Source: Candidatus Doudnabacteria bacterium RIFCSPHIGHO2_01_FULL_46_24
GTDB taxonomy: Bacteria > Patescibacteriota > Doudnabacteria > UBA920 > O2-02-FULL-48-8
Reading direction: 5' to 3'
Length of the DNA stretch: 33,165 bases
Assembly (NCBI GenBank): GCA_001777575.1
Contig: MFEL01000009.1
Location: 1-33,165, forward strand
A program made the position numbers and the translations under genes. Shown here in pieces: positions 1 to 33,165 of this stretch. Under the pieces are notes generated by a model. The model saw nothing but the letters and a program-made list of their open reading frames with translations. It had not been told where the DNA came from and ran no database searches. Numbering within the stretch: the stretch's first letter is position 1; each line of letters opens with the position of its first letter.

Positions 1-233
1 CAGACTCAAAACTGTAAGACAATAGTATTGTTAAATGAGCGGAGCTGGGTCGCAGCGAATGACCCCTCCCGACTGTTTATCAAAAACTTAGGTCCGTGCT
101 AAAGCGAAAGCTGATGTATACGGGCTGATGCCTGGCCAGTGTCAGAAGGTCAAACCCGCCGGCGCAAGCTGGTGGGCCAAGCCCTGATGAACGCCGGCGA
201 TAACTATAATCGTCCTATGGTAGCGAAATTCCT

Positions 234-538
234 AGAAGACTGGGACCATCATTTCTGATAATATCAGAAATGATGGAAAATTCCGCTGTATGCGGGAACA
301 TCTCGTTAGGTTCAGAGTACTTGCCCAGCCCCAGTTTGAAAAACTGGAGCTGGACAGTAAAAATCTTTGAAATAGAGACAATCCGCAGGGAAGAGAATAC
401 CCAAGAATTGGGTGGCAAACTCCCCTCAACGACTATACGCGGAATCCAATACCAAAATTGGTGCTGGAATGATATAGTCTGAACTCTATGGCGACATAGA
501 GAGCATGGCAGAAATGTCCATGCCTAGTAACAAAATTG
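234..538 (+). ncRNA. Group I intron 1 in 23S rRNA (about E. coli position 1943)
   Basis: A 305-nt insertion splits helix-69-proximal sequence after U233. The expected group I hallmarks are present: the 5' exon TCCT can pair with GGGA at 242-245 to put a U.G wobble at the 5' splice site, the P7 strands are GACTATACG and ATATAGTCTG, and the last intron base is G538. It contains no convincing gene; the 70-codon open frame inside it crosses core elements and looks accidental. The core and 3' part closely match intron 2, so the two are sibling copies at different sites. A palindrome of family C fills a peripheral loop at 325-353. Confidence 0.9.
325..353 (+). repeat. Palindromic element family C in intron 1
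   Basis: Arms CCAGCCCCAGTTT and AAACTGGAGCTGG form a 13-bp hairpin in a peripheral intron loop. The same hairpin recurs at 2868, 3203, 3400, 24333 and 24383. Confidence 0.85.
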
Positions 539-1066
539 TGTCGTGTAAGTTACGACCCGCACGAATGGCATAACGAGCAGGGGACTGTCTTAAGGATTAA
601 CCCGATGAATTTACATTGACGGTAAAGATGCCGTCTACCCGCAACAAGACGGAAAGACCCTATGAAGCTTTACTATAGCGTGTCATTGATGCAAGATTTT
701 TCTTGTTTAGCATAGGTGGGAGCCTTTGAAGCCTCGGCGCTAGCTGAGGTGGAGGCGACAAGTGAAATACCACCCTGGAAAGATTTTGTTTCTAACCTTC
801 GCTTAACCAACGAAGAGACAGTGGCTCGTGGGTAGTTTAACTGGGGCGGTTGCCTTGGCCGTGATGAAATTCCGTTACGCTATAGCAAATTGCTGTAGAA
901 TCATCACGCGGGGCGGTCCCGTAGAGATACGGGACGCAAACTTGGCTATATGCTGGGACGTCTGGAGCATCCGACTGTACTTTGATATACTAAGCTTAAG
1001 AAATTAAGCTGACGTGTAACGAGTGAAAATCAGCTCGGTGCAGACAATCAGCAGGAAAGTATTCTT

Positions 1067-1285
1067 ATGAAAGACGAGAGAAATTTAGGACAAGAAGATC
1101 AAGAACATCCCCATAATAAATTAGCTATAGAATTAGAATCAATAGCCAAGTATTATGGAAACCATCAGGAAATTTTTGACAGAATTATTGATAGGATGGA
1201 AGATAAAGAAAGTGTTCTAAGATTTCTAAAAGAAGCTGCTTCTCGTTTAGAAGCACGAATGGAATCGTCTAAACCAAAAGAATAA
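1067..1285 (+). CDS. Hypothetical protein encoded inside group I intron 2
   Basis: This 72-residue, highly charged protein is predicted to be mostly helical (runs such as IAKYYGNHQEIFDRIIDRME). It begins at an ATG with a Shine-Dalgarno-like AGGAAAG seven bases upstream, and it sits in a peripheral intron loop, the usual place for a homing endonuclease gene. No LAGLIDADG, GIY-YIG, HNH or His-Cys motif is visible and it is too short for a usual homing nuclease. It could be an unrelated cargo gene, an RNA-binding maturase-like helper or a remnant. No function is assigned. Confidence 0.6.
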   Translation: MKDERNLGQEDQEHPHNKLAIELESIAKYYGNHQEIFDRIIDRMEDKESVLRFLKEAASRLEARMESSKPKE

Positions 1286-1384
1286 TCCTCAACGACTACA
1301 CGCCAGGTACCCTTTTACACAAAAGGGTAATGATATAGTCTGAACTCTATGGCGACATAGAGAATGCGACAGAAATGTTCGCAT

Positions 1385-1495
1385 CAGTAACAATTCGGAA
1401 TTCTGAATTTAGAATTTTGAATCAAATTCGAATATTAAAATATTAAATATTCAATCGAAATTCAAAATTAGTAATTCGAAATTATTGTTACCTGT
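1385..1495 (+). repeat. Palindromic A+T-rich element family D in intron 2
   Basis: Nested inverted repeats built from AATTCGGAATTC / GAATTTAGAATTTTGAAT-type words, with outer arms ACAATTCGGAATT... and ...AATTCGAAATTATTGT. Related AATTCG/ATTACGGATT palindromes are found in dinB. It lies 3' of P7 in the intron, where extra sequence is tolerated. Confidence 0.6.
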
Positions 1496-1688
1496 AACAT
1501 AATTGCCTAAATGGTAACGGAGGCGTTTATAAGGTAAGCTTAGCTCCGATGGAAACGGAGCTGGACGCGCAAACGCACAAGCTTGCTTGACTGCAAGGCT
1601 GGCACGCCGCGCAGATACGAAAGTAGAAGTTAGTGATCCGACCATCCTTCGTGGAAGGGTGGAAGCTCAACGGATAAAAGTTACTCTA

Positions 1689-1720
<32 letters not shown>

Positions 1721-1721
1721 T

Positions 1722-1770
<49 letters not shown>

Positions 1771-1840
1771 GTGGAGAAGCTCCCAAGGGTTTGGCTGTTC
1801 GCCAATTAAAGTGATACGCGAGCTGGGTTCAAAACGTCGT

Positions 1841-2127
1841 AAAATTTTGCGACCTTGGATGAGTAATCATCAAGCAAAATTCGGCTAATAACGGTGGAAT
1901 CCTTCAGCATTTTCCAAACGTGCTTAAGGGCTATACCGTGGGAAGTCGTCCGCCAGCTGGCGGATTGACCCCGTAACGACTGATCCGAAAGGAAAGACTT
2001 TGCAGATTTCTGCATTGTAATACGCCGACTCCTGTCCAAAGATAAAAGACTACGGTTTTAAAAACCTAAGGTCAATCGACAGGATGAAGATATAGTCTGT
2101 GCCACTAGTAATAGTGGGTTTAACACG
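1841..2127 (+). ncRNA. Group I intron 3 in 23S rRNA (about E. coli position 2596), ORF-less
   Basis: A 287-nt insertion just 3' of the peptidyl-transferase loop. The exon end GTCGT pairs with GCGAC at 1849-1853, giving a U.G wobble at U1840, and the intron ends in G2127. P7 strands GTAACGACTG and ATATAGTCTG are present. It shares its core (blocks AATAACGGTGGAATC, ATACCGTGGGAAGTCG, ACGCCGACTCCTGTC) with intron 4. Where intron 4 has its nuclease gene, intron 3 has only a short GC hairpin near 1949-1962. Confidence 0.92.
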
Positions 2128-2365
2128 GAGACAGTTTGGTCCTTATCTGTTGTGGGTGTTCGAAACTTGAGTGGGCGCATCCTTAGTAAAGGATTGCTAC
2201 CTCACGAAGTAATTCGTGATGATAATTCGGCTAATAACGGTGGAATCTTAATGTTTCTGGTTCGTTGATAGCCATAATTGCCAATGGTCCGGCCTTATGG
2301 TACAGTTTATCCCGTATCGAGTACGGGACATGCTTGAGGACCAGAGATTTAATTAAGACAATACC

Positions 2366-2845
2366 GTGGGAAGTCGATCTAAAGTCACATTAGCTTATAT
2401 TGCTGGCTTTCTTGATGGAGATGGTAGCTTGATGATGCAGATTAAGAAGCGCAGGGACGGTAAAATCGGCCTTCGCTTCATGTGTACGATTTGTTTTTAT
2501 CAAGACACGCGTCATGAGAAAGATTTGTTTTGGATCCGAATGATACTCGGAATCGGTTATATTTCCCGTCGTAATGACGGAATGACCGAACTGCGCATTA
2601 ATGGATTCAAGCAAGTCAGAGATATTCTCAAAATGTTGTTGCCGTTTATCCGATTTAAGAAAGTGCAAGCAGAAGCTCTTTATAAAGCTGCTGAAATTTT
2701 ATGCAGCGTTAAGTTTACTGGTTTAAGCCAGACACAACTTAAAGAGCTCGTAAGCTATGTAATGATGATTCAGTCGCATAATTATGTTACAAGACATAAA
2801 CGAACCGAATCAGAATTATTGTTGGCATTAGGTTTGACCCCGTAA
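2366..2845 (+). CDS. LAGLIDADG homing endonuclease, I-CreI type, intron-encoded
   Basis: A 159-residue protein with one LAGLIDADG motif (AYIAGFLDGDGSL, residues about 10-22). Proteins with a single motif act as homodimers that cut intronless copies of the host site, spreading the intron. The order of conserved blocks (QIKKR after the motif, the F..CTICFYQDTR strand, LGIGYISRRNDG, LLPFIRFKKVQAE) matches I-CreI, which is of similar length (163) and also lives in a 23S intron. The start is a GTG that falls inside the ribozyme core sequence, so the true start may be this GTG or a codon slightly downstream. The stop codon likewise lies in the core next to P7. The acidic D17/D19 pair of the motif is intact, so the nuclease is probably active. 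Confidence 0.93.
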   Translation: MGSRSKVTLAYIAGFLDGDGSLMMQIKKRRDGKIGLRFMCTICFYQDTRHEKDLFWIRMILGIGYISRRNDGMTELRINGFKQVRDILKMLLPFIRFKKVQAEALYKAAEILCSVKFTGLSQTQLKELVSYVMMIQSHNYVTRHKRTESELLLALGLTP

Positions 2846-2867
2846 CGACTGACTCGAAAGAGGAGGT

Positions 2868-2894
2868 CAGCTCCAGTTTTTCAAACTGGGGCTG
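2868..2894 (+). repeat. Palindromic element family C in intron 4
   Basis: Arms CAGCTCCAGTTT and AAACTGGGGCTG with a short loop, just downstream of the nuclease gene in the intron periphery. Confidence 0.85.
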
Positions 2895-2981
2895 ACAATA
2901 CGCCGACTCCTGTCATATGACATAAGATTATGGTTATTTATAACCTAAGATCAAACGACAGGATGAAGATATAGTCTGCAC

Positions 2982-3045
2982 CTTCCGCCTACGCTCTTAC
3001 ATCAAAGAGCTTCGGCGGACACGCCATAGCTTTGTGCGAAGGCGT
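2982..3045 (+). repeat. Palindromic element family A in intron 4
   Basis: Contains CTTCCGCCTACGCTC..., AGCTTCGGCGG and GAAGGCGTGC: the CCGCC/GAAGC/GCGAAGG palindrome family that recurs through the window. Confidence 0.6.
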
Positions 3046-3202
3046 GCTAGTGATAGAGGAATACGTGACGAGAGGACCAGGATGCATGGACCTCTGGTGT
3101 ACCGGTTGTCCCGTCCGGGGCATAGCCGGGTAGCTAGGTCCAGTTAAGATAAACGCTGAATGCATATAAGCGTGAAGCTGTCCACAAAACTAGGTTTCGT
3201 TT

Positions 3203-3301
3203 CCAGCTCCACTTTTGTCGAGTGATATTTATGCGATAATTTTAATTAATGCGATTAATAAAATTATTTGCATAAGTTTCGTTTGTCAAAAGTGGGGCTG
3301 G
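3203..3301 (+). repeat. Palindromic element family C forming an extra 23S rRNA helix
   Basis: Arms CCAGCTCCACTTTTG and CAAAAGTGGGGCTGG enclose about 70 nt that themselves contain a second A+T-rich inverted repeat. It lies inside mature 23S sequence at about helix 98, a tolerated expansion site, so the element would be present in the ribosome unless removed by processing. Confidence 0.85.
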
Positions 3302-3399
3302 AGTGAGGTTCGGGGAAGACTACCCCGCAAATAGGCAGCAGGTGTAAGCGTGGCAACACGTTGAGCCGAGCTGTACTAATCAACCAAAAGTTTAATTCT

Positions 3400-3431
3400 C
3401 CAGCCCCAGTTTTTAATAAAACTGGAGCTGG
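3400..3431 (+). repeat. Palindromic element family C at the 23S 3' end
   Basis: Arms CCAGCCCCAGTTTT and AAACTGGAGCTGG directly after the expected 3' end of 23S rRNA. It could act as a processing or termination hairpin. Confidence 0.8.
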
Positions 3432-3513
3432 ATTGACTAGCAATTAGTGGTTGTTAACGGATTGCACAAAAAGATGTCTTGACGAGAGCGTGTGTATATG
3501 AGAGAATGCTTTT

Positions 3514-3621
3514 ATGCGCAAATATGCTCCGTCATTGAAATTGGTAGGTGTAATGATCGCCATCGCAGCCCTCGGATTTGTCGTTTTCGCGCTAACTGGC
3601 AATACCTTACCGGTTCAATAA
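3514..3621 (+). CDS. Small single-TM protein in the 23S-5S spacer
   Basis: A 35-residue open frame beginning MRKYAPSLKLVGVMIAIA. A basic N-terminus is followed by one uninterrupted hydrophobic segment (residues about 10-28, ending FVVFAL) and a short polar tail, the look of a real small membrane protein rather than chance. There is no clear Shine-Dalgarno, and it would be co-transcribed with the rRNAs. Its location between 23S and 5S rRNA is odd. It is too short for homology to decide, so it is offered as a candidate only. Confidence 0.4.
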   Translation: MRKYAPSLKLVGVMIAIAALGFVVFALTGNTLPVQ

Positions 3622-3634
3622 ATTTGTTTAATTA

Positions 3635-3748
3635 CTCCGTGCTTCAAGGCTTGCGGACCCACCTGATCCCATCCCGAACTCAGAAGTGAAACGCAAGACC
3701 GCCGATGATACTACTGTGCACACAGTGGGGAAAGTAGGCAGTGCGGGG
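3635..3748 (+). rRNA. rrf: 5S ribosomal RNA
   Basis: Core words ACCTGATCCCATCCCGAACTC and GAAGTGAAACGC are diagnostic of 5S rRNA. The ends CTCCGTGC and GTGCGGGG pair to form helix I. The length is about 114 nt, and a T run follows at once. Confidence 0.94.
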
Positions 3749-3795
3749 TTTTTATTTGATCGAAATGCTATTCAATTATGCGACTTTGCATTTCG

Positions 3796-3832
3796 ATCAT
3801 CCCGAGCGAAGTGCAGCGAGTCGAGGGATCTG
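3796..3832 (+). repeat. Palindromic element family G
   Basis: TCATCCCGAGCGAAG...AGTCGAGGGATC is an imperfect inverted repeat of the TCGACTTCGCTCGGGAT type common in bacterial intergenic regions. Related copies are at 5198 and 11436. Confidence 0.5.
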
Positions 3833-3911
3833 TTATTGACATCAAAAACCAAAGTGCTATATTTACATTTTCCGTTCTTTTATAGATTGTATGCTTGGAA
3901 ACGGGTTCGGT

Positions 3912-3983
3912 GGGTCACGTTTGGGTTGGGGTCCAGGGTTAGGAGCCCAGGATCGGAGGTTCAAATCCTCCCGTGACCCCCCA
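3912..3983 (+). tRNA. tRNA-like element, possibly a degenerate tRNA-Pro (AGG)
   Basis: The acceptor-like arms GGGTCACG and CGTGACCC and a canonical T arm (GGAGG-TTCAAAT-CCTCC) are clear, and CCA-like sequence follows. The middle can fold as GGG-TTAGGAG-CCC, which would put AGG in the anticodon, but the D arm is not standard and the anticodon stem has an A.A mismatch. It may be a decayed or unusual tRNA, or the tRNA-like end of a larger RNA. A tmRNA is unlikely because the alanine G.U identity pair is missing. Confidence 0.35.
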
Positions 3984-3995
3984 CCAAGCCGGAAA

Positions 3996-4170
3996 GTTAC
4001 CAGATTGGTTGTTTCGACGGGAGCTTATGTTCCAGGGATTTACGCGCGCGAGTGCGTAGAGCCTTAGATCTTCCGATCTGGTAACCCCGGGTATGGGGAT
4101 CAAGCTATCGGGTGCGGTCTGTCCTCCTCCATTGGACAGCCTCCCCCGGCCAAGGCCGTGTCCGATAGCT
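3996..4170 (+). ncRNA. Candidate structured RNA of unknown class
   Basis: Two strong hairpin systems lie back to back. GTTACCAGATTGG (3996-4008) pairs perfectly over 13 bp with 4073-4085 and encloses an inner TACGC/GCGTA stem. AGCTATCGG (4103-4111) pairs with CCGATAGCT (4162-4170) and encloses CTGTCC/GGACAG and GGCC/GGCC stems. There is no open frame of note. The segment lies between a tRNA-like element and tRNA-Gly. It does not show the conserved words of RNase P RNA, SRP RNA or a complete tmRNA. Confidence 0.4.
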
Positions 4171-4171
4171 C

Positions 4172-4248
4172 CCCGCCCCGCCTTTGCTACCTCCTTCGTT
4201 AAGAACTTCGGAGGTCAAGAAAGCTTCGGCGGGCAAGCAATTTCAAGG
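4172..4248 (+). repeat. Palindromic element family A
   Basis: CCCGCCTTTGCTACCTCC...CTTCGGAGG...AAGCTTCGGCGGGC: nested inverted repeats of the GAAGC/GGCGGG family. Confidence 0.6.
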
Positions 4249-4266
4249 AGAGTGACAAGTTTGTGA

Positions 4267-4341
4267 GCGCCGGTAACTCAACGGTAGAGTGCGATCTTGC
4301 CAAGATCGAAGTTACCGGTTCGAATCCGGTCCGGTGCTCCA
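4267..4341 (+). tRNA. tRNA-Gly (GCC)
   Basis: Acceptor GCGCCGG pairs with CCGGTGC. The D arm is ACTC...AGAGT, the anticodon loop CTTGCCAAG gives GCC, the T arm is ACCGG-TTCGAAT-CCGGT, the discriminator is U and the 3' CCA is encoded. It reads codons GGC/GGU. Confidence 0.95.
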
Positions 4342-4349
4342 ACCTTCCC

Positions 4350-4402
4350 GGCGAAGCCGCAGCGCTTCGCCCCTGCCCGACGAAGCTTTATGCGAAGTTG
4401 GG
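4350..4402 (+). repeat. Palindromic element family A
   Basis: CGGCGAAGCCGCAGCGCTTCGCCCC followed by GCCCGACGAAGC...TGCGAAGTTGGGC, typical of family A. Confidence 0.55.
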
Positions 4403-4426
4403 CCCGTTTCCAAGCATATAATTTTT

Positions 4427-4450
4427 ATCCCGCCCTTAAGCGGGATTTAA
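4427..4450 (+). terminator. Possible intrinsic terminator after tRNA-Gly
   Basis: ATCCCGC-CCTTAA-GCGGGAT hairpin followed by TTAATTT. The tail is weak. Confidence 0.5.
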
Positions 4451-4451
4451 T

Positions 4452-4480
4452 TTGACATCAATTTATCTTAAGAGTAAACT
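4452..4480 (+). promoter_or_regulatory. Sigma-70-type promoter upstream of the 4554 gene
   Basis: TTGACA (4452-4457), a 17-bp spacer and TAAACT (4475-4480). The predicted start is near 4487, inside the leader element that follows. Confidence 0.6.
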
Positions 4481-4545
4481 CCGTTAGAAGAAGAGTGCAG
4501 CTGTCGGTAAAACCAGCATTTGACTAGTTGTTTCTAACGGGGTAA
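4481..4545 (+). promoter_or_regulatory. Leader element CCGTTAGAA...TTCTAACGG, copy 1
   Basis: CCGTTAGAA (4481-4489) is complementary to TTCTAACGG, and the block TTTCTAACGGGGTAAA ends shortly before the ATG at 4554. The same block precedes the surface protein gene at 30010. This suggests a shared cis-acting RNA or a mobile hairpin. Confidence 0.5.
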
Positions 4546-4553
4546 ACTCTGTA

Positions 4554-4907
4554 ATGTTACAAACCTTTATGAGAAACAAAGAACTAAGTTTTGACCCAAC
4601 CGAAGAAGAGCTGGATGAAGAATTTGCCGGGGGAGGAAGAGCTAATCACCCGGAGCTGATTGATGATCTTTTTGTGGCCTACGGCGAAAATAGCCAGGAC
4701 CTCAATCCCGAAGCGGATGGCTTGGTCAATGAAATCGTGGAAACGGCCAGAGAATTTTATGAGGCGTCCAGCAGAAAGGAAGAATGGAACGAAGTCTTAG
4801 AGGCGGCCGAGGAACTTATAATGGATTTTTCCAACCTATATTCGGAAGAAGACAAGCAAGCAAGGATTAGGAAAGTGCGGAAGCTTTATCAAGGGCTTGT
4901 GCACTAG
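4554..4907 (+). CDS. Hypothetical small acidic helical protein
   Basis: A 117-residue, strongly acidic and mostly helical protein, without membrane segments or a recognised motif. Runs such as DPTEEELDEEF and AAEELIMDFSNLYSEEDKQ suggest a soluble helical bundle. It follows a good promoter and a structured leader. ATG 4554 is used; ATG 4569 is an alternative. Its stop is one base before the start of the endonuclease Q gene, so the two are very likely co-transcribed and translationally coupled. That hints at a linked role but does not prove it. Family not recognised. Confidence 0.8.
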   Translation: MLQTFMRNKELSFDPTEEELDEEFAGGGRANHPELIDDLFVAYGENSQDLNPEADGLVNEIVETAREFYEASSRKEEWNEVLEAAEELIMDFSNLYSEEDKQARIRKVRKLYQGLVH

Positions 4908-4908
4908 C

Positions 4909-6309
4909 ATGAGAATTATCGCTGACTTACAAATCCATAGCAAATATTCCCGCGCCTGTTCCCAGAACCTAGTGCCTGGGAATATTGGCATCTGGGCGGA
5001 CAAAAAAGGCATCAATGTCATCGGCACAGGGGATTTCACCCACCCGCTGTGGCTGAAAGAGCTCAAAGAGAATCTAGAAGAAACTAAGCCCGGCCTCTAT
5101 CAATTGAGAGGCTTGCCCCGCACCGGAGCAGCAGCGACTGGTGCGCGGGCATATTTCATGCTGACGGCTGAAGTTTCATCGATTTATAAACAGGGCGACC
5201 CCTCGGCTCCGCTCGGGGCAGGCAAAGTCCGGCGCGTTCATAACATGATTTTGGCGCCTAATTTTGCCGCGGCCGACCGCATTATTACCGGCTTAGAAAA
5301 AGTTGGTGCCAACCTCAAATCCGATGGCCGGCCGATCATGGGCATCAAATGCCCGGATTTAGTGAAAATTGTCAAAGACGCGGATGAGAATGCCGAGATT
5401 ATTCCAGCCCACGCTTGGACGCCGCACTTTGGTTTGTTTGGTAGCCTATCGGGATTCGACAGTGTGGAGGAAGCCTTTGGCGACCAGGCCAAACACATCT
5501 TCGCCATCGAAACCGGCCTGTCATCCGATCCCAAAATGAATTGGCAGATCTCCGCGCTGGATAAATACGCTTTGGTTTCCAATTCCGACGCGCACAGTCT
5601 GCGCAAACTTGGCCGCGAGGCGAATGTTTTTGAAATAGATGAATCAAAACTGTCATACGGGACCGTAATACAGTGCATCAAAGACAAAAATCCAAAGACA
5701 TTTTTACATACACTGGAATTTTTTCCAGAAGAAGGAAAGTACCACTTGGACGGCCACGCGGATTGCAAATTTTCCTGCTTACCGAAAGAAACCAAAAAAC
5801 TTAAAGGCATCTGTCCCAAGTGCGGCAAGAAACTTTTAGTCGGTGTCTTGAACCGAATTGATGCTTTGGCTGATCGCAAGCACGGATTTGAACCCAAAAG
5901 AGCCATCCCTTTCAAAAGCGTGATCCCGCTGGAAGAAATCATTGCCGAAACTTACGGAGTTGGTGTTGCATCTGCTAAGGTTCAGAGAATGTATGAAGCT
6001 ATGGTTTCTAACCCCTCCCAGCCTCCCCTTGTTCCAAGGGGAGGGGCAGCTGCAGAGGAACCCCCTCTTAGAATAAGAGGGGGCGGGGGGGAGTTAGAAC
6101 GCACAGAATTTTCCATTCTTCTTGATTGGCCTAAAGAAGAAATCGCCAAAATCTCCGATCCCTTAATCGCTGAATCCGTTATCCGCGTCCGCGAGGGCCG
6201 GGTACAGCTCGAAGGCGGCTACGACGGCATCTTCGGCAAGATCCACATTTACGCCGAAGCCGAGCGCAAAAAACTTTTCAAAAAATCCGAACAGGTTGGA
6301 TTATTTTGA
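4909..6309 (+). CDS. Endonuclease Q family PHP-domain DNA repair nuclease
   Basis: A 466-residue PHP-superfamily protein. N-terminal ADLQIHSKYSRA carries the first metal-binding His cluster, followed by GTGDFTHP, AEVSSIY, RRVHNMILAP, PAHAWTPHFGLFG and SNSDAHS, in the order seen in endonuclease Q of Thermococcales and some bacteria. A zinc ribbon (DCKFSC...CPKCGKK) and an HhH-like tail (EEIIAETYGVGVASAKV) follow. The family nicks DNA 5' of deaminated bases (uracil, hypoxanthine, xanthine) and AP sites. ATG 4909, just after the upstream stop, is preferred over TTG 4897, which would overlap that gene. Three in-frame palindromic insertions add non-family residues: LPRTGAAATGARA near residue 75, PSAPLGAG near 100, and a Pro/Gly-rich 30-residue block near 370-398. 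All predicted catalytic blocks lie outside them, so activity is plausible. Confidence 0.88.
   Translation: MRIIADLQIHSKYSRACSQNLVPGNIGIWADKKGINVIGTGDFTHPLWLKELKENLEETKPGLYQLRGLPRTGAAATGARAYFMLTAEVSSIYKQGDPSAPLGAGKVRRVHNMILAPNFAAADRIITGLEKVGANLKSDGRPIMGIKCPDLVKIVKDADENAEIIPAHAWTPHFGLFGSLSGFDSVEEAFGDQAKHIFAIETGLSSDPKMNWQISALDKYALVSNSDAHSLRKLGREANVFEIDESKLSYGTVIQCIKDKNPKTFLHTLEFFPEEGKYHLDGHADCKFSCLPKETKKLKGICPKCGKKLLVGVLNRIDALADRKHGFEPKRAIPFKSVIPLEEIIAETYGVGVASAKVQRMYEAMVSNPSQPPLVPRGGAAAEEPPLRIRGGGGELERTEFSILLDWPKEEIAKISDPLIAESVIRVREGRVQLEGGYDGIFGKIHIYAEAERKKLFKKSEQVGLF
5115..5150 (+). repeat. In-frame palindromic element family F in endonuclease Q
   Basis: GCCCCGCACCGG...CTGGTGCGCGGGC is an inverted repeat matching the intergenic hairpin at 29129-29161. 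It encodes PRTGAAATGAR between LYQLRG and YFMLTAEVS. Confidence 0.75.
5198..5220 (+). repeat. In-frame palindromic element family G in endonuclease Q
   Basis: ACCCCTCGGCTCCGCTCGGGG encodes PSAPLG between IYKQGD and KVRRVHN, a place where the family has a short turn. Compare CTTCGACTTCGCTCAGTGCAGG at 11436-11460. Confidence 0.6.
6011..6098 (+). repeat. In-frame palindromic element family E in endonuclease Q
   Basis: Two nested palindromes, CCTCCCCTTG-TTCC-AAGGGGAGG and CCCCCTCTTAGAATAAGAGGG, encode a Pro/Gly/Arg-rich block. A related unit is intergenic at 25121-25160. Confidence 0.75.
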
Positions 6310-6327
6310 TCTTGAGATTCTGCCATT

Positions 6328-6357
6328 GACCTATTTGTGCCATGGCACAAATAGGTC
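6328..6357. repeat. Perfect 30-bp palindrome
   Basis: Each arm is GACCTATTTGTGCCA with no spacer (centre 6342/6343). No T run follows, so it is not a typical terminator. It could be a dyad operator for the downstream small gene. Confidence 0.8.
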
Positions 6358-6399
6358 GGCATCCTGAATGGGCATAGAGATATCTCTGGAGATAACCAC

Positions 6400-6573
6400 A
6401 TGGTTTGCGTATACGTATTGGCACCGCTTGACATCCAGCAAGCCATTGATATTTTGGCGAGATTGAAATATGAAGCTGCGGATTACCATGTTCCAGTAGA
6501 ATTCCGTAAGTTAGCTGATGCCGTAAAATACCTGGAAGGTCTCAAAAAACAAGAACTAGAAAAAGACAAATAG
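6400..6573 (+). CDS. Hypothetical 57-residue protein
   Basis: Starts at ATG 6400 with a good Shine-Dalgarno GGAGAT six bases upstream. The protein begins MVCVYVLAPLDIQQAIDI and ends in a charged helix (KYLEGLKKQELEKDK). It is small, soluble and probably alpha/beta to helical. It follows the perfect palindrome and precedes a hairpin terminator, so it may form its own short transcript. No family is recognised. Confidence comes from the ribosome binding site and sensible composition. Confidence 0.65.
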   Translation: MVCVYVLAPLDIQQAIDILARLKYEAADYHVPVEFRKLADAVKYLEGLKKQELEKDK

Positions 6574-6597
6574 AATCAAACCATTTAACAGCATTTA

Positions 6598-6624
6598 TCC
6601 AGCACCAATTTGGTGCTGGATTTG
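6598..6624 (+). terminator. Hairpin terminator after the 6400 gene
   Basis: TCCAGCACCAA / TTTGGTGCTGGA stem followed by TTT. Similar in sequence to a family C palindrome. Confidence 0.5.
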
Positions 6625-6686
6625 TGGCTTGCCAGGTAGTGAAATTTTAGTACCTGATATACTATAAGTGCTGTTTTTTATTTTGC

Positions 6687-6715
6687 TTGATTTTCAAGAA
6701 ATAATAGAATATACT
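6687..6715 (+). promoter_or_regulatory. Promoter giving a leaderless antitoxin transcript
   Basis: TTGATT (6687-6692), a 17-bp spacer, TATACT (6710-6715). The ATG at 6722 lies seven bases past the -10, where transcription should begin, so the mRNA is probably leaderless. Confidence 0.65.
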
Positions 6716-6721
6716 TTAGAC

Positions 6722-6916
6722 ATGAATAAAACTGCGACAATTTTTAAGAAATTAACTAATTTGGAACAACAAGTCCAGAAACTGAAAGTCCAGGCTTATT
6801 TTAGTTTGCCTAAAGCTCAACAGAGTTCTGGCATCTATGCGCAGACCGAGATTAACGACGCAGTGAAATTGACCCGAAAACAAATTTGGCAGACGCGATA
6901 TGCCAAAAAGACATAA
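6722..6916 (+). CDS. Putative antitoxin paired with a PIN-domain protein
   Basis: A 64-residue charged protein starting MNKTATIFKKLTNLEQQV. A coiled helix is followed by a segment ending KLTRKQIWQTRYAKKT. The upstream extension of this frame to 6668 is rejected because the promoter lies within it. Its 3' end overlaps the PIN-domain gene by 17 bases, the usual layout of a VapB-like antitoxin followed by its toxin. No classic AbrB or RHH motif can be assigned by eye, so the antitoxin role is inferred from position and size. Confidence 0.6.
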   Translation: MNKTATIFKKLTNLEQQVQKLKVQAYFSLPKAQQSSGIYAQTEINDAVKLTRKQIWQTRYAKKT

Positions 6917-7304
6917 CGTATTTTTGGATACCAGCGCGATTTTGGCAGGACTGAACTCACCAAATGGGGCAGCAGGAGTAATCTTGGCTGCCTGTTTTAC
7001 TCATCAAATTACTCCGATTATATCCCCGCAAGTGATTGAAGAGGCCGAGCGCAACATTGCCCTCAAGTTTCCGCGACTAACCACAGCCTGGCAATCTTTT
7101 TTACTTATCCCACCGAAAATTACTCCTGCTCCGACTTTGAAACAAATCAAACAAGCATATAAAATTTTGCCAACCAGCGACGCGCCGATCCTGGCTTCCG
7201 CTCTCGGAATTAATCCTGATTTTTTGAGGCCGAATGTCGTTAAGGCATCACTGTTTCCAATTCTTTTGCCAGGAGAGTTTCTTAATAGTTATCTAAAAAA
7301 ATGA
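6900..7304 (+). CDS. PIN-domain ribonuclease, VapC-like toxin candidate
   Basis: A 134-residue PIN protein. The first acidic residue is in VFLDTSAILAG (D10), a second in VIEEAERN (E47/E48) and a third in TSDAPILASAL (D94). PIN toxins cleave RNA, often tRNA or rRNA, with Mg2+. The usual second C-terminal Asp is not obvious. The gene overlaps the antitoxin candidate at its 5' end and pyk at its 3' end (ATGA), so all three are probably one transcript. A PIN-like protein of other function is possible. Confidence 0.8.
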   Translation: MPKRHNVFLDTSAILAGLNSPNGAAGVILAACFTHQITPIISPQVIEEAERNIALKFPRLTTAWQSFLLIPPKITPAPTLKQIKQAYKILPTSDAPILASALGINPDFLRPNVVKASLFPILLPGEFLNSYLKK

Positions 7305-8599
7305 AACGAACCAAAATCATCGCAACTATAGGGCCGGCGAGTTATGATAAAGATACCTTGAAACAGATGATCAAATCCGGCATGAATGCCGGCCGGCTTA
7401 ATTTCTCGCATGGCACTTATGCTTCTCATGCCGCGATGATCAAAAACATCCGGCTTTTAAGCCCGGCTGTGGGCATCATGCAGGATTTGTCCGGCCCCAA
7501 ACTTCGCTTGGGGGAATTTCCAGAAAAAACAATCGTGGAAAATAGCTTAGTTATTTTGGGTCAGCATGGCATACCAGTGGCTCAACCAATCTGGCAATGG
7601 ATCAAACCAGGCCAGACCATTCTTATCGATGATGGCTTGGTGGAACTGGTCGCGACTAAAGTGCACGAAGATTCGCTTGAAGCGAAGGTGATCTTCGCAG
7701 GCACAATTAAAAGCCACAAGGGCATCAGTTTGCCGGGCATCAACGTGAGCTTGCCCACACTTTCGAAAAAAGACCTGACTGATCTCGAATTTGGCCTTAA
7801 AATGGGCGTGGATTTTGTGGCCCAATCATTCGTCAGAGCCGCCAGCGACATCCAAGCCATGAGAAGAGCCATGAAAAAATTTGGCCGTCTGGTTCCCGTC
7901 ATTGCCAAGATCGAAACGCCCCAAGCCTTGAAGAACATTGACGCCATCATAAAAATTTCTGACGCGATCATGGTTGCCCGCGGCGATCTGGCGCTCAATA
8001 TTGCCCAAGAGCTGGTGCCCATTGCCCAAAAAAATATCGTTCACAAATGCCTCCAGGCGGGTAAACCCGTGATTGTCGCTACCCAGATGCTGGATTCCAT
8101 GATCCGCAATCCCAGGCCAACGCGGGCGGAAATTTCCGACGTGGCCAATGCCGTCATTGACCACGCTGACGCGCTCATGCTCTCCGGCGAGAGCGCGTTT
8201 GGCAAATATCCGGTCAAGGCCGTGGAAACCATGGCCCAGATTATCAATGAAACCGAAGAATCGCCCTGGGATGATTTGCCGTACTTGCAAAAAAATACGG
8301 TTTTGGCCAACAGCCTGCTGCACGTCTCCCGGCATGCCCATGCCCAGGCCATTGTCGTTTCCGATTTGCGCCTGGCCTGCGATTTGGCCCGTTTTCGCTC
8401 GGAACAAGAGCTGATCGTGTTCGTGTCCAAGAAAGACGCCGAGCTGCGCCAAGCCAGTTTAACTTGGGGCATCCTGCCGCTTGCCTGGCAAGGAACCATC
8501 GCCAGCTTGCTTAAACGCGAAGGCTTAATCGGCTCCCGCGACCGCTTTCTAGACGCTACCAAAACTCTCTCCTCCGCCGTCATCCAGTCAATGCATTAG
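7301..8599 (+). CDS. pyk: Pyruvate kinase
   Basis: A 432-residue glycolytic enzyme converting phosphoenolpyruvate and ADP to pyruvate and ATP in the cytoplasm. The whole family signature is present: TKIIATIGPAS, NAGRLNFSHG, QDLSGPKLR, a B domain, FVAQSFVR, the catalytic IAKIETPQAL, ARGDLAL and VATQMLDSMI, with PTRAEISDVANAV behind. It is shorter than the common 470 residues because the C-terminal domain is reduced. It starts within the stop of the PIN gene (ATGA), so it is translationally coupled. A hairpin terminator follows. Confidence 0.97.
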   Translation: MKRTKIIATIGPASYDKDTLKQMIKSGMNAGRLNFSHGTYASHAAMIKNIRLLSPAVGIMQDLSGPKLRLGEFPEKTIVENSLVILGQHGIPVAQPIWQWIKPGQTILIDDGLVELVATKVHEDSLEAKVIFAGTIKSHKGISLPGINVSLPTLSKKDLTDLEFGLKMGVDFVAQSFVRAASDIQAMRRAMKKFGRLVPVIAKIETPQALKNIDAIIKISDAIMVARGDLALNIAQELVPIAQKNIVHKCLQAGKPVIVATQMLDSMIRNPRPTRAEISDVANAVIDHADALMLSGESAFGKYPVKAVETMAQIINETEESPWDDLPYLQKNTVLANSLLHVSRHAHAQAIVVSDLRLACDLARFRSEQELIVFVSKKDAELRQASLTWGILPLAWQGTIASLLKREGLIGSRDRFLDATKTLSSAVIQSMH

Positions 8600-8665
8600 C
8601 GTTTGTTTTTTAAGAGGATTTTTGTTAGAATAAAGCGCAGTTAAGCGCTTATTTAATTTTGTAGT

Positions 8666-8688
8666 CAGCCGATTTATCGGCTAATTTT
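8666..8688 (+). terminator. Terminator after pyruvate kinase
   Basis: AGCCGAT-TT-ATCGGCT stem followed by AATTTT. A second hairpin, AAGCGC...GCGCTT, lies just upstream. Confidence 0.55.
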
Positions 8689-8723
8689 GGAGAGGTGGCC
8701 GAGCGGTTTAAGGCGCACGCTTG
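8689..8723 (+). pseudogene. tRNA-Ser 5' half, interrupted in the anticodon loop
   Basis: GGAGAGGTGGCCGAGCGG begins a perfect tRNA-Ser acceptor and D arm, then GCACGCTTG reaches anticodon position 34 and stops. A 37-nt perfect hairpin (8724-8760, arms TCCCGCC...GGCGGGA) follows, then GAAAGC, which would restore the loop TTGGAAA if the hairpin were removed. No matching 3' half with CCTCTCC is found. Confidence 0.6.
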
Positions 8724-8770
8724 TCCCGCCGACAATTTAATATTATTGTCGGTGGCGGGAGAAAGCTTAT

Positions 8771-8983
8771 ATGTATTATGTTTATATCTTGCAAAGTCAG
8801 AAAACAGCCAGGTATTATATAGGGTCTTGTGAAGATATTGAGGGTCGGATTGAAAGACACAATAATGGCAGAGTTCCCATTACAAGACCTGGTAGACCAT
8901 GGCACGTAGTTCACAAAGAATCATTTGATACGAGGTCAGAAGCAGTTAAAAGAGAGCGACAGATCAAAAGTTATAAGGGTTGA
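8771..8983 (+). CDS. GIY-YIG endonuclease domain protein, C-terminus cut by in-frame TGA
   Basis: A 70-residue single-domain GIY-YIG protein. YVYILQS and RYYIGSCED are the two GIY-YIG strands; R27 (in EGRIERHN) and the HNNGRV...TRPGRPW block match the UvrC/YhbQ-like family. The family normally ends KSYKGG-AFKKLI. Here the second Gly codon is TGA, and the frame continues beyond it with EAFKKLIKK to a TGA at 9011. It is therefore either truncated by one nonsense mutation or read through. A GGGAG Shine-Dalgarno lies in the upstream hairpin. It sits directly behind a broken tRNA-Ser half, suggesting a mobile insertion. Confidence 0.85.
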   Translation: MYYVYILQSQKTARYYIGSCEDIEGRIERHNNGRVPITRPGRPWHVVHKESFDTRSEAVKRERQIKSYKG

Positions 8984-9016
8984 GAAGCATTTAAAAAGTT
9001 AATTAAAAAATGATAT

Positions 9017-9139
9017 AGGCAGGCCATTGGCTCTTGTGTTTGGAGGAGTCGCATAGAGGCCCAGTGCACACGCTTGGAAAGCGTGCATCCGCAAGGATTC
9101 GTGGGTTCGAATCCCACCTCCTCCGCCAATGGCCTGCCT
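9017..9139 (+). repeat. 14-bp inverted repeat clamping tRNA-Ser
   Basis: AGGCAGGCCATTGG (9017-9030) is the exact reverse complement of 9126-9139. The 3' arm includes the encoded CCA end of the tRNA, so the precursor would fold with leader and trailer paired. Confidence 0.8.
9042..9128 (+). tRNA. tRNA-Ser (GGA)
   Basis: Acceptor GGAGGAG pairs with CTCCTCC. The anticodon arm CACGC-TTGGAAA-GCGTG gives GGA. There is a long variable arm (ATCCGCAAGGAT), T arm GTGGG-TTCGAAT-CCCAC, discriminator G and encoded CCA. 87 nt. Confidence 0.95.
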
Positions 9140-9141
9140 AA

Positions 9142-9171
9142 GATCTCATAGTGGTCTAGTGCGTTTGCTTG
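9142..9171 (+). pseudogene. Second broken tRNA-Ser-like half
   Basis: TCTCATAGTGGTCTAGTGC...GCTTG aligns with the D and anticodon arms of the intact tRNA-Ser at the same spacing and again stops after anticodon position 34. It is followed by TCCCGTCG..., similar to the insert in the first half, and then GAAAAC. The acceptor arm is lost. Confidence 0.5.
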
Positions 9172-9221
9172 TCCCGTCGCTGATAATTAGTATTAGAATG
9201 TAGGCGAGAAAACAAATCGGC

Positions 9222-9284
9222 TCGCCTGTCCGCCATAGCTTCTTGACCTCGAAGCTTTAGCGAAGGAGGTTTGCGAAGGTGGGA
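9222..9284 (+). repeat. Palindromic element family A
   Basis: CTCGCCTGTCCGCC...GACCTCGAAGC, then GCGAAGGAGG and GCGAAGGTGGG. The nearby GCCCCGTAGTGAAGC...CTACTACTGGGG (9299-9332) is a further hairpin. Confidence 0.6.
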
Positions 9285-9360
9285 ACCATATTTTGCTTGC
9301 CCCGTAGTGAAGCGGAGCTTCTACTACTGGGGGAAGGGCAAAAGAAATTTTTGGGATCAT

Positions 9361-10347
9361 CTATTTAATTCGGTTGATATTTCCGTTGCAAATCACAAAT
9401 TTTTTTAGACGGAGAAAGGCGGTCGCGCGAAGCAATAGTGATTGCGGTGTTCTCGCGGTTCTGGTCGCCCGTCTTATCATCCGGCCAGTTGACTCGATGG
9501 CGCTCGTGGTCGTCGGCAAATGTAGTTTTGTGTAACGAAGATATGTTTGAAAGTCCTGCTCGCGTTCCAGAAATTCTAGAGCTTGTTTGCGAATATATGG
9601 CGGACAGGTTGAGTGGTGAAGGAGTCTGCGCGTTGTCTTTCGGGCTTGTGCCAATAGGTAAGGACTTTGAGAACTCAATATGATTCTTGTTGTCTCCAGT
9701 AACGTATCCCGAAGTCTACTGCTTCGTATCCGGTATCGCCGCTTGCCTTTGCCCCGCACCAGATTGGCGAGCAAATGAAAATGGCAACGCTGGTGCAACC
9801 AACGATTCTGCTCTGAGAGAAGTTGCGATCCTCGAAATCCATCGGAAACAAAGGCACGAATGCGCTTTTTTACCGCCAAAGGAATCAAGGCGATTGCTTG
9901 AACCCATCGTTCGTAGCGCTCTCGTCCTTCAAGCAATACCGGATCGAGAAAATACGCTTTCTTGCCCCGAGCTGATTTTACCGCCATGAGGTACATGACC
10001 CATTCTCTGCGCTTGAATTTGAAGTACAAGCCATCACCCAGAAGCGCGTACGATGAGCTCGGGAGATGCAGTGGGTGGCGTCTGCCGACCAATGATCGCA
10101 TGGCCTTTAGATATCTCGCGGCAATTCCGCTTCGGGAAAGGCGGACGTTTCTCCTCTCTTGAGCAATCGTGTGTTTCTCGAGGAGTATTCGATCAAGCAG
10201 AGCAGTCGCAATCCGCTTGCGTTTCCTGCCTCTATGTTTTTGTCTGATACGCCAGGTATGTTTACAGATTCTACATTGTCTTCGACGTTTGCCGAAATGA
10301 TTTATACTCCCTCGGCAACAGGGAGATTTCGCGTGTTGTGTGGCCAT
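9361..10347 (-). CDS. DDE-type transposase
   Basis: A 328-residue transposase. The N-terminus has a zinc-ribbon (CCRGS...CRICKHTW) and a very basic stretch. The central domain has LLGDGLYFKFK and AFVSDGFRGSQ, carrying the two aspartates, and TTTSAIESTGRMIRR with the glutamate near residue 290, an order like the IS256/MULE-type RNase H fold. It has full length and an intact frame. Clear terminal inverted repeats were not found by eye, so element ends are undefined. It lies next to the broken tRNA-Ser copies, consistent with a rearrangement hotspot. Confidence 0.85.
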   Translation of the reverse strand: MATQHAKSPCCRGSINHFGKRRRQCRICKHTWRIRQKHRGRKRKRIATALLDRILLEKHTIAQERRNVRLSRSGIAARYLKAMRSLVGRRHPLHLPSSSYALLGDGLYFKFKRREWVMYLMAVKSARGKKAYFLDPVLLEGRERYERWVQAIALIPLAVKKRIRAFVSDGFRGSQLLSEQNRWLHQRCHFHLLANLVRGKGKRRYRIRSSRLRDTLLETTRIILSSQSPYLLAQARKTTRRLLHHSTCPPYIRKQALEFLEREQDFQTYLRYTKLHLPTTTSAIESTGRMIRRATRTARTPQSLLLRATAFLRLKKFVICNGNINRIK

Positions 10348-10458
10348 ACACGCGAATCATGGCAGAAAATCACTTATTTGATTTGAAAAAGAGCCGCTTT
10401 TCTTGACTTGCCATCAACCAAATTTAGTGGAACATCCCAAATTTTTTTTCATAAGAAT

Positions 10459-11211
10459 ATGTTTAAAAAAGTTTTGATTATTGTAATTATTATTGTTGCC
10501 GGTATAGTCGGTTATTTTGTGTTTAGTAAAGATAAATTTGCTAAAAGCTACGCAAGTTATGCCGAATGTGTTGAAAATACCAATTTGCCATGTAAACATT
10601 ATTTTGTTGGTGATTTTGGTCAAGAATGGCGTCCTTCGCCATATCTCTCTAAAGAAGAATGTGACAGCGTCGATCGTGTAGTCGGATTTACTTGCGTAGT
10701 GTCTCCTGGAAATTTTCGTGAGAGCAGGTGGATTAATGCTTCTGATTTAGAAAGGGCTAACCGAGAAGCATCTACCCAAAACACAAATCCGACTAATTCT
10801 ACGACTTTTACTTGGAAGGAAACGGTTTACACTCAGTTCAAAAACCTTGCTGACTGGAGAATCGAAGAAAATCTTTCAGATTGGAGAACTATTGACTTAG
10901 ACCGTAGTCAGCTCAACAAATTTCCAAAAGGAAAAATATTTCAAGTCTCAAAGTCATTTAACGAGACTGGTTTCCCCGGCCCAAACGTAGATCAACAAAT
11001 CCAGCAAGCCGCGAGTGATCAACAAACTCTAGAAAATTCGGTCAAAAAAGTTCTTACTGAGAATGGGTGGAAATTTGTTGCCGGACCAACTGAAGGTGGG
11101 TTTTATCATGATTATCTTTATGTTAAAGATAATCACCCTCTTATCCTCCAAATCGGTACACGTGATGCCATAACTGGTGGAATGTATATTTCCATTCAGT
11201 TTCTCTACTAA
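10459..11211 (+). CDS. Hypothetical membrane-anchored extracytoplasmic protein
   Basis: A 250-residue protein whose N-terminus MFKKVLIIVIIIVAGIVGYF is a signal anchor. It is followed by a Cys-containing domain (YASYAECVEN...CKHYF, EECDSV...FTC: four to five Cys that could form disulfides), an Asn/Thr linker near residue 115, and a C-terminal alpha/beta part with WRTIDLDRSQ and a repeated W-D pattern. ATG 10459 is chosen because the hydrophobic segment begins there. No family is recognised; an outward-facing role is inferred from topology. Confidence 0.8.
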   Translation: MFKKVLIIVIIIVAGIVGYFVFSKDKFAKSYASYAECVENTNLPCKHYFVGDFGQEWRPSPYLSKEECDSVDRVVGFTCVVSPGNFRESRWINASDLERANREASTQNTNPTNSTTFTWKETVYTQFKNLADWRIEENLSDWRTIDLDRSQLNKFPKGKIFQVSKSFNETGFPGPNVDQQIQQAASDQQTLENSVKKVLTENGWKFVAGPTEGGFYHDYLYVKDNHPLILQIGTRDAITGGMYISIQFLY

Positions 11212-11217
11212 TTTTTT

Positions 11218-11520
11218 CGGCGAGAATTTGCCGCCCCTCCTTCGCATAAAGCTACGGCGGGCAGGCAAAGCCAGTGAATTTTTCAATAATTTCAAATTGA
11301 AAAATTCACTGAATTGAGTTATACTTAACTCAATTAAAAACTTGCCTGTCCGCCGAAAGTTTACTGAAGGCGGGAAATTGTCCCGCCTACGTCAAGACTT
11401 CGGCGGGCAAGTAATGCTCTCGGCTTCACCTTTCACTTCGACTTCGCTCAGTGCAGGCATTTTGCCCGCCCGCCCAGAATTCCGCTGTGCCCGTCTGTAG
11501 CTTTAGCGAAAGAGGGTTCG
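11218..11520 (+). repeat. Intergenic cluster of palindromic elements
   Basis: The 469-bp gap before dnaG holds several hairpins in a row: family A units at about 11230-11270, 11343-11414 and 11486-11520 (CCGCCGAAAG...GAAGGCGGG and relatives), an A+T hairpin AGTGAATTTTTCAAT/ATTGAAAAATTCACT near 11270-11308, GAATTGAGTTA/TAACTCAATT near 11311-11335, and a family G unit near 11436-11460. No gene of note is visible. A TATAAT at 11651 may be the dnaG -10. Confidence 0.65.
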
Positions 11521-11680
11521 AGCTATTTTTAGAATACTCCGCCAGTAGAAAACAGATTGAATCATTGAATTTATGTTTATCTTCGGATTTACCGGATTGG
11601 GTTTATTTTTTATCGAGCTTCAATTGAGATGTGGTCTGAGTTCGGCCCAGTATAATCACTGAGAAATTTATAATTTTTTA

Positions 11681-13399
11681 ATGCTTGATTCCTCGATCCA
11701 AGAAATCAAAGACCGCTTGCCCATCCTGGAGCTTGTCCAGGATTTTGTGCAGCTCAAAAAAGCCGGCACCAATTACAAGGGCCTCTGCCCGTTCCACAGT
11801 GAAAAAACCCCGTCGTTCGTGGTCACCCCGGCCAAGCAGATGTGGTATTGCTTCGGCTGCAATTTGGGCGGCGATATATTTGAATTCATCAAATTGGCCG
11901 AAAACGTGGAATTTGGCGAAGCGCTCAAAATTTTGGCCGACCGTGCAGGAGTAGAGCTAAAAAAACCGACACCTGAGCAGGTCCAGCTTAGGGACAAGAA
12001 AAACGTCCTTTATGAAATCAACGAAGCGGCAGCCAAATATTTTGCCAAGGTTTTATGGGAATCGGAGTCAGCCAAGGAAGCTTTGGATTATCTGCGCAAA
12101 AGGGGATTGAGCGATCAGACCATCAAAAATTGGCAGCTTGGATGGGCGCCGGACGATTTTCACTATTTGGAAAATTTCCTCGCCAAAAATTTTAGCAAAA
12201 AAGACATAGAAACCGCGGGCTTGATTATCAAAAAAGATTCCGAGAATAGTCACTTTGATCGATTTCGGGGAAGAATCATGTTCCCAATTGTAAATCTTCA
12301 CGGACAGGCAGTGGGTTTCACCGGCCGCCTCCTCCATGAAAAACCAGACACGGGCAAATACGTCAACAGCCCCGAAACGCCGATTTACAATAAAAGCCAA
12401 GTCATTTTTGGTCTTCATCAAGCCAAGAACACAATCAGAAAAGAAAACCGCGTCGTGCTGGTCGAGGGCAATATGGATGTGATCACTGCCCACCAGGCCG
12501 GCTTTACCCAAACCGTGGCTTCGTCCGGCACGGCATTTACCGAAACCCAACTTTTGATCCTTAAGCGTTTTGCTGAAAATCTGATTTTCGCGTTTGACTC
12601 GGATTCTGCAGGCACAACTGCCACGAGGCGGACATTGGAGCTGGCGCTGAATTTGGGTTTCAATATCAAAGTAGTGGAACTGCGGGAAGCCAAAGATCCC
12701 GACGAGTTGATCAGAAGAGGCATTGGGCTTTGGCAGAAAGCTTTGGACAACGCCGTCAACTATGTCGAATTTTTCTTTAACCGGACTTTGCAGCAGTTTG
12801 ATCCCAATGACGTTGATGGAAAACGTGAGATAGCCAAGCAGGTCATACCGCTTGTCGCCAGGCTGACAGACCAGATCGTCAAAGCGCATTTCGTACGGAA
12901 GCTGGCCACCAGTCTCAACGTGGCTGAATCCGCCATCTGGGAAACCGTGAACAAGGTTCAAACTCCCAAACCCGCCTCTTCTCCCTCCAGCCAAGTTTTG
13001 AAGCGGAAAACCAGACTGGAGTGGCTGACGGAGCGGGTGCTGGGGCTTTTGATAGGTTATCCGAAGCCAGAAATTTTGGCCCAATTTGAGCCTGCTGACT
13101 TTGGCCCATTGTCGAAAGTTTATTTGGCCTTGCAGCAGAACAGTAAACCTGCACAACTGGCTTCCACGTTTGAACTGCTCAAATTCGGAGTGGATACGGA
13201 AATCGAGGAGCAGGCCTTAAACCCCGAGCAGGAGCTGAAATATTCGGCTATGGAACTTAATCGGTTTTTGATCAGACAGCGGATGGAAGAGGTGGCCAAC
13301 AAGCTGCAACTGGCGGAAAATTCCAAAAACCGCGAAGCGGTGAAAAATTTATCCGAGGAATATGTATCACTTACGAAACGCATGAGCCAATTGGGTTGA
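11681..13399 (+). CDS. dnaG: DNA primase DnaG
   Basis: A 572-residue replicative primase that makes RNA primers for DNA synthesis at the fork. It has a CHC2-type zinc finger C36-H39-C57-C60 (GLCPFHSEKTPSF...WYCFGCNLGGD), then the RNA polymerase core with the RFRGRIMFPI block. The Toprim motifs are VEGNMDV (E about 262) and FDSDSAG (D about 306 and 308). A C-terminal helicase-binding-like helical region follows. Length is normal. It is followed after 33 bp by rpoD, the conserved dnaG-rpoD order, although the usual upstream rpsU is absent. No palindromic insertions are seen in it. Confidence 0.97.
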   Translation: MLDSSIQEIKDRLPILELVQDFVQLKKAGTNYKGLCPFHSEKTPSFVVTPAKQMWYCFGCNLGGDIFEFIKLAENVEFGEALKILADRAGVELKKPTPEQVQLRDKKNVLYEINEAAAKYFAKVLWESESAKEALDYLRKRGLSDQTIKNWQLGWAPDDFHYLENFLAKNFSKKDIETAGLIIKKDSENSHFDRFRGRIMFPIVNLHGQAVGFTGRLLHEKPDTGKYVNSPETPIYNKSQVIFGLHQAKNTIRKENRVVLVEGNMDVITAHQAGFTQTVASSGTAFTETQLLILKRFAENLIFAFDSDSAGTTATRRTLELALNLGFNIKVVELREAKDPDELIRRGIGLWQKALDNAVNYVEFFFNRTLQQFDPNDVDGKREIAKQVIPLVARLTDQIVKAHFVRKLATSLNVAESAIWETVNKVQTPKPASSPSSQVLKRKTRLEWLTERVLGLLIGYPKPEILAQFEPADFGPLSKVYLALQQNSKPAQLASTFELLKFGVDTEIEEQALNPEQELKYSAMELNRFLIRQRMEEVANKLQLAENSKNREAVKNLSEEYVSLTKRMSQLG

Positions 13400-13424
13400 A
13401 AAATTAGCAGGGTTAAGGTATAGT
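13396..13424 (+). promoter_or_regulatory. rpoD promoter, probably leaderless
   Basis: TTGAAA (13396-13401) overlaps the dnaG stop; a 17-bp spacer and TATAGT (13419-13424) follow. The rpoD ATG at 13433 is nine bases past the -10, so transcription should begin at or next to the start codon. Confidence 0.65.
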
Positions 13425-13432
13425 TAAAATGT

Positions 13433-14626
13433 ATGGCCAAAAAGAAATCTAAAAAATCTCCCAAAAAACGTACCAAGAAAGCTTCGACCAAAAAACCGAA
13501 GGCAGCGGCAAAGCCAAAAGCGCCTCCGAAGCCTGTTTTTGACTGGGATAGAGCAGTTTCGATTCTGGTGCATCGGGCCGTCGCCCGCGGTTTTCTGACC
13601 GAGGCTGAAATCATCCATACCTTGCCGGACTTGGAAGACAATATTCCGGTTCTGGAGCAGCTTTTGGACAAACTGGAGGCTCGCGGCATAGAGGTCGTGG
13701 AGCAGGAAATGGCTTCCATCTGGCAGCAGGCAGCCGAAGCCGCGCGCGTTAAGACTAAGAAAGAAGAACAGATGGCCGAGTCTTACGATTTGGGTGACAT
13801 TTACGACGACTCGATCCAGATGTATTTGCGCGAAATCGGCAAACAATCGCTGCTCAAAGGCCCGGAAGAAGTTGAGCTGGCCAAGCGCATCAACAAGGGC
13901 GATGAAGTCGCCCGCAAGAGATTAATTGAGGCCAACCTCCGCCTGGTCGTGTCCATCGCCAAAAAATATATGGGCCGCAACCTGGGCCTCCTGGATTTGA
14001 TCCAGGAAGGCAACCTCGGTCTTTTTCGCGCCGTGGAAAAATTCGACTGGCGCAAAGGCTATAAATTTTCCACTTATGCCACGTGGTGGATTAGACAAGC
14101 CATCACCCGCGCGCTGGCTGACCAGTCGCGCACCATCCGCATTCCCGTGCATATGGTCGAGACTTTGAACAAATACGCCCAGGCCGAGCGCCAGCTGGTC
14201 CAGGATTTGGGCCGTGAGCCGCTGCCCGAGGAGATCGCCTCGGAAATGGGGATCGAGGTGACTAAGGTTTACCAGCTCAAGAAAATTTCCCAGGAAACCG
14301 TGTCCATAGACACGCCGGTGGGGGACAGTGACGAAGAAGATTCTTACCTTGGCGATTTTATCGAAGATCCGGATTCAGTGACTCCGGCCGAAACCGCGGG
14401 CCGGCAGATTTTGCGCGAATATGTCCAGACCATCATGAAGGATTTGGATCCGCGCGAGCAAAAGATTCTCAAGATGCGTTTTGGCCTGGAGGACGGTGTG
14501 ACCCACACGCTGGAAGAAGTCGGCAAGGAATTCGGCGTGACGCGCGAGCGCATCCGCCAGATCGAAGCCAAGGCCCTTGAGCGCATCAAGGAGCATTATA
14601 GTATTTCTAAGTTGAGGGACTACTAA
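13433..14626 (+). CDS. rpoD: RNA polymerase primary sigma factor RpoD
   Basis: A 397-residue housekeeping sigma factor. A Lys/Ala-rich N-terminal tail (about 35 residues) and region 1.1-like part come first, then region 1.2 ([11 protein letters not shown]), region 2 ([39 protein letters not shown]), region 3, and region 4 ([32 protein letters not shown]). It directs RNA polymerase to promoters of the TTGACA/TATAAT type, which are plentiful in the window. The next gene begins two bases after its stop. Confidence 0.97.
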
Positions 14627-14627
14627 A

Positions 14628-14933
14628 ATGGGTGAAGGTGAACCAAGGGATCCGAAAGTCGCTTCATTTGAAGCGGCCAAAACAAGGCGTTCAGAGGCGG
14701 AAACCGAGAAGCGGGCTGCGCTGTTGCGCAGAATGCATTTGATTGGAGAGCAGTTGACCATGCTTAAAAATCAAATCGACCGGCTGGAAGCGGATTTGGC
14801 GAATAGGAAGGATTCCCACGCCAACCTAACCGGGGAACTGCGGGCTGCTTTGGGCATGCTCGAATCAGAAGGTGTCATAGACGACGAGCGTATCAAGAGT
14901 TTTCTGGAACGAACAGAGGAACTGGAGAAATAA
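14628..14933 (+). CDS. Hypothetical coiled-coil protein downstream of rpoD
   Basis: A 101-residue charged protein. Residues about 25-65 form a clear heptad coiled coil (LLRRMHLIGEQLTMLKNQIDRLEADLA), followed by a second helix ending in a short acidic tail. It begins two bases after the rpoD stop, so it is probably co-transcribed. No family is assigned. The position could suggest a regulator or structural helper of transcription, but this is only inference. Confidence 0.7.
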   Translation: MGEGEPRDPKVASFEAAKTRRSEAETEKRAALLRRMHLIGEQLTMLKNQIDRLEADLANRKDSHANLTGELRAALGMLESEGVIDDERIKSFLERTEELEK

Positions 14934-14997
14934 TTGATTGCTTTAGCTTGCCGCCCCTATTATTCTCCTTAACCCCTTTATTCCCCTTACTTCCTTT

Positions 14998-16806
14998 TCA
15001 CCCCTTTACCCCCATGGCCTTCCGTCTCTCCCGGGCTTTATCCAGCACCATTTTTCGGATCCGGATGTTTTGCGGGGTGACTTCCACCAGTTCGTCATCG
15101 CCAATGTATTCCAAGGCGTCTTCCAGATCCATGATTTGCGGGGCTTTGAAATGTTCATCCGAGCCTTCACCCTTGGAGCGCATGTTGGACAGCTGCTTGG
15201 TTTTGCAGACATTGACGTGGATATCTTCCGGCTTGGCGTTTTGGCCGACCACCTGCCCTTTGTAAACCGCAACGCCTGGACCGATAAACAAAGCGCCGCG
15301 GTCTTGCACGTTCAAAAGCCCGTACATGTTGCTCATGCCGCTTTCGTGCGCGACCAATGACCCCTGCTCGCGTTCATGCCAGTCGCCCGGGTCTTTTTGG
15401 TATTTGTAAAAAGTCGCGTTCATAATTCCCAATCCCTTGGTGTCAGTCAGAAATTCACTGCGATAGCCAAACAACCCGCGCGTGGGGATCACAAATTCCA
15501 GGGAGGTAGAACCATTGTGGCTATGCATATGCTGCAAAACTCCCTGGCGGGATCCGAGTCTTTGGATGACGATTCCGGCAAATTCATTCGGCACGGAAAT
15601 CGCAACCTGCTCAAAAGGCGTCATCTCCGCGCCGTCAATGGTTTTGTTGATGACTTGCGGGCGGGAAACTTGCAATTCGTATCCTTCGCGCCGCAGCCGT
15701 TCGATCAATATTGCCAAATGCAGTTCGCCCCGGCCTGAGACAGTCCACGCGTTCATCCCTGAATCCTCAATCTTAAGCGCCATGTCGGTTTCCAGTTCTT
15801 TGTATAACCGTTCCCGGATTTGCCTGCTGGTGCAGAATTTACCTTCCTTGCCGGCAAAAGGGGAGTCATTGATTTTGAATGTCATCTTGACCGTGGATTC
15901 TTCGATGTCCAAAAGCGGCAAGGCTTGCGGGCTTTCTACATCTGCAATAGTTTCGCCAATGAAAATGTCCGGGATTCCAGCTACCGCCGCAATGTCGCCA
16001 GCCAAAACCTGATCAGTCTCTATTCGATTCAGGCCTTGAAAGGTCATGACAGAAGTCAGCTTGTATTTTTTTTGCTCGCCTTGGCGGTTGATGTGCATTA
16101 CTTCCAAGCCAGTCTTGATTTGGCCGTTGACCACTCGGCCGATGGCAATCCGGCCCTTGAAGGTATCAGAGACAATGGAGCTGACGAGCATCTGAAGCGG
16201 TTTGGTGGGATTGCCCGAAGGCGCGGGGATGTGTTTGACGATGGCTTCAAAAATCGGGCTGATGTCTTTCATTTTGCTTAAATCCGGATCAAGGCCGGCC
16301 AAGCCTGATTTGGCAGAAGCGTAAACCACAGGGAAGTCAGCGGTGTGGTCATCCGCGCCCAATTCCAGAAACAAATCCAAAGTTTTGTGATGGGCTTTGT
16401 TGATGTCGGCATCGGGTTTGTCGATCTTGTTCATGACTACCACGATTTTATGCTTGGTCTCCAGCGCTTTCTTCAAAACAAATCGCGTTTGGGGCATGGG
16501 GCCTTCTTTGGCATCCACCAACAGCAGACAGCCGTCAGCCATTGATAACACCCGCTCAACCTCACCGCCGAAGTCAGCATGGCCAGGGGTGTCGATGATA
16601 TTTATCTTGGTTTCACCCCAGATCACGGCCGCGTTTTTGGAAAAAATTGTAATGCCGCGCTCGCGCTCCAACTCATTGGAATCCATAATCAAATCAGCTG
16701 CGGCAGATTTATCCAGCTTGGTTTTGGATTGTCTAAGCAGCGCGTCAACCAAGGTGGTTTTCCCATGGTCCACGTGCGCAATAATTGCGATGTTGCGTAT
16801 ATTCAT
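14998..16806 (-). CDS. typA: Translational GTPase TypA/BipA
   Basis: A 602-residue ribosome-associated GTPase involved in assembly of the large subunit and stress translation. Start ATG 16806 gives MNIRNIAIIAHVDHGKTTLV, with the P-loop at residues 10-17. Switch motifs follow: DTPGHADFGGEV, then NKIDKPDAD (NKxD). Domain II, the EF-G-like domains III and V (ETIADVESP..., TPFEQVAISVPNEFAG, RGLFGYRSEFLT) and the TypA C-terminal domain ending VTPQNIRIRKMVLDK are complete. A longer start at 16884 is rejected because it has no motif. A hairpin lies just upstream of the start. Confidence 0.97.
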   Translation of the reverse strand: MNIRNIAIIAHVDHGKTTLVDALLRQSKTKLDKSAAADLIMDSNELERERGITIFSKNAAVIWGETKINIIDTPGHADFGGEVERVLSMADGCLLLVDAKEGPMPQTRFVLKKALETKHKIVVVMNKIDKPDADINKAHHKTLDLFLELGADDHTADFPVVYASAKSGLAGLDPDLSKMKDISPIFEAIVKHIPAPSGNPTKPLQMLVSSIVSDTFKGRIAIGRVVNGQIKTGLEVMHINRQGEQKKYKLTSVMTFQGLNRIETDQVLAGDIAAVAGIPDIFIGETIADVESPQALPLLDIEESTVKMTFKINDSPFAGKEGKFCTSRQIRERLYKELETDMALKIEDSGMNAWTVSGRGELHLAILIERLRREGYELQVSRPQVINKTIDGAEMTPFEQVAISVPNEFAGIVIQRLGSRQGVLQHMHSHNGSTSLEFVIPTRGLFGYRSEFLTDTKGLGIMNATFYKYQKDPGDWHEREQGSLVAHESGMSNMYGLLNVQDRGALFIGPGVAVYKGQVVGQNAKPEDIHVNVCKTKQLSNMRSKGEGSDEHFKAPQIMDLEDALEYIGDDELVEVTPQNIRIRKMVLDKARERRKAMGVKG

Positions 16807-16824
16807 AGGTATAAGAATGAAAAT

Positions 16825-16851
16825 AAAAAAGCGCTTCACAAGCGATTTTTT
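16825..16851 (-). terminator. Hairpin in the typA leader, possible attenuator
   Basis: AAAAAAGCGCTT-CAC-AAGCGATTTTTT is symmetrical and could terminate in either direction. On the minus strand it ends in a T run about 20 bases before the typA start. Confidence 0.4.
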
Positions 16852-17252
16852 ATTTTGGCTTGCCATGAACCTGAGCGAACGCAAGTTCGCGAATAGTTTC
16901 TGGCTCGCAGACTGGTACCATCATAGACCATTGGCGGAATTATAGAAAGGCTGAATGGCAAGAACTTGTGCCTGCTTATGAGCTTACAATGCAGAACTTA
17001 AAGGAGCTGCTGGTGATCGCATGATAGTAAACAGAGCTGGCTTACAAAATTTATCGAACCGGAGGCCTTAGATGAACACGATCCCTCTTTTGGGTCGTGT
17101 TATTTTAGATTGCGAAATGGAGTTTTTATGAGATTTTGAAACTTGGTTTTTGATCTGGAATCGCAAGTGAAGGTTGCTAGAACTGCCATTCAAGTTCCAT
17201 ATGCTTTAACATTTAAGATATAAAATCAAAAACCACATAATGTGGTAATTAT
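16852..17252 (+). other. Non-coding stretch with a terminator hairpin; left edge of the A+T-rich region
   Basis: No convincing gene. Visible structures are GCGAAC-GCAA-GTTCGC (near 16877-16892), an inverted pair CTTGCCAT/ATGGCAAG (near 16859 and 16954), and a strong plus-strand terminator hairpin AACACGATCCC...GGGTCGTGTT at 17075-17101 with TATTTT behind. An unannotated RNA may end there. Composition changes to A+T-rich after it. Confidence 0.4.
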
Positions 17253-17510
17253 TTATAGCTGCTGTTTAAATTTTTCAACCAACTCATCTCCACCGATATA
17301 TTTAAGTTGTTTGACAATCTTATGTTGTAATCGGAGTTCATTATGCCGAGGAATCATTACAAATGGTCTGTGGTTCATCATTGTCTTTTCTTTATATGTG
17401 TCAGGGAAACAATATTTATCGTGTATCCCTCTTCGGTCATTGCAAAGGTAGAATCCAAGTTTGGTTAATGATCTAATACATTGTTTCCGATTAAAATTCC
17501 ATTCCCCCAT
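17253..17510 (-). CDS. hicA: HicA-like toxin
   Basis: An 85-residue protein. RPFVMIPRHNELRLQHKIVKQL matches the C-terminal HicA signature (IPRH.EL followed by an amphipathic helix), and the N-terminal KQCIRSLTKLGF with a following GIHDKYCFP holds the conserved His region. HicA toxins are dsRNA-binding-fold ribonucleases that cleave mRNA and are held inactive by HicB. It starts five bases after the HicB-like gene stop, so the pair is coupled, here with antitoxin first. It is slightly longer at the N-terminus than the usual 60 residues. Confidence 0.78.
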   Translation of the reverse strand: MGEWNFNRKQCIRSLTKLGFYLCNDRRGIHDKYCFPDTYKEKTMMNHRPFVMIPRHNELRLQHKIVKQLKYIGGDELVEKFKQQL

Positions 17511-17515
17511 AAAAA

Positions 17516-17851
17516 CTAAGCTGTTGCAGTTTTTAACTTTGCTTGATACTTAATGACGCCCAGTCCATCAACATTGAGTTGATCAAACACATAATCTGCT
17601 TTATATTTGGGAACGCCAAAATAAGTTAAAACTGCATCGTTAACCATATCAAGTAATTCTTGTTGACTACGTGCCTGGGTGAATAAACCAGGGTAATTTT
17701 TTATTTCAGCTACAAACCAACCATCTTTTGTAATTTCAATATCTAGTTGGATTGTTTCAGGAATATTATACGCACGTTTAATAACCATAGGATTATCCTG
17801 CGGGTATAAGGCACGAAATATTCTATTAAGCCTTGAGTGAGTATTTATCAT
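17516..17851 (-). CDS. hicB: HicB-like antitoxin
   Basis: Up to 111 residues. The partial RNase H-like HicB fold is visible in IQLDIEITKDGWFVAEIKNYPGLFTQARSQQELLDMVNDAV. Start uncertain: ATG 17851 gives the full frame, but ATG 17788 (MVIKRAYNIPE) has AGGA eight bases upstream and excludes an N-terminus overlapping a repeated ATCATGAT site. No clear DNA-binding domain is seen in the C-terminus. It would neutralise the adjacent HicA-like toxin and repress its own promoter. Confidence 0.75.
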   Translation of the reverse strand: MINTHSRLNRIFRALYPQDNPMVIKRAYNIPETIQLDIEITKDGWFVAEIKNYPGLFTQARSQQELLDMVNDAVLTYFGVPKYKADYVFDQLNVDGLGVIKYQAKLKTATA

Positions 17852-18012
17852 GATGGCGTGTAATGAAAATAAAAAACCAAAAGTTGAAAAACAATTGGAA
17901 TTTTAAACAATTTTATTTATCATGATTTGTTTTGTTTTTACGGGAGTTTAGTCTTGAGGACTTTCAACATTCTTTATAAATATATTATAGCATCTTTATT
18001 ATCTGGCGTCAA
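17842..18012 (-). promoter_or_regulatory. hicBA promoter with repeated ATCATGAT sites
   Basis: On the minus strand TTGACG (18012-18007), a 17-bp spacer and TATAAT (17989-17984) form a near-consensus promoter. Downstream, TATTTATCATGAT occurs twice, at 17842-17854 and 17915-17927, each with the palindrome ATCATGAT. These are candidate operators. Confidence 0.65.
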
Positions 18013-18033
18013 AAGCGGCGTTTTTAGCCGCCC
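18011..18033 (-). terminator. Terminator of the four-gene minus-strand cluster
   Basis: On the minus strand GGCGGC-TAAAAAC-GCCGC followed by TTTTG. It directly adjoins the hicBA -35. Confidence 0.65.
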
Positions 18034-18044
18034 TTATTGTTTTT

Positions 18045-18386
18045 CTATTTAGCTTTGTTACCGATTAATATTCCTGCAATAACTAAAGCCATAGCTGTTA
18101 CAATACTTTCACTACTTCTAAAAGTTTCTAGCCAATCTGGAGGATGTTTATAATTAAGAACAAAATTTCCTAAACTAGTTAATCCAAAGTATAAAATTAC
18201 AGTTCCCCAAATAGCAAGCAATAAATATATACGTAAATTTTTTGGCAACTCAACATCATTAAAGACTTTCATTATTAGAATAAACAACAAAACCTCAATA
18301 AAAAACCAATCTTTATGGTATGCGAATAAACTTAATAAGACTGCTATGCCAAGAACGCCTCCAAAGTTTTCTTTGAGCCAGGTCAT
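18045..18386 (-). CDS. Hypothetical multi-pass membrane protein
   Basis: 113 residues with four hydrophobic segments (GVLGIAVLLSLFAY, FIEVLLFILIM, IYLLLAIWGTVILYFGL, IVTAMALVIAGILIG). It starts within the stop of the upstream 55-residue gene (ATGA overlap) and is the last gene of a four-gene minus-strand cluster. No family is recognised. In an integrated element such genes may be holin-like, conjugation-related or exclusion proteins, but nothing seen decides between these. Confidence 0.7.
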   Translation of the reverse strand: MTWLKENFGGVLGIAVLLSLFAYHKDWFFIEVLLFILIMKVFNDVELPKNLRIYLLLAIWGTVILYFGLTSLGNFVLNYKHPPDWLETFRSSESIVTAMALVIAGILIGNKAK

Positions 18387-18550
18387 AAATTATATTTTTC
18401 CTCAATTCTACGCAATAACTTTTCTTGCCGTTTCATAAACCTCCTAAATTTCTTATCGTCTTTTTCCGGTCTATGCAGCCTGCCTTGAATAATAAAAACT
18501 GCCCCCGATATCGCAAGTAGTATAGAAAATAAGATTATTATTAGACCCAT
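18383..18550 (-). CDS. Hypothetical 55-residue single-TM protein
   Basis: The frame begins MGLIIILFSILLAISGAVF, a single TM helix, followed by a very basic tail (GRLHRPEKDDKKFRRFMKRQEKLLRRIEEKYNL). Its stop overlaps the start of the next gene (ATGA), and it begins three bases after the stop of the gene upstream, so it is tightly packed in the cluster. Its small size, inside-positive tail and phage/plasmid-like setting recall regulatory or lysis-related membrane peptides. No function is assigned. Confidence 0.7.
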   Translation of the reverse strand: MGLIIILFSILLAISGAVFIIQGRLHRPEKDDKKFRRFMKRQEKLLRRIEEKYNL

Positions 18551-18553
18551 GAA

Positions 18554-18769
18554 TTAGTGCCTGCCAGCTCTATATACGATAAAAGCTGTTGGTATAGATA
18601 TTATACCCCAAACCCAGCCAAGCAAGATAAAACTCGAAATGACCCCTACGATCAAGAATAGACCGCCGATCATGCCCAAAACCTGCGCCCATCTTTCATT
18701 GGGATAGGTATAAGTGTACACACAAAATATCGCTGAAATAATAGTTAAAAAATAAGGCCAGTATTTCAT
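18554..18769 (-). CDS. Hypothetical small membrane protein
   Basis: 71 residues with two to three TM segments (YFLTIISAIFCVYTY, VLGMIGGLFLIVGVISSFILLGWVWGI, IPTAFIVYRAG). It starts three bases after the stop of the coiled-coil gene upstream and is packed into the same minus-strand cluster. No family is recognised. Confidence 0.7.
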   Translation of the reverse strand: MKYWPYFLTIISAIFCVYTYTYPNERWAQVLGMIGGLFLIVGVISSFILLGWVWGIISIPTAFIVYRAGRH

Positions 18770-18772
18770 AAA

Positions 18773-19498
18773 TTAACTATTCAAACACGTTAAATACAAA
18801 CGATTGTAGCTTTGTTCCCCAGCTTTCTTCATTTGTTCTTTAGTCTGTTGAAGCATTAGATTTATTTCTCTTTTTTTCGCTTCGTACTGTGCTATTGCGC
18901 CATCATAAATATGGGCTGCGCGTTCTAATGATTCTAGATAGTCAGCCGGAGTTAGCCCGCCTGTTCCAGGCTGATTTAGCTCTGATTGGTAGTACTCATA
19001 ATTGGCGTCCTGTAAGCTTTTAATTTGAGCATCATATTTAGCAATAACATCCTTAGTTAGTGCTTCTGTTGCCAAATAAGCCTTGTTTAATTCTGTGTCC
19101 ACTTGAGCCCTTGCGGTTGCCTGGCATTGCGCGATCTTTAATGATGAATCTACTTGCGGTTTCGGGACAGGAACCTGAACCGGAGCGGCTACCGGCGGAG
19201 GAGCTTGAACAGGGGCAGGAGCAGGCGTGGGAGCTGGTGGAGGGATTGGCTGGTTCCGCACAACTGGAGCAGGTGTGGGTTTATTTTTTAATGCCTCAAT
19301 CTCTTTTTTCAGTTTTTCGATCTCTTGATCGGTATCATTACTAGCTTGATCCTCTACAACACCGGCCACCTGTGGCTCATTTTCTACCACCATAGGCAAA
19401 TCCGGTATAGGTGGTACATGCACTATGCCAACGGCTATAATCACACTAGCCACTACTGATACTACTTTTGTAAATATTGCTTGGAAAAAATTTAACAT
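18773..19498 (-). CDS. Secreted or anchored Pro-rich coiled-coil protein
   Basis: 241 residues. An N-terminal hydrophobic segment (VVSVVASVIIAVGIVHV) acts as signal or anchor. Next come an acidic stretch, a short coiled coil (DQEIEKLKKEIEALKNK), a Pro/Ala/Val-rich spacer (about residues 85-120) and a long C-terminal helical region (TRAQVDTELNKAYL..., ALTKDVIAKYDAQIKSLQD, EAKKREINLMLQQTKEQM). Two late Cys flank the helical region. It is the first gene of the minus-strand cluster. It looks like a surface stalk or spanin-like protein; no family is recognised. Confidence 0.75.
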   Translation of the reverse strand: MLNFFQAIFTKVVSVVASVIIAVGIVHVPPIPDLPMVVENEPQVAGVVEDQASNDTDQEIEKLKKEIEALKNKPTPAPVVRNQPIPPPAPTPAPAPVQAPPPVAAPVQVPVPKPQVDSSLKIAQCQATARAQVDTELNKAYLATEALTKDVIAKYDAQIKSLQDANYEYYQSELNQPGTGGLTPADYLESLERAAHIYDGAIAQYEAKKREINLMLQQTKEQMKKAGEQSYNRLYLTCLNS

Positions 19499-19575
19499 AT
19501 TTGAAGTTATTTAACACAAAGCCTGCCACCAGGTATATGGAGCTTGCGCCCCAAACGTATGGGTTTCCCCACACG

Positions 19576-19624
19576 ACCAGCAAAGGATTCCTGATGACAG
19601 GTTGTCTGTCCTTTGCTGGTTTTT
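19576..19624 (+). terminator. Strong plus-strand terminator without an obvious upstream gene
   Basis: ACCAGCAAAGGA (19576-19587) pairs perfectly with 19609-19620, with an inner CCTG-ATGA-CAGG hairpin, followed by TTTTT. It may end a short RNA antisense to the start of the minus-strand cluster. Confidence 0.7.
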
Positions 19625-19775
19625 CGCCATGCCTGAAGGCTTGAATACCCTCAAGTTTAGGCCTATTAAATTGTGCTTATATATCTACAAGTACTCTACT
19701 ATTATACTACACATAGTCTATAACATAAACTATGATATAAACTATAAATATTCTAAGAAAAAACGGAAAAAACCA

Positions 19776-19804
19776 TTGACACAAATTTTTGTGCAAAGTA
19801 TAAT
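19776..19804 (+). promoter_or_regulatory. Consensus promoter with overlapping dyad
   Basis: TTGACA (19776-19781), a 17-bp spacer, TATAAT (19799-19804): both hexamers perfect. The spacer begins with CACAAATTTTTGTG, a 6-bp-arm dyad that could be an operator. Confidence 0.88.
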
Positions 19805-19810
19805 TTAAAC

Positions 19811-20005
19811 ACAATTGAATAAACGAAACGACAAACGGGAACCACATTGAGGGTCTTCGCCTCATAACAACGGAAGGTGGTTTTCGCTAGATAAAATCTT
19901 CGATCGCGAAGTAAAATAACCTTTATAGGGCTGTCTAGGAAGTCGCAGAGATTGATAGTTATATATTAATTTTTTGCGTCTTCCCAGACAGCTCTTTTTG
20001 TTTTT
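19811..20005 (+). ncRNA. Putative ~195-nt noncoding RNA of the integrated element
   Basis: Bounded by the consensus promoter and a strong terminator (GGGCTGTCTAGGAAGTCGCA at 19928-19947 with its pairing arm at 19975-19994, then a double T run). Inside, AACCAC...GTGGTT encloses GAGGGTCTTCGCCTC, and CTTCGATCGCGAAG forms another hairpin. No start codon leads to a frame. It stands immediately upstream of the primase-helicase operon, so it could be a replication-control RNA or a leader with attenuation. Confidence 0.65.
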
Positions 20006-20037
20006 AAAATAGTTGTGCAACTAATGAATAATTAGAT

Positions 20038-20092
20038 CACGGAAATATTAAAACATCTTGGTTTATTTCCGTGAGCCAGGATGTTTTAATTT
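20038..20092 (+). promoter_or_regulatory. Interleaved inverted repeats before the 20093 start codon (bistable leader)
   Basis: Strand a CACGGAAAT (20038-20046), strand b (20047-20061, ATTAAAACATCTTGG), strand a' ATTTCCGTG (20065-20073), strand b' (20076-20090, CCAGGATGTTTTAAT), then TT and ATG. a/a' is 9 bp perfect; b/b' is 15 bp with one G.U. The connecting loops (0, 3 and 2 nt) are too short for a full pseudoknot, so the helices should compete. Confidence 0.75.
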
Positions 20093-20479
20093 ATGAAATA
20101 CAATTTAATAGTTAATTTAACCCCTCCCCGAAATTCAGTCTTGTGGATCGTAAGTCCTATTGATCAGCGGCTCATAATCCGGCCTTCGTGCAATATCGAG
20201 AGTTCTCTTATTTTTCCAGGAAAATTCCCTGATGACTACTACCTTTATAAAGACGTCGTGAAGATGGCTCAAATCATCCGGCAGACAAATTTCTATCCCA
20301 AAAACCATCATGCAATCAAAAGCATACGGCGCGCTTTATTTTTCTTTGGCGGAGGGGAGTATATGTGGCCTGGAAAAAATATCATGATTGATTATTGGGG
20401 CGATACGTCAAAATTTCCCAGATGCGTCAATCTTTTTGACGGAACTATTTTTCGTAAATTTTCGGATTTTATTATTTAA
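20093..20479 (+). CDS. Hypothetical protein, first gene of the replication operon
   Basis: 128 residues starting MKYNLIVNLTPPRNSVLWIV. Mixed alpha/beta, Trp/Tyr/Phe-rich C-terminal half (FFFGGGEYMWPGKNIMIDYWGD), no membrane segment or recognised motif. It sits directly behind the bistable leader and is followed by a 51-residue gene and a primase-helicase. It may be a replication initiator accessory or a regulator of the element; no family is assigned. Confidence 0.7.
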   Translation: MKYNLIVNLTPPRNSVLWIVSPIDQRLIIRPSCNIESSLIFPGKFPDDYYLYKDVVKMAQIIRQTNFYPKNHHAIKSIRRALFFFGGGEYMWPGKNIMIDYWGDTSKFPRCVNLFDGTIFRKFSDFII

Positions 20480-20498
20480 CGTCCATGTTTGGAATAAT

Positions 20499-20654
20499 AT
20501 GGTAAGCCAGAAGCTACTGAATGAGCTAGATCAAATTATGAAAGACGTGTACCAATTAACGCTGTCGCCTTATGACCTGTCTAACTTGGCTAATAGCTTG
20601 GTTGATTATTATGCAACATTAATTGAAGTTATAAAAAAAGATAACCATGAATGA
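20499..20654 (+). CDS. Hypothetical 51-residue protein
   Basis: Starts at ATG 20499 (MVSQKLLNELDQIMKDV) after TTGGA. The frame extends upstream to 20388, but that part overlaps the previous gene and has a different composition, so the shorter form is chosen. It is a helical, soluble protein ending IEVIKKDNHE and overlaps the start of the primase-helicase gene by eight bases, so it is translationally coupled. No family is recognised. Confidence 0.65.
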   Translation: MVSQKLLNELDQIMKDVYQLTLSPYDLSNLANSLVDYYATLIEVIKKDNHE

Positions 20655-22185
20655 TACCTTACAACTGTCAGACCTTGAAATCCTGCCAGTAAAAACAGAA
20701 GCAGAGATTAAAGATAATGAAACCTTATCTAAAGGCTTGATTTATGATCGTGACGGCAGCGTGATTGCTAAACAAGAATCATTTACCTATGACCCAAATC
20801 AAACATATTCTAAAACTATTTTGCCTATTCAGGACGATCTGGGTGATTGGAAAACAATCTATGAAGTAGATAAAAAGGATGGAATATTTAAAATTGCAAA
20901 ATATATAACTGAAAAATACAGTGTAAAAACAATCGGAGAACGCAGAGAGCGGGAGATGTATATTTACGAAAACGGACGTTATCGCTTAGGCGCAAATATG
21001 TTAAGAGCGGAAATTCAAAGCATGTTGGAAGAACTAGCATCGTCGCATTTAAAAAACGAAGTTATTGAACAAATTAAAGATTTATCTGTAACTGAACGGA
21101 AAGAATTTAACGTGGAGAGCAACCTAATAAATATTGCTAATGGAGTATTAGATATAACCACGAATAGCTTATTGGATCACAAAAATACGTACTTATTTTT
21201 GCATATTATTCCGGTTAAATATATCCCAGAAGCGGATTGTCCTGGAATCAAAAAATTCCTTTACGAAATTTTGAACGAAGAAGACGTTGCTATTATACAG
21301 GAATGGCTTGGGTATGCACTTTACAGAAGTTATTTTATTAAAAAAGCTCTTATACTTGTTGGAGAAAGAGATACTGGCAAGACAACTTTAATTCGGTTAT
21401 TTAGTGAGTTATTAGGCAAAGAAAATATTTCGGGAGTTAGTTTGCAAAGGCTCGTATCAGATAAATTTTCTGCTGCCCATCTGTTTAATAAGCACATAAA
21501 CATCTATGACGATTTATCTTTCAAGGACGTAAACGATAACGGTGCCTTTAAGATTGCAACAGGCGGCGGCATTATTACCGGCGAATATAAGTTTGGCGAG
21601 CAGTTTCAGTTTGAAAATTATTCTAAACTTACTTTTGCCTGCAATAAAATCCCCAATGTTAAAGACACAAACGACGACGCTTACTTCAACCGATGGATCA
21701 TCATTCCCTTTAATAAAACTGTCCTTAACCCTGATAAATTCCTGATCAATAAACTAACCACACCCGATGAATTATCAGGTCTGCTAAATTTTGCATTATC
21801 GGGGCTGAAACGGCTCTTGGATAATCAAGAATTTAGCTACAAAAAAGAACCGGACGAGATTAAGACAGAGATGTTGCGATCTGGCTCGGTAATTGCAAAT
21901 TTTGCCTATGACTGTCTTGAGGAAAAGACCGACGAATGGGTTAGCAAAGATGCAATGTACAGCACTTTTGTTGAGTACGCTAAGTCGCATAGGCTACCAG
22001 TTGAAACTATAAACAATTTAGGTAAAAAACTGCCGCAGTATGCTACCTACATTACTGACAGAAAAAAACAAGATACTACTACTAAACAGCAGATCACGGG
22101 GTGGAGGAATGTTCAAATTAAAGCAGATTTCATTTCGGTTGAAAATCTAAATAGCAGGGATAGCATAGATATTTTTAATAACTAA
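20647..22185 (+). CDS. D5-like primase-helicase (phage/plasmid replication)
   Basis: 512 residues. A D5_N-like domain (about residues 150-230, with IANGVLDITTNSLLDH and a YIPEADCPGIKKFL block) precedes an SF3 helicase domain: Walker A LVGERDTGKTTL (about 237-248), Walker B INIYDDLSF, motif C LTFACNKIPNV and the arginine finger in AYFNRWIIIPF. Such proteins unwind DNA hexamerically at the replication origin of phages, plasmids and satellites. The N-terminal part lacks a recognisable polymerase motif, so a partner primase may be absent. The C-terminus has a winged-helix-like region (WVSKDAMYSTFVEYAKSH). It is the main evidence that this region is an integrated replicon. Confidence 0.92.
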   Translation: MNDTLQLSDLEILPVKTEAEIKDNETLSKGLIYDRDGSVIAKQESFTYDPNQTYSKTILPIQDDLGDWKTIYEVDKKDGIFKIAKYITEKYSVKTIGERREREMYIYENGRYRLGANMLRAEIQSMLEELASSHLKNEVIEQIKDLSVTERKEFNVESNLINIANGVLDITTNSLLDHKNTYLFLHIIPVKYIPEADCPGIKKFLYEILNEEDVAIIQEWLGYALYRSYFIKKALILVGERDTGKTTLIRLFSELLGKENISGVSLQRLVSDKFSAAHLFNKHINIYDDLSFKDVNDNGAFKIATGGGIITGEYKFGEQFQFENYSKLTFACNKIPNVKDTNDDAYFNRWIIIPFNKTVLNPDKFLINKLTTPDELSGLLNFALSGLKRLLDNQEFSYKKEPDEIKTEMLRSGSVIANFAYDCLEEKTDEWVSKDAMYSTFVEYAKSHRLPVETINNLGKKLPQYATYITDRKKQDTTTKQQITGWRNVQIKADFISVENLNSRDSIDIFNN

Positions 22186-22467
22186 TAAGAATTTATAGAT
22201 ATAGAGCATATTAATATAACCTTATTCTTCCCTGCTATCCCTGATTGAAAAGCTGGGAAAACACGAAATTCGCCACGGCAAAATCCGAATTTTCTGAAAG
22301 TATTTTTTAAAAAAAATATAAAAACGAAAAATTTAGAATTTTTCTCTTAAGTAAGCGGTTTTTTTGCCAAATCACTATACGTAGATATATATTGTACGAG
22401 CAGTAGACTATGTCGTCTACTACATACTCATATATAACAGTTTATAGCGAGTTGTCTAAAAATATGT

Positions 22468-22590
22468 TATAATTAATACGTGACCTAACATTATACGATT
22501 CCTTTGCGGTTTTATTTATTAGTATTGTTGCCCTTGAGGGGCACCTGCCAGCAATATTATCCGCAAGGATTGTAATGTTTGGGTCACCAG
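22468..22590 (+). promoter_or_regulatory. Recombinase promoter and long leader hairpin
   Basis: An extended -10, TGTTATAAT (TATAAT 22468-22473), precedes a leader in which TGACCTAACATTATACGATT... (from 22481) pairs with ...GGATTGTAATGTTTGGGTCA (to 22586), with an inner AGTATTG...CAATATT stem and GGGGCACCTGC-type sequence at the tip. The 389-bp gap upstream holds no gene; it is A+T-rich with short dyads such as CAGTAGAC/GTCTAC. The hairpin might regulate expression or be part of an attachment site. Confidence 0.6.
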
Positions 22591-22616
22591 GTGTCCCTTT
22601 TGGTTTAAATAATTCT

Positions 22617-24221
22617 ATGAAATCAATCTTATTTTGCAGAGTTTCTAGTAAAGAACAGGCTGACGAGGGCTATTCCCTGGAAGCCCAAGAAAAACTTTTG
22701 CGCGGATATGCCGAGCAGAACGGTTTTAAGATTGCCAAAGTATACAAGATCGCTGAAACTGCCAGCAAAGATCATGTTCGTAAACTTTTTAAAGAGATTT
22801 TTCAATTTGCTAACAAATACAATGTAAATTTTATCCTATGCGAAAAAATTGATCGTCTGACAAGAAATTTAAAAGATGCGGCCATAGTTGACGATTGGGT
22901 CAAAGAAGATACCAAAAGGGCGGTGCATTTTGTTAAGGAGCACTTTATCCTTAACGAAAACACCAAAGCTCATGATAATTTCGTATGGGACATGAAGGTC
23001 GCTGTGGCAAGATTTTATGCAAATAATCTATCCGAAGAAGTCCACAAAGGACAAAATGAAAAATTGGCGCAAGGCTGGATGCCGGCCAAACCAACACTAG
23101 GATATAAAACCATTGGCGAGAAAGGCCACAAGACACATGTCTTTGATGAGCAGAAAGCACCATTAGTCAAAAGGATGTTTGAATATTACAGTACTGGGCG
23201 TTATTCGCTTAAGACCTTAGTTGAGATGATGTATGAGGCAGGATTGCGAAGTTATAGCGGCAATAAGCTTGGTAAGAGCCGAATGGCCGGTATATTCGGT
23301 GATCCATTCTATTATGGCAAGATCCGGTGGATGGGCACCCTTTACCCAGGCAATCAGGCACCGTTAATAACCAAAGAGTTGTTTGATAAAGTCCAAGAAG
23401 TCCTAAGAGGCAAGACCAATCCAAGACACACCTCACACCATCATTTATTTAAAGGTTTAATTGGTTGCGCTGATTGCGGTTATCTGATTACTTGGGAAAA
23501 ACAGAAAGGCTCTGTTTACGGTCATTGTAATAAATACCATAACTGTAAAAAGCGGAAGTGGTATATTGAGAACGAAATTGAAAAACAGATATTACCGGCT
23601 TATGAACAATTGCAGATAAAAAATCCACGCTTGATGGACTGGATCAAGAAAGCCTTGAGGGAAGGACACAAAGACGAGGTGGAATACAACCAGACCGCCT
23701 TAAGTGAGCTACAGAAGCAATACACCGCCATCCAGAGCCGTTTAGATCGGCTTTATGACGACAAGTTGGATGAAAAAATCACCCAAGACATGTATGATCG
23801 CAAATTCCAACAGTACAGCGAGGATCGGGATCGGATATTGCAATCTATACAAAAGCACTCACAAAGCAGTGATAGGTATGTTGAGCTTGGGGTTGCACTA
23901 TATGAGCTTTCCCAAAAAGCCAAAGATATTTATTTGAAAGCCGAGCCGGAACAAAAACGAAAGTTGAATAATCTTGTGTTGACTGGTTTAAAAATAGATA
24001 ACGGTTTATTATCTTATGAATACACAAAACCATTTAAATTATTGCTTGAGGCAATTAAAGCGACTAACAGTTCGGATCGTTCAGATTTTGGAAAAATGGA
24101 AGTAAAATTATCGAACTCCGAGATTATGGCTAAGGTAAATGAAAAAGCACCAGTTTTACCTGATGCTGTTTCATATGGCTCCGGCGGCAGGATTCGAACC
24201 TGCGACCTGGGGATTACATAG
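22617..24221 (+). CDS. Large serine recombinase (integrase)
   Basis: 534 residues. The catalytic N-terminal resolvase domain begins KSILFCRVSSKEQADEGYS (nucleophile Ser in CRVSS) with KIDRLTRN behind. A Recombinase domain (LGYKTIGEKGHK..., GIFGDPFYYGKIRW), a zinc ribbon (CADCGYLI...CNKYHNCKKRKW) and a long coiled coil (about residues 370-420) follow, the architecture of large serine integrases. Start ATG 22617 is chosen at the resolvase domain; the frame opens at 22575 inside the leader hairpin. The last about 20 codons (YGSGGRIRTCDLGIT) are read through the complementary strand of tRNA-Asn, so the gene abuts the attachment point and its native C-terminus may have been replaced on integration. 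Confidence 0.93.
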   Translation: MKSILFCRVSSKEQADEGYSLEAQEKLLRGYAEQNGFKIAKVYKIAETASKDHVRKLFKEIFQFANKYNVNFILCEKIDRLTRNLKDAAIVDDWVKEDTKRAVHFVKEHFILNENTKAHDNFVWDMKVAVARFYANNLSEEVHKGQNEKLAQGWMPAKPTLGYKTIGEKGHKTHVFDEQKAPLVKRMFEYYSTGRYSLKTLVEMMYEAGLRSYSGNKLGKSRMAGIFGDPFYYGKIRWMGTLYPGNQAPLITKELFDKVQEVLRGKTNPRHTSHHHLFKGLIGCADCGYLITWEKQKGSVYGHCNKYHNCKKRKWYIENEIEKQILPAYEQLQIKNPRLMDWIKKALREGHKDEVEYNQTALSELQKQYTAIQSRLDRLYDDKLDEKITQDMYDRKFQQYSEDRDRILQSIQKHSQSSDRYVELGVALYELSQKAKDIYLKAEPEQKRKLNNLVLTGLKIDNGLLSYEYTKPFKLLLEAIKATNSSDRSDFGKMEVKLSNSEIMAKVNEKAPVLPDAVSYGSGGRIRTCDLGIT

Positions 24222-24332
24222 CTCCTAAAATTGCTTCTAGGGATGGACTATATCATGACCATTTAAGGTCCGAGGCGCTTCGACCTCGCCTGCGGCGGGG
24301 GCTACTCTCTTTCGAGATAGTCTCTACACCTT

Positions 24333-24363
24333 CCCAGCTCCAGTTTTCAAAACCGGGGCTGGG
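24333..24363 (-). repeat. Palindromic element family C in the tRNA-Asn intron, copy 1
   Basis: CCCAGCTCCAGTTTT and AAAACCGGGGCTGGG with a two-base loop. Confidence 0.85.
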
Positions 24364-24382
24364 CTTGGCTCGGGATTATCCC

Positions 24383-24410
24383 GCTCCACTTTTTTCAAAA
24401 GTGGGGCTGG
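24383..24410 (-). repeat. Palindromic element family C in the tRNA-Asn intron, copy 2
   Basis: GCTCCACTTTT and AAAAGTGGGGC arms. It runs into the 3' end of the HNH gene and supplies that gene's last codons and TGA stop. Confidence 0.8.
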
Positions 24411-24757
24411 ACTTCCCCGAATTCACCTCGTTTTTCAACCGAGCTTTCGCTCGGAAGCTGCGATATTCCTGCATGTAATTCTCTGTGGCAATTTGCGCAA
24501 ACTAATACGCATTTATCTAATTCGGCTTTGATCTTATTCCAGGATCTAGTAAGATCTCTTACAGAAATTGCGAAATCTTTTTTACTTGGATCCAGATGAT
24601 GAAAATCTAGAGCGCCTAGATATTTGTTATATCCACAGAGAACACATTTGCCGCCCTTATATTCCTTGGCCATTTCTCGAAGTTTTTGTCTTCGTTTAGT
24701 AACGGCCTTGATAATATAAGCGGCTCTATCGGAATAGGTTCTTTTGTCTTTTGGCAT
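24395..24757 (-). CDS. HNH homing endonuclease, intron-encoded
   Basis: 120 residues. The HNH beta-beta-alpha metal motif is seen as KCVLCGYNKYLGALDFHHLDP (C-x2-C, then HH) and CANCHRELH (second C-x2-C and His). A basic N-terminal helix (AVTKRRQKLREMAKEY) may contact DNA. It lies in the 5' half of the tRNA-Asn intron, consistent with homing. The C-terminal tail GEFGEVQPHF is encoded by a family C palindrome that provides the stop, so the native tail was probably changed. Start ATG 24757. Confidence 0.9.
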   Translation of the reverse strand: MPKDKRTYSDRAAYIIKAVTKRRQKLREMAKEYKGGKCVLCGYNKYLGALDFHHLDPSKKDFAISVRDLTRSWNKIKAELDKCVLVCANCHRELHAGISQLPSESSVEKRGEFGEVQPHF

Positions 24758-24940
24758 AAAACAAAGCCTTTATGCCGCCATTAAGAACTAAAGTTCACAG
24801 TCCCTCGCTCTACCGCTGAGCTACGCCGGAACGTGCATAGATTTTAGCAGAAAACCGCGCTTTTTACAACCCTTTCTTCCCTTTACTCCCGTTAATTATT
24901 CAAGTTATAATTAATACGTATTAAAATCAGTATCAAAATC

Positions 24941-25114
24941 ATGACCCGAAGAACAGCCAAAGAAACCAACATCCGCAAATTAACCAAGTCCGGCGCCAGC
25001 CTGGTCGTCTCCCTGCCTCGCGAGATCTTGAACCTACTCGGCTGGAAAGAAAAGCAAAAGCTCGTGGTCCGCAAAATCCGCGGCGGCGTCACAATCAAAG
25101 ATTGGAAGCGTTAG
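24941..25114 (+). CDS. AbrB/SpoVT-like DNA-binding protein
   Basis: 57 residues beginning MTRRTAKETNIRKL. The swapped-hairpin AbrB pattern is visible in KLTKSGASLVVSLPREILNLLGWKEKQKLVVRKIRGGVTIKDW: a short beta strand, LP.EI, then a WK..Q.L.V....GG...I.DW half. Such proteins act as dimeric repressors or as MazE-like antitoxins. No toxin gene adjoins it, so a transcription regulator is more likely. A TATAAT at 24906-24911 may belong to its promoter. Confidence 0.75.
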   Translation: MTRRTAKETNIRKLTKSGASLVVSLPREILNLLGWKEKQKLVVRKIRGGVTIKDWKR

Positions 25115-25120
25115 GCTGCA

Positions 25121-25160
25121 GTTATTCCCCTCCCAGAATAGGAGGGGCTAGGGGAGGTAG
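25121..25160 (+). repeat. Palindromic element family E
   Basis: TTCCCCTCCCAGAATAGGAGGGG followed by TAGGGGAGG, matching the element inside endonuclease Q. Confidence 0.7.
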
Positions 25161-25165
25161 GATAA

Positions 25166-25315
25166 ATGCTCAAAATAAAAAGTAAACTCTCCACTTCCAA
25201 AAAAGCCGCGGCCATCGCCGCGGCCGGCCTCATCGTCAGCCTAGGTGGTCAAAGGCAACATCTCCACCCGCGGCTTTGGCAAAACTTATCTCATCGAGAG
25301 TTGCGACATCCCTAG
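25166..25315 (+). pseudogene. Remnant of a secreted-protein gene, frameshifted
   Basis: Opens as MLKIKSKLSTSKKAAAIAAAGLIVSL, a signal-like N-terminus, then loses sense after SLGG. The next frame (from 25245) reads VKGNISTRGFGKTYLIESCDIPS, resembling the KGNIS...G.K.Y motif of small secreted or SNase-linked domains. A single frameshift near 25243 would join them. Stop 25313-25315 is two bases before the next gene. Confidence 0.45.
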
Positions 25316-25316
25316 T

Positions 25317-25703
25317 ATGAACCCTTGGATAATTATTTGGCCAGCCTTTTGGATTACTGCCATCGGCTTGCCGTTATACCTTTTCAAGAAACACCAGATT
25401 ACTTTTCATCAAAAGTCCTGGCAGCACACCCTGTTTTTTATTTTTTTATCAATCGCGCTACTCTTTGTTTACCAGAATTTCTTCTCTATATATTTCAATA
25501 ATTTATCCCTGTATCCTCTCTTGGCTGTTGCTTGTTTATTTTTGTTATGGCTTTGGGCGCTAGGTACTTTCCCCAATGATTATTACACCAAACAAGAGCG
25601 GTTCGGCTACCAACTGTCCAGGTTTTCGAAATTACCTTCCAGCAGCTTTGCGGATAAATTTGGCGTGCAGTGGATGGTGAACTATCATGCGGAACAAAAA
25701 TAA
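25317..25703 (+). CDS. Hypothetical membrane protein
   Basis: 128 residues from ATG 25317 (MNPWIIIWPAFWITAIGLPL). Three TM segments are visible: residues 3-21, about 37-53 (LFFIFLSIALLFVY) and about 63-83 (LYPLLAVACLFLLWLWALG). A cytoplasmic or extracellular tail of about 45 residues carries a Tyr/Phe-rich stretch. The frame extends upstream to 25245 through sequence that looks like the remnant of another gene, so the internal ATG is chosen. No family is recognised. Confidence 0.7.
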   Translation: MNPWIIIWPAFWITAIGLPLYLFKKHQITFHQKSWQHTLFFIFLSIALLFVYQNFFSIYFNNLSLYPLLAVACLFLLWLWALGTFPNDYYTKQERFGYQLSRFSKLPSSSFADKFGVQWMVNYHAEQK

Positions 25704-25786
25704 GAATTTGTGGCCAAAAGATGCCGGCCCAGTTTGACCTACCCGGCCTATCGGACTTATAATGAAAAAGCAATTAAATCCACTTT

Positions 25787-26386
25787 ATGAGAAACAAAAT
25801 TATTTCCGCTTGTTTGGCCGCTTCTTTAGTCATGCCGGTTTTGGCGTTGGCGCAATCTGCCGATGAAGCTGTGGTCCGCTGCGGTGGATTAGCGGGAACT
25901 CGATGTCCAACCAAGGGCTATAAATGCACCCTAGAAGGGGATTATCCCGACGCCTTAACCAAGTGCGTCAAAGAAGAGGCTAGACCCGCGCCCATTCCCG
26001 TTAATAAGCGTCCAAAGGCTGAGCGTGTCGAATATCTCAAAAGATCGGCCCAAACCCAGCATAATCGCACCGAAACAGCCATAGATAAGCTTGCCGTTAT
26101 GGTAGACCGGATCGAAGCGTATGCAGCCAAACTGCAGGAACGCGGCGTGGACACTTCCTCGGTTGTACCCTCCATCGAATCGGCTAAAACCACGAAAGAG
26201 GAAATCAAGGCCATGCTCTCAGAATTGCGCGCAAGATACGAGGCTATTGATCCGGAGAGCGATGATGTCCGGACTACGGTGCAGGCATTTATGTCAGAGA
26301 TGAAGAACATCAAAAAGAAACTGATTGAATTTCACCGTATGCTCATGAGCATAGTCAAGCAATTAAAGAGCCTGGAGAGAAAATAA
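25787..26386 (+). CDS. Secreted Cys-motif and coiled-coil protein
   Basis: 199 residues. It has a signal peptide (ISACLAASLVMPVLALAQS, cleavage after about residue 23) and a four-Cys motif (RCGGLAGTRCPTKGYKC... ending KC) like small extracellular disulfide modules. A Pro linker follows, then a long helical coiled coil (about residues 85-195: TAIDKLAVMVDRIEAYAAKL, TKEEIKAMLSELRARYE, MKNIKKKLIEFHRMLMSI). It is followed after two bases by a single-TM protein, so the pair is probably co-transcribed and may form a surface complex. Confidence 0.82.
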   Translation: MRNKIISACLAASLVMPVLALAQSADEAVVRCGGLAGTRCPTKGYKCTLEGDYPDALTKCVKEEARPAPIPVNKRPKAERVEYLKRSAQTQHNRTETAIDKLAVMVDRIEAYAAKLQERGVDTSSVVPSIESAKTTKEEIKAMLSELRARYEAIDPESDDVRTTVQAFMSEMKNIKKKLIEFHRMLMSIVKQLKSLERK

Positions 26387-26387
26387 C

Positions 26388-26657
26388 ATGAATTACAAAC
26401 TTATCATCGGCGCGGTTGTATTGGCAGGTGTTATAGTCTTAGGGATTTGGTTTTGGACCGAATTGAATTATAACCGCGAGGAACTTTCCAATCTGCCCGT
26501 TTCAGCTCAGGACAATTCTCAAGCCCCTGTTTCTGATAATGAGGCAGCCCCGCAGCCTGTTTCCGGTCAGGAAAGCGCGGTAGAGTTAGAGGGCGAACTG
26601 AATGGACTGGACCTCTCCGGCCTAGACGCGGAAGAGTTTGACTTGTCGGGATTATGA
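26388..26657 (+). CDS. Single-TM acidic protein
   Basis: 89 residues. An N-terminal TM helix (LIIGAVVLAGVIVLGIWFW) precedes an extracytoplasmic acidic, Pro/Ser/Gln-rich tail ending in a LDLSGLDAEEFDLSGL repeat. It starts one base after the preceding stop. The preceding protein and this one resemble a secreted coiled coil with its anchored partner. A terminator follows. No family is recognised. Confidence 0.78.
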   Translation: MNYKLIIGAVVLAGVIVLGIWFWTELNYNREELSNLPVSAQDNSQAPVSDNEAAPQPVSGQESAVELEGELNGLDLSGLDAEEFDLSGL

Positions 26658-26692
26658 TTTGTTGATAGATTATAGTTAATAGTTGGTAGTTA

Positions 26693-26719
26693 AAAAAAGG
26701 CGGCGTAGGCCGCTTTTTA
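26693..26719 (+). terminator. Intrinsic terminator
   Basis: GCGGC-GTAG-GCCGC stem at 26700-26713, flanked by A7 and T5. Confidence 0.8.
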
Positions 26720-26759
26720 TTTTCCCCTTTTTCCTCCACATCCCTTACACCTCTTTTTT

Positions 26760-27005
26760 ATGTTTTCTCAAATTGATGAGCCAATTGACGTCATCGCGAA
26801 ATTTTCCAAAAATAAGCTTACGCCGGTTAAGTTTCTTTGGGGCGGCCGGGAATACTTGGTCCGTAAAATAAACCTGACTTGGAGCAGCTTCGAAGGCCGC
26901 AGCAAAATTTACTATTTTGCGGTATCGGATAACGTGAATTGTTTTAAGTTGAGATTTGATACTGAGTCGTTGAGGTGGACGCTACTTGAGAGTTATGTGG
27001 AATAG
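26760..27005 (+). CDS. DUF6504-like protein next to the Y-family polymerase
   Basis: 81 residues. PVKFLWGGREYLVRKINLTW, IYYFAVSDNVNCFKLRFD and RWTLLESYVE match the small beta-rich domain I know as DUF6504 (PxxFxWRGRxYxVxxI...W and YxLxxD...W.L...Y), which is often found next to or fused with Y-family polymerase-type genes. It precedes dinB by about 235 bp of repeats. A role in translesion synthesis is inferred from context only. Confidence 0.65.
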   Translation: MFSQIDEPIDVIAKFSKNKLTPVKFLWGGREYLVRKINLTWSSFEGRSKIYYFAVSDNVNCFKLRFDTESLRWTLLESYVE

Positions 27006-27010
27006 CCCCC

Positions 27011-27235
27011 GCCCATCCCCGAGGCGAGGGTTCTTCTCTCCCAGACCATCCCCGAGGCGAGGGTTCTTCTCTCCCAGACCATCCCCGAGGCGAGGGTTCT
27101 TCTCTCCCAGACCATCCCCGAGGCGAGGGTTCGGAGAGTAATCGGGGATCTTGTAGAAGCCTATACTAAGATCCCCGCTCAGCTTGGCAAAACTCTCAGC
27201 GGGGATGGGAGAAAGGCGGGGATGGGAATAGGACA
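27011..27235 (+). repeat. 33-bp tandem repeat x4 and palindromic element family B
   Basis: Four units of 33 bp (CCATCCCCGAGGCGAGGG + TTCTTCTCTCCCAGA), the last one running into CGGAGAGTAATCGGGGATCTT, followed by AGATCCCCGCTCAGC...CTCTCAGCGGGGATGGG. The first 142 bp (27011-27152) are identical to 30640-30781 inside the surface protein gene. Confidence 0.92.
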
Positions 27236-27240
27236 AAGTT

Positions 27241-28878
27241 ATGATACAAATTTTCCCAAGAATTTTGCTCATTGACATGAATTCTTTTTTTGCCAGCGTC
27301 GAACAGCAGGCGAACCCGTTTTTGCGCGGCAAGCCGGTGGGGGTATGTGCCTCGCTGCATCAAACCAGCTGCCTGATTGCCGCTTCCAAAGAAGCCAAGG
27401 CTTTAGGGATCAAAACCGGAACTTTGGTTTATCAGGCCAAAAAAATCTGCCCGAAAATTATTTTATTGCCCTCTGAGCCGGAGAAGTACCGCGAAGTCAA
27501 CCGCCGGATCGTGAAAATTTTCCGCGATTATACGGATCGGCTGGAGGTGTATAGCATTGATGAAGCGTTTTTGGAAATTGACGAATTACGAATTAACGGA
27601 TTACGGATTAGCAATTCGTTAATTCGCAATCCGAAATCCGCCAATCCCATAATAATTGGTGCTGAGATTAAGCAGAGAATCAAGCAAGAAGTCGGAGAGT
27701 GGCTGACCTGCTCCGTGGGGCTGGCGCCCAACAAATTCATGGCCAAGCTGGCCGCGGATATGCAGCCCGCCTCCGCGCAAGGCTACGGCGGGTCCGCCGA
27801 AGCTTTATGCGAAGGCGGAAAGCCGGACGGACTTTCTATTATTTGGAGCCGGGAACAACTTCGGGAAGTTTATCAGGGCAAGCAATTGCGGGATTTGTGG
27901 GGAATAAATAGGGGATGGGAAAGGCGATTGGCTAAGATCGGGATCACAAGCCCGCTGCAGCTTTTAGATTATCCCGCGCAGAATTTGATCAGCTTGTTTG
28001 GCAAGCCGGGATATTATTTGTGGCAGAGAGTGAATGGGTATGAGGTTGATAAAATAAATCCTTGCGGTTATACGTTTAACGGCAGCGCCGCGCGTATCGG
28101 TAAACGTTTGGCGTCAAGCGTTAAGACCATCCCGCACTTGATGCGAGATCTTACGCAAGATCCCCGATTACAATACCTAACTCTCACCTCGGGGATGGGG
28201 CAAGAGACGCATAACGCCGTCGAACAAACGATACGCGCTGCGCCGACGAATAACGATCCCCCTAAATCTTTTGGCCATTCCTGGGTCCTCAACTTTCGTA
28301 CCACTGACAAAGAGCGGCTTAAGCCGGTGATCCTGCGCTTGGCCGAGAAAGCCGCGCGGAGGATGCGCAAGGAGGGTTTTCAGGCTTACGGTTTTTATAT
28401 ATTTATCCGCATGGTGGATGGAAGTTTTATTGCCAAATCAAAAAAGCTGAAGTTTGCGATTAATACAGGGCTGGAGCTTTACGAACAGGCAATGTTGCTT
28501 TTGGATTCCGAACTATGCCACAGGCTATTGTCCACCATCCCCGCTGAGAATTCTTACAAGTTGAGCGGGGATCTTAGTAGAGGCTTTGGTAAGATCCCCG
28601 ATTATTTAGCTAACCCTCGCCTCGGGGATGGGAATGGATTTCCCGCCCCCGTCATGCATATCGCGGTGGGGTTTAGGGATTTAGTGAAGTATTCAGAACA
28701 GTTAGAACTCAATTTCGGATTAACGGATTACGGATTAAATCCGCAATCCGCAATCCGTAATAAATTAATAGATCAATTAGATGCCATTAATGACAAATAC
28801 GGGGAATTCACGGTTCGTTCAGGCTTACTCACGCGGACGTCCGATTTCGCCCCGGACGCGATAGCCTTCGGAAAGTAG
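27241..28878 (+). CDS. dinB: DNA polymerase IV (Y family) with five in-frame palindromic insertions
   Basis: 545 residues, against about 350-400 for the family. Translesion polymerase that copies past damaged bases. The catalytic palm is intact: ILLIDMNSFFASVEQ (first Asp), YSIDEAFLEID (Asp-Glu pair), CSVGLAPNKFMAKLAADMQ. The little-finger core is seen in NDPPKSFGHSW and beyond. Excess length comes from inserts that each fall in a family loop: about residues 115-138 (family D), 177-196 between LAADMQ and KPDGL (family A), 275-336 before NDPPKSFGHSW (family B within a larger stem), 432-468 (family B) and 493-511 (family D). All keep the frame. Whether the protein works is untested, but catalytic motifs lie outside the inserts. 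Confidence 0.92.
   Translation: MIQIFPRILLIDMNSFFASVEQQANPFLRGKPVGVCASLHQTSCLIAASKEAKALGIKTGTLVYQAKKICPKIILLPSEPEKYREVNRRIVKIFRDYTDRLEVYSIDEAFLEIDELRINGLRISNSLIRNPKSANPIIIGAEIKQRIKQEVGEWLTCSVGLAPNKFMAKLAADMQPASAQGYGGSAEALCEGGKPDGLSIIWSREQLREVYQGKQLRDLWGINRGWERRLAKIGITSPLQLLDYPAQNLISLFGKPGYYLWQRVNGYEVDKINPCGYTFNGSAARIGKRLASSVKTIPHLMRDLTQDPRLQYLTLTSGMGQETHNAVEQTIRAAPTNNDPPKSFGHSWVLNFRTTDKERLKPVILRLAEKAARRMRKEGFQAYGFYIFIRMVDGSFIAKSKKLKFAINTGLELYEQAMLLLDSELCHRLLSTIPAENSYKLSGDLSRGFGKIPDYLANPRLGDGNGFPAPVMHIAVGFRDLVKYSEQLELNFGLTDYGLNPQSAIRNKLIDQLDAINDKYGEFTVRSGLLTRTSDFAPDAIAFGK
27584..27656 (+). repeat. In-frame palindromic element family D in dinB
   Basis: GAATTACGAATTAACGG...CGTTAATTCGCAATCC inverted repeat encoding LRINGLRISNSLIRNPKSANP after the catalytic SIDEAF block. 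Confidence 0.8.
27768..27832 (+). repeat. In-frame palindromic element family A in dinB
   Basis: CCGCCTCCGCGCAAGGC..., GTCCGCCGAAGC and TGCGAAGGCGG units encode PASAQGYGGSAEALCEGG exactly between ADMQ and KPDGL, which are adjacent in ordinary DinB proteins. Confidence 0.85.
28063..28248 (+). repeat. In-frame composite palindrome with family B core in dinB
   Basis: Outer arms GCCGCGCGTATCG and CGATACGCGCTGC enclose a family B unit (CCATCCCGCACTTGATGCG, GATCCCCGATT...CCTCGGGGATGG). Encodes about 60 residues before NDPPKSF. Confidence 0.8.
28531..28645 (+). repeat. In-frame palindromic element family B in dinB
   Basis: CCATCCCCGCTGAGAATTC...GAGCGGGGATCTT, then AAGATCCCCGA...CCTCGCCTCGGGGATGG. 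Two nested inverted repeats encode a Pro/Asp/Gly-rich block. Confidence 0.85.
28718..28775 (+). repeat. In-frame palindromic element family D in dinB, copy 2
   Basis: ATTTCGGATTAACGGATTACGG...CCGCAATCCGTAATAAATTAAT-type inverted repeat encoding FGLTDYGLNPQSAIRNKL. Confidence 0.75.
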
Positions 28879-28892
28879 CAAAGCGAACGAGT

Positions 28893-28936
28893 GCCCATCC
28901 CCGAGATGAGTATCAGGACAAGAAATCGGGGATCTA
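28893..28936 (+). repeat. Palindromic element family B after dinB
   Basis: CCCATCCCCGAGATGAGT...AATCGGGGATCT, a short unit of the same family. Confidence 0.75.
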
Positions 28937-29010
28937 AAAATGAGCGCATAATTGAATATTGCCTTTCTTGCTGAGAAAGTGGGACTCAAGCAGAGAAGGC
29001 AAATCACATA

Positions 29011-29030
29011 AAGGCCAATTCGGCCTTTTT
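29011..29030 (+). terminator. Terminator after dinB
   Basis: AAGGCC-AATTC-GGCCTT followed by TTT. Another hairpin (TGCCTTTCTTGCTGA...CAGAGAAGGCA) lies just upstream. Confidence 0.75.
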
Positions 29031-29128
29031 GTAATTATGACTAGTTTACGCGAGCATACAGGGAATTTAGTATAGCGGGTAGGATATCCGGGAGTAGCTG
29101 GCTATTTTTTAAAAATTTCTGGCTGCCT

Positions 29129-29161
29129 GCCCCGCACCGAGACGAAGTCTCTGGTGCGGGG
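29129..29161 (+). repeat. Palindromic element family F
   Basis: GCCCCGCACC and GGTGCGGGG with an inner GAGAC/GTCTC stem. Also present in frame in endonuclease Q. Confidence 0.8.
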
Positions 29162-29190
29162 TTTCCGGAAGCCTGAAAGTCCAACTTCCA

Positions 29191-29219
29191 TTGACTGAAG
29201 GTGAATTTTTTGCTATAAT
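29191..29219 (+). promoter_or_regulatory. Strong promoter for a putative small RNA
   Basis: TTGACT (29191-29196), 17-bp spacer, TATAAT (29214-29219). Confidence 0.82.
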
Positions 29220-29225
29220 ATATAT

Positions 29226-29441
29226 ATACTGTATAGTTCCATTCTGATGAAATAAAAACATAACTTATTGTTTATTCCCGGCCTGGGGCACAATCATTAG
29301 GCTTAACCACCGAAGATTTGTTCTGGACTGTAGAATATAAGGCTTAGGACTCCCGCTTTAGCTGCCAAAATAGCGGCTTTAAAGCTTTCGAGTTCTTGGC
29401 CAGAAATTAAAGCAAAAACCGGGTTCTCTCGCCCGGTTTTT
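29226..29441 (+). ncRNA. Putative ~216-nt small RNA
   Basis: Bounded by the promoter above and a clean terminator (AAAAACCGGG-TTCTCTCG-CCCGGTTTTTG at 29414-29441). It has no open frame of note: the first ATG reads only MK before a stop. Internal stems include CCGCT...AGCGG and TCTGG...CCAGA. No conserved words of 6S, RNase P, SRP RNA or tmRNA were recognised, so the class is unknown. Confidence 0.6.
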
Positions 29442-29522
29442 GTTTTAGTGGCTCTGTGAAACATTTTGGGGTACTTTTTGTTGTGCAAAATGCACAATAA
29501 AAATCAAAAACATTGCGGTTTC

Positions 29523-29760
29523 TCAAAATCTCGGATAGCCGAGACCTGACGCATGTAGATATTCGGCTCGTTCGAATGCTTGGACTGATATTATCCCAAG
29601 CCTCACCCTCGTGAGGATATTCGGCTTATCCGGATCCTTTGACTGATATTGGTTCACTCCTTTCATATCTGTCCGAGGATCACCCATAGCCGAATATCGC
29701 GCCGTTTGCGGCGCAAATATCTCTCTACGAATTTGGCAAAGCCAATATCTATTAAACGTT
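29523..29760. repeat. Intergenic stretch of GATATTCGGCT-type repeats
   Basis: No gene is visible. Related words recur in both orientations: GATATTCGGCT at about 29558 and 29617, AGCCGAATATC near 29688, CTCGGATAGCCGAG near 29530, GCGCCGTTTGCGGCGC near 29700, and two TTGACTGATATT-like direct copies (29574 and 29637). Probably an array of palindromic elements. Confidence 0.5.
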
Positions 29761-29792
29761 AGGCTGTGAAGGTTTTTGATAGGCAAACCCCC

Positions 29793-29821
29793 TTGACTAT
29801 TGCCAATGATAACGCTATAAT
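29793..29821 (+). promoter_or_regulatory. Promoter of the surface protein gene
   Basis: TTGACT (29793-29798), 17-bp spacer, TATAAT (29816-29821). Predicted start near 29828 gives a leader of about 180 nt before the TTG at 30010. Confidence 0.82.
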
Positions 29822-29888
29822 AATGGCGATATCGGACATCCGAGACTATCCGAGATTCTGTTGAAACCGAAGCAAAACAACAACTAAA

Positions 29889-29997
29889 CCCCGTTAGAAA
29901 TTCAACTAAGGCTATTTGGTTGTTGGGTTTAGAAACTAATATTAAAACGCAAATTAACATCACCGTTGGATTAAACTTATTTCTAACGGGGTAAAAT
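29889..29997 (+). promoter_or_regulatory. Leader element CCGTTAGAA...TTCTAACGG, copy 2
   Basis: CCCCGTTAGAAAT and ATTTCTAACGGGG form a 13-bp closing helix around about 80 nt. The 3' block TTTCTAACGGGGTAAA is identical to that of the 4481-4545 element and ends about 15 bases before the start codon. Confidence 0.6.
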
Positions 29998-30009
29998 CGA
30001 GAGAAAAAC

Positions 30010-33000
30010 TTGGACGACAAAGACTCGTCAAAATTAGGATCCGAGAGTAACCCTAATTTGGAAAATAGTGGCGTTTTTAACTCGTCTGCCGAAGCCTGGC
30101 AGGCGAAGGCAGATGACGCTGCTTTTTTGTCCCTGGCCCAGGCCTCGGTCCTTACCGGTTACCACCAGGACTATCTGGGCTTCCTGGCCCGCGCGGGCAA
30201 GCTTGAGGCGCACAAAATCGGGCGCAATTGGGTGACGACCAAGGCGGCTATTGAGAAATTGGTTGCCACGGGTAATGGCAAAACCGAGGTCATGGACGAA
30301 ACTGGCCGTAAAATTCCGGTGCACGTGGTCAGGGGAGAGCCGCAAGAGGCAGGGCAGAATGTCCAGGAGGAAATCATCCAGTACACTACTCCCTGGAACA
30401 ATAAGCTTTTGGATTCGCAGTCTGTTGACATGCTTTCCCATGAGAAGAAGAATACTCTGAGCCTGCTGAACCGGTTTTGGAAAAAAAGCGTTAGGGTTCT
30501 TCCCCCAACCCCCCCAACCTCCCTTACATCTCTGACTTCCTTCGAGGGATCAGAGCAACTCAAAAAAGAGCTTCTCGAAAAATTTGACCAGCTGGACTCC
30601 AAGCTGGAAAAGCTTACAAGCAACCACGCCGTTTCCTCGGCCCATCCCCGAGGCGAGGGTTCTTCTCTCCCAGACCATCCCCGAGGCGAGGGTTCTTCTC
30701 TCCCAGACCATCCCCGAGGCGAGGGTTCTTCTCTCCCAGACCATCCCCGAGGCGAGGGTTCGGAGAGTAATCGGGGATCTTACCAGAGCCTTAACCAGGA
30801 TCCCCTCGCCTCGCTCGACGCGAGTCGAAGCGGGCGCTCAACTCAGGGAATTCTCAGCGGGGATGGGACAAAAGCGGGGGAGTTGTCTGGTCAGGCAATA
30901 GAAAAACTCGAATCCAAGCTTGCGGATTTGGATACCAAAGTTTCCACTATTGCTAGCCAGCAACCAAAAGCTCCCACAGAGGCACAACTTAACCGGAAAC
31001 TTTCCGACTACGAGCCGGAAATTTTGGGCCTGCTCAACGCCAAGGAAATTACCTCTCATCTCAAGCAAGCCTCATCTTCTTCGGCGATCCGAGCGTTTTC
31101 TCCCTCAGCGGCGGCCATCATGATTTTGGCCTTTGGCGTTGCCGCGGCCGGGGGATTGATTTACACGACCTCCAGCCAGCTTTCGGAAATCGGAAGCAGC
31201 CTTTCCTCGCCTCAGTATTTGGTGTTGAACCGCACGGCGTATGCGCCATTAAGTGACCTGGTCCCAGTTTCCCTAACACCCTCCACCTCCCTTACCTCCC
31301 CAACTTCCCTGACTGGCCCGAGGGGCTTAGCCGGCCCCAGGGGAGAAAAAGGCGACAAAGGGGATCCCGGCCTGCCAGGCCCGACTGGCCCTGCAGGTCC
31401 CGTTGGCCCTTCCGGGCTCGCGGGCGGGGGCAGTAGTATCACCAATGTCACGTATGTCATGCCCACGGCCAACAACGGCGGGGGCGGCAGCATTGCGGGC
31501 GCCACTTACCTTTCTTCTAAAGAGCTGTCCACGGAAAAACTTTTTGTCACATCTGACTTGCAAAGCAGCGGCACAGCCACGATTGCCGCGGCCACCATCA
31601 CCGGCAACCAGACTTTAGGCGGTGATTTGACAGTTAACGGCAATACCACCATCGGCAGCAATGCTTCCGATACCATCACCTTTACCGGAAGAGTGGCTTC
31701 CTCCATCCTCCCAGCCACCGATGACACCTATGATTTAGGCTCTACTGCCTTAAGGTTCCGCGACCTCTACATCGGCCCGGGAAGCATCAACGTCATTTGC
31801 GACTCTTCCGAGTGTTCCTCAGCCACGACTTACAAGCTCTCGGTAGACCCTGCCACCAACAACCTGCGCATCTGGGACGGGACCACGACCTTCTTTACCC
31901 TGGACACTACTGGCGATACCATAGCCCGGGGCCAGCTGCAAGCCACAGAAGTCCCCGCCACGGCCCACGTCTTTACCACCTGGCCCACAGGAACCTCCGG
32001 TGTTTCTTCCTCCACCCTTTACATCAACCCCGCCTCTGCCGCGGCTGACACCAACCTCATCGGCGCTGCTGTCAATGGCTCAGTCAAGTTCCTGGTGGAT
32101 GCCGAAGGGGATGTCTATGCCAACAACTTAATCCTTTCCGGCTCCGCCACCACCGGCGCCACGACCATAGCAGGGAACTTAACTGTCCAGGACAATGTCA
32201 CCCTGGGGGATGCTTCTTCTGACACCATCACTTTCACCGGCACCATACTCGGAGCTTCGCCTCTGGTCTTTGAAGGAGGAACAGCCAATGACTTTGAGAC
32301 GACCTTCACTATCACTGACCCCACCACAGACAAAACCATTACTTTCCCCAACACCACCGGCACTGTAACTTTGACGACTAACGATCTATCAGTCTTCTCT
32401 GCCACCACTTCGGCCCAGTTAGCCGGAGTCTTAAGCGATGAAACCGGATCAGGCTTGGCAGTCTTCTCCACCAGCCCGACCCTGGTAACCCCAACCCTCG
32501 GCGTAGCCACTGCCACCAGTATTAACAAAGTTGCTCTCACCGCTCCAGCCACTTCCGCCACCTTGACTATTGCCGACGGCAAGACACTGACCGTTTCTGA
32601 CTCCACCACGCTTGGAACCAACGCCATCACCTTAGCCGGCGGGGAAGTCATCACTTTCTCGGCCACCAACGCCTTATCACTTCTGACCACTGGCTCAACC
32701 TCTGTCACCCTGCCAACTTCCGGCACTCTCTATGGCACAGCCACGGATTCCATCACCTCGCTTCAGCTTCTGACTTCCCTGTCCAATGAAACCGGCACCG
32801 GCGCCCTGGTGTTTGCCGCTTCACCAACTTTGGTTACACCTGCACTTGGCACTCCAAGCTCGGGAGTGCTAACCAATGCCACTGGTCTTCCACTCACCAC
32901 CGGCGTAACCGGCGTCCTGCCTGTGGCCAACGGCGGCACGAATTGTTCAAGCGCCAGCATTACTTGCTTTAACAACATCACGGGCTTTACCGCGGCGGGC

Positions 33001-33165
33001 ACCACCGGCACAACATCTACTAATTTAGTTTTCTCCACTTCGCCTACCTTTATTACCCCAGTCCTGGGCGCCGCCACTGGCACCTCTCTCGCCACCTCAG
33101 CCCAGAACATCTTTACCCACACGGCCGGCTCTGTGCCACTCATTCTGCGTTCTGCCACAGCCACG
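30010..33165 (+). CDS. Giant surface protein: HTH, TM, collagen-like and tail-fibre repeats (partial, 3' end outside window)
   Basis: 1052 residues are visible and the frame is still open at the window end. Start TTG 30010 follows a stop at 29992 with GAGAG upstream. Order: MerR/excisionase-like HTH (residues about 38-82, [17 protein letters not shown]...[15 protein letters not shown]); helical region; Pro/Thr stretch; palindrome-encoded [11 protein letters not shown] repeats (about 212-257); coiled parts; one TM helix (about 366-385, [19 protein letters not shown]); collagen-like Gly-X-Y ([17 protein letters not shown], about 436-470); then Thr/Ala/Ser-rich repeats with [13 protein letters not shown] and [19 protein letters not shown]...[10 protein letters not shown], a motif of phage tail fibres and bacterial adhesins. 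Inference: cytoplasmic HTH, outward-facing adhesive stalk. Confidence 0.9.
30085..30117 (+). repeat. In-frame palindromic element family A in the surface protein gene
   Basis: TCTGCCGAAGCCTGGCAGGC followed by GAAGGCAGATG: an inverted repeat encoding [11 protein letters not shown] just before the HTH domain. Confidence 0.65.
30640..30865 (+). repeat. In-frame tandem repeat and family B element in the surface protein gene
   Basis: The first 142 bp (30640-30781) are identical to 27011-27152: four 33-bp units, each 11 codons, read as [11 protein letters not shown]. The element ends with CTCAGCGGGGATGGG near 30862. A further TCGACGCGAGTCGA palindrome lies at about 30817-30830. Confidence 0.92.

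Follow-up and report, generated by a model that had tools for sequence, protein, structure and literature searches.

The dinB-like gene of Candidatus Doudnabacteria bacterium RIFCSPHIGHO2_01_FULL_46_24 encodes a polymerase longer than its relatives, which raises the question of what the additional residues are and how they came to be read in frame. The gene lies in a 33,165-nt stretch of contig MFEL01000009.1 (assembly GCA_001777575.1), which was analysed as a whole and is referred to here as the window; the genome carrying it is designated G000 and its relatives G001-G003. An initial annotation of the window had proposed that dinB carries five in-frame palindromic insertions, and both the number of blocks and their palindromic nature were upheld by the analysis below.

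Extra blocks in a Y-family polymerase

The dinB ORF encodes a protein of 545 aa that matches Pfam IMS (4e-43) and IMS_C (1.7e-12). In a 39-sequence alignment, D12, S105, D107, and E108 are invariant, the catalytic acids D12, D107, and E108 among them, and the top Foldseek matches to the model are the Y-family structures Dpo4, DinB, and Pol kappa. With the IMS fold and the catalytic acidic residues present, the protein is a member of the Y family. DinB relatives of the same family (L004-L011) measure 397-462 aa, and the excess in the window protein, measured against the shortest of these, is ~140 aa; the protein is indeed longer than its family, but by less than the ~150 residues first estimated. 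The alignment places additional residues in five blocks (aa ~115-135, 176-193, 278-340, 425-465, and 485-502), with gaps opposite in most relatives. AlphaFold, run with a 39-sequence alignment, returned pLDDT values <50 at 118-132 (with single-residue breaks), 181-193, 276-338, 443-462, and 487-500, i.e., exactly at the five blocks, and at the last four residues, while most of the core was above 90. The initial placement of the blocks in loops is supported. The low pLDDT fits disordered loops; it could also reflect inserts without homologues.

Searches with nhmmer and covariance models assigned the blocks to four palindromic repeat families, here called A-D (blocks 1 and 5, A; block 2, B; block 3, D with a nested C; block 4, C; Table 1). 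Since block 3 combines a D copy with a C copy inserted inside it, the five blocks hold six copies (two of A, one of B, two of C, and one of D), and the "at least three" families of the initial annotation become four. Each block had been said to coincide with an inverted repeat, and blocks 1-5 do fold as hairpins, with z-scores of -3.9, -2.2, -3.7, -3.8, and -5.6, respectively; of the six copies, the nested C copy of block 3 is the only one without a hairpin fold. The family B insert falls exactly between ADMQ and KPDGL, as first read, and other palindromes occupy this site in relatives L006 and L007. Insert 1 is missing in relatives L005 and L008-L011, the D palindrome of insert 3 has its inverted repeat at 28073-28099 and 28229-28255, and insert 4 is read in the register shared with a family C copy in atpG.

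The loop following SIDExxL differs in length among the aligned DinB relatives, which would suit the idea that the blocks are ordinary conserved DinB segments. Yet most close relatives lack the blocks, and the blocks match dispersed repeats, with the same pattern recurring in the genomes of several relatives and in unrelated genes; we give this idea, and that of an assembly artefact, next to no chance.

The window contains the same tandem 33-bp array of C arms, beside a full C copy, in two places: one is intergenic (27007-27110), the other in frame within ORF 30010-33165 (30641-30740).

Table 1. Coordinates of dinB, its inserts, and neighbouring repeats in the window
Feature	Position	Strand	Evidence
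dinB-like Y-family polymerase ORF, 545 aa	27241..28878	+	Pfam IMS/IMS_C, invariant residues, Foldseek
Insert 1, family A palindrome (ATTACGGATT type), reads DELRINGLRISNSLIRNPK, loop after SIDEAFLEI	27581..27635	+	R3, 68.9 bits
Insert 2, family B double hairpin (TCCGCCGAAGC..GCGAAGGCGGA), reads PASAQGYGGSAEALCEGG, between ADMQ and KPDGL	27766..27821	+	nhmmer, 57.1 bits
Insert 3, D palindrome, left half, linker before little-finger domain	28070..28126	+	nhmmer, 44.0 bits
Family C copy, partly degenerate, nested within D	28124..28201	+	R1, 54.4 bits
D palindrome, right half	28204..28256	+	nhmmer, 30.7 bits
Insert 4, full-length family C, reads STIPAENSYKLSGDLSRGFGKIPDYLANPRLGDGN	28532..28634	+	R1, 99.4 bits
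Insert 5, family A palindrome, reads NFGLTDYGLNPQSAIRN	28708..28767	+	R3, 66.4 bits
Intergenic tandem 33-bp units (family C hairpin arm), then full C copy, directly upstream of dinB	27007..27211	.	R1, 102.6 bits
Intergenic half copy of family C, directly downstream of dinB	28892..28940	.	nhmmer, 26.5 bits
Second tandem 33-bp array and C copy, within ORF 30010-33165, read as 11-residue repeats	30641..30869	+	repeat searches

Four repeat families and their host genes

The genome was surveyed by whole-genome model searches and through stretches fetched by position. Family A measures ~55-60 nt, B is a hairpin of 27 nt that frequently occurs as a ~57-nt doublet, C (~103 nt) is built of two inverted ~42-nt hairpins, and D measures ~110 nt. 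Dispersed copies were found at 33 places for C, ~19 for D, 16 for A, and at least 16 for B (~84 in total), the counts for B and C varying with the threshold; five of the B copies came from the sampled stretches. Families A-D are palindromic families dispersed through one genome. Approximately 35% of the copies are intragenic while coding sequence makes up ~78% of the sampled sequence, a deficit that is consistent with the removal of harmful insertions.

This dispersal bears on whether the palindromes might instead have formed on site, through hairpin-templated or template-switch copying within tolerant loops, without being mobile at all. Perfect palindromes in the DinB loops of L007, L018, and L020, taken from those loops alone, could have such an origin. 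However, each of families A-D is dispersed in many copies, intergenic ones included, and families C and D recur in other genera, which makes an in-place origin of the blocks very improbable.

The same families reach well beyond dinB and into many essential genes: at least 26 copies stand in frame within 17 genes, flanked on either side by coding-like sequence (29 copies in 19 genes if weak C matches are counted). Besides dinB, the hosts include atpG, uvrB, recJ, recF, pcrA, ksgA, tgt, mnmA, trpS, and secA. Pfam names ATP synthase gamma, RecJ, UvrD/PcrA, KsgA, UvrB, MnmA, TGT, a class I tRNA synthetase (TrpRS), and SecA among them, RecF was identified by an SMC_N match together with its sequence, and some hypothetical host ORFs, called by hexamer score alone, are less certain genes. 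When UvrB was compared with the PDB (E 4e-267), only query residues 240-283 remained unmatched, a break that falls at the insert; the PDB alignments of AtpG and KsgA are likewise interrupted at their inserts. The AtpG insert, a family C copy of 36 residues, is present in 0/12 aligned relatives. The UvrB loop holds D in G000 and a different palindrome in G001, and is short in the other relatives shown; the G001 loop (L240) is filled by a palindromic pair rich in CCCCC/GGGGG.

Repair and replication genes make up 5/17 of the hosts (dinB, uvrB, recF, recJ, and pcrA), a plain count rather than an enrichment statistic. It is conceivable, if rather unlikely, that DNA repair and replication proteins of Patescibacteria retain the repeats preferentially, as has been reported for Proteobacteria, with repair proteins or their loci having a mechanistic link to the spread of the repeats or the loops altering repair, and with the loops refilled by different families in different genera.

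A second pile-up besides that of dinB occurs in one ORF for a probable secreted or surface protein (L057:2-859), where C, D, B, and an A-like fragment stand in frame, and a C element also lies in frame in a reverse-transcriptase-like ORF (L060:1044-2207; GLPLGNLTSQ and YADD motifs recognized by eye). The C element of tgt (L035:9627-9732) holds a further hairpin, read LPAGQSFGVGG and found as well in ORF L058:1072-2049, which is probably another nested insertion. Three D copies are squeezed between neighbouring genes, whose names were read from sequence, at L067 1501-1615 (atpD-atpC), L078 1501-1615 (upstream of scpB), and L121 1501-1596 (def-fmt); a few bases separate these copies from the start codon that follows, and they can provide an upstream stop codon.

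Frame keeping and insertion history

The initial annotation had stressed that unrelated families in dinB all keep the frame, and the frame is kept by 21/21 copies of the repeats that have open, coding-like flanks on both sides within one gene. Two D copies that appeared to break the frame are both intergenic, one beside scpB as read and the other between def and fmt. Stop-free frames in non-coding copies, compared with dinucleotide shuffles, were 0.92 vs. 2.01 for A, 3.80 vs. 3.62 for B, 1.75 vs. 1.83 for C, and 0.54 vs. 1.09 for D; thus, non-coding copies showed no excess of open frames against either dinucleotide or palindrome-preserving shuffles, and A and D had fewer. Given this lack of enrichment, frame keeping is what selection on survivors leaves, and such selection is sufficient to explain the frame pattern.

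These values also speak against the suggestion that the elements are designed to be readable, i.e., that they are mobile elements selected for a coding peptide, so that insertion into a gene is harmless or useful. On its side, the entry register of D is identical in 6/6 genes (exit registers differ) and single B hairpins are read in one register in 5/5, as would be expected if the peptides mattered; the coding copies are open as well, though by construction. For D, however, the single entry register arises because the other registers contain stops, both of them in the consensus, and for families C and A several registers are in use. We consider selection for readability improbable.

The strong hairpins in the blocks, and the highly conserved enzymes that host them, might also suggest blocks that are excised from the transcript or passed over in translation, like introns or bypass elements. 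Under skipping, there would be no need for all 21 testable copies to keep the frame and lack stops, as they do, and an Rfam scan of 26500-31500 returned nothing above gathering score and one chance match below it; we find removal or skipping highly implausible.

The best reading, in our view, would be that REP/MITE-like repeats are tolerated as disordered loops. At a probability of about 0.86, the extra blocks are non-autonomous palindromic repeats that landed in genes and were kept as in-frame loop insertions by selection on survivors. Short, non-autonomous palindromic repeats of four or more families would spread through the Doudnabacteria genome and sometimes into genes, where a copy would survive under three conditions only: a net length divisible by three, a stop-free register, and a position in a surface loop. 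The surviving insert would then presumably be translated as a disordered loop, presumably with no evident function. An occupied loop would be a safe site for later insertions and, therefore, inserts would nest and pile up, as with C in D in dinB. A counterpoint is that ~140 added residues are a large load on one polymerase for a neutral insert.

Comparison among relatives offers some insight into the order of events. The DinB linker of G002 (L004) holds a whole D (63.1 bits), which aligns to both halves of the window D, and no C. Since G002 carries D alone, the C in the window D is a separate event, and the difference would be either a gain in the lineage of the window or a loss in G002. The DinB gene of G003 (L006) carries family A at the block-5 site (51.5 bits) and another A in the linker. 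Between its block-5 element and that of the window, ~3 of 57 bases differ, and divergence is far greater in the flanks; this suggests that the site was hit independently and recently, or that sequence was exchanged, and speaks less for slow vertical descent. Different palindromes, some of them perfect, fill the same DinB loops in relatives of the same order (L006, L007, L009, L010, L013, L018-L020, and L022). Judged from sequence, the same DinB and UvrB loops appear to be reused by different repeat families in different genera. A gap-free stem test on the insert blocks of relatives' DinB, which trims block edges and misses interrupted stems and is supportive only, gave p<=0.05 for 12/29 and p<=0.01 for 7/29. 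The repeated recent insertion proposed at the outset is thus supported for some copies, namely D with and without C and the atpG C copy of G000. Target-site duplications were not consistently found in the flanks of C and D, nor at the atpG site; inverted repeats are present. Because neither a target-site duplication nor a clean element-to-empty-site boundary was established, movement is inferred from dispersal together with presence and absence.

Relation to known palindromic repeats

To our knowledge, in-frame palindromic elements have so far been described mainly from Rickettsia and some Proteobacteria, and a literature search of open-licence PMC papers found no earlier report of such repeats in Patescibacteria. 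What is apparently new here is the Patescibacteria lineage, the four-family pile-up with nesting in one gene, and the reuse of loops across genera. The hosts include strongly conserved enzymes, e.g., ATP synthase gamma and UvrB, and the old question of whether inserts of this kind merely survive because they do no harm or supply proteins with new segments is now testable by many-genome comparison. There is also a warning in these results, as unusual additional loops in proteins of Patescibacteria may stem from repeats instead of representing functional domains.

In REPIN/RAYT systems, REP doublets are moved by Y1 transposases, and families C and D resemble REPINs in being inverted doublets of ~100 nt. 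Two Y1_Tnp (RAYT-like) proteins are encoded in G000, and no PF01797 (Y1_Tnp) match was found in G002 or G003, of which G002 still has many C and D copies. At the two Y1_Tnp loci, L001 shows only weak C matches, and in L002 the one strong repeat is a B copy lying ~1.2 kb away from the Y1 match. A RAYT was rejected as the dedicated transposase since the repeats do not follow its distribution; a transposase that has been lost or has diverged is conceivable.

The intragenic REPs tagged by GTAG or CGTC are short hairpins, commonly dimers, which are mostly intergenic with some copies in frame (Di Nocera et al., 2013; PMC3733652). Intragenic copies are frequent in replication and repair genes (uvrA, uvrB, uvrD, and recB), some genes are hit twice, and recB is hit near the same site in two Xanthomonas species (PMC3733652). 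Short hairpins, dimers, a largely intergenic location with some in-frame copies, and repair genes among the hosts are likewise features of the repeats described here. GTAG was found near copy ends in 1/16 A, 1/16 B, 1/33 C, and 3/19 D, and CGTC in 1/16 A, 4/16 B, 5/33 C, and 4/19 D; with tags this rare, A-D do not belong to the GTAG/CGTC superfamily by terminal tag. The REP unit, a palindrome of 20-40 bp occurring singly or as an inverted dimer, is matched by B (27 nt, with ~57-nt doublets) and by the 42-nt units of C while A and D are longer, and whole C and D elements exceed it. The four-family pile-up with nesting in dinB is also more extreme than the double insertions of PMC3733652.

The initial annotation had likened the inserts to Rickettsia palindromic elements (RPEs; Ogata et al., 2000, 2002), and this likeness holds in kind, with dispersed families standing in frame in 17 genes. 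As reviewed in PMC10969869, RPEs are dispersed, lie in frame in many unrelated genes, and form several families in a small genome; they measure ~150 bp, with ten families reported. On dispersal and in-frame presence in unrelated genes, A-D would accordingly appear RPE-like, the two being alike in kind as dispersed palindromes in frame in many unrelated genes with several families per small genome. Unlike RPEs, the repeats of this genome measure 27-115 nt, belong to four families, nest within one another, and place six copies from four families in a single gene.

Follow-up and report, generated by a model that had tools for sequence, protein, structure and literature searches.

A dispersed palindromic element with a GIY-YIG nuclease-bearing form in a Patescibacteria genome

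CGTC-tagged REPs, which include dRS3 of Neisseria and RPE-4 and RPE-6 of Rickettsia, are short palindromes found in several bacterial phyla (Di Nocera et al. 2013, PMC3733652). They are recognised by a CGTC (or TGTC/CCTC) tag, an 8–9 bp stem, a 4–5 nt loop and a CCA tail. Their stems begin with AT, and they occur in many copies, mainly as dimers. Some copies lie within genes, notably DNA repair genes and even essential genes, yet the 2013 survey reported them without a dedicated transposase (PMC3733652). Our search of open-licence papers found none tying REPs to GIY-YIG nucleases.

Here we describe a palindromic repeat family from a Patescibacteria genome of 847 kb in 18 contigs. The window analysed is a stretch of 33,165 nucleotides from this genome. 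An earlier note on it had reported a 142-bp block, built on a 33-bp tandem repeat, that is identical in an intergenic region and in a coding gene. That description is borne out: 27011–27152 and 30640–30781 match exactly over 142 bp, with the first mismatch bounding the match on both sides. Both sites hold 3.6 copies of the unit CCATCCCCGAGGCGAGGGTTCTTCTCTCCCAGA at 100% match (27013–27132 and 30642–30761; TRF). The unit consists of the left arm CCATCCCCGAGGCGAGGGTT followed by the pyrimidine-rich CTTCTCTCCCAGA. A match of this length is far too long to be due to chance. The features around the two blocks are as follows.

27011–27152, plus strand: copy 1 of the identical block, in an intergenic region, made up of three 33-bp left-end units and one complete left palindrome X
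27112–27152, plus strand: module X, the left palindrome of element 1, CCATCCCCG..CGGGGATCTT
27168–27208, minus strand: right palindrome module Y of element 1, tail to tail with X across a 15-nt spacer
27241–28878, plus strand: dinB (DNA polymerase IV, IMS family; Pfam IMS, IMS_C), with two in-frame element insertions
28130–28198, minus strand: X module joined to another right half, inserted in frame within dinB
28535–28631, minus strand: complete X-Y element inserted in frame within dinB, where it is translated as STIPAENSYKLSGDLSRGFGKIPDYLANPRLGDG
28895–28936, plus strand: single X module just 3' of dinB
30010–33165, plus strand: ORF for a large HTH / membrane / collagen-like surface protein (Pfam), open at the contig end
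30640–30781, plus strand: identical block, copy 2, inside this ORF; the peptide is an 11-aa unit three times followed by HPRGEGS
30741–30781, plus strand: left palindrome module X of element 2
30782–30874, plus strand: spacer of element 2 and its right half Y, including 30 bp in frame in excess of element 1

Copy 1 begins 6 bp past the stop codon of an 81-aa ORF and lies ahead of dinB. Copy 2 falls within a frame that begins at 30010, is at least 1052 aa long and is still open where the contig ends; the 33-bp period is in frame there, as the earlier note had also claimed. Beyond the block the two sites are diverged but still homologous (27153–27215 and 30782–30874), so that only the left half of each element falls in the block. 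The block stops on the right where module X ends, in keeping with the mosaic habit of the halves elsewhere in the genome, where X also occurs next to different right halves and Y next to different left halves. Among 561 comparisons of palindrome modules in the genome, only the pair in the 142-bp blocks is 100% identical; the next reaches 95% and the median is 79%. Because the right halves are diverged and differ by 30 bp in length, only the left halves appear to have been recently copied or homogenised. A recent duplication or gene conversion, proposed in the earlier note, thus fits the identity but applies to the left half alone, which seems to have been copied or converted between two older, diverged elements.

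The element has the plan CC[ATCCCCG..CGGGGAT]CTT - spacer - AAG[ATCCCCG..CGGGGAT]GG, in which the palindromic modules X and Y stand tail to tail. The wider search for copies that the earlier note had called for gave 31 BLAST hits and 41 sites with the X/Y core pattern (none with the same pattern reversed), and 26 element loci were located, two of them in dinB between the paired blocks. This census combines searches with retrieved stretches of the genome and may miss degraded copies. A simple two-copy tandem repeat was rejected in view of the number of loci: the element is dispersed, and the block forms its left end. Single strands of element DNA fold better than shuffled sequences (z -3.0 and -4.9). 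Duplications of the left end by 33–34 bp also occur in two further copies, C6:32872-32914, which bears a nuclease gene, and C14:20624-20664, in rsmA. Iteration in steps of 33–34 bp is thus a recurrent habit of the element and not a peculiarity of the window.

Several copies lie in frame within genes. Besides the two in dinB, we identified in-frame copies in atpG, rsmA, tgt, recF, recJ and a reverse transcriptase gene, and the insertions use several reading frames and both strands. The 44-aa insert that the 28535–28631 copy adds to DinB is missing in all 19 aligned homologues. When the products of atpG, rsmA and tgt are aligned to solved homologues, the match continues on both sides of the element and the element itself is skipped as a gap. 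A genome of 0.85 Mb thus tolerates about 30–45 aa of translated repeat DNA in ATP synthase gamma, RsmA, Tgt, RecF, RecJ and DinB. Open-frame counts of single elements compared with base shuffles show no clear excess. Other insertions were seen in the same genes. In dinB, members of a second repeat family (GGATTACGGATTA.. / CGAATTACG..) are likewise inserted in frame, at 27576–27650 and 28725–28765, and its insert near the C terminus is common to the dinB of a relative (L046). The dinB of a relative from another family (L059, G021:C61) carries a different in-frame palindrome, translated CHPGLDPGS.., from a CATCCCGGACTTGATCCGGGATC repeat, so that dinB repeatedly accepts such insertions. In addition to the element at G000:C14:20623-20693, the product of rsmA has another insert, at about aa 90–118, that is absent from solved homologues.

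The window contains several further features. Its first 3000 nucleotides hold the 3' part of a 23S rRNA gene interrupted by a group I intron (247–501) and probably by more: repeats resembling intron ends occur at 468/1329 and 2058/2937, and an ORF for a LAGLIDADG endonuclease lies at 2366–2845. A minus-strand group I intron (24224–24757, Rfam) overlaps an ORF with a weak match to HNH endonucleases. A small GIY-YIG ORF (8771–8977), without palindromes of the X/Y type, lies between an apparent 5' tRNA fragment (8689–8725) and an intact tRNA gene (9042–9125), as if inserted at the tRNA gene. A LOOT RNA (RF03000, 74.5 bits) is found on the minus strand at 19538–19663.

Only one copy of the element in this genome contains an intact gene between X and Y. 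This 95-aa ORF (C6:32553-32837) matches the GIY-YIG family PF01541 with 60.4 bits against a cut-off of 22.6 (Pfam), and the palindrome tails abut its start and stop codons (..CGGGGATCTTGCT|ATG .. TAA|TGACTTAGCAAGATCCCCG..). Residues Y6, Y17, R27, H31, E64 and N83, the predicted catalytic residues of a GIY-YIG enzyme, are each conserved in at least 104 of 105 homologues. At a second locus, C8:25804-25989, X and Y enclose only the start and the last 27 codons of the nuclease gene. Given the intact gene at one locus and only the gene ends at the other, the short copies look like deletion derivatives. The X-gene-Y arrangement is found again in a second genus (G006), with a protein 86% identical to the C6 nuclease. 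Judged by eye from flank similarity, it apparently occupies the same chromosomal place, and the two copies are therefore not independent. Such flanking palindromes are absent around the genome's five further small GIY-YIG genes and around a gene fragment on C7. The C6 gene is not carried by an intron or intein, as it is bounded directly by palindromes and the in-gene copies keep the frame open; an Rfam search of the element copies in the window found no intron. Phage records gave no match to the nuclease.

A scan of a genome collection yielded 548 confirmed relatives of the nuclease, of which 80 were kept, from many phyla. Among the nuclease-relative loci with enough flank, 52 out of 106 have a CATYCCNG..CNGGRAT palindrome no more than 200 bp away on each side, compared with 21 of 2155 single control windows (1%) from the same loci. 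These palindromes mostly point the tag outward, and those in other phyla fit the CGTC/TGTC..CCA form. Facing inverted repeats with a score of at least 14 were found at 63% of the nuclease-relative loci and at 0.7% of control positions, which were taken from the same loci, with motif counts made besides. A cross-locus control, pairing the upstream side of one locus with the downstream side of another, was biased because loci share palindromes, and was replaced. Across 117 related genomes the palindrome count correlates with the nuclease count (rho 0.65, with ancestry not fully corrected). The partial rho is 0.63, or 0.60 given Y1 transposase count and genome size, and the correlation is present within family, order and phylum strata.

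Sites that differ between strains connect the gene to the palindromes. In Azospirillum lipoferum 4B the gap between sufB and sufC contains a palindrome dimer, the nuclease gene and a second palindrome dimer; in A. ramasamyi, A. oryzae, B510 and A. thermophilum the gap is only about 55–130 bp. At a site that spans about 835 bp in Sinorhizobium C101, S. meliloti Ak57, whose flanks are 95% identical, has about 33 bp, and these include a small palindrome. In Planktothrix No.66 the gene lies within a palindrome array, and PCC7805 and NIES-204 have palindromes without the gene. These differences indicate that the nuclease gene has been gained or lost at palindromic sites. Comparison of occupied and empty sites in Azospirillum and Sinorhizobium revealed no clean target-site duplication. 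On plasmid p1 of Planktothrix agardhii No.66, a nuclease-palindrome element has an MmeI-like restriction gene on one side and a DISARM helicase gene on the other.

On balance, we lean towards reading the block as the left end, several times repeated, of a palindromic mobile element whose full form is X-GIY-YIG gene-Y, with the nuclease moving the palindromes by cutting and copy-in repair. The full-length element is presumably autonomous, and the short X-Y forms without the gene, which make up most copies including those of the window, would be non-autonomous derivatives by internal deletion. The nuclease would recognise the palindromes, or sites resembling them, and cut; repair on a template bearing the element would then copy it into the cut site, as happens with homing endonucleases. 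Copies within genes would survive only where their length and frame leave the protein open. Cutting and repair at the palindromes could further account for the mosaic exchange of halves, for left ends that grow by 33 bp at a time and for left halves in the window that were recently homogenised. We infer that the nuclease moves the palindromes and caused the 142-bp identity, while ordinary RecA recombination could also produce both the left/right mosaicism and the homogenisation. More tentatively, and short of what we would call probable, the nuclease loci of many phyla may form a class of mobile elements not recognised before, in which a small GIY-YIG nuclease lies between paired palindromes and spreads them by cutting palindromic or empty sites followed by copy-in repair. 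Its gene-less derivatives would then be CGTC-type REPs, dRS3-like and RPE-like repeats, and the family in the window.

Alternatively, the palindromes could be relics without a mobiliser that are kept by gene conversion, the nuclease gene being a separate parasite that homes into pre-existing sites. The palindromes that Sinorhizobium Ak57 and Planktothrix PCC7805 keep at the site without the gene favour this explanation, as do genomes with palindromes and no detected nuclease (7 of the 56 genomes without a detected relative have at least 5 palindromes). However, short X-Y copies occur in at least four genera, the in-gene insertions are missing from close relatives, and the gene remnant at C8 indicates that gene-bearing elements give rise to short copies. 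We consider relic palindromes unlikely.

It is about as unlikely that the 142-bp identity is an assembly artefact, in which a short-read assembler collapsed similar left ends and wrote one sequence twice with an equal number of units. In favour of this, the length of the block is close to that of a short read, the assembly consists of 18 contigs, and every other module pair is at most 95% identical. However, each copy is joined to different flanks and a different right half, left-end duplications of 33–34 bp are found in two other copies, and the frame through copy 2 is open.

An explanation that we regard as distinctly improbable is that the palindromes are ordinary REP/BIME repeats moved by a RAYT/Y1 (IS200-like) transposase, with the nuclease gene as a passenger landing in them. 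The architecture does resemble REP dimers and BIMEs, this genome has two Y1_Tnp genes, and Y1 transposases have been proposed to mobilise GTAG-REPs (PMC3733652). However, the palindrome flanks both sides at none of the 22 analysable Y1 transposase loci, its partial correlation with Y1 count is 0.02 (-0.01 with genome size also controlled), and the 2013 survey found no CGTC-REP beside a Y1 gene (PMC3733652). We rejected a Y1/RAYT mobiliser on the flanks and the correlation. We likewise rejected, as very improbable, an adaptive tandem repeat of the surface protein (a collagen-like or linker region) later copied outward: 33 bp keeps the frame and a collagen-like stretch lies elsewhere in the host ORF, but the peptide is the translated left end of the element, found also in rsmA, dinB, recF and non-coding places, and is not collagen-like.

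Since a candidate GIY-YIG enzyme lies between such palindromes in many phyla, the question of what mobilises CGTC-REP-type repeats becomes directly testable, and the nuclease preferred here may be the agent that makes them spread.

Several known systems share parts of this plan. Like the homing endonuclease genes of the GIY-YIG type, the gene encodes a small single-domain enzyme with conserved Tyr/Tyr/Arg/His/Glu/Asn residues, is patchy across phyla and has occupied and empty sites; however, it is bounded by palindromic repeats and does not lie in an intron or intein. In MITEs, too, short copies that are non-autonomous have inverted-repeat ends and a full-length relative that bears a gene (here C6 full, C8 deleted); the window family, however, has no DDE transposase, and the sites compared showed no clean target-site duplication. 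REP/BIME repeats with RAYT genes (REPtrons) and REPINs likewise have paired palindromes around the gene of a DNA-cutting enzyme, many gene-less copies and mosaic dimers, but the enzyme here is a GIY-YIG nuclease and not a Y1 HUH tyrosine transposase, and there is no GTAG tag. The Rickettsia palindromic elements (RPE) resemble the family by plan, as dispersed palindromes in frame in open genes of a reduced genome; the window family differs in inserting in several frames and on both strands and in having a nuclease-bearing form. With the CGTC-REPs it shares the dimer plan, X and Y being opposite units across a short spacer, a stem (ATCCCCG) that begins with AT, and a multicopy distribution partly in genes, including repair genes. 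However, its modules open with CC or CCC before ATCCCCG and lack the CGTC tag, the stem is 7 bp, the loop about 22 nt and the tail CTT, and the present analysis describes a full-length form that includes a GIY-YIG gene. As tag, tail and loop all differ, we do not file the family as a CGTC-REP. It is nevertheless of the same plan as the CGTC-REPs, which are the closest described repeats.
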